Under the pieces are notes generated by a model, which had not been told where the DNA came from, did no database searches, and saw nothing but the letters and a program-made list of their open reading frames with translations. From assembly GCA_011369465.1 (NCBI GenBank), contig DRQG01000098.1, positions 1-38,961 of the forward strand: a stretch of DNA of 38,961 nt, in the 5' to 3' direction. Positions 1 to 38,961 of the stretch are shown piece after piece. The translations under genes and the position numbers were made by a program. Source of the stretch: Caldithrix abyssi. Lineage in GTDB: Bacteria > Calditrichota > Calditrichia > Calditrichales > Calditrichaceae. How positions within the stretch are numbered: the stretch's first letter is position 1; each line of letters starts with the position of its first letter.

Positions 1-6
1 GAACAC

Positions 7-37
7 AAAAAAAGGGAATTCCCTTTCGAAATTCCCT
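7..37 (-). terminator. Intrinsic terminator after the tRNA-like copy
   Basis: On minus, an 8-bp stem (30-37 with 13-20) encloses a 9-nt loop and is followed by seven T residues. It is nearly identical to the terminator at 200-231, as expected from the tandem duplication. Confidence 0.7.
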
Positions 38-50
38 CTCATTAATAGAG

Positions 51-132
51 CGGTCCGGATCCCGCTCGGGCGGGAAACTCGCAACTTTCCCGACAGCGTC
101 GGGATGCTCTAACCAAATTGAACTACCGGAAC
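51..132 (-). pseudogene. Degenerate tRNA-Asp copy with palindrome-replaced arms
   Basis: The acceptor strands (126-132 and 52-58) still pair except for one mismatch, and the D-arm matches the intact tRNA. The anticodon arm has become TCCCGACGCTGTCGGGA, which with a 7-nt loop would lack U33. The T-arm has been replaced by TCCCGCCCGAGCGGGA, so the TTCGA-type T-loop is gone. Both replacements are short GC palindromes with TCCCG/CGGGA ends. I read it as a non-functional tRNA copy. Confidence 0.75.
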
Positions 133-149
133 TTTTTTTGACTTTTTAC

Positions 150-197
150 GAAATCGTAACTTTTATATCATCCTCAGGATGTGCTATAAAATTGAAC
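150..197 (-). pseudogene. tRNA-Asp-derived fragment (D-arm and hairpin)
   Basis: On minus this begins with a D-arm-like GTTCAATTTTATAGCAC, then a short hairpin where the anticodon arm would be, then AAAGTTACGA as in the other copies. Neither acceptor strand is recognisable. It corresponds to the fragment at 338-386 in the neighbouring duplicated unit. Confidence 0.55.
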
Positions 198-199
198 AC

Positions 200-231
200 A
201 AAAAAAGGGAATTTCCCTTTCGAAATTCCCT
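200..231 (-). terminator. Intrinsic terminator of the tRNA-Asp gene
   Basis: Read on minus, a 9-bp perfect stem AGGGAATTT/AAATTCCCT (231-223 with 214-206) with an 8-nt loop runs into a T-tract. It lies about 14 bases downstream of the tRNA 3' end. Confidence 0.8.
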
Positions 232-244
232 CTCATTAATAGAG

Positions 245-319
245 CGGTCCGGACGAGACTCGAACTCGCAACTTCCTGCGTGACAGGCAGGTGCTCTAAC
301 CAAATTGAACTACCGGACC
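245..319 (-). tRNA. tRNA-Asp (anticodon GTC)
   Basis: Read on minus, GGTCCGG (319-313) pairs perfectly with CCGGACC (252-246) to form the acceptor stem, followed by discriminator G at 245; CCA is not encoded. The D-arm is GTTC...GAGC. The anticodon stem is CCTGC/GCAGG around the 7-nt loop CTGTCAC, giving anticodon GTC. The T-arm is GCGAG/CTCGT around TTCGAGT. All four arms are intact, and a terminator follows. It is the only functional-looking member of the local tRNA-derived cluster. Confidence 0.95.
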
Positions 320-337
320 TTTTTTTATCTTTTTTAT

Positions 338-386
338 GAACTCGTAACTTTCCCGACAACGTCGGGATGCTCTAACCAAATTGAAC
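338..386 (-). pseudogene. tRNA-Asp-derived fragment with palindromic anticodon arm
   Basis: On minus the segment begins GTTCAATTTGGTTAGAGC, identical to the D-arm region of the intact tRNA. It continues with the palindrome TCCCGACGTTGTCGGGA in place of the anticodon arm, then AAGTTACGAGTTC. Both acceptor strands are missing. The same palindrome type occupies the anticodon position in the copy at 51-132. Confidence 0.6.
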
Positions 387-457
387 GATTTTTAATTTCA
401 AATGAGCAAATAATTTAATAAGAATATACAGCTTTGTCAAATCCTACTTCTACTTTT

Positions 458-760
458 TTAGACCTCATAATCCACTACAACCCTTTCCTGCACCAGCGGT
501 TTAATTTCCTCTACAACTGCCTGATGCTCGGGATGTTCTCTATAGGCCTTCAAATCCTCTTTCGTGTCAAAAGCCGAAACTAACACTAAATCATAGCTGG
601 CTGGCGTATGCAGATAATCTATTCCTATTTCGTAAAACCTTATTAGCGGTATCCGTTCCTCGAGACGGCCTATTTTCCTTTTCATGCGCTGCAGGTTTAC
701 TGCTTTGGAATATCCTTCTGCTTCTTCTTTAAGTTTCCACATTACAACATGTTTAATCAT
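458..760 (-). CDS. Dabb (stress-responsive alpha/beta-barrel) domain protein
   Basis: This 100-residue protein starts MIKHVVMWKLK and ends ERVVVDYEV, and is filled by a single Dabb domain, a dimeric ferredoxin-like fold. Visible features are the N-terminal strand with its conserved His, the SYDLVLVSAFDTKEDLKAY segment and the HPEHQAVVEEIKPL helix. Dabb proteins are small cytoplasmic proteins; some are stress-induced and some act as cyclases, but nothing here points to a specific substrate. A GAGG-type ribosome binding site precedes the ATG. It is the last gene of the minus-strand operon that begins at 3159, 15 bases after the barrel gene upstream. Family assignment is confident; function is unknown. 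Confidence 0.85.
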   Translation of the reverse strand: MIKHVVMWKLKEEAEGYSKAVNLQRMKRKIGRLEERIPLIRFYEIGIDYLHTPASYDLVLVSAFDTKEDLKAYREHPEHQAVVEEIKPLVQERVVVDYEV

Positions 761-775
761 CCTTCTACCTCAAAT

Positions 776-1273
776 TTAAAAATATGTCCCGAACCGTACC
801 GCGGCCATAAAGCGCTGGGTATTGATCTGGTTCAAATCGTGCTGGATCCAGTTATACGCCATCTCAAAGGAGATGATTAAACCCGTTTTACTTTCGAAAC
901 GTAAGCCGAATGGAAAATAGAGACTTAATACACGGTCTTCCTCCCCGGGGTCCGGGGCCTGGTTGGTTACGGACGCCAACTGCACACCGATGTATGGATA
1001 CCAGCGTAAACGTTTTTTTCTGGCCACTAACGAATAGGTGGCGCCAATTTGATAATCGGAATAAACACCCAGGGCGGCAATCAAAAACGCTTTGGAAGTA
1101 AGACGAAATTCGGCATGACCCGCCAGCATCGTTGGCCCGAGAATTTGTACACTTAAACTGAATGTTTGGTTCTCTTTATCACGATCTTTCTTTTCCTGCG
1201 CAGAACTATATTGTGTGTAAAATAAAAGGAATAAAATCGTTATAACAATAGATTTTTGGATATTCCGGTACAT
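776..1273 (-). CDS. Small outer-membrane beta-barrel-like protein
   Basis: A 165-residue protein of no family I can name. Residues 1-25 look like a signal peptide (basic MYRNIQKS, a hydrophobic stretch, then a TQYSSAQ cleavage region). The mature part consists of alternating amphipathic strands such as FSLSVQILG, AEFRLTSKAFLIAALGVYSDY, YPYIGVQLAS and FMAAVRFGTYF. It ends in phenylalanine, as many barrels recognised by the BAM machinery do. The length fits an 8-stranded barrel of the OmpA-N/OmpW size class. It sits between another barrel-like protein and the Dabb gene in one operon. Outer-membrane location is inferred from composition and the C-terminal residue. Confidence 0.7.
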   Translation of the reverse strand: MYRNIQKSIVITILFLLFYTQYSSAQEKKDRDKENQTFSLSVQILGPTMLAGHAEFRLTSKAFLIAALGVYSDYQIGATYSLVARKKRLRWYPYIGVQLASVTNQAPDPGEEDRVLSLYFPFGLRFESKTGLIISFEMAYNWIQHDLNQINTQRFMAAVRFGTYF

Positions 1274-1285
1274 TATTTTTCCCGT

Positions 1286-2062
1286 CTAATAATTCCAGGC
1301 ATAACGTATGTCGATCATCGGCAGAAACCAGTTCCATTCGTTTCCATACGGATATTCGCCGTAGATGATGTTATAGCCCGCGCTAATTTCCCAACGCTTT
1401 TTATATCGCCAGTAAATTTTACCGCTGTGCTCAAAGGCCTTTGTTTGTGCGCTACCAGAATAATAAAACAGTTCGCCATCCAGCCTATACCACCAGTTAC
1501 CTTTTATACACCCATACCAATCCAGGCCCAACCGGATACCAAAATCATTGTAAAACACCGCCAGTCGGTTATACACCCAGGGAAAGTCGATGGTAGTTCG
1601 TTTATCCAATGCACCGAAGCGAACCGCAAACTCCAGTCCGCCCATCAGGCTAAAGTACTGTTTCTCAAACGGACGCATGGTGTAAATAACATCATTGCGT
1701 AAAGCGGCCATATGCGGAATGGCAAACTCCGGCGATATCAAGCCGCCGATGCCTTTTTTTGCCACCACACGTAAAAACGGCGTAGGATAATATATGGAGT
1801 GCCGCGTTGCCAGACCACCGCCGTGTTCCCATTTAACTCTTACATTAGGCGCTACAAAAAACCAAAGCGGATGCACAGAAATTTCCAGATTATCCCGTAA
1901 ACCGTAACGCAGAGGCTGGAAAACGCCTATTTCGAACCGGCCCTGCGGCAGAACATAGGCCGTGCCATTGCTCCAGTTACGCTCTGCCTGCAGCGTATCC
2001 TGGGCATTCAGCGAAATACTGCCGGCAATCAATAATACAACAATCCAGTGGCTTCGTCTCAT
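1286..2062 (-). CDS. Predicted outer-membrane beta-barrel protein
   Basis: This 258-residue protein has a signal peptide (MRRSHWIVVLLIAGSISLNAQ) and is rich in aromatic residues and amphipathic strands, for example RFEIGVFQPLRYGL, LEISVHPLWFFV and RWEISAGYNIIYGEY. The C-terminus is aromatic (YAWNY), consistent with a barrel. The conserved-looking opening (N-G-TAYVLPQGRFEIGVFQPLRYGL) resembles uncharacterised FCB-group outer-membrane proteins. Its ATG overlaps the TGA of the preceding nuclease gene (ATGA at 2059-2062), which indicates translational coupling. No transport substrate can be inferred. Confidence 0.7.
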   Translation of the reverse strand: MRRSHWIVVLLIAGSISLNAQDTLQAERNWSNGTAYVLPQGRFEIGVFQPLRYGLRDNLEISVHPLWFFVAPNVRVKWEHGGGLATRHSIYYPTPFLRVVAKKGIGGLISPEFAIPHMAALRNDVIYTMRPFEKQYFSLMGGLEFAVRFGALDKRTTIDFPWVYNRLAVFYNDFGIRLGLDWYGCIKGNWWYRLDGELFYYSGSAQTKAFEHSGKIYWRYKKRWEISAGYNIIYGEYPYGNEWNWFLPMIDIRYAWNY

Positions 2063-3159
2063 TGACCTATCTCCAGCTTAGCGCTCACCGGAGCATGATC
2101 GGATAAGCGAATGCCCGATTGAATGGTCGAATCAGACCCGGGCGCCCAGCGTCCGTTGGTGAACAGGTAATCGATTTTGCGGTCCGGCAGAGCGTCAAAT
2201 TGTGTTGTATGCGTAAAATAACGCGGCTGGTCAGCCAGATAGGCATTGAGCGCTACAGCCGGTGAAAAGCGGTTGTACATTTCCTGCAGCCAGGTGATTT
2301 CCGGGGTGTAGTTGCTTCCTTCCTTATGAAAAGGGTTATCTCCGCTGTGATGAAATGATTCCCCCGCGCAGCGGTCTTCCAGGCAATAATCGGTTGAATC
2401 CGAACCGGGGGGTAAAAGATTGAAATCCGCTCCCAATACAAACAGTTCACCGTATTGATCGATTTGTGTCAATTCATCCAGCACCTGCCCGACCTGTATC
2501 CGTTTGGTATCATCCGTTGAGAAGGCCGCCAGATGGGTATTGACGGCATAAATCTGTTCGTCGCCGGGCAGTTGAACTTTTGTTTTCAGGATATTGCGCT
2601 GTAAATAGAAATATTGCGTTAAGGCGTCCTGATCGCCGCGCAGGGCCAGTTGCAAACGGGTAGCCTGAGTAATGGGAAATCGGCTGAGTACGGCGTTGCC
2701 CATATCCATTCTGCCCAGACCGTCGCTGGGAATTATTCTTGCTTTCCAGGCAGAAGCATAGGCGGCATAATTTAATTCCGTATGATCCAGTAGCCATTGC
2801 AGCTCATCAATATACGCCGTGCGTTTGGATCCCACATCAATTTCCTGCACAAACAGAATATCCGGTTGAACCGAATTTATTAGATCCGCCAGGGCCCGAA
2901 GATGATCGGTAACTTCCTGTTCGGACAGAATAACCCGGTCACCGCAGGAATCCCCGAACCAGGGCAGCCGAGCCGCGCCAAAACGGATATTCCAGGTCAT
3001 TACCTTAATAAAGGGGGCAATGTCCGGTTCTTTGCTAAGATAAGCGGCTCTGTATATTTCCGCTCCGCCCACATCCTCAAACTGAGTGGCCAAAGGCTCA
3101 CAGGAAAAGAACAGTAAAAGCACTGTACTGGCTATGAATAGCTGTTGTACCAAACGCAT
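2059..3159 (-). CDS. Lipoprotein endonuclease/exonuclease/phosphatase (EEP) family protein
   Basis: About 366 residues. I place the start at the ATG at 3159 because an AGGGGA ribosome binding site lies just upstream and because it opens directly with a lipoprotein signal, MRLVQQLFIASTVLLLFFSC; the reading frame extends further but without such a site. EEP-family motifs are visible: KVMTWNIRFG near the N-terminus, ILFVQEID (catalytic Glu region), NAVLSRFPI, NTHLAAF, GADFNLLPPGSDS and the terminal RLSDHAPVSAKL (SDH motif). The family hydrolyses phosphodiesters in nucleic acids or lipids; the true substrate is unknown. The lipobox Cys suggests membrane anchoring outside the cytoplasm. It leads the operon with two barrel genes and the Dabb gene. 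Confidence 0.85.
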   Translation of the reverse strand: MRLVQQLFIASTVLLLFFSCEPLATQFEDVGGAEIYRAAYLSKEPDIAPFIKVMTWNIRFGAARLPWFGDSCGDRVILSEQEVTDHLRALADLINSVQPDILFVQEIDVGSKRTAYIDELQWLLDHTELNYAAYASAWKARIIPSDGLGRMDMGNAVLSRFPITQATRLQLALRGDQDALTQYFYLQRNILKTKVQLPGDEQIYAVNTHLAAFSTDDTKRIQVGQVLDELTQIDQYGELFVLGADFNLLPPGSDSTDYCLEDRCAGESFHHSGDNPFHKEGSNYTPEITWLQEMYNRFSPAVALNAYLADQPRYFTHTTQFDALPDRKIDYLFTNGRWAPGSDSTIQSGIRLSDHAPVSAKLEIGQ

Positions 3160-3269
3160 CTCTATCCCCTGCGCCATTATTATGGTTTTTCCCTTATGAT
3201 TAACGATAAGAAAAAAAAGGATTCCGGGCAAGTTGGTTTAATATTATTCTTTTTTTGAGCAGGCTCCAT

Positions 3270-3296
3270 AAAAAAAGCCCGCTCACCGGCGGGCTT
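3270..3296 (-). terminator. Intrinsic terminator after the DHOD-like gene
   Basis: On minus, stem AAGCCCGC/GCGGGCTT (3296-3289 with 3282-3275), a 6-nt loop and a run of T residues. It lies 18 bases after the stop of the gene ending at 3315 and separates it from the nuclease operon. Confidence 0.85.
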
Positions 3297-3314
3297 AGTC
3301 ATTTAACAGGATCA

Positions 3315-4307
3315 TTACCGAATGCTTTGAAGGGTCTTCATATAATTGGCCCGGGTGTATGCAGCCGGTTGAGCGATTGATTTATAACTCATACTGCCTT
3401 TCATCTGTTCGATAGATTCGTATTCGTGTTCTTCCATCCAATTGATCAAATCCTGCAGGATGGTTTTCAGATAGGCAGGCCCTTTTTGTAACAGAACCGA
3501 AGTCATCTGGGTTACATCCGCTCCGGCCATAATGGCTTTAAGCACATCCTGAGCGGAATGGATGCCCCTGCTAACGGCGAGATCAGCCTGAAGACGCCCG
3601 TAAAGAATTGCCAGCCAACGCAAAGGTAAACGCAATTCGTAAGAGGTACTGGGTTCCAATGCGGTTACAACTTCCAGCTCTTCCAAATCAATATCCGGTT
3701 GATAAAGACGGTTAAACAAAACCAGCGCATTCGCACCGGCGTCATCTAACTGTTTGGCCATATTGGCCATCGAACTGAAGAAAGGACCCATCTTAACCGA
3801 GACCGGGATGGATACATGTTGTTTTACCGTCTTCAAATTTTCGATATACATTTCTTCCACCGTAGTCGCGGTCATGTCCGGATCTGTTGGAATGAAGAAA
3901 ATGTTCAGTTCCAGCCCATCGGCACCAGCTTCCTGAATTTTTTTAGCATATTTCATCCAGCCACCGGCCGACACACCGTTCAGGCTGCCTATGACCGGGA
4001 TATCCAGCGCTTCTTTTAATTTGGATACCTGCTCCAGATATTCCTCCGCTTCCGCATTGGCAAACGATTCCGGTTGTGGAAAGTAAGCCATGGCTTCGGC
4101 AAAACTTTCGCTGCCCTGGCTAAGAAATGTGTCTAACGCTTCATTCTCCTGATTAATTTGTTCCTCGAAAAGTGAATACATAACGATGGCCGCAGCACCG
4201 GCATCTTCCAATTCTTTTGCCTTGTCAATATTAGCGCTTAGCGGCGAAGCGGATGGGATTAACGGATTTTTTAGTTTGAATCCCATATAAGTCGTACTTA
4301 AGTCCAT
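3315..4307 (-). CDS. Dihydroorotate dehydrogenase-like flavoprotein
   Basis: A 330-residue FMN TIM-barrel protein of the dihydroorotate dehydrogenase-like family. It opens with MDLSTTYMGFKLKNPLIPSA, the usual start of this subfamily. Further motifs are IGSLNGVSAGGW, DGLELNIFF, PVSVKMGPFF (phosphate-binding Lys region), GANALVLFNR and a C-terminal GIHSAQDVLKAIMAGADVTQM phosphate-binding loop. Members of this subfamily are often encoded beside nifJ, as here (74 bases downstream), and may serve a redox step other than pyrimidine synthesis; no other pyr genes are nearby. The protein should be cytoplasmic. Whether it truly oxidises dihydroorotate cannot be told from sequence. Confidence 0.9.
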   Translation of the reverse strand: MDLSTTYMGFKLKNPLIPSASPLSANIDKAKELEDAGAAAIVMYSLFEEQINQENEALDTFLSQGSESFAEAMAYFPQPESFANAEAEEYLEQVSKLKEALDIPVIGSLNGVSAGGWMKYAKKIQEAGADGLELNIFFIPTDPDMTATTVEEMYIENLKTVKQHVSIPVSVKMGPFFSSMANMAKQLDDAGANALVLFNRLYQPDIDLEELEVVTALEPSTSYELRLPLRWLAILYGRLQADLAVSRGIHSAQDVLKAIMAGADVTQMTSVLLQKGPAYLKTILQDLINWMEEHEYESIEQMKGSMSYKSIAQPAAYTRANYMKTLQSIR

Positions 4308-4340
4308 TTTTTCCTCTTTATTTAATTTTTTATATGATCA

Positions 4341-4370
4341 CATTTCCTTACCCCGATACACAAGGAAATG
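4341..4370 (-). other. Intercistronic hairpin between nifJ and the DHOD-like gene
   Basis: A perfect 9-bp stem CATTTCCTT/AAGGAAATG with a 12-nt loop lies in the gap between the two genes. There is no direct T-tract after it on minus, so an mRNA-processing or stabilising hairpin is more likely than a terminator. Confidence 0.5.
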
Positions 4371-4381
4371 GTTCAATCTTA

Positions 4382-7300
4382 TTATTCACCTTTTTCCGAG
4401 AATTCCATTTGAGCCATGTTTTCGTATTTACGCCAGTTGAGTTCCACCTGCTCCTGGGCATGTTGTAAAAATTCCTTAGCCGCTTTGGGATTCATTTTGC
4501 TTACCATCTTGAAGCGCGTTTCGTTGTACATATATTCTTCCAAAGGAATTTTTGGCGCCTTGGAATCCAGAATAAGCGGATTCTTTCCTTCTTTGAGCAG
4601 GTCGGGATTATAGCGGAACATAATCCAGTGACCGGAGTCCACAGCGCGTTTTTGCTGATCCATGCCGTATTTCATGTTGTAGCCGTGTGCAATACAATGA
4701 CTATAGGCTATGATAATGGAAGGGCCGTCATATTGCTCGGCTTCGATAAAGGCTTTTACGGTTTGCGTATCACTGGCGCCCATAGCAACACGGGCTACAT
4801 ATACGTTGCCATAAGAAAGGGCCAACATTCCCAGGTCTTTTTTGGGCAACGGTTTTCCGCCGGCGGCAAATTTTGCCACAGCTCCGGTTGGCGTGGCTTT
4901 GGACATCTGGCCGCCGGTATTGGAGTAAACTTCGGTATCCAGTACCAGAATATTTACATTTTTACCCGAAGCCAGCACATGATCCAACCCGCCGTAACCG
5001 ATATCATAGGCCCAGCCGTCGCCGCCCATAATCCACACGCTTTTCTTTACCAGATAATCGGCAACGCTGAGTAAATTCTCTTTGTTGGGATGATCTATTT
5101 TTTCCAGTTTTTTCTTTAACTCTTCAACCCGTTCGCGTTGTTTGGAAATACCGATTTCGTCTTTTTGTTTGGCGTTGATAATCTTTTCCACCAATTCCGC
5201 GCCCACCAAATCTTTCATATCCTGCAGCATTTCTTTGGCCTGCTGATTATGTTTATCGATGGTCAGACGGAAACCCAAACCAAACTCTGCATTGTCTTCG
5301 AACAGAGAGTTAGACCAGGCAGGACCACGGCCGTTTTCATCCTTAGCCCAGGGGGTTGTCGGCAGATTACCGCCGTAGATGGACGAACAGCCCGTTGCAT
5401 TGGCTACAATCATACGATCGCCGAAGAGCTGACTGGCCAGTTTAACATAGGGTGTTTCGCCGCAGCCGGGACAGGCTCCGGAGAACTCAAACAAAGGACG
5501 CAGGAATTGCGATCCTTTAACCGTATCGATTTTGAGTTCTTTGCGGTCATAGTCGGGGATTTCCAGGAAGAAGTTCCAGTTTTCCCGTTCGCGTTCGCGT
5601 AGGGGAATTTGCGGTTCCATGTTAATGGCTTTTTTACCCACTTCCTGTTTATTTTTGGCCGGGCACACTTCCACACAAAGTTCGCAGCCGGTACAGTCTT
5701 CCACAGCAACCTGCAAGGTGTACACCCAACCCTCGGGGAAATCCTTCCCGCGTACTTTGGTATGTTTGAAAGTCTCCGGCGCATTATCCAGAATTTTGGG
5801 ATCGTACACTTTGGCGCGGATAACCGCATGGGGACATACGTTTACGCACTTGTTACACTGGATACAAACCGCTTCGTCCCATACCGGCACTTCCAAACCG
5901 ACATTGCGTTTTTCCCATTGGGTTGTAGCGGAAGGCCAGGTTCCGTCGGCAGGCATTTTACTTACCGGGACTTCGTCCCCTTTACCGGCGATGAGCATGG
6001 CGGTCACATCTTTTACAAAGTCCGGAGCGTTATCCGGTACGGGCGGTTTCATTTCCACATGGCTGGTAATCTTATCGGGCACTTTAATTTCAAACAAATT
6101 GGCCAGCGTTTGATCCACCGCGGCAAAATTCATTTGGACAATTTTCTCGCCCTTGCTGCCATACGTTTTCTGAATGGCGCCTTTTATTTTGGCAATAGCT
6201 TCATCGCGGGGCAGGATGCCGGAAATGGCGAAAAAGCAGGTTTGCATTATTGTATTGATCCGCGCACCCATACCTGTTTTCTTGGCCACTTCATAAGCGT
6301 CGATCATGTAAAATTTCAGTTTTTTATTAATGATTTGTTCCTGCGTGCGCTTGGGCAGCTTGTCCCAAACCTCATCTTTGCTGTAAGGGGCATTCAACAG
6401 AAAAGTGGCGCCTTCGACGGCATTTTCCAGAATATCAAATTTTTCCAGAAATACAAACTGATGGCAGGCAACAAAATTTGCTTTATTGATCAAATAGGTG
6501 GAACGTATCGGTTTTTTGCCGAAACGCAGATGCGAAATGGTCATTGAACCTGACTTTTTGGAATCGTACACAAAATAGCCCTGGGCATAATTATCCGTTT
6601 CTTCACCGATAATCTTAATGGAATTTTTATTGGCGCCCACCGTGCCGTCCGCGCCAAGACCATAAAACATACCGCGCATGGTATCTTCGCTTTCGGTAAT
6701 AAAGGAACTATCCCATTCCAGACTGGTATTGGTTACGTCATCAATAATACCAATGGTAAAATGATTTTTAGGTTTGCTTTTACTCAATTCATCAAAAATT
6801 CCTTTGATCATGGCCGGTGTAAATTCTTTGGAAGAAAGACCATAACGGCCGCCAATGATTTTCGGATATTTGAACGGCAGTTCGTCATCGGCCATCAATT
6901 CGGAAAAGGCGCTTACGGCATCCTGATAGAGCGGCTCGCCGGCAGAACCCGGTTCTTTGGTGCGATCCAGAACGGCGATGGCTTTGGTTGTTTTAGGAAA
7001 GGCCGCTACAAAATCCTTTATCGAGAAGGGGCGGTACAGACGAACCTTTACAACGCCTACTTTTTCACCGCGCTCAACCAGATAATCCACCGTCTCGTGA
7101 ACCGCTTCGGCGCCGGAGCCCATAAGTACAATGATCCGTTCGGCCTCGGGGTGCCCCACATAATCAAACAGACGGTATTGACGACCGGTCAGTTTGGCGA
7201 ATTTATCCATGGCTTTTTGAACTATTCCCGGAGTTTTCATATAAAATGGATTTACGGTTTCCCGGCCCTGGAAGAAGACGTCCGGATTTTGTGCCGTACC

Positions 7301-7948
7301 GCGAATGAAAGGATTATCCGGATTCAATGCCCGGGCCCGATGAGCGCGAACCAGGTCATCATCAATCATAGCGCGCATATCATCTATGGTCAATTGTTCA
7401 ATTTTTTGAACCTCGTGGGAGGAACGAAAACCGTCGAAAAAGTGGACGAAAGGCACCCGCGCCTCCAGCGTGGCCGCCTGCGAGATGAGTGCAAAATCCA
7501 TGATTTCCTGAATGGAGTTGGAAGCCAGCATGGCAAAACCGGTTTGACGCACAGCCATCACGTCGCTGTGATCGCCAAAAATGGACAGGGCCTGAGCCGC
7601 AACGGAACGCGCCGAGACATGAAAAACCGTGGAGGTAAGCTCTCCGGCGATTTTGTACATATTGGGAATCATCAGCAGCAAACCCTGCGAAGCTGTGAAC
7701 GTTGTGGTTAATGCGCCGCTTTGCAGCGCACCGTGCACGGCACCCGAAGCGCCGCCTTCACTTTGCATCTCCGTTACACTGGGAACCGTACCCCAGATAT
7801 TCTTTTGCCCCCGTGCCGAATATTCATCCGACCATTCACCCATGGGTGAGGACGGTGTGATTGGATAGATGGCAATGACTTCATTGATTTTATGTGCTAC
7901 ATAAGCCGCCGCTTCGTTACCATCAATGGTGACCATTTTCCGTTCCAT
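4382..7948 (-). CDS. nifJ: Pyruvate:ferredoxin (flavodoxin) oxidoreductase
   Basis: A full-length 1188-residue single-chain enzyme that interconverts pyruvate + CoA and acetyl-CoA + CO2 using ferredoxin or flavodoxin, in the cytoplasm. The N-terminal domain has the pyruvate-binding YPITPSSPMGE motif. Two 4Fe-4S ferredoxin motifs follow at about residues 695 (CIQCNKCVNVCP) and 752 (CTGCELCVEVCP). Cysteines for the proximal cluster are in GACPGCGE (about 825), ATGCSS (about 851) and YSHCIAHG. The thiamine diphosphate motif runs from GDGWAYDIGYGG (about 975) to DTEVYSNTGGQ. An AAGGAG ribosome binding site precedes the ATG. It is followed by the DHOD-like gene. The enzyme is typical of anaerobic metabolism and can act in either direction. 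Confidence 0.98.
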   Translation of the reverse strand: MERKMVTIDGNEAAAYVAHKINEVIAIYPITPSSPMGEWSDEYSARGQKNIWGTVPSVTEMQSEGGASGAVHGALQSGALTTTFTASQGLLLMIPNMYKIAGELTSTVFHVSARSVAAQALSIFGDHSDVMAVRQTGFAMLASNSIQEIMDFALISQAATLEARVPFVHFFDGFRSSHEVQKIEQLTIDDMRAMIDDDLVRAHRARALNPDNPFIRGTAQNPDVFFQGRETVNPFYMKTPGIVQKAMDKFAKLTGRQYRLFDYVGHPEAERIIVLMGSGAEAVHETVDYLVERGEKVGVVKVRLYRPFSIKDFVAAFPKTTKAIAVLDRTKEPGSAGEPLYQDAVSAFSELMADDELPFKYPKIIGGRYGLSSKEFTPAMIKGIFDELSKSKPKNHFTIGIIDDVTNTSLEWDSSFITESEDTMRGMFYGLGADGTVGANKNSIKIIGEETDNYAQGYFVYDSKKSGSMTISHLRFGKKPIRSTYLINKANFVACHQFVFLEKFDILENAVEGATFLLNAPYSKDEVWDKLPKRTQEQIINKKLKFYMIDAYEVAKKTGMGARINTIMQTCFFAISGILPRDEAIAKIKGAIQKTYGSKGEKIVQMNFAAVDQTLANLFEIKVPDKITSHVEMKPPVPDNAPDFVKDVTAMLIAGKGDEVPVSKMPADGTWPSATTQWEKRNVGLEVPVWDEAVCIQCNKCVNVCPHAVIRAKVYDPKILDNAPETFKHTKVRGKDFPEGWVYTLQVAVEDCTGCELCVEVCPAKNKQEVGKKAINMEPQIPLRERERENWNFFLEIPDYDRKELKIDTVKGSQFLRPLFEFSGACPGCGETPYVKLASQLFGDRMIVANATGCSSIYGGNLPTTPWAKDENGRGPAWSNSLFEDNAEFGLGFRLTIDKHNQQAKEMLQDMKDLVGAELVEKIINAKQKDEIGISKQRERVEELKKKLEKIDHPNKENLLSVADYLVKKSVWIMGGDGWAYDIGYGGLDHVLASGKNVNILVLDTEVYSNTGGQMSKATPTGAVAKFAAGGKPLPKKDLGMLALSYGNVYVARVAMGASDTQTVKAFIEAEQYDGPSIIIAYSHCIAHGYNMKYGMDQQKRAVDSGHWIMFRYNPDLLKEGKNPLILDSKAPKIPLEEYMYNETRFKMVSKMNPKAAKEFLQHAQEQVELNWRKYENMAQMEFSEKGE

Positions 7949-8308
7949 AAGATGCTCCTTAAAAAATTCTATATAATAACGATTTTTTCAGGTATTTCAC
8001 TGAATATAAAACTTTGTGAATTGGTAATATAATCAAAAAATATACCAAATAACAACCACTGAAATGAAATTTTTAATTATCTATTTTTATTAACTTTATC
8101 CGGATTTCATAAGACATCGGTATCCCATCCTTTTCTAATGATTGAGTATTTTTCATTCAAATTTCTCAGTTTTGCGAACAACAACCGGCCGAACATTAAC
8201 AAGAATTGGCTTTGTTATTTGCTCTGTTTTGGTTATTGTCTTAAATTTGAGGTTCAACTTATAATACCTTAAAGACTGTGTAACTTTTTGAAAATAAAGG
8301 ACTAAAAA
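7949..8308. other. Divergent intergenic region between nifJ and the aminotransferase gene
   Basis: 360 AT-rich bases that carry the outward promoters of nifJ (minus) and the aminotransferase (plus). I see several TATA-like segments on the nifJ side but no convincing -35/-10 pair, and no clear FNR- or Rex-type palindrome. No gene or RNA is apparent here. Confidence 0.5.
8236..8265 (+). promoter_or_regulatory. Candidate promoter of the aminotransferase gene
   Basis: A perfect TATAAT (8260-8265) with a weak TTGTCT (8236-8241) 18 bases upstream. It lies 43 bases before the start codon at 8309. Confidence 0.45.
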
Positions 8309-9508
8309 ATGAAACATCTTTCTCGGCGCGGCGTGAACATGCCCTCTTCCCCCATCCGACGGCTGGCGGCGTATGGGGATCAGGCTGTGGCTGCCGGAAA
8401 ACACGTCTATCATCTTAACATCGGCCAACCGGATATTAAAACACCGGAAACCTTTATGAACCCGATTAAAAATCTGGATATGCCGGTGCTGGCATACGGG
8501 CCGTCCGGAGGATTGATGTCCCTGCGCAAAAAACTCAGCACCTATTACAAGCGATTCGATATTGATGTGGAAGCCGAAGATATATTGGTAACTACCGGCG
8601 GCAGCGAGGCCATTTTGTTTACGCTTATGACTATTACCGATCCCGGCGATGAAATCATCATCCCCGAACCCTTTTATACCAACTACAACGGATTTGCCGT
8701 GGAAGCCGGCGTAAAGATTGTGCCTATTACATCCGGTGTGGAGGACGATTTTCAACTTCCGCCCATCGACACCATTACGGAAAAAATCACCGAACGCACC
8801 CGCGCAATTGTTATCTGCAATCCCAATAACCCCACCGGTTATGTGTATTCCAAAGCGGAACTGCAGGCTTTGCGGGATATTGTAGTAAAACACGATCTTT
8901 TTCTGCTGGCCGATGAAGTGTACCGCGAATTTGTATATGACGGCCTCACGCATACTTCTATTTTACATTTGGATGGCATTGACGATCGGGCCATCATCCT
9001 GGACAGCGTGTCGAAACGTTATTCCGCCTGCGGCGCGCGCATCGGTATGATTGTAACACGCAACCGGGAAATCATTGACGCGGCGCTTAAATTCGGTATG
9101 GCCCGCCTTTGTCCGCCCACAATCGAGCAAATCGGCACCGAAGAAGCCATCGACACTCCTCAGGAATACTTCAATGAAGTGATTCAGGAATACGATGAAC
9201 GCCGCCGCGTAATGGTGGAAGCGCTGCGCGCCATGCCCGGTGTGGTGGCGCCCATGCCTAAAGGCGCCTTTTACCTGGTGGTAAAACTGCCGGTAGATGA
9301 TGCCGATGCCTTTGCTCAGTGGCTGCTTACCGACTTTGACGTGGAAAACGAAACGGTTATGGTTGCCCCTGCCAACGGGTTTTATTCCACACCGAATCTG
9401 GGAAAAGACGAAGTGCGCATCGCTTATGTATTGAACGTTGATGACATAAAAAAAGCCATGCGCATTTTAGCGGAAGGATTAAAAGCCTATCCCGGAAGAA
9501 CCATTTAA
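8309..9508 (+). CDS. PLP-dependent aminotransferase, class I/II
   Basis: A 399-residue fold-type I aminotransferase that moves amino groups between amino and keto acids with pyridoxal phosphate in the cytoplasm. Visible motifs are NIGQPDI near residue 40, TTGGSEAILFTLM, CNPNNPTGYVYS (substrate/PLP contact), LADEVYREFVYDG (PLP-ring Asp and Tyr) and DSVSKRYSACGARIGM with the Schiff-base Lys. The opening MKHLSRRGVNMPSSPIRRL is typical of aspartate-aminotransferase-like enzymes of the FCB group. The start follows an AAGGA site. It heads a short plus-strand run with the CYTH gene 12 bases downstream. Substrate specificity (aspartate, aromatic or branched) cannot be assigned from sequence. Confidence 0.93.
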   Translation: MKHLSRRGVNMPSSPIRRLAAYGDQAVAAGKHVYHLNIGQPDIKTPETFMNPIKNLDMPVLAYGPSGGLMSLRKKLSTYYKRFDIDVEAEDILVTTGGSEAILFTLMTITDPGDEIIIPEPFYTNYNGFAVEAGVKIVPITSGVEDDFQLPPIDTITEKITERTRAIVICNPNNPTGYVYSKAELQALRDIVVKHDLFLLADEVYREFVYDGLTHTSILHLDGIDDRAIILDSVSKRYSACGARIGMIVTRNREIIDAALKFGMARLCPPTIEQIGTEEAIDTPQEYFNEVIQEYDERRRVMVEALRAMPGVVAPMPKGAFYLVVKLPVDDADAFAQWLLTDFDVENETVMVAPANGFYSTPNLGKDEVRIAYVLNVDDIKKAMRILAEGLKAYPGRTI

Positions 9509-9520
9509 CATTAATATTTT

Positions 9521-10045
9521 ATGGGAAAAAATATTGAAATAAAAGCCCGCTGCGAGGACTGTAAAAAGATACGAAAGCTGCTTAAACAACTGCCCGCCCG
9601 CCTGGAGGGCGTGGATGAACAAGTGGATACTTTCTTTCATGTTGCCGAAGGCCGGCTAAAGATGCGTGAATCTTCGTTGTATGGAGCGTTGTTGATTCCT
9701 TATCTGCGAACCGACGCCAAAGGACCCAAAGCATCCGAATATACTCTGATCCAAACGCCCGAAGCGCAGAAAACCAAAAACCTGCTCAGCCGCATTCTTG
9801 GAGTGCGCGGTGTAATCGAAAAAAGGCGAGAAATTTACATATACAAAAACGTGCGCATTCATCTGGATCAGGTTAAAAATATTGGCGGCTTTATTGAATT
9901 TGAAGCCGTGGTTTCGCCGCACGATAACGAAACGGCCAGTCATTCCAATATCGATTATCTTATGACCTATTTGCATATCCGGGAAAAGGATTTGATCTCC
10001 GGGGCGTATATTGATATTTTGGAGAAAATGGAGCAAGAGCATTGA
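9521..10045 (+). CDS. CYTH-domain protein, class IV adenylate cyclase (CyaB)-like
   Basis: A 174-residue protein consisting of one CYTH domain. The signature NIEIKAR at residues 4-10 matches the ExExK-type opening of the triphosphate tunnel, and paired charged strands follow (GRLKMRES, KKRREIYIYKNVRIHLDQV, GGFIEFEAVV). CYTH enzymes act on triphosphates with divalent metal. CyaB-type members convert ATP to cAMP; others hydrolyse thiamine triphosphate or inorganic triphosphate. The sequence resembles the CyaB branch, but activity is inferred. It overlaps nothing and ends 1 base before the TerB-like gene starts, so the two are probably co-translated. Confidence 0.85.
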   Translation: MGKNIEIKARCEDCKKIRKLLKQLPARLEGVDEQVDTFFHVAEGRLKMRESSLYGALLIPYLRTDAKGPKASEYTLIQTPEAQKTKNLLSRILGVRGVIEKRREIYIYKNVRIHLDQVKNIGGFIEFEAVVSPHDNETASHSNIDYLMTYLHIREKDLISGAYIDILEKMEQEH

Positions 10046-10046
10046 A

Positions 10047-10514
10047 ATGTTTTCTAAAATAGAACGGTTTTTGAAAGAAAAAGTGCACATGGCCGCGCAG
10101 GAGAATAACCCGGCAGGTGAAGAACGGGGATTAATGGTTGCGACTGCCGTTCTTTTTTTGGAAATGGCGCACAGCGATTTTGATATGAGTCCGCAGGAGA
10201 TTAAGCAAATCCAAACCACTCTATCCGAATTTTTTTCACTCGACGCTTCCGAAATCGACCAATTATTGTCTTTGGCCGAAGAAAACCGCCGGCAGCGTAA
10301 TGATATCTGGCTGTTTACCAATCTGCTTAAAGAAAATCTTAATCACCGGCAAAAACAACGCATTTTAGAACAGTTGTGGGAACTTATCTATGCCGACCAA
10401 AAGGTGGATATGTATGAAGATGCGCTTATCCGCAAAATAACCAATTTGCTTGGATTAGAGCATGCGGAAATGATTGCCGCCAAATTAAAGGCTAAAGAGA
10501 AATTTAAGCGGTAA
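10047..10514 (+). CDS. TerB-family protein
   Basis: About 155 residues from the ATG at 10047, one base after the CYTH gene stop; I prefer this start to an in-frame one inside that gene. The body is all helical and matches the TerB/DjlA-N fold: a first half with MVATAVLFLEMAHSDFDMSPQEIKQIQTTLSEFF and a second half with ILEQLWELIYADQKVDMYEDALIRKITNLLGL. Both halves carry the acidic HSDFD/ADQKVD turns that bind metal in TerB-like proteins. TerB proteins are linked to tellurite resistance and membrane-associated stress complexes, but stand-alone chromosomal members like this have no firm function. It is probably cytoplasmic. Confidence 0.8.
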   Translation: MFSKIERFLKEKVHMAAQENNPAGEERGLMVATAVLFLEMAHSDFDMSPQEIKQIQTTLSEFFSLDASEIDQLLSLAEENRRQRNDIWLFTNLLKENLNHRQKQRILEQLWELIYADQKVDMYEDALIRKITNLLGLEHAEMIAAKLKAKEKFKR

Positions 10515-10589
10515 TCTATTTATGATTTTGGCGTTTTAGACGATACCCCTTTACGCGAGCAAAAGAAAAAAATATACGAGGAGGTAACT

Positions 10590-11174
10590 ATGTCCCGTTC
10601 ATTTCATGAAATAGTAATGGAAGGCCCGTTTCTGTTGGTAAAAGGGTTTCTTCTGGGATTTTTGGCCGGGGTTAAACCGGAAGGAAGATATTTTTTCCAC
10701 CGTCGTGCAGGTATCCGACGCGATACATTCCGGGAGTTTATAAAGGAATTATTTGAATTGGAGAATTATCAGCATCTTTGTCTCGAATCCGACCTGGTAA
10801 ACAAATTTAAAGAAGCCAGCCGGCTATATGCAAAAGTAACGGGTATGGAGATCAAATCGGTAAGAAAAATAAAATCCGCCCAGTTTTCTTTTGCCTACGA
10901 AATGTTCAACGAAGAATTGGCTCTAAAAGCTAAAGAAGTGCTGGAGAGTTTACCCGAATCCGTAAAAGTTTTGGATTTCCATCCTCTGGAGATTAAAGAA
11001 AACGAAGGTAAAGGACTGGAATCCTACGCTCCCCTGCACGACTTTACCGCCCGCGGTAAAGGTACGGTCACCGGAGATTTCGACGGTGTCATTGATTTGT
11101 TTTTGAAAATCAAACGCAGCGAGTTTGCCGATTTTGTTGTTTTAACAGACGTAAAGCTGGAGCTTGAAGAATGA
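10590..11174 (+). CDS. Conserved hypothetical protein
   Basis: I do not recognise this 194-residue protein. Translation start is well supported: AGGAGG ten bases before the ATG. Residues 9-27 (MEGPFLLVKGFLLGFLAGV) form a short hydrophobic segment containing glycines, possibly a membrane-associated helix rather than a cleaved signal. The rest is soluble and acidic/basic mixed, with predicted helices (RDTFREFIKELFEL) and a C-terminal strand-rich part (GTVTGDFDGVIDLFLKIKRSE). It lies 75 bases after the TerB-like gene and faces norD tail to tail across 31 bases with no visible terminator. Confidence 0.7.
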   Translation: MSRSFHEIVMEGPFLLVKGFLLGFLAGVKPEGRYFFHRRAGIRRDTFREFIKELFELENYQHLCLESDLVNKFKEASRLYAKVTGMEIKSVRKIKSAQFSFAYEMFNEELALKAKEVLESLPESVKVLDFHPLEIKENEGKGLESYAPLHDFTARGKGTVTGDFDGVIDLFLKIKRSEFADFVVLTDVKLELEE

Positions 11175-11205
11175 TTTAGTATATTAATTCTTGAAATATT
11201 AAGCG

Positions 11206-12969
11206 CTAATTACGTTCAATTCGTGCATATAATTTGGTTAAGGCGTTCAGCAACTCTACCGGACTGGTGAGAATGTTATAATGATTTTCTCCGAACATTT
11301 GTGGTAGATAGTAACGTGCTTCCTCTTCTATGGCAAAAGCAAAGTTGTGAATACCATCCCTGCGCATTTCCCGGATGGCCTGTTTAATATCCTCGATCCC
11401 ATACCGGCCTTCGTATCGATCATAATCATTGGGTTTGCCGTCCGAAAGCAAAATGAGCCACTTCTTACGGTAAGCGTTCTGTTTTAATAATGATGCACCA
11501 TGACGCAAAGCCGAACCAATGCGTGTATAACCCGTAGCTTCCACAGCACCAATGCGGAAACGACAATTATTCCAATTTTCATCAAAAGATTTTAGTGTGA
11601 GATAGGTAGTATTATTTCGTGTTTTAGAATAAAAACCGTCTATCTGGAAATCTATTTCAAATTCGGTAAAAACCTCTCCAAATAAAATAGATACCTGTTT
11701 TTCTACGTCCAAAATCCGGTTTCCATTGGCGTAAGCATCACTGGATAAGCTTAAATCCAATAAAAATAGGATAGCCAGCTCTTTTCTTCCTTTGCGGCTA
11801 CCGATATACAGTTTTTCTGACGGTGTATGACGGGCATGTATATCTGCAAACATATCCGTTACGGCGTCCAAATCCACGTTTTCTCCCATGACCTGACGTC
11901 GTTTTTGTAACCGTGCATTATTAAGCATGGCAAAATTTTTCTTAAGCTGTATCAACAGTCTGCGGTTATGCTTAATTGTGTTTTGATAATACAAAGGATC
12001 CGAAGCTGACAGTGAACGGGGATAAACAGTACAGTAATCCTGTTTATATGTATTGTTCAGATAATCCCACTCTGGATACAGAACATGTTTTTGATGAGGT
12101 TCTGTCTCTCCTGCTTCAGCCGGTGTTCCCGTACCCAACATATCGGCCTGATATACAGAATGAACCGGATCGTCCACTCTTACCAAATGTCTCAAATTTA
12201 ACTCTCTTAAAGCCTCCTGGTCATTGCTCAAAGAATTATCCCCGTCAAAATCCCGCCAGGTTCCGTCAAATTCATCCACAGTTTCAATTTTTTCGAAATT
12301 GTGAGTGAGCATATAATGTTCCTGAGCTTTTTTATCCACGCTTATTATTTTTACTTCATCTGCTTTTTTCGCCTTAATCGTTGTTTCCGCCCGAACTTGT
12401 TCAGCCAGTTTTCGGTCAAAAGGAGATATATTATTCAGAGTTTTCCTGTTTTTAATATTTGGCTCTTCATAGCGCATCAATCGGCCATACAGCCAACTTA
12501 AATCTTTAGAACCGGTCTTCGGCGCTTCCGGCCAGGCAGCCAATAACTCATGATATATCTGCCGCATTGCCGGATATTCTTCAAACAACTTATCTAATAC
12601 CGGGGTACTTTGTTCTGCGGCCGCCTGCTGGCGCTGACGTACTCCCCCTTCCTGTGTTTCACGCCAGGCGATTCTTAATTGCATTTGAATGGCCAAATAG
12701 AAAAGCCGGAATAAGTATAATTTTAGATTCAGATCCTGCGTAGAAAAAAGGGAAATGCTCTCCGGCAGGTAAAAAACCAATCCTTGCCAACCGCCTTCTC
12801 TTTCCGAAGCATTAATATTTATAGGCAATCCGGTTATGGCACGCGCCATTAACGTTAATTTTGGCGCAATATGTTCCAGAAAAACGCCATGTTCCGCAAA
12901 AGCTGTATTTTGCCGACGTTTTTGAACAATAGAATATAGTTTTTTAAAGATGAACTGATCCAGTTCCAT
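11206..12969 (-). CDS. norD: NorD: nitric oxide reductase activation protein, VWA domain
   Basis: A 587-residue cytoplasmic protein with a C-terminal von Willebrand factor A domain. The MIDAS motif DLSLS begins at residue 405 (LLDLSLSSDAY), and further metal-site segments are TRIGSALRHG and LLSDGKPND. The long N-terminal part is typical of NorD. NorD works with the AAA+ ATPase NorQ to insert the non-heme iron (FeB) into NorB. It starts 10 bases after norQ and is the last gene of norCBQD. Length is in the usual range for the family, and the start is preceded by a modest AGG site. No terminator is visible downstream. Confidence 0.92.
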   Translation of the reverse strand: MELDQFIFKKLYSIVQKRRQNTAFAEHGVFLEHIAPKLTLMARAITGLPININASEREGGWQGLVFYLPESISLFSTQDLNLKLYLFRLFYLAIQMQLRIAWRETQEGGVRQRQQAAAEQSTPVLDKLFEEYPAMRQIYHELLAAWPEAPKTGSKDLSWLYGRLMRYEEPNIKNRKTLNNISPFDRKLAEQVRAETTIKAKKADEVKIISVDKKAQEHYMLTHNFEKIETVDEFDGTWRDFDGDNSLSNDQEALRELNLRHLVRVDDPVHSVYQADMLGTGTPAEAGETEPHQKHVLYPEWDYLNNTYKQDYCTVYPRSLSASDPLYYQNTIKHNRRLLIQLKKNFAMLNNARLQKRRQVMGENVDLDAVTDMFADIHARHTPSEKLYIGSRKGRKELAILFLLDLSLSSDAYANGNRILDVEKQVSILFGEVFTEFEIDFQIDGFYSKTRNNTTYLTLKSFDENWNNCRFRIGAVEATGYTRIGSALRHGASLLKQNAYRKKWLILLSDGKPNDYDRYEGRYGIEDIKQAIREMRRDGIHNFAFAIEEEARYYLPQMFGENHYNILTSPVELLNALTKLYARIERN

Positions 12970-12979
12970 ATCGACCTGC

Positions 12980-13765
12980 TTAAATCATCAAAGCCGTCAT
13001 TTCTTTGAGAGCGCTTAATACATCGGGGTCATCTGTGAGCGGTTCAACTACAGCCACTTCTACAGCCAGGCGGGCAAACAATCCGCTGCTAATCAGTTTT
13101 GCCGCATCCACCAAAAGCCTGGTGGATACAGTTTCTGTCAGCCCCATATCGGTTAAATTCCGGATTTTATTTCCTATTTTAACCAGCTTACGTGCCGTAT
13201 TTTTATCAATTCCCGTTTCGCCCATAAGGATTTCCGCTTCAAGATCCGGTTTTGGGTAGTTAAAGGATATCGAGACAAAGCGCTGGCGGGTGGAGGGTTT
13301 CAAATCCCTAAAGCCCTTTTGATAACCGGGATTAAAAGAAGCAACAAACATAAAATCGGAATGCGCCTGAATCACTTCACCCGTTTTATCCAGATAAATC
13401 TGTCTGCGGTGGTCTGTTATCGGATGAATGGCAACGATCACGTCCGGTCGAGCTTCGGCGATCTCATCCATGTAAAGAAGTGCGCCTTCTTTTAATGCAC
13501 GGGTTAGCGGCCCGTCTATCCATACCGTTTCTGCGCCTTTAATAATATAGCGCCCCAATAGATCCGTGGAAGAGGTTTCTTCGTGGCAGGCAATATTAAT
13601 AAGCGGCCTCTGTAATTTATAGCTCATATATTCGACAAAACGAGATTTACCGGCACCGGTGGGGCCTTTCAGTAACAGAGGCAATCTGTTTTTCCAGGCA
13701 TGCTCGAAAACTTCTTGTTCCCGGTCAACAACCCGATAAAAGGGCTCTTTTTGGGGTATCAACAT
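12980..13765 (-). CDS. norQ: NorQ: MoxR-type AAA+ ATPase for NO reductase maturation
   Basis: A 261-residue NorQ/CbbQ-type ATPase. Walker A GPTGAGKS is at residues 34-41 and Walker B LLYMDE at 96-101. A sensor-type SFNPGYQ and arginine-rich STRQRFVSI follow. Members form hexamers with the VWA partner NorD and remodel cytochrome c NO reductase so that FeB is inserted. It lies between norB (82-base gap containing a hairpin) and norD (10-base gap). The ribosome binding site before its ATG is weak, so translation may depend on the upstream message structure. Confidence 0.93.
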   Translation of the reverse strand: MLIPQKEPFYRVVDREQEVFEHAWKNRLPLLLKGPTGAGKSRFVEYMSYKLQRPLINIACHEETSSTDLLGRYIIKGAETVWIDGPLTRALKEGALLYMDEIAEARPDVIVAIHPITDHRRQIYLDKTGEVIQAHSDFMFVASFNPGYQKGFRDLKPSTRQRFVSISFNYPKPDLEAEILMGETGIDKNTARKLVKIGNKIRNLTDMGLTETVSTRLLVDAAKLISSGLFARLAVEVAVVEPLTDDPDVLSALKEMTALMI

Positions 13766-13789
13766 TTTGTATCCACAATTAATCTTGAG

Positions 13790-13822
13790 TAAAAATAAGA
13801 CAGGCTGCCTTTAAAGACAGCC
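13790..13822 (-). terminator. Intercistronic hairpin / possible attenuator between norB and norQ
   Basis: On minus, GGCTGTC (13822-13816) pairs with GGCAGCC (13809-13803; one G-U pair in RNA) around a 6-nt loop and is followed by TGTCTTATTTTT. This could partially terminate transcription, so the structural subunits NorCB would be made in excess of NorQD. Confidence 0.5.
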
Positions 13823-13847
13823 CGCCTCAAAGGATTTTTTTTGCGAT

Positions 13848-15209
13848 TTAATTGGTTTGCAGAGCAGCAAATTCTTCACCCTGGCCAATAGCTTCATCCA
13901 CGGGTACGCCGAATTTCAGGAAATTAATAATATATAATGTAATCCCCGTGGCGAAAACAGTTGCAGCAAGAATGAGTACAAAGAAATGCGGCGCCAGTTC
14001 CAACTGCGCTTTCATAAAATCCACGCCCATAATCCGTTCCATATACACCTGTGCAACGCCCGCAGCGGCAAAGGCAGCCACCATGCCAATCATGCCGATA
14101 TTGGAAAGCCAAAAAGCGAAATGTCCCATAGCATTATCAAGTATTTTACGGCCGGTCATTAATGGCATGCTGTAACTGATAATAGCCAGAACCAACGAAG
14201 CATAGGCCCCCCAAAAGGCCAGGTGTCCATGCATAGCGGTTACCAGCGTACCGTGCGTGTAAAGATTTACACCGGGTAGTGTGTGGGCAAGCCCTAATAA
14301 TCCGGCCCCTAAAAAGGAAACAATGGCTGTGCTTAAAGTCCAATGCAGCGCCAGTTTGTTTGGGTGTTTTTTATTGCCTTTTCGATACATCTGGATCGCA
14401 AAAAGCGTCATACCCAAAAAGGCCAATGGTTCCATAGCCGAAAAAATACCGCCGACAAGCAGCCAGTATTTAGGCGTTCCTATATAATAATAATGATGAC
14501 CGGTGCCTAATATACCCGAGAGAAAGGTGAGCCCAACAATCACGTACAGCCATTTTTCTATAACTTCGCGATCGACACCGGTCAGCTTAATTAATAGATA
14601 AGACAGAATTCCGCCCATAATCAATTCCCAGACGCCTTCTACCCAAAGATGAACAACCCACCAGCGAAAAAATGAATCCACTGTATGATTATCGAACCAA
14701 ACCATCCCGGGCAAATACAACAGAGCGGCAAAGATCAATCCCGAAGTGAGTACCCAGGCCGTGGTAGAATGTTTTTTTCCTTTATAAAGCGTTACCAAAA
14801 TATTGATTAAAAAGACAATAACATTGAGTGCCACCAAATAATCCAGAGGGCGCGGGATTTCCAGAAATTTGCGTCCTTCAAACCATCCCACATGAAACCC
14901 GATAATGGCAACTACGCCTACAATGGCCAAAGAATAAAACTGTATCAAAGCCAAAGGCACCGACCACAATTCATGATCCGATTCATCCGGAATAATAAAA
15001 TAGGCAGCGCCCATAAAACCGGAAATGATCCATACAACCAAAAGATTTTTATGCGTGGCCGTGGCGGCATTGAAGGGTATCCATTGATGCAGACCGTCAT
15101 AACCCATGTGGGCAAAGGCCATAATAAATCCGTATATGATTTGCAAACTTAAAAGCAGCATACTTAATGCGAAAAAATAATATGCAATTTTCTGAGATTT
15201 ATATTTCAT
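13848..15209 (-). CDS. norB: NorB: cytochrome c nitric oxide reductase, large subunit
   Basis: A 453-residue membrane protein of the heme-copper oxidase superfamily with about 12 transmembrane helices; it reduces 2 NO to N2O at a heme b3/FeB centre. FeB ligand positions fit: His187 in HLWVEGVWE with Glu191, then His238-His239 in GTGHHYYYIG, then Glu260 in FSAMEPL. The spacings (51 and 22 residues) equal those of the characterised Paracoccus enzyme, His207/Glu211/His258-259/Glu280, by my recollection. Heme ligands are ATHKNLL near the N-terminus and MHGHLAFW near the C-terminus. There is no N-terminal quinol-oxidase extension, so it is the cytochrome c type, as the adjacent norC confirms. Confidence 0.97.
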   Translation of the reverse strand: MKYKSQKIAYYFFALSMLLLSLQIIYGFIMAFAHMGYDGLHQWIPFNAATATHKNLLVVWIISGFMGAAYFIIPDESDHELWSVPLALIQFYSLAIVGVVAIIGFHVGWFEGRKFLEIPRPLDYLVALNVIVFLINILVTLYKGKKHSTTAWVLTSGLIFAALLYLPGMVWFDNHTVDSFFRWWVVHLWVEGVWELIMGGILSYLLIKLTGVDREVIEKWLYVIVGLTFLSGILGTGHHYYYIGTPKYWLLVGGIFSAMEPLAFLGMTLFAIQMYRKGNKKHPNKLALHWTLSTAIVSFLGAGLLGLAHTLPGVNLYTHGTLVTAMHGHLAFWGAYASLVLAIISYSMPLMTGRKILDNAMGHFAFWLSNIGMIGMVAAFAAAGVAQVYMERIMGVDFMKAQLELAPHFFVLILAATVFATGITLYIINFLKFGVPVDEAIGQGEEFAALQTN

Positions 15210-15227
15210 ATTTTTCCCCTTTCTATT

Positions 15228-15659
15228 TTATCTATCCAAACTTAAACTGGGTTTAGGCGGAAACCCGTTCAAATCGGCTTCGTCAACCCATTTGAAAAAT
15301 GCAACCAGTGCGTCTTTTTCTTCTTCTGTGAAGTTATACTCAACCATGTGACGCCCGTGCGGTCTCCAGCCTCCGGGAAAATTGAATACCGCTTTAATAT
15401 AATCCGCCCCTCTGCGTTCATATACTTTGGTCAATTCCGGCGCATAATAAGCACCTTCCCCCATTATAGTATGGCAGCCCATACAGTTATTGGCATCCCA
15501 CAAATGACGCCCCATACGTACCTGTTGGGTAATATTTTCCGCATGTGTTTGCCGGGGCACATGATTTACAAGCGTGTCCACCGTCATTCCTACAAATATA
15601 AGAAAGAAGATGGCTGTGCCTCCCAGAAAAAACAATTTAGCCTGTTTTTTTGATAACAT
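15228..15659 (-). CDS. norC: NorC: cytochrome c subunit of nitric oxide reductase
   Basis: A 143-residue membrane-anchored monoheme cytochrome c. Residues 10-30 form an uncleaved transmembrane anchor (FFLGGTAIFFLIFVGMTV). The heme motif CMGCH is at 59-63, with GEGAYYAPELTKVYERRG after it and a candidate Met ligand in GRHMVEYNF. It accepts electrons on the periplasmic side and passes them to NorB. An AGGAGG site precedes the ATG. It is the first gene of norCBQD, 18 bases before norB, downstream of a palindrome-bearing promoter. Confidence 0.96.
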   Translation of the reverse strand: MLSKKQAKLFFLGGTAIFFLIFVGMTVDTLVNHVPRQTHAENITQQVRMGRHLWDANNCMGCHTIMGEGAYYAPELTKVYERRGADYIKAVFNFPGGWRPHGRHMVEYNFTEEEKDALVAFFKWVDEADLNGFPPKPSLSLDR

Positions 15660-15704
15660 ATGACTCCTCCTTTTTTTAGGTGAACTAATGGCGGGAAATA
15701 AGAT

Positions 15705-15737
15705 AATATACTCTTTTATCTCTTTTTGCGCAAAAAG
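15705..15737 (-). promoter_or_regulatory. Candidate norC promoter with a 16-bp perfect palindrome
   Basis: On minus, TTGCGC (15733-15728) and TATATT (15710-15705) are 17 bases apart, 45 bases before the norC ATG. The perfect palindrome CTTTTTGCGCAAAAAG (15722-15737) covers the -35 element, a position suited to a repressor. It does not resemble the TTGAT-N4-ATCAA box of FNR/DNR regulators. Confidence 0.5.
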
Positions 15738-15816
15738 TTTTGTATTTCTTTCGTTTCAGGAGAAGTTACGCTGCCTAAAAAATATAACCCGTACGGTAAA
15801 GCTTTGGATAAATACC

Positions 15817-15848
15817 AAAAAAACCCCCCGCAGCATAGCTCCGGAGGG
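15817..15848 (-). terminator. Intrinsic terminator after etfA
   Basis: On minus, CCCTCCG (15848-15842) pairs with CGGGGGG (15830-15824; one U-G pair in RNA) and is followed by seven T residues. It closes the acyl-CoA dehydrogenase/etfB/etfA operon 28 bases after the etfA stop. Confidence 0.8.
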
Positions 15849-15876
15849 CTTTCACCATTAACCAACCAGCATGTTG

Positions 15877-16827
15877 TTAATTTTTGCTTTTCAATTCCTC
15901 GATCATCCGCGGTACCACCTCAAACAAATCGGCCACAATGCCGTAATCGGCCACCTTAAAAATCGGCGCCTCGGGGTCTTTGTTAATGGCCACAATGTAT
16001 TTGGATGATGACATTCCGGCCAGGTGCTGAATGGCGCCGGAAATTCCGACGGCGATATACAGGCTGGGGGATACGGTTTTTCCGGTTTGCCCCACCTGCT
16101 CGTCATGCGGACGCCAGCCGGCATCCACCGCCGCGCGGGAAGCGCCTGTAGCCGCGCCCAATAACCCGGCTAAATCTTCAATCAGATGCCAGTTTTCCGG
16201 GCCTTTCATGCCTCTGCCGCCGGAGACAATGATATCCGCTTCGGTAACATCCAGCTTACCCTGCGCGCCGGAAATAATTTCTTTTACCACGGCTTTAAAA
16301 TCGGCCGCTTCGGCGTCCACGGTTTCAGTTTGTGCGCTGGCCGGCGCTTCCGCCGCGCTGTACACGTTGGGACGTACGGTTACGATTTTAACGGGTGAAG
16401 TCAAACGAATGCTGGCGTGTACTTTGCCGGCATACATGGGACGAAGCAGTTTAAGATCATCACCATCCAGTTCAACTTTGGTGCAATCGGTGGCCATAGC
16501 CGCGTTCAGGATGGCGCCCACACGCGGACCCAGGTCTTTGCCCGTGGAAGTGGCGCCCATCAACAGGACGTCCGCACCGCGATCCTGTACGGCTTTGGCG
16601 ATAACTTTGGCATAGCCGTCCGGACTGTATTGTGCAAAAGCGGAATTTTTGTAGAATACAACCTTTTCGGCACCGTATTTGGCCATCTCATCGGCAAAAT
16701 GATCCACATCGCTGCCAACCACCAACACTTCGAAAGGTTGTCCCAATTGTTTGGCCAGGGTTATATTTTCATACGTTATTTTGCGAATTTTGCCTTCTCT
16801 GTGTTCGGCATATATTAAGATTTTCAT
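15877..16827 (-). CDS. etfA: Electron transfer flavoprotein, alpha subunit
   Basis: A 316-residue EtfA. The N-terminal domain begins MKILIYAEHREGKI. The C-terminal FAD-binding half shows the signature SGGRGMKGPENW, then VDAGWRPHDEQVGQTGKTVSPSLYIAVGISGAIQHLAGM and INKDPEAPIFKVADYGIVAD. With EtfB it forms the heterodimer that takes electrons from acyl-CoA dehydrogenases. An AAGGAG site precedes the ATG. It lies 52 bases after etfB in an operon with an acyl-CoA dehydrogenase, which is the likely partner. No sign of the bifurcating-ETF context (fixABCX) is seen nearby. Confidence 0.97.
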   Translation of the reverse strand: MKILIYAEHREGKIRKITYENITLAKQLGQPFEVLVVGSDVDHFADEMAKYGAEKVVFYKNSAFAQYSPDGYAKVIAKAVQDRGADVLLMGATSTGKDLGPRVGAILNAAMATDCTKVELDGDDLKLLRPMYAGKVHASIRLTSPVKIVTVRPNVYSAAEAPASAQTETVDAEAADFKAVVKEIISGAQGKLDVTEADIIVSGGRGMKGPENWHLIEDLAGLLGAATGASRAAVDAGWRPHDEQVGQTGKTVSPSLYIAVGISGAIQHLAGMSSSKYIVAINKDPEAPIFKVADYGIVADLFEVVPRMIEELKSKN

Positions 16828-16879
16828 TTTATATATTCTCCTTCTTTATCGCTGTTCAATGTATCCAATACCGTTTAAG

Positions 16880-17629
16880 TTAAATGACTTTGGCTTCTTC
16901 GTGAAGCAAGCGTAGCAGCTCCGGTACGGCGTCGGCGCTGTCGCCCACGATTTTACCGGCGCTTTTTTGCGGAGGATAATTGAATTCAACGATTTCCAGC
17001 TGTCCGTCGGCTAAGCTCATTTCTTTGGCCTCAATCTGGATTTTTTTGGCGCGCATAATTCCTTTCAGAGAAGCGTAGCGCGGCTCGTTCAATCCGCGCT
17101 GGGCAGCAATGATGGCCGGCAGGGAGCATTCCACCACTTCGTGGGCGCCGTCAATTTCGCGCTCGGCCGTAATTTTATCGCCCTCGATATCCAGTTTAAT
17201 AACCACGGTAACGGCCGGTAAATCCAGCTCTTCGGCTAATAAGGAAGCCATTTGGGTATGGTCGTCGTCAATAGCCTGTTTGCCCAATAGAATCAGGTCA
17301 TAATTCCCTTCCTTTAACACGGCCGCCAGGGCTTCGGCTGTAACCGCCGGATCGGCCGGGTGTTGTTCGGCTTTAATGTGGATGGCTTTATCCGCTCCCA
17401 TGGCCAGCGCACTGCGAATGGCCGAAGTAACACGATCCGGGCCGAGTGAAATGATGGTTACTTCGCCATCATTCTTTTCCTTAAGCTGTAAGGCCTCTTC
17501 CACGGCAAATTCGTCATAGGGATTGAGGATAAAGTTGATATCATCCTCATTAACCGCTTTGTGGTCATCGGTTAGCTTGATACGTGTTTCCGTATCCGGC
17601 ACCTGTTTTACACAGACTGCAATATTCAC
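16880..17629 (-). CDS. etfB: Electron transfer flavoprotein, beta subunit
   Basis: A 249-residue EtfB. I place the start at the GTG at 17629, preceded by AGGAGGT five bases upstream and giving the standard opening (M)NIAVCVKQVPDTETRI; the frame runs further upstream over an AT-rich spacer that shows no coding character. Family motifs include NPYDEFAVEEALQLKE, GPDRVTSAIRSALAMGADKAIHI and the signature ILLGKQAIDDDHTQMASLLAEELDLP. It binds AMP and completes the FAD site with EtfA. It lies 97 bases after the acyl-CoA dehydrogenase gene. Confidence 0.96.
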   Translation of the reverse strand: MNIAVCVKQVPDTETRIKLTDDHKAVNEDDINFILNPYDEFAVEEALQLKEKNDGEVTIISLGPDRVTSAIRSALAMGADKAIHIKAEQHPADPAVTAEALAAVLKEGNYDLILLGKQAIDDDHTQMASLLAEELDLPAVTVVIKLDIEGDKITAEREIDGAHEVVECSLPAIIAAQRGLNEPRYASLKGIMRAKKIQIEAKEMSLADGQLEIVEFNYPPQKSAGKIVGDSADAVPELLRLLHEEAKVI

Positions 17630-17726
17630 TTTGACCTCCTGTTGATAATTTATACTCTTGTAACTCGATATTTTACTAAGATTTATTTGATTTTTGTTAT
17701 TTGTATTTTGGATTTTCAAACCATGT

Positions 17727-19463
17727 TTATTCCGTTTCAAACGGATATTGCTTTTCCTCGGTCATAAACTCGGCAATTTCTTTTAAATCTTTGTCGATAT
17801 TTTTATCCGTCATCAGCAGGTTGCGGCGGATGCGGCGCCAGGCCTGCTCGGCAAATGCGTTGCATAGCTGAATTTCGCGTTGGCATTTTTCTTCGCCTTT
17901 CTTTTTAATCAATGTATCAACGCGGGAAATAGTTGCAATCATGCCGTATAAATCGATCGCCGCGTTGGCCAGACGTTCCGATACCATCTCCCGATAGATG
18001 ATATTTTTACCGTAATGGATCAGCACCCGTTCGGCGGCAAAATGAAGGTTTTTGGCCCAGTTTTCGAAATCGGCTTTGGCTTTGGTTAACGAGGGATGGA
18101 CATCACGGATGCGTTCGGTGGTTACCCGGTTCACCACCCATTCCGTGGCATAGTCTGTTAACAGCCCAAATCCTTTGATCGGATCTTTTAAGGCCCCGCC
18201 GATCTTTTTCAGATATTCGCCGCGTTCCTGCATACCGGCCAATGCGATAAACAGGCGCAGGATTTCGTTGGTGCCTTCAAAAATCGGATTGATGCGCACA
18301 TCCCGCAGAGCGCGCTGAAACGGATATTCGTTCATATAGCCCAGACCGCCCACCATTTGCAGGCATTCGTTAATGCTTTCCCAGCCGACTTCCGTGGCCT
18401 TAATTTTACACATGGCCGATTCCAGAGAATAATCCACGTCACCGCGATCGATCATTGCCGTTGTTAAATAAATCATACTTTCGGCCGCAAACATATCAAC
18501 CGCAATTTGAGACACTTTCTTTTTTATCAGTTCGAATTCCGCCAACTTTTTGCGGAATTGTTCCCGCTGGGTAATATGATCCATGGCATCTTTTAGCACC
18601 TTACGAATGCCGCCCAGCGTGCCGCCGGCCAAACCGAGACGTCCGGAATTGAGCACTTCCATGGCCACTTTAAAACCCTTTCCGCGCTGACCCAAAAGAT
18701 TTTCGAAGGGCACTTCCACATTGTCGAAAAAGACCTCCGTGGTAGAGGACCCTTTGATGCCCAGCTTATCTTCTTCCTTACCGCTGCTTACGCCGGGCAT
18801 ATCACGTGTAACAATAAAGGCGCTTATTTTGTCATGCTCGTCGCCCTTTGTATCGGCGATGGGTTCTTTGGCGAACACGGTAAAAAAATCGGCAATGCCG
18901 CCGTTGGTGATCCATATTTTGCTGCCATTAAGTACATAAACCCCTTTCTTTTCGTCCCGTACGGCTCTGGTTTTGATACCGGCCGCATCGGAACCGGCTC
19001 CCGGTTCGGTTAAACAATACGCCGCTATCATTTCGCCGGTGGCCAGCTTGGGCAGGTATTTTTTCTTTTGTTCTTCCGTCCCGAACATTAACAGAGCTTT
19101 CAAACCAATGGATTGATGGGCCCCCAGTGTGAGAGCAACGGAGGGGTCCTGCTCGGTAACGGCTTCCAACATTTTTACATAGGCTGTGGTCGAAAATCCG
19201 AATCCATCGTATTCTTCCGGAATAATCATTCCGAATAAACCCAGCTCTTTCATCTCATCGATAATTTCCTGAGGGATTTGGGCCTCTTTATCGATTTTTT
19301 CGGAATCGATCTTATCCTGTGCGAATTTTTTGAAGCTTTCGCGCATCAATTCAAAATTTTCTTTTTCTTCCTTATCCATCTCCGGATAGGGAAAAACCAG
19401 TTCATCCAGAAGCACCCCGCTAAACAGGGCTTTGGAAAAACTGGGTTTAACATTCTTAGACAT
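17727..19463 (-). CDS. Acyl-CoA dehydrogenase with C-terminal extension
   Basis: A 578-residue FAD enzyme that forms the trans-2-enoyl-CoA in the first step of beta-oxidation. The start is the ATG at 19463, with AAGGAG seven bases upstream. Motifs are AYCLTEPGAGSDAAG and WITNGGIADFFTVFA in the middle domain and INPIFEGTNEILRLFIALAG with the catalytic Glu at 396. About 170 residues follow the usual ACAD core, as in the VLCAD/ACAD9-like long forms that often prefer long chains and associate with membranes. It leads an operon with etfB and etfA, its direct electron acceptors. Confidence 0.95.
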   Translation of the reverse strand: MSKNVKPSFSKALFSGVLLDELVFPYPEMDKEEKENFELMRESFKKFAQDKIDSEKIDKEAQIPQEIIDEMKELGLFGMIIPEEYDGFGFSTTAYVKMLEAVTEQDPSVALTLGAHQSIGLKALLMFGTEEQKKKYLPKLATGEMIAAYCLTEPGAGSDAAGIKTRAVRDEKKGVYVLNGSKIWITNGGIADFFTVFAKEPIADTKGDEHDKISAFIVTRDMPGVSSGKEEDKLGIKGSSTTEVFFDNVEVPFENLLGQRGKGFKVAMEVLNSGRLGLAGGTLGGIRKVLKDAMDHITQREQFRKKLAEFELIKKKVSQIAVDMFAAESMIYLTTAMIDRGDVDYSLESAMCKIKATEVGWESINECLQMVGGLGYMNEYPFQRALRDVRINPIFEGTNEILRLFIALAGMQERGEYLKKIGGALKDPIKGFGLLTDYATEWVVNRVTTERIRDVHPSLTKAKADFENWAKNLHFAAERVLIHYGKNIIYREMVSERLANAAIDLYGMIATISRVDTLIKKKGEEKCQREIQLCNAFAEQAWRRIRRNLLMTDKNIDKDLKEIAEFMTEEKQYPFETE

Positions 19464-19550
19464 CAATATGCTCCTTTGTACAAGCTAATTTTAAAAATAA
19501 TGGTGTTTTTATTATCAAATCAAATTTCCGTCTTTATGTTTGGAAACTGT

Positions 19551-19640
19551 AATTCCCTTTCAGGGAATTTGCCTTAAAGGGATTGCTGCCACTTCACAGG
19601 GCGCTGCCCTGTGCTGTGTTATTTCTCTCCTTCAGAGAGA
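19551..19640 (+). repeat. Triple-hairpin REP-like module 1
   Basis: Three consecutive hairpins on plus: A, AATTCCC-TTTCA-GGGAATT (19551-19569); B, CACAGGGC-GCT-GCCCTGTG (19595-19613); C, TCTCT-CCTTC-AGAGA (19624-19638). The same A-B-C order and similar loops recur in two other modules around the transposase gene while the stems differ. Confidence 0.75.
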
Positions 19641-19926
19641 TAAACCATCCCCATAAGCTCCGCATTACTCATAATAAAATCATCAGCGAAGTGTTCTTTC
19701 TCTTTTACGAAGAGAAAAACCATCCTTTATGCGTTGTGATAAGAGTACCGAACTTATTTTATATAAATTTACAGACACAAGTTTGCACACCATCAACTTC
19801 GATTGAAAACTCTTTTTTTTCCTACTACATTATCAAAAAACTAAGTATATCAACAGAGAAAAAACGTTTATTTCATATACCGCGACAAACTAAAATCAAT
19901 CTATGACTTTTTCCTGTTTCCCATTT
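19641..19926. other. AT-rich non-coding stretch between hairpin modules 1 and 2
   Basis: No gene is apparent. It includes one more C-like hairpin, TTCTCTT-TTACG-AAGAGAA, followed by AAACCATCC as after module 1, which suggests a partial further copy. The rest is AT-rich without recognisable features. Confidence 0.5.
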
Positions 19927-20009
19927 TCCCCGAAGGGGATACATAATAGAGCATAGGGCAGCGCCCTATGGCAAAGAACCAAAACAATTAAGTTACCCTG
20001 AAAGGGTAA
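19927..20009 (-). repeat. Triple-hairpin REP-like module 2 (inverted)
   Basis: Read on minus: A, TTACCCT-TTC-AGGGTAA (20009-19993); B, CATAGGGC-GCT-GCCCTATG (19970-19952); C, TCCCC-TTC-GGGGA (19939-19927). It has the same order and loops as module 1 but the opposite orientation, lies just beyond the transposase stop, and pairs with module 1 in a REPIN-like arrangement. Confidence 0.75.
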
Positions 20010-20014
20010 AACAA

Positions 20015-20467
20015 TTAATCCCAAACATAACGCTCATCATATTCCACATTATATTCTTTTAAAAACCGGATAAACTCTTCTTTAAAGGAAATCGTTCTAT
20101 GATGGCTTTTTTGATTTTCAATATACTTTTTAACATTCTCCACCCTCGACTGACTTACCGAGAATGCTCCGTATCCATTTTGCCAATAAAAGTTATCATA
20201 ATTGAGCCCCCTCTTTTTTATCCATTTGGATGACTCTTTCTTTAAGATTTCCAACATTTTGCTTATGGTAATCACCCGAGAGAATGTATTTAGTATATGA
20301 ACATGGTCATTTGTTCCACCAATTATTATGGCTGTACAATCCAGATTTTTCAGGATTCCCGCCATATACGCGTGTAAATCTTTCTCTATTTCCGGTTTTA
20401 TCAGCTTCTCTTTGTTTTTTGTGCTGAAAATTATATGCAAATATATTTTTGCCAGACTTTGAGCCAC
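20015..20467 (-). CDS. IS200-like REP-associated tyrosine transposase (Y1_Tnp)
   Basis: A 150-residue single-domain HUH transposase. The HUH motif is in GTNDHVHIL and the catalytic Tyr in ENVKKYIENQKSHHRT; the C-terminus YNVEYDERYVWD is typical of this small branch. Such enzymes cut single-stranded DNA at hairpin-flanked sites. There is no accessory tnpB, and hairpin modules flank the gene on both sides, so it fits a REP-associated (RAYT-like) role in spreading palindromic repeats as well as a solitary IS200-type element. The frame looks intact. It was probably inserted between the acyl-CoA dehydrogenase and fadJ-like genes. Confidence 0.92.
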   Translation of the reverse strand: MAQSLAKIYLHIIFSTKNKEKLIKPEIEKDLHAYMAGILKNLDCTAIIIGGTNDHVHILNTFSRVITISKMLEILKKESSKWIKKRGLNYDNFYWQNGYGAFSVSQSRVENVKKYIENQKSHHRTISFKEEFIRFLKEYNVEYDERYVWD

Positions 20468-20492
20468 TGTTTTTTCCTGTGAGTTTTATTTG

Positions 20493-20577
20493 TTCCTTTC
20501 AGGAAAATCAATGCTGGTTATATCTTTTCCATAGGGTCAGACCCTGTGTTGAGTTTTTTCTCTCATTCTGAGAGAAA
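20493..20577 (+). repeat. Triple-hairpin REP-like module 3
   Basis: Three hairpins on plus: A, TTCCT-TTC-AGGAA (20493-20505); B, CATAGGGT-CAG-ACCCTGTG (20530-20548); C, TTTCTCTC-ATTCT-GAGAGAAA (20557-20577). Order and spacing match modules 1 and 2. It lies just upstream of the transposase start. Confidence 0.75.
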
Positions 20578-20703
20578 TTTCTATATAATATATGGGCAAG
20601 ACTTACGCTTATTAGCCAACCCCATTTATTACGCCAAACGTTTTGAAATAACCTTATCCTGACAATGAAGCTTACAAAAAAAGATGAGCACTTTTATTTC
20701 TTC

Positions 20704-23094
20704 TTACTTACTCTGTTTTTTTACCTTTTCAGTTGATTGTTTGCTCTTTGTACTTTTCGTTGTTGATTTTGCTTTCGTTGCTTTAGCCGGCTGACTTGTT
20801 TTTTCCTTTTGAACCTTCTTTGTCTCTTTTGATGTTTTTGTTGACTTTTTACTTTCCTTAACCTTCGTGCTTTTTGTGACCTTTGCGGATTTTTCCGTCT
20901 GGGTTGTTTTTTGCGTTTTGACTGTTTTGGTTTTGGGCGCGGCTTTACGGGCCGGTTTTTTCTTTTTACCGTAAAATCCGCTGTCTGCCAATTCCAACAA
21001 GGCTTTGGAAGGTTTAAATCGCTTGCCAAAATCTTTTTCGAATTGCTTCAACTGATCGATTACATTTTTTACGCCTACTTTGTCCGCATAGGTCAGCAGT
21101 CCTCCGCGGAAGGGGGCAAAACCGGTACCGAAAATCATGCCCACATCCACGTCGCGCGGACGCAATGCCACACCCTCTTCCAGCACCCGCGCCGCTTCGT
21201 TAATCATAGGATACACCATGCGTTTCTGCATCAAATCTTCATCCAGTAACAGCTTATGCTTCACGTCAATCAACTCATCTACAGCCGGGTCGTACGTTTT
21301 TTCCTTACCCTGATAGCGGTAGAATCCTTTGCCGCTTTTTTTACCCAAACGACCGGCCTCAATCATACGCTCCAGAATGGGCGATTCGGCCATGCGGTCG
21401 CCCATAAAGTTTTGCAAAACTTTTGCCGCCTTGTAAGCCACATCAATGCCGACTTCGTCAAATAACTCAATCGGCCCCATGGGCATACCGAAGTTGAGCA
21501 TGGCTTTGTCGATAGCCTCGACCGTATGCCCTTCTTCCAACAAAGAGATCGCTTCCACCATGTAGGGCACCAACAAACGATTCACTAAAAATCCCGGTCC
21601 GTCTTTCACTACAATCGGTGTTTTGCCCAGTTTTTTGGCCAGATTGAACACTGTAGCCACGGCTTCGGCAGAAGTGGATTTGCCGCGAACCACTTCAATT
21701 AAAGGCATGCGGTGTACCGGATTAAAAAAGTGCATGCCGATAAAACGTTTTTTGTGTTTTAAGGCCTGGGACATTTCATCCACCCGTAAAGAAGAGGTGT
21801 TGGTCGCGATCACCGTTTGTGTATCCACGTGCTGTTCCAGTTCGGCCAGAACTTTTTTCTTAATGTTCATATCCTCCACAATGGCTTCCACCACCAGCTG
21901 GGCGTTTTTAAAGCCGGAATAATCTACCGTACCGGTAATGCGGTTCATAATCTGCTGAAATTCCAGTTTGCTAAGACGACGACGTTTCACTTTTTCCTTA
22001 AGCACTTTGGCGGCCTGTTGGAAGGCTTTGGACACCACATTGTAATCGATGTCCTTCACCCGTACAGGGATTTCTTTGGAGGCGAATAGTTGAGCGATAC
22101 CGCCTCCCATAACACCCGCTCCCAGCACACCGGCTTTGCGCACTTCCGTGCCGGTAAGCTCCTTTTTGGCCGTGCCGTTTTCCTTTTTTATTTCATCGGT
22201 CCACAGAAAGATTTGCACCAGGTTTTTGCAAATATCGGTAACGATCAACTGCCCCAGCGCGCGGGCTTCTATTTCGAAGGCTTTTTCCAGCGGCTTTCCA
22301 TAAGATTTTTTGACGACTTCCAGAGCCTTAAGCGGCGCCGGATAATGTCCGTGTGTTTTTTTAAGCACCATTTTTTCTGCTTGCGAAAAAATAATATTCC
22401 GGCCAACCGGCGTCTTTTCCAATACGATTGTGGCCGGATCGTTGGCTTTACGTCGTTTGAGGTATTTTTCGCCTATGCCGGCCAAAACTTCTTTGGCAAA
22501 TTCAAGCGCTTTTTCCAGGGCCCACTCATGCGGTATCACCTTATCCACAACGCCGTTTTTCCAGGCTCGTTTCGCGTTGTAATTACGTCCGGTTAAAATC
22601 ATGTCCAACGCACGTTGTAGCCCGATCATACGCGGCAAGCGCGAGGTGCCGCCCCAGCCGGGTAAAATACCAAGATTCACTTCGGGTAAAGCAATTTTCG
22701 TTTTGGGATGATCGGTTGCCAAACGATAATCACAGGCCAGGCTAATTTCCGTACCGCCGCCCATGCAGGCGCCGTCAATAACCGATATGGTAAGGAAGGG
22801 CAGTTCACCGAATCGTTTGAAAATTTCCTGTCCCTGACGAGCCACTTCATAACCTTTGGCTTCGTCTTTTAAATCTTTAATTTCGGCCACATCCGCACCG
22901 GCAATAAAAATTCCCGGTTTTCGGCTCATCAAAAGCAGAGCGCGTATATCGCTGCGCTTTTCCAGTTTTTCGGTTATTCCTCTCAACTCTTCCATAACTG
23001 CTGTGTTAAACTTGTTAACGCTTTCCCCTTGCAAATCAAAATACAGAACATGGATATTATCTTGTATTTCTTCTAAAAAGAACGCTTTAGACAT
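20704..23094 (-). CDS. FadJ-like enoyl-CoA hydratase / 3-hydroxyacyl-CoA dehydrogenase with Lys-rich tail
   Basis: A 796-residue bifunctional beta-oxidation enzyme. I start it at the ATG at 23094 (AAGGA site; opening MSKAFFLEEIQDNIHVLYFD); the frame upstream is repeat DNA. The crotonase domain has FIAGADVAEIKDL and CMGGGTEISLACDYR. The NAD-binding motif GVLGAGVMGGGIA is near residue 322, and GMHFFNPVHRMPLIEVV and GFLVNRLLVPY mark the dehydrogenase. It hydrates enoyl-CoA and oxidises the hydroxyacyl-CoA to 3-ketoacyl-CoA. Residues 710-796 form an unusual low-complexity Lys/Thr/Ser tail resembling histone H1 tails. It follows the thiolase gene and is interrupted from it only by a palindromic repeat. 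Confidence 0.95.
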   Translation of the reverse strand: MSKAFFLEEIQDNIHVLYFDLQGESVNKFNTAVMEELRGITEKLEKRSDIRALLLMSRKPGIFIAGADVAEIKDLKDEAKGYEVARQGQEIFKRFGELPFLTISVIDGACMGGGTEISLACDYRLATDHPKTKIALPEVNLGILPGWGGTSRLPRMIGLQRALDMILTGRNYNAKRAWKNGVVDKVIPHEWALEKALEFAKEVLAGIGEKYLKRRKANDPATIVLEKTPVGRNIIFSQAEKMVLKKTHGHYPAPLKALEVVKKSYGKPLEKAFEIEARALGQLIVTDICKNLVQIFLWTDEIKKENGTAKKELTGTEVRKAGVLGAGVMGGGIAQLFASKEIPVRVKDIDYNVVSKAFQQAAKVLKEKVKRRRLSKLEFQQIMNRITGTVDYSGFKNAQLVVEAIVEDMNIKKKVLAELEQHVDTQTVIATNTSSLRVDEMSQALKHKKRFIGMHFFNPVHRMPLIEVVRGKSTSAEAVATVFNLAKKLGKTPIVVKDGPGFLVNRLLVPYMVEAISLLEEGHTVEAIDKAMLNFGMPMGPIELFDEVGIDVAYKAAKVLQNFMGDRMAESPILERMIEAGRLGKKSGKGFYRYQGKEKTYDPAVDELIDVKHKLLLDEDLMQKRMVYPMINEAARVLEEGVALRPRDVDVGMIFGTGFAPFRGGLLTYADKVGVKNVIDQLKQFEKDFGKRFKPSKALLELADSGFYGKKKKPARKAAPKTKTVKTQKTTQTEKSAKVTKSTKVKESKKSTKTSKETKKVQKEKTSQPAKATKAKSTTKSTKSKQSTEKVKKQSK

Positions 23095-23125
23095 TGCGTT
23101 GTCCTTTTGTTTTAATATGAATTGG

Positions 23126-23281
23126 TGGTTTTTTAAAATTGATGAATTAATGCTATAGGGAGTAATGGAGTACCGGAGTGGTGGAGTATTGAAATATTGA
23201 GGTCCTTTCGGTTTCATCCTCTTCATTACTCCGGTACTCCAACACTCCAATACTCTTTTTCCCTTTATTCATCAATTCATT
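23126..23281. repeat. Nested inverted-repeat element, copy 1
   Basis: An intergenic palindromic element between the thiolase and fadJ-like genes. An inner pair, TGGAGTACCGGAGT (23166-23179) with ACTCCGGTACTCCA (23228-23241), pairs perfectly, and an outer AATTGATGAAT/ATTCATCAATT pair surrounds it. It is built of about 8-bp GGAGTANT units and recurs at about 24612 and 37604. Confidence 0.75.
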
Positions 23282-23290
23282 TCTCTTCTT

Positions 23291-24577
23291 TTATACTCTT
23301 TCCAACACAAACGCTGCCCCCTGCCCGCCGCCTACGCACAGAGTGGCCAATCCGACTTCCAGGTTATTGCGCCGCAATTCTTTGAGCAGCGTAAGCACTA
23401 GCCGCGTGGCCGAGGACCCGACCGGATGCCCCAGAGCAATAGCACCGCCGTTTACGTTTAAAATATCCTCATCAATCGCGCCCAGCGCCTTATCCATTCC
23501 CAGATATTTTTTACTTAGCGCAGCGGATTCGAAAATACGCAGATTAGCCAGCACCTGTACGGCAAAGGCTTCGTTAATTTCGATCCGCTGGAAGTCTTTC
23601 ATTTTCATTCCGGTTTGATTCAGGACCTTTTGTACGCTGTAAGCCGGGCCCAGACCCATACGCGCCGGGTCTAATCCGGCAAAAGAGAAGGCTTTTACTC
23701 TGCCCAGCGGCTGGTAGCCCAGCGCTTTGGCCTTTTCTTCCTCCATCACCAGCAGCATGGCTGCACCGTCCGTAATCTGGCTGGCATTGCCGGCGGTAAC
23801 CGTTCCGTTGCGTTTATCAAACACCGGTTTCAATTTGGCCAGCGCCTCCATCGACTGTCCATAACGAATGCCGTTATCTTTATCCACAATCGTGTCATAT
23901 TTGGGCGGCACGGGCACCGGCATCATTTCCTGTTGTAGAATACCTTCTTCCGTGGCCTTTTCCGCCCGGTTATGACTGCGCATGGAAAAGGCGTCCTGCT
24001 CTTCGCGGGTAATTTTAAACTCACGGGCCAGGATTTCGGCCGTATCTCCCATATTCAATCCGCAAAAACCGTCGGTTAAGCCCAACTGTAAACCGATGAT
24101 GGGCTTCAGGAAGGCCGGTTTCAGTTTGGTGAACAGAGATAGACGCTGTCCCAGGGTTTTTGCTTTGAACAAGGCGCTCATCCATTCGGCGGCTTCCTCA
24201 TTCCACAAAAGCGGAATGCGGGACATACTTTCCACCCCGCCGGTCATGTACGTAGTGCCGTGTCCGGCCTGAATGCGGTACCAGGCGTCGGCAATGGCCT
24301 GCATCCCGCTGGAGCAGTTTCGCTGCACCGAAAAGGCCGGCACCTCCTGCGGCACACCGGCAAACAAAGCGATATTGCGGGCAATATTGGTGGCCTCCGG
24401 CGGTTGAGCCACATTGCCCACAATAACCTCATCCAAATCTTTACCGTCCATGTTCAGGCGTTCCAGCAATTCTTTGAGCACGATTGCGCCTAATTGCTGC
24501 GCCGGTATATCTTTAAAATCCGTATCAAACTTGACGTACGGAGTACGCAGACCGTCAACGATTACCACGTTTTTCAT
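23291..24577 (-). CDS. Acetyl-CoA C-acyltransferase (thiolase)
   Basis: A 428-residue thiolase that cleaves 3-ketoacyl-CoA to acetyl-CoA and a shortened acyl-CoA. Catalytic residues are visible: Cys88 in QRNCSSGMQA, His384 in GGAIALGHPVGSSATR and Cys414 in ATLCVGGGQGAAF. The opening VVIVDGLRTPYVKFDTDFKDI and the length resemble FadI-type partners of the trifunctional enzyme rather than short biosynthetic thiolases. It lies between the TetR regulator and the fadJ-like gene on the same strand, each junction occupied by a nested palindromic repeat. Confidence 0.95.
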   Translation of the reverse strand: MKNVVIVDGLRTPYVKFDTDFKDIPAQQLGAIVLKELLERLNMDGKDLDEVIVGNVAQPPEATNIARNIALFAGVPQEVPAFSVQRNCSSGMQAIADAWYRIQAGHGTTYMTGGVESMSRIPLLWNEEAAEWMSALFKAKTLGQRLSLFTKLKPAFLKPIIGLQLGLTDGFCGLNMGDTAEILAREFKITREEQDAFSMRSHNRAEKATEEGILQQEMMPVPVPPKYDTIVDKDNGIRYGQSMEALAKLKPVFDKRNGTVTAGNASQITDGAAMLLVMEEEKAKALGYQPLGRVKAFSFAGLDPARMGLGPAYSVQKVLNQTGMKMKDFQRIEINEAFAVQVLANLRIFESAALSKKYLGMDKALGAIDEDILNVNGGAIALGHPVGSSATRLVLTLLKELRRNNLEVGLATLCVGGGQGAAFVLERV

Positions 24578-24611
24578 GTTTTCTCCAGTAAAATATGTTT
24601 AAAAATATTAT

Positions 24612-24790
24612 GAACGATGGTGAATGAATTATTGAATTGGTGGAGTGTTGGAGTATCGGAGTAATGTAGTATTGAAGGTGGAAGCATTTTTTGGGTATTC
24701 TTTATCCAAACGACATAAATGTCGTTTTACAATACTCCAGCACTCCAGTATTCCATTTTCATCACACCATCAATTCACCAATTCATTTTT
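24612..24790. repeat. Nested inverted-repeat element, copy 2
   Basis: The same kind of element as at 23126: outer arms of TGAATGAATTATTGAATTGG type against CCAATTCATT, inner arms of GGAGTGTTGGAGT type against ACTCCAGCACTCCAG. Between the arms lies a separate hairpin AAACGACA-TAAA-TGTCGTTT (about 24712-24731). It occupies the whole gap between the TetR and thiolase genes. Confidence 0.7.
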
Positions 24791-24803
24791 GCTTTCTCTT
24801 TTC

Positions 24804-25391
24804 TCAGCTGGCCAACAGCCCGTCCACAATGGTTCGGGAGAGTTCTTGAGAAGCTTGCTCCAGAGAATATTTGTCGTCTGCGCCCAAAATCCATTGCCGC
24901 GCCACTTCATCAATGGCGCCAAATATCATCAACTTAATAATATCGGTATGCAACGTCGGACGAAAAAAACCTTCCCGCTTTCCTTCATCGACAATTCCCG
25001 CAATAATGTTGAGATAATCCAGAAATTTTTGATTGTGATAATCCTTTAAAAACTTGGCCGATTGCCGCAGTTCCACCTGAAAAACTTCCGCCAATTGCTG
25101 ATCCTCTTCGATAAGGGTGAAATACACATGGATAAATGTTTTCAGTTTTTCAATAGGATCATGAATATTTTGAAGACCGGCCGCAAAGCGGTTGAGGATA
25201 TGATCCATTTTGTCTTCGAAAAGATTGATAAGCAGATCGTCTTTGTTCTTAAAATATAGATAGATGGTTCCGTCAGCCACGCCGGCTGCCTTAGCCACAT
25301 CGTTTACTTTGGCGTTATAAAATCCTTTTTTAGCAAATACTTTTACCGCCGCTTCAATAATAGCTTCCCGTTTGCTGTTTTTTTGTTTCAT
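24804..25391 (-). CDS. TetR-family regulator, FadR-like
   Basis: A 195-residue repressor. I choose the ATG at 25391 because AAGGA lies directly upstream; the next upstream ATG (25412) has no ribosome binding site and abuts the operator. The N-terminal helix-turn-helix runs KREAIIEAAVKVFAKKGFYNAKVNDVAKAAGVADGTIYLYFKNKDDLL. The rest is the helical ligand domain. Length and the operator match the Bacillus FadR type, which releases DNA on binding long-chain acyl-CoA. Downstream on the same strand are the thiolase and fadJ-like genes, so control of fatty-acid degradation is the likely role. Confidence 0.9.
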   Translation of the reverse strand: MKQKNSKREAIIEAAVKVFAKKGFYNAKVNDVAKAAGVADGTIYLYFKNKDDLLINLFEDKMDHILNRFAAGLQNIHDPIEKLKTFIHVYFTLIEEDQQLAEVFQVELRQSAKFLKDYHNQKFLDYLNIIAGIVDEGKREGFFRPTLHTDIIKLMIFGAIDEVARQWILGADDKYSLEQASQELSRTIVDGLLAS

Positions 25392-25414
25392 TTCTTCCTT
25401 GTCGATGTACATTA

Positions 25415-25459
25415 TGAATGAACGTTCATTCAATATAAAAAAATTTATTCCTTTTTCAA
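25415..25459 (-). promoter_or_regulatory. Promoter and FadR-type operator of the TetR gene
   Basis: On minus, TTGAAA (25459-25454) and TATATT (25437-25432) are 16 bases apart. The perfect 18-bp palindrome TGAATGAACGTTCATTCA (25415-25432) starts at the last -10 base and covers the expected transcription start. It matches the Bacillus FadR operator pattern TGAATGA-N4-TCATTCA, known to me from the literature. This indicates autorepression. Confidence 0.85.
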
Positions 25460-25517
25460 AGCGGAAATTTGAGAAAATGAGGGTAATTTGAGGTTTTCGG
25501 ATATGGTTCATAGAAAT

Positions 25518-25547
25518 AAAAAAGCCCCCGAATTACCTTCGGGGGCT
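25518..25547 (-). terminator. Intrinsic terminator of the small RNA
   Basis: On minus, a perfect 10-bp stem AGCCCCCGAA/TTCGGGGGCT (25547-25538 with 25532-25523), loop of 5, followed by six T residues. Confidence 0.92.
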
Positions 25548-25703
25548 CTACGCTGTCGGAGTCCGGTTCAACCCGGTGCTAACGAGTCGTACCGGAGGCT
25601 CCTATCATACTTCGACTACTAATAGGATCACCTCCTTCCTTCGGGGCATCCGTCATCGCACCCGAAACTTCCCCGGCCAAATTCCCGGTGCAGCACTTGA
25701 GAC
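25518..25703 (-). ncRNA. Structured small RNA of about 186 nt, type unresolved (6S-like size)
   Basis: It is bounded by a consensus promoter (25710-25738) and a strong terminator (25518-25547) on minus, and it has no convincing reading frame. The transcript can form several hairpins: CCGG/CCGG near the 5' end, TTCGGG/CCCGAA, GGAGG-UCCUAU/AUAGGA-CCUCC, and a closing pairing of the 5' CUC...GCUG with the 3' CAGC...GAG ahead of the terminator. It contains AAGGAGGTGATCC, the exact complement of the universal 16S rRNA 3' tail. Size and end pairing would suit 6S RNA, but I cannot confirm that family. It does not show the SRP RNA, tmRNA or T-box signatures. A regulatory leader of the TetR gene is less likely because that gene has its own promoter. 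Confidence 0.75.
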
Positions 25704-25709
25704 ATGAAC

Positions 25710-25738
25710 ATTATACGTAATCCCGTATAAAATGTCAA
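25710..25738 (-). promoter_or_regulatory. Consensus sigma-70 promoter of the small RNA
   Basis: On minus, a perfect TTGACA (25738-25733) and a perfect TATAAT (25715-25710) are exactly 17 bases apart. Transcription should start about seven bases downstream, near 25703. This is the strongest promoter sequence in the window. Confidence 0.9.
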
Positions 25739-25919
25739 TTATAATCCTCGGCCAAAGCGGAAGAAAAATAAGTAATTCTCCGTTTAGTGAAGAAATGCAG
25801 ACATTTAATGAAATGGAAATGAGAAAGCATTGGCATGTTGATTTTGGATATTGGTCAAGTGTTTGTTAATTTGCGGGCTTGATTGTGTTCCGCTAGAGAT
25901 CGTGTTTTGCGGATGCTTA

Positions 25920-26124
25920 GACAAGTTCAGTACGGCTCGTTATGTCATTCCGAACTTGATTCGGAATCCCGACTTTGGTTGTTTGGATGTTGAAACAAGT
26001 TCAACATGACAGGTACGTTTTTCCATCCCGCCTCGGTGGGATCAGAATCCCTTCTTCTAAAACATGGGATGCTGAAACGCGTTCAGCATGACTCGTTACG
26101 TCATTCCGGGCTTGTTCCGGAATC
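25920..26124. repeat. Array of palindromic intergenic repeats
   Basis: The stretch contains two hairpin types in several copies: ATTCCGAA-CTTGA-TTCGGAAT (25947-25967) and its relative at 26103-26123; ATGTTGAA-ACAAG-TTCAACAT (25987-26007) and ATGCTGAA-ACGCG-TTCAGCAT (26069-26089). A degenerate third copy lies around 25913-25945. A hairpin ATCCCGC/GTGGGAT lies between them at about 26025. No gene is apparent between 25740 and 26249. Confidence 0.75.
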
Positions 26125-26249
26125 CATAACTTCAGAAGAGCCTGAATCAAGCCTGTCCTGGCGACAGGCCAGGGTTCAGGGTAACGTTTTATTTGCAATA
26201 TCGTTTTTAGAGTGTAGTTCGTAATAGAATCTTTTAAAAGGTATGCCCA

Positions 26250-26900
26250 ATGGATATTTTAAATAACTGGAAAGAAATCATCGGATATATCGGTACGGTT
26301 CTTATTGCCGCCTCGCTGATGATGAACTCCATCGGTAAGTTGCGTAAAGTGAATCTGGCCGGAGCTTCTACTTTTGCCTTTTACGGTTTGCTGGTGAGCG
26401 CTTATCCTGTTTTCGTTTTAAACAGTTTTATCTCTGCGGTAGATATATTTTATTTAATTCGTATGAAAATGGAAAAAGACTTTTTCGAATTGTTCCGGAT
26501 TTACCGCAGCAACAATCCTTTTTTGGTACGGTTTGTCGAATTTTACCGGGATGACATTGTCCGTTTTTTTCCGCAATTTCGTTTAGAACCCCATAAAGAG
26601 GATTACATTATCATCTTCATTTTGCGTAACATGATGCCGGTGGGCCTGTTTATCGCCCGGCCAATCGAAGATAATAACCTGCAGATATGTTTGGATTATG
26701 TGATTCCCCGTTACCGCGATTTAAAAAGCGCCCATTATTTTTATCGCCGCAGCCATAATATTTTTGATGAATTGAATTGTCAATACTTCTATGTGTATAG
26801 CGAAGTAAAAAAACATATCACTTATCTTAAAAAGGTGGGATTTACACCGGCTGAAGAAAAGGGCTCCGGCTGGTATCGGCGGAAAGTGCATTACGAATAA
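26250..26900 (+). CDS. Membrane protein with YgjV-like N-terminus and GNAT-like C-terminal part
   Basis: A 216-residue protein, not firmly recognised as a whole. Residues 5-75 contain about three hydrophobic segments (IIGYIGTVLIAASLMMNSI, LAGASTFAFYGLLVSAYPVFV, SFISAVDIFYLI) and resemble the YgjV family of inner-membrane proteins. The remainder is soluble and has the strand-helix pattern of an acetyltransferase fold (EDYIIIFILRNMMPVGLFIARPI, LQICLDYVIPRYRDLKSAHYFY, ITYLKKVGFTPAEEKG), with the final KVGF typical of GNAT C-termini. The start has an AAGG site. It is the only plus-strand gene in this part and is followed by a shared terminator. No function can be assigned. Confidence 0.7.
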   Translation: MDILNNWKEIIGYIGTVLIAASLMMNSIGKLRKVNLAGASTFAFYGLLVSAYPVFVLNSFISAVDIFYLIRMKMEKDFFELFRIYRSNNPFLVRFVEFYRDDIVRFFPQFRLEPHKEDYIIIFILRNMMPVGLFIARPIEDNNLQICLDYVIPRYRDLKSAHYFYRRSHNIFDELNCQYFYVYSEVKKHITYLKKVGFTPAEEKGSGWYRRKVHYE

Positions 26901-26933
26901 AAAACGCCGGCCTGTCTTTGGGCCGGCGTTTAT
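26900..26933 (-). terminator. Terminator after pckA, possibly bidirectional
   Basis: A perfect 10-bp stem AACGCCGGCC/GGCCGGCGTT (26903-26912 with 26921-26930). On minus it is followed by six T residues and ends the pckA transcript. On plus the T-tract is weaker (TTTATTC) but it could also serve the gene ending at 26900. Confidence 0.85.
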
Positions 26934-26943
26934 TCAATTGGTT

Positions 26944-28548
26944 TTAAACCAGCGGGCCGGCCGCAACGACATCCTTATCCACAAACTCTTCGTATTGTTT
27001 AAAATTCTCTTTAAACATTTGGGCCAGCTTTTTAGCCTGTTTATCGTAGGCCGATTTGTCTTTCCAGGTATTGCGCGGCATAAGCACCTCCGTTGGAACG
27101 CCCGGGCAGGATTTGGGAACGCTTAAACCGAATACCGGATCGGTTTCAAATTCCACACTACCCAGTTTACCTTCCAAAGCGTTGTTTAATAAAGCGCGGG
27201 TGTGCTGGATGGACATACGATGCCCCACGCCATAGGGGCCGCCGGTCCAGCCGGTATTAACCAGCCAGGGCGTTACCTTGTGTTTGGCGATCTTTTCACC
27301 CAAAAGCTTGGCATATACGCTGGGATGCCGCGGCATGAACGGCGCTCCAAAGCAGGTGCTAAAAGTGGCCTGGGGTTCGGTAATGCCACGTTCGGTACCG
27401 GCCACCTTGGCAGTATAACCCAACAGGAATTGATACATGGCCTGTTCCGGCGTTAATTTGGCCAGCGGCGGAAGCACGCCAAAGGCATCAGCGGTTAAAA
27501 AGATAACATTCTTAGGATGGCCGCCTTTTCCTTCCGGCACAATATTATCCAGATGTGTTATCGGATAGGAAGCACGGGTATTTTCCGTAAAAGTATCATC
27601 ATCCAAATCCGGTTTACGGGTATAGGAATCGATGGCCACGTTTTCCAGAATGGTACCGAATCGCCGGGTGGTTTCGTAAATGGCGGGTTCCGCTTCTTTG
27701 GACAGACGGATCACTTTGGCATAACAACCGCCTTCAAAATTGAAGATGCCGTTCTCGCTCCAGCCGTGCTCATCATCGCCGATGAGCGCCCTGTTGGGAT
27801 CGGCCGAAAGGGTAGTCTTTCCCGTCCCGGAGAGACCGAAAAACAGCGCCGTATCACCTTCTTTACCTACATTGGCGCTGCAATGCATGGGCAGGACGTT
27901 TTTTTCGGGGAGCACATAATTCATCAGTGTAAACGCGGATTTTTTTATTTCGCCGCCGTAACTGGTTCCGCCGATGATAATCAGTTTTTGCGCCAGATTT
28001 ACCAAAATAAACGCCTCCGAGTTGGTGCCGTCCAGTTCCGGCATAGCATGAAATTTGGGCATATCAATGATGGTATACTCCGGCACATGTCTTTTCAGCT
28101 CTTCAGGGTCTTCAATCCGTACAAACATATTACGGGCAAACAAAGAATGCCAGGCATATTCCGTTATGATGCGTAAAGGAATGCGGTATTTATCATCTGT
28201 CCCGATATAAACATCCTGTATAAAAACATCATTACCCTGCATATAGGCTTGAAGGCGGTGCCAGATATGGGCAAACTTGGACTCTTCAAAAGGGCGATTA
28301 ACCGATCCCCACCAGATATTATGCTGCGTGGTCGGTTCTTTTACGATAAATTTGTCATTGGGGGAACGTCCTGTATAAGCGCCGGTGCGCACTACTACGG
28401 GGCCCAGATGGGACAGCAGTCCTTCCCTGCGCCGGATAATCTGTTCGTAAAGACCGGCAGCCGGTAAATTCCAGTAAATGTTGTTGAGATTATGCAGGTT
28501 CAGGTATTCCAATCCGAATTGCCCCTGAACATCATGTTGTGAACTCAT
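26944..28548 (-). CDS. pckA: Phosphoenolpyruvate carboxykinase (ATP)
   Basis: A full-length 534-residue cytoplasmic enzyme that interconverts oxaloacetate + ATP and PEP + CO2 + ADP. Visible motifs are RTGAYTGRSPNDKFIVKEP near residue 55, GTSYGGEIKKSAFTLMNYVLP, the kinase-1a P-loop GLSGTGKTTLSADP (about 237), metal-binding GDDEHGWSENGIFNFEGGCYAK and TRASYPI before the adenine-binding region. A GGAGG site precedes the ATG. It lies downstream of a K+ channel gene, 38 bases away, with its own terminator. In a nifJ-bearing anaerobe it may work in gluconeogenesis or in succinate-forming carboxylation. Confidence 0.98.
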   Translation of the reverse strand: MSSQHDVQGQFGLEYLNLHNLNNIYWNLPAAGLYEQIIRRREGLLSHLGPVVVRTGAYTGRSPNDKFIVKEPTTQHNIWWGSVNRPFEESKFAHIWHRLQAYMQGNDVFIQDVYIGTDDKYRIPLRIITEYAWHSLFARNMFVRIEDPEELKRHVPEYTIIDMPKFHAMPELDGTNSEAFILVNLAQKLIIIGGTSYGGEIKKSAFTLMNYVLPEKNVLPMHCSANVGKEGDTALFFGLSGTGKTTLSADPNRALIGDDEHGWSENGIFNFEGGCYAKVIRLSKEAEPAIYETTRRFGTILENVAIDSYTRKPDLDDDTFTENTRASYPITHLDNIVPEGKGGHPKNVIFLTADAFGVLPPLAKLTPEQAMYQFLLGYTAKVAGTERGITEPQATFSTCFGAPFMPRHPSVYAKLLGEKIAKHKVTPWLVNTGWTGGPYGVGHRMSIQHTRALLNNALEGKLGSVEFETDPVFGLSVPKSCPGVPTEVLMPRNTWKDKSAYDKQAKKLAQMFKENFKQYEEFVDKDVVAAGPLV

Positions 28549-28586
28549 AAATCCTCCGGTTTGTTATTTTTTTACTGTTATTTACT

Positions 28587-29615
28587 CTATTCTTTAATCA
28601 GACTGAAAAGTTTGTCTACTTTTTCCGAATCGCCTAGTACGATCAGTCGATCGTTTTCTTCCAGTAATTGATTCGAACTGGGGTTGAACATCCAGCGGGA
28701 GTCCTTTCCTTTTTTTATGGCAATAACGATAAGGCCCGTCCGCTGCGGTATCCGGGCCTCCTTTAAAGTTTTTCCTACTAAAGACGATCCGGCGGGTACA
28801 TCTACTTCTTCCATGCGGAAGGACAGGTCTTCTCCGCCGCGCATCATAACCTCAATAAAACTGACGACCGTTGGTCTCAACAACACGGATGCCATACGCG
28901 TCCCTTCTACCATGTTAGGGGAAATGACATAATTTGCCCCCGCCTTATATAACTTGTCCTCCGTGGAGGGGTCAACCGCCCGTGAAATGATGTTCATATT
29001 GGGATTAAGCGCCCGTGCGGAAACTACAACAAACAAATTATCCGAATCCAAAGACAAAGCCGAGATTAATCCCTTGGCCCGTTTAATATTTGCTTCTTCC
29101 AAAACCTCATCTTTAGTAGCATCCCCGTGGACAAAGAAAATGTGTGGATAGTGTTCCTGAAGAGCTTCTATCACTTCCATGTTTTCTTCGATAACAACAA
29201 AATCCTTTTTGGCCTGAACCAGCTCCTTAACAACTGTTTTTCCGGTATCGCCGGCGCCGCATAAAATGATATGGTCTTTGAGCTGGGCAATCTGCTTCAT
29301 CATGAGCTGTTTTTTCCTCTTGAGTAATAGTTCATTTTGAACAAACCAACTGGTCACACTGGCGGAAAGCATACTTATGACAATTATTCCCAATAAAACA
29401 ACCACCATGGTGAATATGCGTTCGCCAAGGCTCAAATCATCCACTTCACGAAATCCAACGGTGGAAAAGGAAATAAAGGTCATGTATAACGCATCAATCC
29501 AGTTCCAGCTTTCGTCAATGAGCTTATATCCAATGGTTCCAAATAAAAGAAGGAGCGCCAAAAAGAAAGCAACCATCAGAAGATTGTATTGTAGACGGTT
29601 CTCTTTAATCGCCAT
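28587..29615 (-). CDS. Two-TM potassium channel with RCK (TrkA-N/TrkA-C) domains
   Basis: A 342-residue membrane protein of the MthK-like architecture. Two transmembrane helices (about 10-30 and 65-90) flank a pore loop with TFISFSTVGFREV. The filter is TVGF followed by RE instead of the usual TVGYGD. An RCK/TrkA-N Rossmann domain follows, HIILCGAGDTGKTVVKEL, with the GxGxxG nucleotide site at about 115. A TrkA-C domain (about 255-340) contains GSSLVGKTLKEARIPQRTGLIVIAI. It probably conducts K+ and is gated by nucleotides or ions bound to the RCK ring. No clear ribosome binding site precedes the start. Confidence 0.9.
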   Translation of the reverse strand: MAIKENRLQYNLLMVAFFLALLLLFGTIGYKLIDESWNWIDALYMTFISFSTVGFREVDDLSLGERIFTMVVVLLGIIVISMLSASVTSWFVQNELLLKRKKQLMMKQIAQLKDHIILCGAGDTGKTVVKELVQAKKDFVVIEENMEVIEALQEHYPHIFFVHGDATKDEVLEEANIKRAKGLISALSLDSDNLFVVVSARALNPNMNIISRAVDPSTEDKLYKAGANYVISPNMVEGTRMASVLLRPTVVSFIEVMMRGGEDLSFRMEEVDVPAGSSLVGKTLKEARIPQRTGLIVIAIKKGKDSRWMFNPSSNQLLEENDRLIVLGDSEKVDKLFSLIKE

Positions 29616-29808
29616 AGAAAATCGAAATTGAATAAGAGTAATCGTACAAATCGTACTTTATGTTAATATAGTCAATTTATGCGATAGAGTACAACGACGG
29701 TCTATAAAAAGTTATACACGAATTACTAGAAAGTTTAAATGGATTTTGCAGCCCAGCTTATAAAAATTTCAAATAAATAAAATCTTTTATTGTTACTTGC
29801 CCAAGCGC

Positions 29809-30276
29809 TTACGTCTCTTTAGATACAAACACTTTACCATCCTTAACGTTTACATTAAACGGCGTCAAAGGACGTGGCGGCGGACCGGCAATATTTATTC
29901 CTTTTAAATTATAGTGGCCGTTATGGCAGGCACACCAAATATGTTTGAAGTCGCTACGATACTGTACGATACAGTCTAAGTGGGTACAAATGGCACTGAA
30001 AGCCCGTAATTCTCCGTTGTCCAATCTAATAAGAATCACAGGCTTTCTGCCAAATTTGATAATCTTTCCGCTATTCGGTTTCAGATCATCAATCATTCCG
30101 GCCAATACGGATTTGGGCGTTGCTTCTCCGCTTTGCCGCGGAGGAATCAGATATTTCCCAACCGGGTAAAACACGGACGCGATTAGCGCAAACAAACTGC
30201 TACCGATGAGAATATCCAGAAAAGAACGACGTGTTTTTGTCTCGGCAGGGGCTTGTTCTTTTTTACTGTCTTTCAT
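29809..30276 (-). CDS. Membrane-anchored Rieske [2Fe-2S] protein
   Basis: A 155-residue Rieske protein. Residues 15-45 have a twin-arginine-type signal (KTRRSFLDILIG, then a hydrophobic helix) that probably stays as anchor, so the folded cluster domain is outside the cytoplasmic membrane. Cluster ligands are Cys97 and His99 (CTHLDC) and Cys115 and His118 (CACH); Cys102 and Cys117 can form the stabilising disulfide. Residues GPPPRPLTPFNVNV give the usual Pro loop. It resembles the Rieske subunit of cytochrome bc complexes, but no cytochrome b gene is present in the window. It is the last gene of the likely sigma-54 cassette, 44 bases after the lycopene-cyclase-domain gene. Confidence 0.93.
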   Translation of the reverse strand: MKDSKKEQAPAETKTRRSFLDILIGSSLFALIASVFYPVGKYLIPPRQSGEATPKSVLAGMIDDLKPNSGKIIKFGRKPVILIRLDNGELRAFSAICTHLDCIVQYRSDFKHIWCACHNGHYNLKGINIAGPPPRPLTPFNVNVKDGKVFVSKET

Positions 30277-30320
30277 GGCAGCCCCTAATTTAGTTGATAT
30301 TATCTTTCCTTAAGAATTAC

Positions 30321-31037
30321 TCATTTTAAGTGTCCCTTGTGTTTCGAGTTTATTTTTCTCCAGGTAAGATGTTCGTAATAACTGGACCAAAGCATTCCGA
30401 AGGTAAAGGCAAAAAGCAACTCTTCAATGGGAATACCGATGATTTCTATTCCCGATATGGCCGACATGGTCCAAACCTTTTCCACATAACCGGGAGCGAG
30501 CAAGGCCAATGACAAAAAATATACCATGTAAAATAGAAGGAAAAGAAAACCGCCGATCCATATTTTTAATTTAAGGTCCGGCCTGCACCACAAAGCAGCC
30601 AGACCGGCCAAAAGCATAGATAGTGTCGCACTATAGATAGGATTCCAATCGGTAAAAAGATACAGTATGGGAAAACTAATAACCGGGGTTAACAAAGCCC
30701 AGATATGAAAGCGGTGCCGGGTGTGGTGTTTCTCATTTATGCTCATTTCTTCATGATTAACTGAAAAAATGAAATCATATAAAACGATACCCAGCCCCCC
30801 GATCCCAAAGGAAAATATCAGACTTTCTATATCGAAGCCGGTTCGATGTGCTAAATCGAAAAGAGAGGGAGGATGCCAGTATTCGGGGACAAATAATGGT
30901 TCGGTTAATCCGAACGGCATCGTTAACAGGCTGGCCCACAACATACGCCGGCGGGCCTGACGATAAAATATAAATACAATCAGCCAGACCAGTATCAGGC
31001 CGAATGACCACGCTAACCATATATATGTATCATCCAT
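30321..31037 (-). CDS. Lycopene cyclase domain-containing membrane protein
   Basis: A 238-residue protein with about seven transmembrane helices. The segment GIPIEELLFAFTFGMLWSSYYEHL is the hallmark of the heterodimeric/fused lycopene cyclase family (CrtYc/CrtYd, CarR type). A second region, LTEPLFVPEYWHPPSLFDL, occupies the matching place in the first repeat. Known relatives cyclise the ends of lycopene, yet no phytoene synthase, desaturase or other carotenoid gene is nearby. Its neighbours are instead a rhodanese and a Rieske protein, so a different role in membrane redox chemistry is possible. It lies 42 bases after the rhodanese gene, on the same strand. Confidence 0.85.
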   Translation of the reverse strand: MDDTYIWLAWSFGLILVWLIVFIFYRQARRRMLWASLLTMPFGLTEPLFVPEYWHPPSLFDLAHRTGFDIESLIFSFGIGGLGIVLYDFIFSVNHEEMSINEKHHTRHRFHIWALLTPVISFPILYLFTDWNPIYSATLSMLLAGLAALWCRPDLKLKIWIGGFLFLLFYMVYFLSLALLAPGYVEKVWTMSAISGIEIIGIPIEELLFAFTFGMLWSSYYEHLTWRKINSKHKGHLK

Positions 31038-31079
31038 CTTAACCCTCTTTTATTTAACCAATTAATTAAATATTTTTTA

Positions 31080-31727
31080 TCACTTATTAAAATCCAGTTT
31101 ATTTCCTGCTTTTGTCCAGGCTCTTATGCCCCCTTCGAGGTCATAAACATTGGTAAATCCCAATTTGACCAATTCCTTTGATGCCTTAGCGCTCATACCG
31201 CCGCCTCGACAATACACAACAATTTTCGCATTTTTATCGTCCGGCAGTTTGTCCAGATTTTGTTCGATCTTATCAAACGGAATAGAAAGATCGGTCTGTG
31301 GTATGTCTCCGGCGTAAGGAATATGAACATTGACGAGCAAAAAATCTTTTTGATTTAACTGCTGCTTTAATTCCTGTGCGGACATTTTTATCGGAGAAGA
31401 AACGGCGCATTTGTTTTTCTGTTTTTTTGCAGATTCATCGACTGGATTTTTGTCCTGCAACCCGTACGCTAATATTGGAAATACTTCTTGTACCTGCTGC
31501 AAAGAACGCGATTGTTCAACAACATTTCCGTTTCTGGATATGGCAATCGGCCCCACACCCATCAATTCCTTTACATCCCCATTTTCCTGCATACTGACCT
31601 CGAATCTTTTATATTCTTTGTCCCTCGTTACATTTTTTTTGCCGGGATCGTAGTTTTGCGCTCTAATCATAGCTGGAAAAATCATGAAAACAAAAAGCAT
31701 CAATGCCAAAATTTTATACTTATCCAT
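31080..31727 (-). CDS. Exported rhodanese-domain protein
   Basis: A 215-residue protein with a signal peptide (MDKYKILALMLFVFMIFPAMIRAQ). Residues 30-105 are not recognised. The rhodanese domain covers about 112-215, with the active-site Cys173 in VVYCRGGGMSAKASKELVKLGFTNVYDLEGGIRAW. The usual Arg-x-x-x-Glu element before the loop is altered (NVHIPYAGDIP). Rhodaneses transfer sulfane sulfur or bind persulfide; the export signal places this one in the periplasm. A GGGG-type site precedes the start. It is the second gene of the cassette, after the small YHS gene. Confidence 0.92.
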   Translation of the reverse strand: MDKYKILALMLFVFMIFPAMIRAQNYDPGKKNVTRDKEYKRFEVSMQENGDVKELMGVGPIAISRNGNVVEQSRSLQQVQEVFPILAYGLQDKNPVDESAKKQKNKCAVSSPIKMSAQELKQQLNQKDFLLVNVHIPYAGDIPQTDLSIPFDKIEQNLDKLPDDKNAKIVVYCRGGGMSAKASKELVKLGFTNVYDLEGGIRAWTKAGNKLDFNK

Positions 31728-31851
31728 AGTTCACCCCTTTCTTATAGTTCGTGTCTTAACGCCATTAAAGAGTAAAATCCCTCAAAATTAACGGATATTC
31801 ATCTGTAAGACAGATACCGGTTTTTTTACACCACTCTTTACCCCAGTGGGC

Positions 31852-32019
31852 TTATTTTTGATGTTGAATATATTTTTCTGGAGCTTTTTCAAATTCCGAC
31901 TGACATTTGGGACAACATAAATAATATTGCTCGCCCCGATGCTGAATAGTAATAAACGCCTTATTTTTACTCATTCTTCTGCCGCATACCGGGTCCTTCA
32001 CCAAATGCTTTTTACTCAT
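31852..32019 (-). CDS. Small YHS-domain protein
   Basis: A 55-residue protein that starts at the ATG at 32019, preceded by AAGGAG, and ends with TAA at 31852-31854. Nearly the whole chain is a YHS domain: KDPVCGRRMSKN near the N-terminus (the DPVCGM-like motif, with Arg-Arg before Met), then YYLCCPKCQSEFEKAPEKYI. The cysteines of CG and CCPKC form a likely metal site. YHS domains occur in copper- or heavy-metal-handling proteins, often as short stand-alone proteins. It is the first gene after the sigma-54 promoter and probably the start of the YHS/rhodanese/lycopene-cyclase-domain/Rieske transcript. Confidence 0.85.
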   Translation of the reverse strand: MSKKHLVKDPVCGRRMSKNKAFITIQHRGEQYYLCCPKCQSEFEKAPEKYIQHQK

Positions 32020-32268
32020 TTTTCCGTCTCCTTATAAATTTTGAGTACCAATAAACGCATTGTTCCTGCAGCCCCAACTGAACACCTATCTTTATTTACT
32101 TGTTGATCACTTTCCCGCACCATATTTTTATCTCACATTGGAATTCATCGCATTCGCTTTTATAGTCAGTTAAAAACCAGCAGACAGTATTTGCTGTCTA
32201 TCCGCTTACAATATCTGAGGATGCCATGATATCTTTTTTCTGGTTAATGAATACCTGCATTCGATTTA

Positions 32269-32284
32269 TGCAAAACAGGTGCCA
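32269..32284 (-). promoter_or_regulatory. Sigma-54 (RpoN) promoter of the YHS cassette
   Basis: On minus, TGGCACCTGTTTTGCA matches the -24/-12 consensus TGGCAC-N5-TTGC in every defined position, with 12 bases from GG to GC. Transcription should begin near 32258, leaving a leader of about 240 nt before the YHS gene. Confidence 0.8.
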
Positions 32285-32369
32285 GATAAAAAACCAGACT
32301 AACAAACGTTGATATTACTGGGAATGGTATTCTTTTCGTGAATAATATCGACACCTTTTGCGGATTATC

Positions 32370-32397
32370 CTACAGATCGATTGTAGATTATTCTACA
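32370..32397. promoter_or_regulatory. Palindromic upstream activating site
   Basis: A perfect inverted repeat TGTAGA-TTAT-TCTACA (32382-32397) with a third half-site CTACA at 32370-32374 that pairs with TGTAG at 32382. It lies about 85-130 bases upstream of the sigma-54 promoter, the usual place for a bacterial enhancer-binding protein. The activator itself is not in the window. Confidence 0.6.
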
Positions 32398-32552
32398 GAT
32401 ATTAAGAGTCGCTTTTGGTGAGTAACAAAATTGTGGGGCCAAAATAATATTACACACAACTCGATAGCACCGGCATATATTTCTCGGTACCCGTTATGAA
32501 GTTATATGTATTAAAGATATCCCAGAGGAATAGTTCGAAAATATATTATATA

Positions 32553-33044
32553 TTATATTTTTTTGTTTTTCCACTCCGATCGTATCAACCCGTAACGAAT
32601 AATATCGTAATATTTACCGTCTGTATAACGGGCCTCGCGCAATACACCTTCTCTTTGGAAGCCAAGATGCTCGAACAATTTTTGAGCGGCAATATTATAT
32701 TCATAAATTTCCGCTTCCAGCCGATGCAAATTCATACTGTTGAAGGCGTACTCGATCAATTCTTTTAACACCTTTGCTCCGTGACCCTTTTTACGAAATT
32801 CCGGCAAAAATACGATACTGACCTCGGCTTTTCGGTTAAACCATCGGATGTTTTGAAGCCGGACTTCTCCGATCAATCTGTTTTCAATCTCGATACGAAA
32901 AATGAAACGATCCGGCATTTGCGCCGGATATTGACGTGTTTCCGAAAGATTGTTCAGGGCTGTTTTGTCCTGAGGAAAGCGGGAAAGTTCGGGATCATCC
33001 GCTTCCGTCGGTACCAGACTGAAGTCGTCAAAACTTAAACGCAT
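32553..33044 (-). CDS. GNAT family N-acetyltransferase (RimJ/RimL-like)
   Basis: A 163-residue acetyltransferase. The acetyl-CoA site is in IVFLPEFRKKGHGAKVLKELIEYAF (R/K-x-x-G-x-G/A motif), and the C-terminal HRLEAEIYEYNIAAQKLFEHLGFQREGVLREARY is typical of the RimJ/RimL branch, which acetylates protein N-termini or small amines. It is cytoplasmic. An AAGGA site lies nine bases before the start. Upstream a perfect TATAAT is seen and a 7-bp hairpin is in the leader. Its substrate is unknown. Confidence 0.92.
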   Translation of the reverse strand: MRLSFDDFSLVPTEADDPELSRFPQDKTALNNLSETRQYPAQMPDRFIFRIEIENRLIGEVRLQNIRWFNRKAEVSIVFLPEFRKKGHGAKVLKELIEYAFNSMNLHRLEAEIYEYNIAAQKLFEHLGFQREGVLREARYTDGKYYDIIRYGLIRSEWKNKKI

Positions 33045-33141
33045 TTTTGAATATCCTTTTTAGGAATAATTTTTCCGGTAAAGGTGGCGGAGTCAACACC
33101 TTTCCTTCTTTATCCGTATGTTTTTGCTCGCGAATTAATCT

Positions 33142-33170
33142 ATTATACAATTATAAAAAAAATATTAATA
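33142..33170 (-). promoter_or_regulatory. Candidate promoter of the GNAT gene
   Basis: On minus, a perfect TATAAT (33147-33142) stands 17 bases after a poor TATTAA. The leader that follows can form AAAGGTG/CACCTTT with a 10-nt loop. Confidence 0.4.
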
Positions 33171-33179
33171 ACCGTATTA

Positions 33180-33317
33180 TCATTCATCTGCACTGTCTTC
33201 AGTTTCAAATTCCGGTTTATCTTTCATAAGAACGCGTGCTGCGTAAATGATAAAGGCAAGGGCATGGCCGGCCAGAAGAACGATAACCAGAATGAGGAAC
33301 CAGTTATTATCAAACAT
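33180..33317 (-). CDS. Small single-pass membrane protein
   Basis: A 45-residue frame that starts MFDNNWFLILVIVLLAGHAL and ends ETEDSADE. Residues 6-28 make one transmembrane helix; the tail is short, basic (RVLMKDK) and then acidic, suggesting the tail is cytoplasmic. It begins 12 bases after the stop of the 196-residue membrane protein gene, so they are probably co-transcribed. The ribosome binding site is weak. No family is recognised; the coding call rests on composition and operon position. Confidence 0.6.
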   Translation of the reverse strand: MFDNNWFLILVIVLLAGHALAFIIYAARVLMKDKPEFETEDSADE

Positions 33318-33329
33318 AAGTTTTACTTT

Positions 33330-33920
33330 CTATTTTTTCGAATATTTTAACCGCTGTGTTCCGGTCTCAAAAAACTGACGTAACATCTCCATTACCTTAT
33401 GAATACCGTCGCTGCCTCCGGCAATCAGTCCGCCGGTAAGAAAGATATCAAACGCCTTGAAAATAAAAAGCTGCATATCCTCTAATTGAGCCAGTGATTG
33501 TTGGGTAACCAGATGTTCCAGAGTGCGTAAACCGGCCAATCCGCTTAAAATTATACCGATACATAAAGACGACCACATGGCGATGATGCGTGTTTTTGCC
33601 CGGTATTGCCGTTTTTCTTTTCGAAGGTTCTCCAGTTTTAGAAGCTGTTCCGGATGTTCTTCGTCCTGCTTAGCCGCCTGTTGGTTAAGTGCAGTCAGTT
33701 GTTCATCCATTTCTTCCGATCGTTCGGCACGCCAGGTTGTTAAAAAGACATCCAACGCCCTCTCCATTAAAACCGTAACGGTTATGAAGGCCAATAACAA
33801 GCCGGTAACCGTAGCGCCCAAATCCTTACGAAATTCAACCGTGGACAGGCTTAATACAGACCCCAGCACAACGATAATAATTAAAAAAACCAGAAGCGCT
33901 TTTTTAAATGTATTCATCAT
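33330..33920 (-). CDS. Hypothetical membrane protein with a central coiled coil
   Basis: I do not recognise this 196-residue protein. It has hydrophobic segments at about 8-26 (ALLVFLIIIVVLGSVLSLS) and 35-52 (GATVTGLLLAFITVTVLM), a charged, probably coiled region at about 60-110 (ERSEEMDEQLTALNQQ to LRKEKRQYRAK), a third segment near 112-130 (IIAMWSSLCIGIILSGLAGL) and a last one near 152-168 (FIFKAFDIFLTGGLIAGGS). A purine-rich AAGGGGG lies before the start, which could be either of two adjacent ATGs. The small membrane protein follows 12 bases downstream. Confidence 0.75.
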   Translation of the reverse strand: MMNTFKKALLVFLIIIVVLGSVLSLSTVEFRKDLGATVTGLLLAFITVTVLMERALDVFLTTWRAERSEEMDEQLTALNQQAAKQDEEHPEQLLKLENLRKEKRQYRAKTRIIAMWSSLCIGIILSGLAGLRTLEHLVTQQSLAQLEDMQLFIFKAFDIFLTGGLIAGGSDGIHKVMEMLRQFFETGTQRLKYSKK

Positions 33921-34020
33921 ACACCCCCTTAATTAGCCAACGGTTTGTCATCACTGAGCAACAAACGGTTCCGCCCCGGATCGCCCGTTTGCATTTTCAC
34001 CAATGCATAGCCATTGATGT

Positions 34021-34068
34021 CTAAACACGTTTAGTGATCTTTATAATGATAAGCACAAACAGGTTGAA
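34021..34068 (-). promoter_or_regulatory. Candidate promoter and inverted repeat before the 196-residue membrane protein gene
   Basis: On minus, TTCAAC (34068-34063) and TATAAA (34045-34040) are 17 bases apart. The inverted repeat CTAAAC-AC-GTTTAG (34021-34034) lies six bases downstream of the -10, where a repressor could bind. Support is sequence only. Confidence 0.35.
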
Positions 34069-34142
34069 TATCCCGAAAAGTTTCCTCTTGATAACGTATC
34101 CGGGTTGGCCTCATGCCTGCCTGGCCTTTGACATAGCAAGCA

Positions 34143-35495
34143 CTAATAAAAATAATTCAAAAAAATCGTAGTGATGGAAAGATAGATAATCAGGCCGATA
34201 ACGTCATTGGATACGGAAACCAACGGAGCTGCGGACAGTGCGGGATCGATATTTAATTTTTTAAACATCAACGGTACCAAGGCGCCAACAATCGCCGCAT
34301 TGTTAATCACAATGAACATAGAAGCGGCCAGAATGGTGGCAAACTGCATCCCATCCCACAGATACACAATACCGAAAATCAAAGCGGAAAAGAACAGGCT
34401 GTTAATTAACGAGACCCGGAATTCCTTTAACAGGCGGCTGCCCGTATCTTTGATGTTGATATCTCCGGTAGCCAGACCCCGCACGGTAATTACGCTGGAC
34501 TGCTGACCGGTAGAGCCGCCCATAGCCATAACGATAGGGATAAAGAAAGCGGCCATAACTTTTTGTTTTAAAGTTACTTCAAAACTATTCAGAATGAAGG
34601 CGGCGGCAATTTCCCCGAAAAAAGCCACCATTAACCAGGGAATACGCGCTTTGGAAACAACAAAGGCAGAATCTTCCAGAACTTCTTCATCAGGCGCACC
34701 GGCTAAGTAAGCCAAATCTTCCGATCCCTCTTCTTCCAGAACATCCACCACGTCATCCACGGTGATGCGACCGACCAGGCGCATATTTTCATCCACAACG
34801 GGTGCGCTGACCAGATCGTATTTTTTAAAGAAGTTGGCCACTTCTTCCTGATCCATATCCAGCCGCACATAAGGCACATCTACATCCATGATTTCGCGCA
34901 GGGTGGTATAGCCTTTGGCCAAAACCAGGTCGGTTAGCGATACACTGCCGATCAGCCGCTGGTTCTCATCCACCACCCAAATAGCGTACAGGTCTTCCAC
35001 TTCGTCGCGGGCTTCGCGGATGGCTTCGATGGTTTCGTTAACCGTGGCGGTTTCGGGCATGGCCACAAATTCCAGAGCCATGATACCGCCGGCGGTGTCT
35101 TCGGCGTGATGCAGCAGTTCCTGAACCTCGTGGGAGGCTTCGTCCTCCATCTGATCCAGCACTTTTTCCGCCACTTCTTCCGGCAGATCCCCGATCAGGT
35201 CGGCGGCATCGTCCGAATCCATCCGATCCACCAGGTCGGTGATCTTTTCTTCACTGGCGTCTTCCAGAACCTGTTCCACTACAGGAGTGTCCAGCTCGGG
35301 GAGAACATCGCTGGCCAGCTCGGATGGTAGCAGATTAAAAACGTATTTACGCTGCTCTTTTTTAAGCCGATTCAGGATTTCTTCGATATCTGCCGGATGC
35401 AGGTCAACCAGAATATTCAATAAAGCGCCGCGATTGTCGCTTTCGATCAACTTTTCGATATCGGGCAGGATATTTTCATAGTCAAGTTGAATCAT
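34143..35495 (-). CDS. mgtE: Magnesium transporter MgtE
   Basis: A 450-residue MgtE. The N-terminal superhelical domain (about 1-130; LIESDNRGALLNILVDLHPADIEEILNRL, then LVDRMDSDDAADLIGDLPEEV) is followed by a CBS pair (about 135-255; LIGSVSLTDL and LVGRITVDDVVDVLEEEG) and five transmembrane helices that include the pore region with PIVMAMGGSTGQQSSVITVRGLA. Mg2+ binding between the CBS and N domains closes the channel. It overlaps the ksgA stop by four bases (ATGA), so translation is coupled. There is no Mg-riboswitch leader because the gene is inside an operon. Confidence 0.97.
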   Translation of the reverse strand: MIQLDYENILPDIEKLIESDNRGALLNILVDLHPADIEEILNRLKKEQRKYVFNLLPSELASDVLPELDTPVVEQVLEDASEEKITDLVDRMDSDDAADLIGDLPEEVAEKVLDQMEDEASHEVQELLHHAEDTAGGIMALEFVAMPETATVNETIEAIREARDEVEDLYAIWVVDENQRLIGSVSLTDLVLAKGYTTLREIMDVDVPYVRLDMDQEEVANFFKKYDLVSAPVVDENMRLVGRITVDDVVDVLEEEGSEDLAYLAGAPDEEVLEDSAFVVSKARIPWLMVAFFGEIAAAFILNSFEVTLKQKVMAAFFIPIVMAMGGSTGQQSSVITVRGLATGDINIKDTGSRLLKEFRVSLINSLFFSALIFGIVYLWDGMQFATILAASMFIVINNAAIVGALVPLMFKKLNIDPALSAAPLVSVSNDVIGLIIYLSITTIFLNYFY

Positions 35496-36289
35496 AAAAC
35501 TGCTTTTGTTTTTGAACGGATTTCGTTTGCCAGGGTTTTAAATTGTTGTACGGAAAGGTTTTCCGGCCGCTGGTTCAAGGCCACAGACTCCAATGAATAT
35601 ACGACAGTTTTGTCTAAAATTCTACCCAAACTGTTGCGCAGCATCTTGCGGCGATAGTTGAACGTATGCCGCACAATTTTACGGAACAGTCTTTCATCCT
35701 CCACGCCTTCCAGCCGCTCGTAAAATTGCAGGCGGATAACGGCCGAATCAACATTGGGCGCCGGATAAAAATTACCCCGTCCTACCTCAAACAGATACTC
35801 AACCCGGGCGTAAGCCTGAGTGATTACGGACAGAATGCCGTAGTCTTTGGTATTGGTCGAAGCGGCAATGCGCCGAGCTACCTCTTTTTGCACCATAAGC
35901 ACGGCACAATTTAACCGGGTATAATAATCAAGTAGTTTAAAAAGAATGGGGCTGGTGATATTATACGGTATGTTGCCGATTATTTTGTTTTCATTACGAT
36001 TTGCGTCAAACCATTGTTCGAGGTTCGTTTCCAAAAAATCATCATTCAATAATTCTATTTTTGACCCAAATCGGACTTTTAATTCCCCGGCCAGGTTACG
36101 ATCGACTTCCACCGCTATAAATTTTGCCGGATTTTTTGTAAGGATGTGTTCACTCAATGCGCCCCGTCCGGGACCTATTTCTATGATCACATTTTGTGGC
36201 GTGATTTCCAGCGCTTCAACAATTTTTAGTTGAAAATGCGGGTTGGTCAGAAAATTCTGGCCAAAACGTTTTAAGGGGCGGGACATCAT
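35492..36289 (-). CDS. ksgA: 16S rRNA (adenine1518/1519-N6) dimethyltransferase KsgA/RsmA
   Basis: A 265-residue SAM-dependent methyltransferase that dimethylates the two adjacent adenines in the 3' hairpin of 16S rRNA. Motifs: FGQNFLTNP near the N-terminus, SAM-binding IEIGPGRGALSEHI (about 37-49), IAVEVDRN, and the catalytic NIPYNITSPI (about 105). The family length is normal. Two adjacent ATGs at the start (ATGATG) leave a one-codon uncertainty, and no strong ribosome binding site is seen. It is coupled to mgtE downstream. Confidence 0.97.
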   Translation of the reverse strand: MMSRPLKRFGQNFLTNPHFQLKIVEALEITPQNVIIEIGPGRGALSEHILTKNPAKFIAVEVDRNLAGELKVRFGSKIELLNDDFLETNLEQWFDANRNENKIIGNIPYNITSPILFKLLDYYTRLNCAVLMVQKEVARRIAASTNTKDYGILSVITQAYARVEYLFEVGRGNFYPAPNVDSAVIRLQFYERLEGVEDERLFRKIVRHTFNYRRKMLRNSLGRILDKTVVYSLESVALNQRPENLSVQQFKTLANEIRSKTKAVL

Positions 36290-36308
36290 TCAGTTATACG
36301 AATGCTAT

Positions 36309-36572
36309 TCATTTTTTACTTACCAGTGGGAATCTTTCAGGATGTTCAATAATATCTTCCGTCAGGTCTATATCAAGTTCAGGCCAATAAAAATGACCGG
36401 GAGAAATCTCCTGAACTTGCAAGATTGAATTCACGGTTTGCTCTCTAAACCAGGGAAAATCTTCATATGATAAAAAAAATTCTTTTTCTCCGTTAAGAAG
36501 CCAAATACCATGTTTGGAAATGTTTGTCACCTCAACGGTCGAAATATTTTTCCCATGCTTTACTAAGTTCAT
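36309..36572 (-). CDS. DUF2442-family protein
   Basis: An 87-residue protein with a DUF2442 pattern: strand-rich N-terminus (VEVTNISKHGIWLLNGEKEFFLSYEDFPWF) and ELDIDLTEDIIEHPERFPL at the end. DUF2442 proteins are typically found paired with DUF4160 proteins, as here, and the pair has been suggested to be a toxin-antitoxin-like module. Its start lies inside the DUF4160 gene (41-base overlap), so the two are translated together. A GTG further in cannot be excluded as start. Confidence 0.8.
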   Translation of the reverse strand: MNLVKHGKNISTVEVTNISKHGIWLLNGEKEFFLSYEDFPWFREQTVNSILQVQEISPGHFYWPELDIDLTEDIIEHPERFPLVSKK

Positions 36573-36771
36573 TATAATGACTTTCTATTATTTCTTCTAT
36601 TTCTTTTAATTGAACTCTTGTCAATCTATAATTTTTCGCAAGTTCTATTTCCGGTTTTAGCCAAAATTTTGCCTCACCCTTTTCACTAACCACATGCACA
36701 TGCATTCGTCTCTCTTCTCTGGAAAAGAAAAAAAACCTATATCCTTTTTTCTTAAATATCGTCGGGCTCAT
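36532..36771 (-). CDS. DUF4160-family protein
   Basis: A 79-residue protein of the DUF4160 type: MSPTIFKKKGYRFFFFSREERRMHVHVVSEKGEAKFWLKPEIELAKNYRLT, with the characteristic RMHVHV motif, then a C-terminal helix pair (LKEIEEIIESHYNELSKAWEKYF). Biochemical function of the family is unproven. It overlaps the DUF2442 gene by 41 bases and lies between tatD and ksgA, genes unrelated to it, which fits a small mobile two-gene module. Confidence 0.85.
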   Translation of the reverse strand: MSPTIFKKKGYRFFFFSREERRMHVHVVSEKGEAKFWLKPEIELAKNYRLTRVQLKEIEEIIESHYNELSKAWEKYFDR

Positions 36772-36809
36772 AAAGTTCCTGAACTTCCATGCCGCATTAA
36801 TTATTTCTA

Positions 36810-37577
36810 TTATAAAGGCAGTCTAAACAGCTTTATAGCATTTTCACTGGTTACCTTTCCCACTTCTTCCAGGGTTAAACCTTTCAGCTCGGCTATTTTC
36901 TCTGCAGTATGAACAACAAACGCCGGTTCATTACGTTTTCCGCGCAGGGGCACAGGCGTCAGAAACGGGCTGTCGGTTTCCAGCAGCAGGCAGTCCAGCG
37001 GTGCGGCCTTTACCAGGGCATCACTGGTGCTTTTTTTAAAAGTAATATTTCCCGTAAAAGAAACAAAAAAGTGCTCCAGTAAAACCTTCTCCAGAAATTT
37101 TTCATCACCGCTGAAAGAGTGCAGTACACCGCCGGTTCTCCCGGCATCCGTCCTGGTGAGAATGGCAAATAAATCTTCGTGTGAATCGCGGTTATGGATA
37201 ATCAACGGCAGATTCAATTTTTGGGCCAATTCAATTTGCCGTACAAAAGCTTTTTCCTGTATCTCTTTGGAGGCGCGCATGTGATAGTAGTCCAGGCCGA
37301 CTTCGCCTATGGCCACAACTTTTTCGTGACCGGCCAATTCTGCGATCAGCTCATAATCTTTTTCGGTTGCCTGGGCGCAGTCTGTGGGATGAATGCCCAC
37401 TGCGGCAAACACAGCCGCGTATTTCTCGGCCAGTAAAACCGACTGCTCGGAGGTTTTGGCATCTGTGCCGATGGTAATTATACCCTGCACATCGTTTTCA
37501 ATAGCTCTCTGGATTACCAGTTCACGGTCTTCATCGTAAACATCAAAATCCAGATGTGTGTGTGTATCAATAAACAT
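36810..37577 (-). CDS. TatD-family metal-dependent hydrolase (DNase)
   Basis: A 255-residue TIM-barrel hydrolase. Metal ligands are visible: His6 and His8 in DTHTHLD, Glu in AIGEVGLDYY (about 92), His in LIIHNRDSHEDLF (about 128), His in GVLHSFSG and Asp in LLETDSPFL (about 205). TatD proteins show 3'-5' exonuclease or D-aminoacyl-tRNA deacylase-like activity depending on the branch. It stands downstream of metG on the same strand, a frequent neighbour pair, separated here by a nested palindromic repeat. Confidence 0.95.
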   Translation of the reverse strand: MFIDTHTHLDFDVYDEDRELVIQRAIENDVQGIITIGTDAKTSEQSVLLAEKYAAVFAAVGIHPTDCAQATEKDYELIAELAGHEKVVAIGEVGLDYYHMRASKEIQEKAFVRQIELAQKLNLPLIIHNRDSHEDLFAILTRTDAGRTGGVLHSFSGDEKFLEKVLLEHFFVSFTGNITFKKSTSDALVKAAPLDCLLLETDSPFLTPVPLRGKRNEPAFVVHTAEKIAELKGLTLEEVGKVTSENAIKLFRLPL

Positions 37578-37603
37578 AAATAAGTGGTTTTCCCTGTTTT
37601 AAA

Positions 37604-37765
37604 AATGAATGGATGAGCCGGTGAATGATTGAATTGATGAACAGATGGAATAATGGAGTATTGGAGTGATGGAGTAATGGGGCTTACTTCATCGTTCCAT
37701 CACTCCAATACTCCAACACTCCAACGATTCATTAATTCAGTAATTCATCAATTCAATCATTCTTT
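37604..37765. repeat. Nested inverted-repeat element, copy 3
   Basis: The clearest copy. An outer perfect 19-bp pair, GAATGATTGAATTGATGAA (37623-37641) with its complement at 37744-37762, encloses an inner perfect 19-bp pair, GGAGTATTGGAGTGATGGA (37655-37673) with its complement at 37696-37714. It fills the gap between metG and tatD. Confidence 0.85.
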
Positions 37766-37778
37766 CTCTCCCGCTTCT

Positions 37779-38961
37779 CTAACTTATTTTACTCCCGGAC
37801 GGCATGTCCTCCGGGACGCTGAGCAGAGCCAGTTTATCCCCGTTTTTGGCTGCCAGAAGCATACCCTGAGACGTTTCGCCAAACAGTTTGGCCGGTTTCA
37901 AATTAGCCACCACAATGATTTTCCTGCCGACCAGTTTTTCCGGCTGATAATGCTGTGCGATGCCGGCCACAATTTGCCGCTGTTCATCGCCTATTTTAAT
38001 TTGCAATTTTACCAGTTTATCGGATTTTTTAACCTTTTCCGCTTCAACAATTTCGGCCACCCGCAAATCGATTTTGGCAAACGTTTCGATATCGATTTCC
38101 GGGGCATTTTCTTCTTCCTCATCCGCTTTCTGCCCGCCGTTTAACTGCGCCTGTAAATAATTTGTTTCGCGTTCGATAATCTTATCCTCAATTTTTGTGA
38201 ACAGGATTTCCGGTTGGCCTACGGGCGCTCCTTCTTTAAGCACCGGACGGATAAACTCGTCCCAGCGATGCGTTTCGCCCAGGCCGAGCATATTCCAGAT
38301 TTTACGGGAGGTAAAAGGCAGAACCGGTTCCAGCAAAACAGACAAGGCGCCAACGGTTTGCAGACAGTAGTGAATGGTGGTCGCGCAGGAATCCATATCC
38401 GATTTGCGGGTTTTCCATGGCTCCTTGTCGTTAAAATACTTATTGGCAAACCGGGCCAGATCCATAACTTCGCGCACGTAATTCTTTAGCTGAAACGTAT
38501 CGATCAGCTTTCCCAATTGTTCGGGCGCTTTTTCCAGCCTTTCCAGCAGTTCCTTGTCCAGCGCATCCGTCTGACCGGCCGCAGGCACTTTCCCGCCAAA
38601 ATATTTATGCGCAAAGGTAACCGTACGATTGACGAAATTGCCCAGAATATCGGCCAGTTCGTTGTTATGCCGCGCCTGAAAATCGCGCCAGGAAAAATCG
38701 GTGTCCCGCGTTTCCGGCAGATTGGAAGCCAGCACATAGCGCAGGGAATCGGGATCGAATTTTTGCAGGTAGTCATCCAGCCATACGGCATAATTGCGGC
38801 TGGTGGATAGTTTATTGCCTTCCAGATTGAGGAATTCATTGGCCGGCACATTATCCGGCAAAACAAATTCTCCGTGGGCCATGAGCATGGCCGGAAAAAT
38901 GAGACAATGGAATACAATGTTATCTTTGCCTATAAAATGCACCAGCCGGGTGTCTTCATCC
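37779..38961 (-). CDS. metG: Methionyl-tRNA synthetase, C-terminal part (cut by window edge)
   Basis: The gene continues beyond the window; about 394 residues are present. HFIGKDNIVFH and the KMSKS-type loop LEGNKLSTSRN belong to the class I catalytic domain, followed by the helical anticodon-binding domain (SFWRDFQARHNNELADILGNFVNR-like region and beyond). Residues 285-387 of the visible part form a tRNA-binding EMAP/Trbp111 domain (IDLRVAEIVEAEKVKKSDKLVKLQI, GKIIVVANLKPAKLFGETSQGMLLAA-like end), which dimerises the enzyme. It charges initiator and elongator tRNA-Met in the cytoplasm. The stop is at 37779. Confidence 0.96.
   Translation of the reverse strand, partial: DEDTRLVHFIGKDNIVFHCLIFPAMLMAHGEFVLPDNVPANEFLNLEGNKLSTSRNYAVWLDDYLQKFDPDSLRYVLASNLPETRDTDFSWRDFQARHNNELADILGNFVNRTVTFAHKYFGGKVPAAGQTDALDKELLERLEKAPEQLGKLIDTFQLKNYVREVMDLARFANKYFNDKEPWKTRKSDMDSCATTIHYCLQTVGALSVLLEPVLPFTSRKIWNMLGLGETHRWDEFIRPVLKEGAPVGQPEILFTKIEDKIIERETNYLQAQLNGGQKADEEEENAPEIDIETFAKIDLRVAEIVEAEKVKKSDKLVKLQIKIGDEQRQIVAGIAQHYQPEKLVGRKIIVVANLKPAKLFGETSQGMLLAAKNGDKLALLSVPEDMPSGSKIS

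Follow-up and report, generated by a model that had tools for sequence, protein, structure and literature searches.

Described RNAs and genes with comparable features

AUU and AUC are rare as start codons in bacteria, and codons of the AUU/AUC/AUA type are policed by initiation factor IF3; expression of infC from its AUU codon, for example, is IF3-dependent. Very short reading frames are also found in dual-function small RNAs and leader peptides, of which Spot 42/SpfP and TnaC are examples. The GTC start codon of sigR in Streptomyces is another non-canonical start codon under translational control by IF3 (PMC5472188). The P6 element of OLE RNA, an RNA of approximately 600 nt in Bacillota, is a mimic of the duplex between Shine-Dalgarno (SD) and anti-SD sequences that has been proposed to bind ribosomal protein bS21 (PMC12054373). 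CC2171 (RF01867) of Alphaproteobacteria is listed by Rfam as a non-coding sRNA.

The locus described here, from Caldithrix abyssi, is probably a free-standing mini-gene, in which a structured mini-mRNA would encode a peptide of approximately 14 residues and a 13-nt complement to 16S rRNA would act as an extended, perfect SD sequence. It resembles sigR and infC in having a poor start codon, from which IF3-dependent expression may follow, but those are full-length protein genes, whereas the mini-gene has a mini-ORF, preceded by an SD that is maximal and foldable. Like the dual-function RNAs and leader peptides, it is a short transcript with a tiny ORF and alternative hairpins that overlap the ORF; unlike them, it is mostly without a regulated downstream gene, spans several phyla, and has the ORF and SD as its most conserved parts. 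One of its hairpins, P2, is an internal duplex that mimics SD:anti-SD pairing as OLE P6 does, but OLE mimics the anti-SD, whereas the mini-gene offers the full complement of the 16S tail together with an ORF. The family is unnamed and absent from Rfam, and was found in Calditrichota, KSB1, Nitrospinota, marine Gammaproteobacteria and scattered other groups; no description of the RNA was found in the open-access literature. Annotation pipelines miss it because of the shortness of the ORF and its usual start at AUU, AUC or AUA, and because Rfam has no model for the RNA.

The locus and its occurrence in other genomes

The window, which is the whole stretch of 38,961 nt that was analysed (contig DRQG01000098.1), carries the mini-gene on the minus strand between a fatty-acid oxidation group with a TetR regulator and a divergent gene. 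A sigma-70 promoter of the form TTGACA-N17-TATAAT (25738-25710, minus strand) matches at 12 of 12 positions, with its -35 element (6/6) at 25733..25738 and, after a 17-nt spacer, its -10 element at 25710..25715. An intrinsic terminator on the same strand (25521..25549) has a stem of 12 pairs followed by a T-rich tail, and the transcript predicted from promoter and terminator would be approximately 186 nt long (25518..25703, minus strand). Its computed fold has an energy of -76.7 kcal/mol, compared with -63.4 kcal/mol in shuffles (z -2.98), so that the structured RNA between promoter and terminator that had been described in the initial annotation is upheld. The fatty-acid oxidation group (20704-25511 of the window) comprises enoyl-CoA hydratase/3-hydroxyacyl-CoA dehydrogenase, thiolase and a YsiA-like TetR regulator. 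On the other side, upstream of the mini-gene, positions 25930-26180 contain imperfect repeats of the types GTCATTCCGGGCTTGTTCCGGAATCC and TTCAGCATGAC, which look like dispersed intergenic repeats.

At gathering scores, a search of the whole window with the Rfam models found one tRNA only and no match to 6S, SRP, OLE or any other family; ARAGORN found no tmRNA in the window, and relatives from other phyla gave no Rfam match over the mini-gene RNA. The covariance search suggested with the initial annotation therefore leaves the RNA explained by no Rfam family, CC2171 being sub-threshold. The first of the identities offered there, a 6S-like RNA, is abandoned for lack of an Rfam match and in favour of a reading in which the tract is the SD of an ORF of approximately 14 codons. 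Another, a member of an unknown family, is retained insofar as no Rfam family accounts for the RNA, but the conserved frame leads us to read it as a coding mini-gene.

Copies were recognized by DNA similarity in the same family, order and class. An exact pattern consisting of the tract and a CCUCC-type arm matched 96 stretches among 84,980 species, mostly of Nitrospinota and marine Gammaproteobacteria (Pseudomonadales, OM182, K189A, Pseudohongiella), with further carriers in Calditrichota, KSB1, Chitinivibrionales, Rhodothermaceae, Lentisphaerae and Bacteroidetes. The same pattern had 0 matches in viral contigs, and an origin from phage or mobile elements was rejected on this basis. A covariance model (R1), which was trained on exact-tract copies and favours conserved copies, found the mini-gene in 10 of 40 genomes of the Calditrichota class, 41 of 60 Nitrospinota genomes, 18 of 82 genomes of another phylum (that of genome G229, where one match has the coordinates of the KSB1 record L067), and 5 of 368 sampled genomes of a class taken to be Gammaproteobacteria from a LysR-family protein match. 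One of these five loci, L175, is doubtful, part of its tract being missing, and is still included in the counts given below for P1, tract deviations and the ORF; a weak match to the model, L172, was dropped because it sits in an apparent coding region. Two copies in one genome were observed in Nitrospinota (G787 and G802; L089 and L095). Most copies have a promoter-like sequence of similar type to that of the window directly upstream, and the anatomy shared by the family comprises its own promoter, the hairpin P1 with a likely pseudoknot, the tract, the alternative helices P2 and P3, and a terminator.

The 16S-complementary tract and the short reading frame

The tract AAGGAGGUGAUCC (25625..25637, minus strand) is complementary to the full 3' tail of 16S rRNA. 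As DNA (AAGGAGGTGATCC, 25637-25625) it is present in a single copy in the 4.31-Mb assembly, with 0 matches for a reversed-pattern control, which agrees with the 13-nt complement noted in the initial annotation. A match to the 16S tail was not found in this assembly's own 16S gene (absent or masked), and the tail was taken from a genome of the same family (G006: ...GGATCACCTCCTTTCT), on which the complement grows to 16 nt when a single G-U pair is counted. All ten Calditrichota copies have R, G and R at positions -1, -2 and -3, which extends the complementarity into the UUUCU of the tail as taken from G006.

The invariance of the tract in copies found by the exact pattern proves nothing, these having been picked for an exact tract. 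Among the 64 matches to R1 the tract is exact in 43, and of the deviating cells, gaps aside, 23 keep a G-U pair with 16S rRNA (A-to-G or C-to-U) and eight do not; the flanks of the tract have 101 transitions and 83 transversions. The tract is conserved, the point on which a comparison of homologues had been proposed in the initial annotation, and its deviations are mostly compatible with G-U pairing.

One base 3' of the tract begins a conserved short ORF that had gone unnoticed in the initial annotation (25579..25623, minus strand; AUU start, peptide ISSRSMIGASGTTR, UAG stop). In the set of 120 copies (of 124) that passed a loose filter for an S-containing short frame, an initiator-class codon occupies this position in 116 and is shifted by 1-2 nt in four, with a gap of 7 nt between GGAGG and the start codon; since the sequences are related, these counts of ORF and tract are not independent events. 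The ORF usually has 13 or 14 codons, and a stop at codon 13-16 closes its frame in 117 of the 120 copies. For the two remaining frames the numbers are 11 and 0, and dinucleotide shuffles give a mean of 13.5 (maximum 19). Stop codons interchange (UAA 57, UAG 56, UGA 7), as do start codons (AUC 52, AUU 28, AUG 21, UUG 14, AUA 4, GUG 1).

The peptides have the consensus (I/M/L)-x-S-x-S-x-x-G-A-S-G-x-x-(C/R), with G in 114, A in 111 and S in 119 of 119 copies at the GAS motif. Serine is encoded by AGY and UCN codons in 71 and 23 copies at one position and in 34 and 50 at another, an interchange that requires two base changes and so speaks for selection at the level of the amino acid. In the frame of the ORF the ratio pN/pS is 0.85, while the two other frames give 1.37 and 1.00; as these bases are also under constraint from RNA pairing, the contrast is weak. 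By comparison of copies, then, the RNA has the conserved frame with SD, start and stop codons expected of a small-protein mRNA, and the tract is best read as the longest natural SD.

An AUU, AUC or AUA codon would be the start in approximately 70% of the copies (84/120). Of these 84, 45 have an in-frame stop upstream and no AUG, GUG or UUG in the interval, which leaves the near-cognate codon as the sole available initiator. In some members, including that of the window, the open frame extends back to an AUG in P1, but this AUG is not conserved; a start of the ORF upstream in P1 was rejected, as the upstream stop lies at near-random distances and the loci L140 and L153 have an intervening in-frame stop. 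A start at the GUG inside the tract was also rejected, as that frame (frame 2) closes at once.

The same features could fit a dual-function or decoy RNA. Its ORF would be translated and the peptide would be a by-product, while repeated initiation and quick termination would serve to occupy free 30S subunits or initiation factors, or to sense them. A perfect SD of 13-16 nt with a predicted duplex energy of -23 kcal/mol on the 16S tail, a strong promoter, a very short ORF and the lack of a conserved neighbour gene would all suit such a decoy, but the selection visible on the peptide in its serine codon switching and GAS motif speaks against it, and we consider it rather unlikely on its own; a combined role would be compatible with the evidence. 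We infer that function resides in the peptide and not in the process of its translation.

A trans-acting, non-coding antisense RNA that blocks initiation or parks 30S subunits, with an incidental ORF, is improbable. The tract does span the whole single-stranded tail with mostly G-U-compatible deviations, its complement extends into UUUCU in 10/10 Calditrichota copies, and its predicted opening cost is low (median 3.7 kcal/mol, compared with 11.5 kcal/mol for the remaining 13-mers of these RNAs), but a non-coding antisense RNA would account neither for the frame with its interchangeable stops and its serine codons nor for an initiator-class codon at a fixed distance. Of the ribosome-directed regulator that had been suggested, what survives is a tract aimed at the 16S tail, which would recruit ribosomes for translation of its own RNA rather than act as an antisense.

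Alternative pairings around the tract

The 5' part of the mini-mRNA forms hairpin P1, whose strands (25679..25691 and 25658..25670, minus strand) are defined by model R1 and by covariation. In the 64-sequence set, double changes occur at all 13 pairs, and cells with double changes number 274, compared with 44-72 when the partners are slid, which is the fair control for alignments that were fitted to the model. Covariation of the stems, which had been proposed as a check on the RNA, is therefore evident for P1. The P1 loop contains CGGGG (25671..25675, minus strand; CAGGG in most relatives) as the proposed 5' strand of a pseudoknot, the 3' strand of which would be CCCCG (25642..25646, minus strand; CCCUG in most relatives), so that the window has a C-G pair where most relatives have A-U or G-U. 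CAGGG and CCCUG are complementary in almost all copies, which suggests the pseudoknot, although their near-lack of variation limits proof; pairing of the P1 loop with the downstream strand is likely, mainly from this conserved complementarity.

The strand GGAGCCUCCG may pair either back onto the tract (P2, state A) or forward with a segment beyond the ORF (P3, state B), the two being mutually exclusive. The P2 strand that hides the tract, AUAGGAGCCUCC (codons 7-10 of the ORF; 25594..25605, minus strand), was recognized from fold and alignment; it overlaps the 5' strand of P3, GGAGCCUCCGGU (25591..25602, minus strand), whose partner ACCGGACUCC (25558..25567, minus strand) lies 3' of the stop codon; both P3 strands come from pairing analyses. 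Mean predicted P3 pairing is -20.9 kcal/mol with a member's own segment, -17.3 kcal/mol with the segments of other members and -13.1 kcal/mol with shuffled segments, and distal P3 positions present up to six standard pair types per position. In folds computed without the pseudoknot, state B is more stable in 77 of 90 copies, with a mean margin of 4.1 kcal/mol, whereas in the window RNA the two states are nearly equal and state A is slightly favoured; addition of the 16S tail GGAUCACCUCCUU, also without the pseudoknot, is predicted to make the window RNA adopt state B, its energy going from -76.7 to -92.5 kcal/mol. Sequestration of the tract by a downstream arm, as proposed in the initial annotation, is possible through pairing with GGAGCCUCC, but is only one of two competing folds, the tract-exposing fold being predicted stabler in most relatives. 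Overall, the comparison of copies supports the mini-gene family, P1, the overlap of P2 with P3, and the reading frame.

In the mechanism proposed for the mini-gene, a strong sigma-70 promoter would drive an RNA in which a 5' hairpin with a probable pseudoknot precedes the SD. Pairing of the G-A-S codons back onto the SD would turn translation off, and their pairing with the sequence 3' of the stop codon would free the SD and turn translation on, the 16S tail capturing the SD in the P3 fold only. The long SD would compensate for the poor start codon, which is AUU, AUC or AUA in most members, and output may respond to initiation stringency, that is, to the level or activity of IF3. A product of the type fMet-SSRSMIGASGTTR would be expected. 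More tentatively, and with greater odds against it than for it, the family may constitute a hitherto undescribed translation-initiation regulator across phyla: a free-standing, bistable mini-mRNA that buries or exposes the longest possible SD before a deliberately poor start codon, with a conserved 14-residue peptide whose synthesis reports free 30S subunits and IF3 stringency, and with CC2171 as a divergent branch. If translated, the mini-gene would be a widespread conserved micropeptide gene with systematic near-cognate starts and a built-in SD switch, and would offer a natural setting in which to study IF3 discrimination, extended SD pairing and the sensing of free 30S subunits.

Alternatively, since P2 is an internal SD:anti-SD duplex, OLE provides a precedent and bS21 is encoded in 38 of 40 genomes of the class (in two copies in G000, the genome of the window), the RNA might act as a duplex mimic to which a ribosomal protein, for instance bS21, binds. 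This is very improbable: two gammaproteobacterial loci, L176 and L177, keep the tract (with one change in L177, at its first base) and the ORF but have lost the P2 strand, and such binding would not explain the ORF. The two bS21 (Ribosomal_S21) genes of G000 are located at C105:2293-2457 and C109:70272-70418, and one is clearly more divergent. Two bS21 genes were also observed in many relatives, including five of five mini-gene carriers and five of ten non-carriers of family f1.

Genomic neighbourhood

Genes adjacent to the mini-gene differ by lineage, which marks it as a free-standing unit. In Gammaproteobacteria they include a LysR-family gene and, on the opposite strand, what we take from its sequence to be an Lhr-like helicase; others are a gene presumed from sequence to be DUF2007-like, a PNPOx-like gene, a lipoprotein-like gene in Nitrospinota, a UbiE-like methyltransferase at L153 and TetR in the window, and no conserved same-strand downstream gene was found across the lineages compared. 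A leader or attenuator of the TetR-family gene downstream can be practically dismissed, for although a TetR_C_4 gene on the same strand adjoins the terminator end of the mini-gene in the window, the neighbours are different in every lineage (LysR-family, Lhr-like helicase, UbiE-like methyltransferase).

Relationship to CC2171

The initial annotation knew of no common small RNA defined by such a tract; this has to be revised, as CC2171 has such a tract, and an ORF at the same spacing. In a permissive search CC2171 scored 18.9 bits in the window, anchored on the tract, and 23-31 bits against five relatives, all far below its gathering cut-off of 75, and several family members gave weak full-length matches (E 0.004-0.4). 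Both the window and CC2171 have the AAAGGAGGUGAUCC tract and, one nucleotide further on, the start codon of a short ORF. The CC2171 tract has the form AAAGGAGGUG(A/G)UC(C/U), followed after one nucleotide by a GUG or AUG codon, and a terminator is present. Alphaproteobacterial CC2171-like loci on plasmids or chromids have only G-U-compatible changes in the tract, and five of six CC2171-like loci have an ORF of 24-26 codons beginning VSHC or MSHC, with ASG near the end in three of those five. In contrast to the mini-gene, CC2171 has this longer ORF, its tract near the 5' end apparently without P1 or a pseudoknot upstream, and a closing stem CAUUGUC/GACAAUG; this architecture was not found in the window, where P1 and the pseudoknot are followed by P2/P3. 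By virtue of the tract, the spacing and an ASG-ending ORF, CC2171 is probably a relative or an analogue of the mini-gene. Homology with the mini-gene family is plausible from these sequence features, although by score the two are not the same Rfam family, and CC2171, though named an sRNA, may be a coding RNA.

Among the other matches to CC2171, L222 and L226 appear to be unrelated; L230 is the end of a 16S rRNA gene. L223 (G194 C2:110608-110708), with GAGGAGGTGGTCC followed by A-GTG-TTATCTAG..., is a possible divergent relative of CC2171 or of the mini-gene family. At L235, on plasmid pSM-3 of Skermanella mucosa, a CC2171-like locus is located directly downstream of hflX, which encodes a ribosome-associated GTPase.
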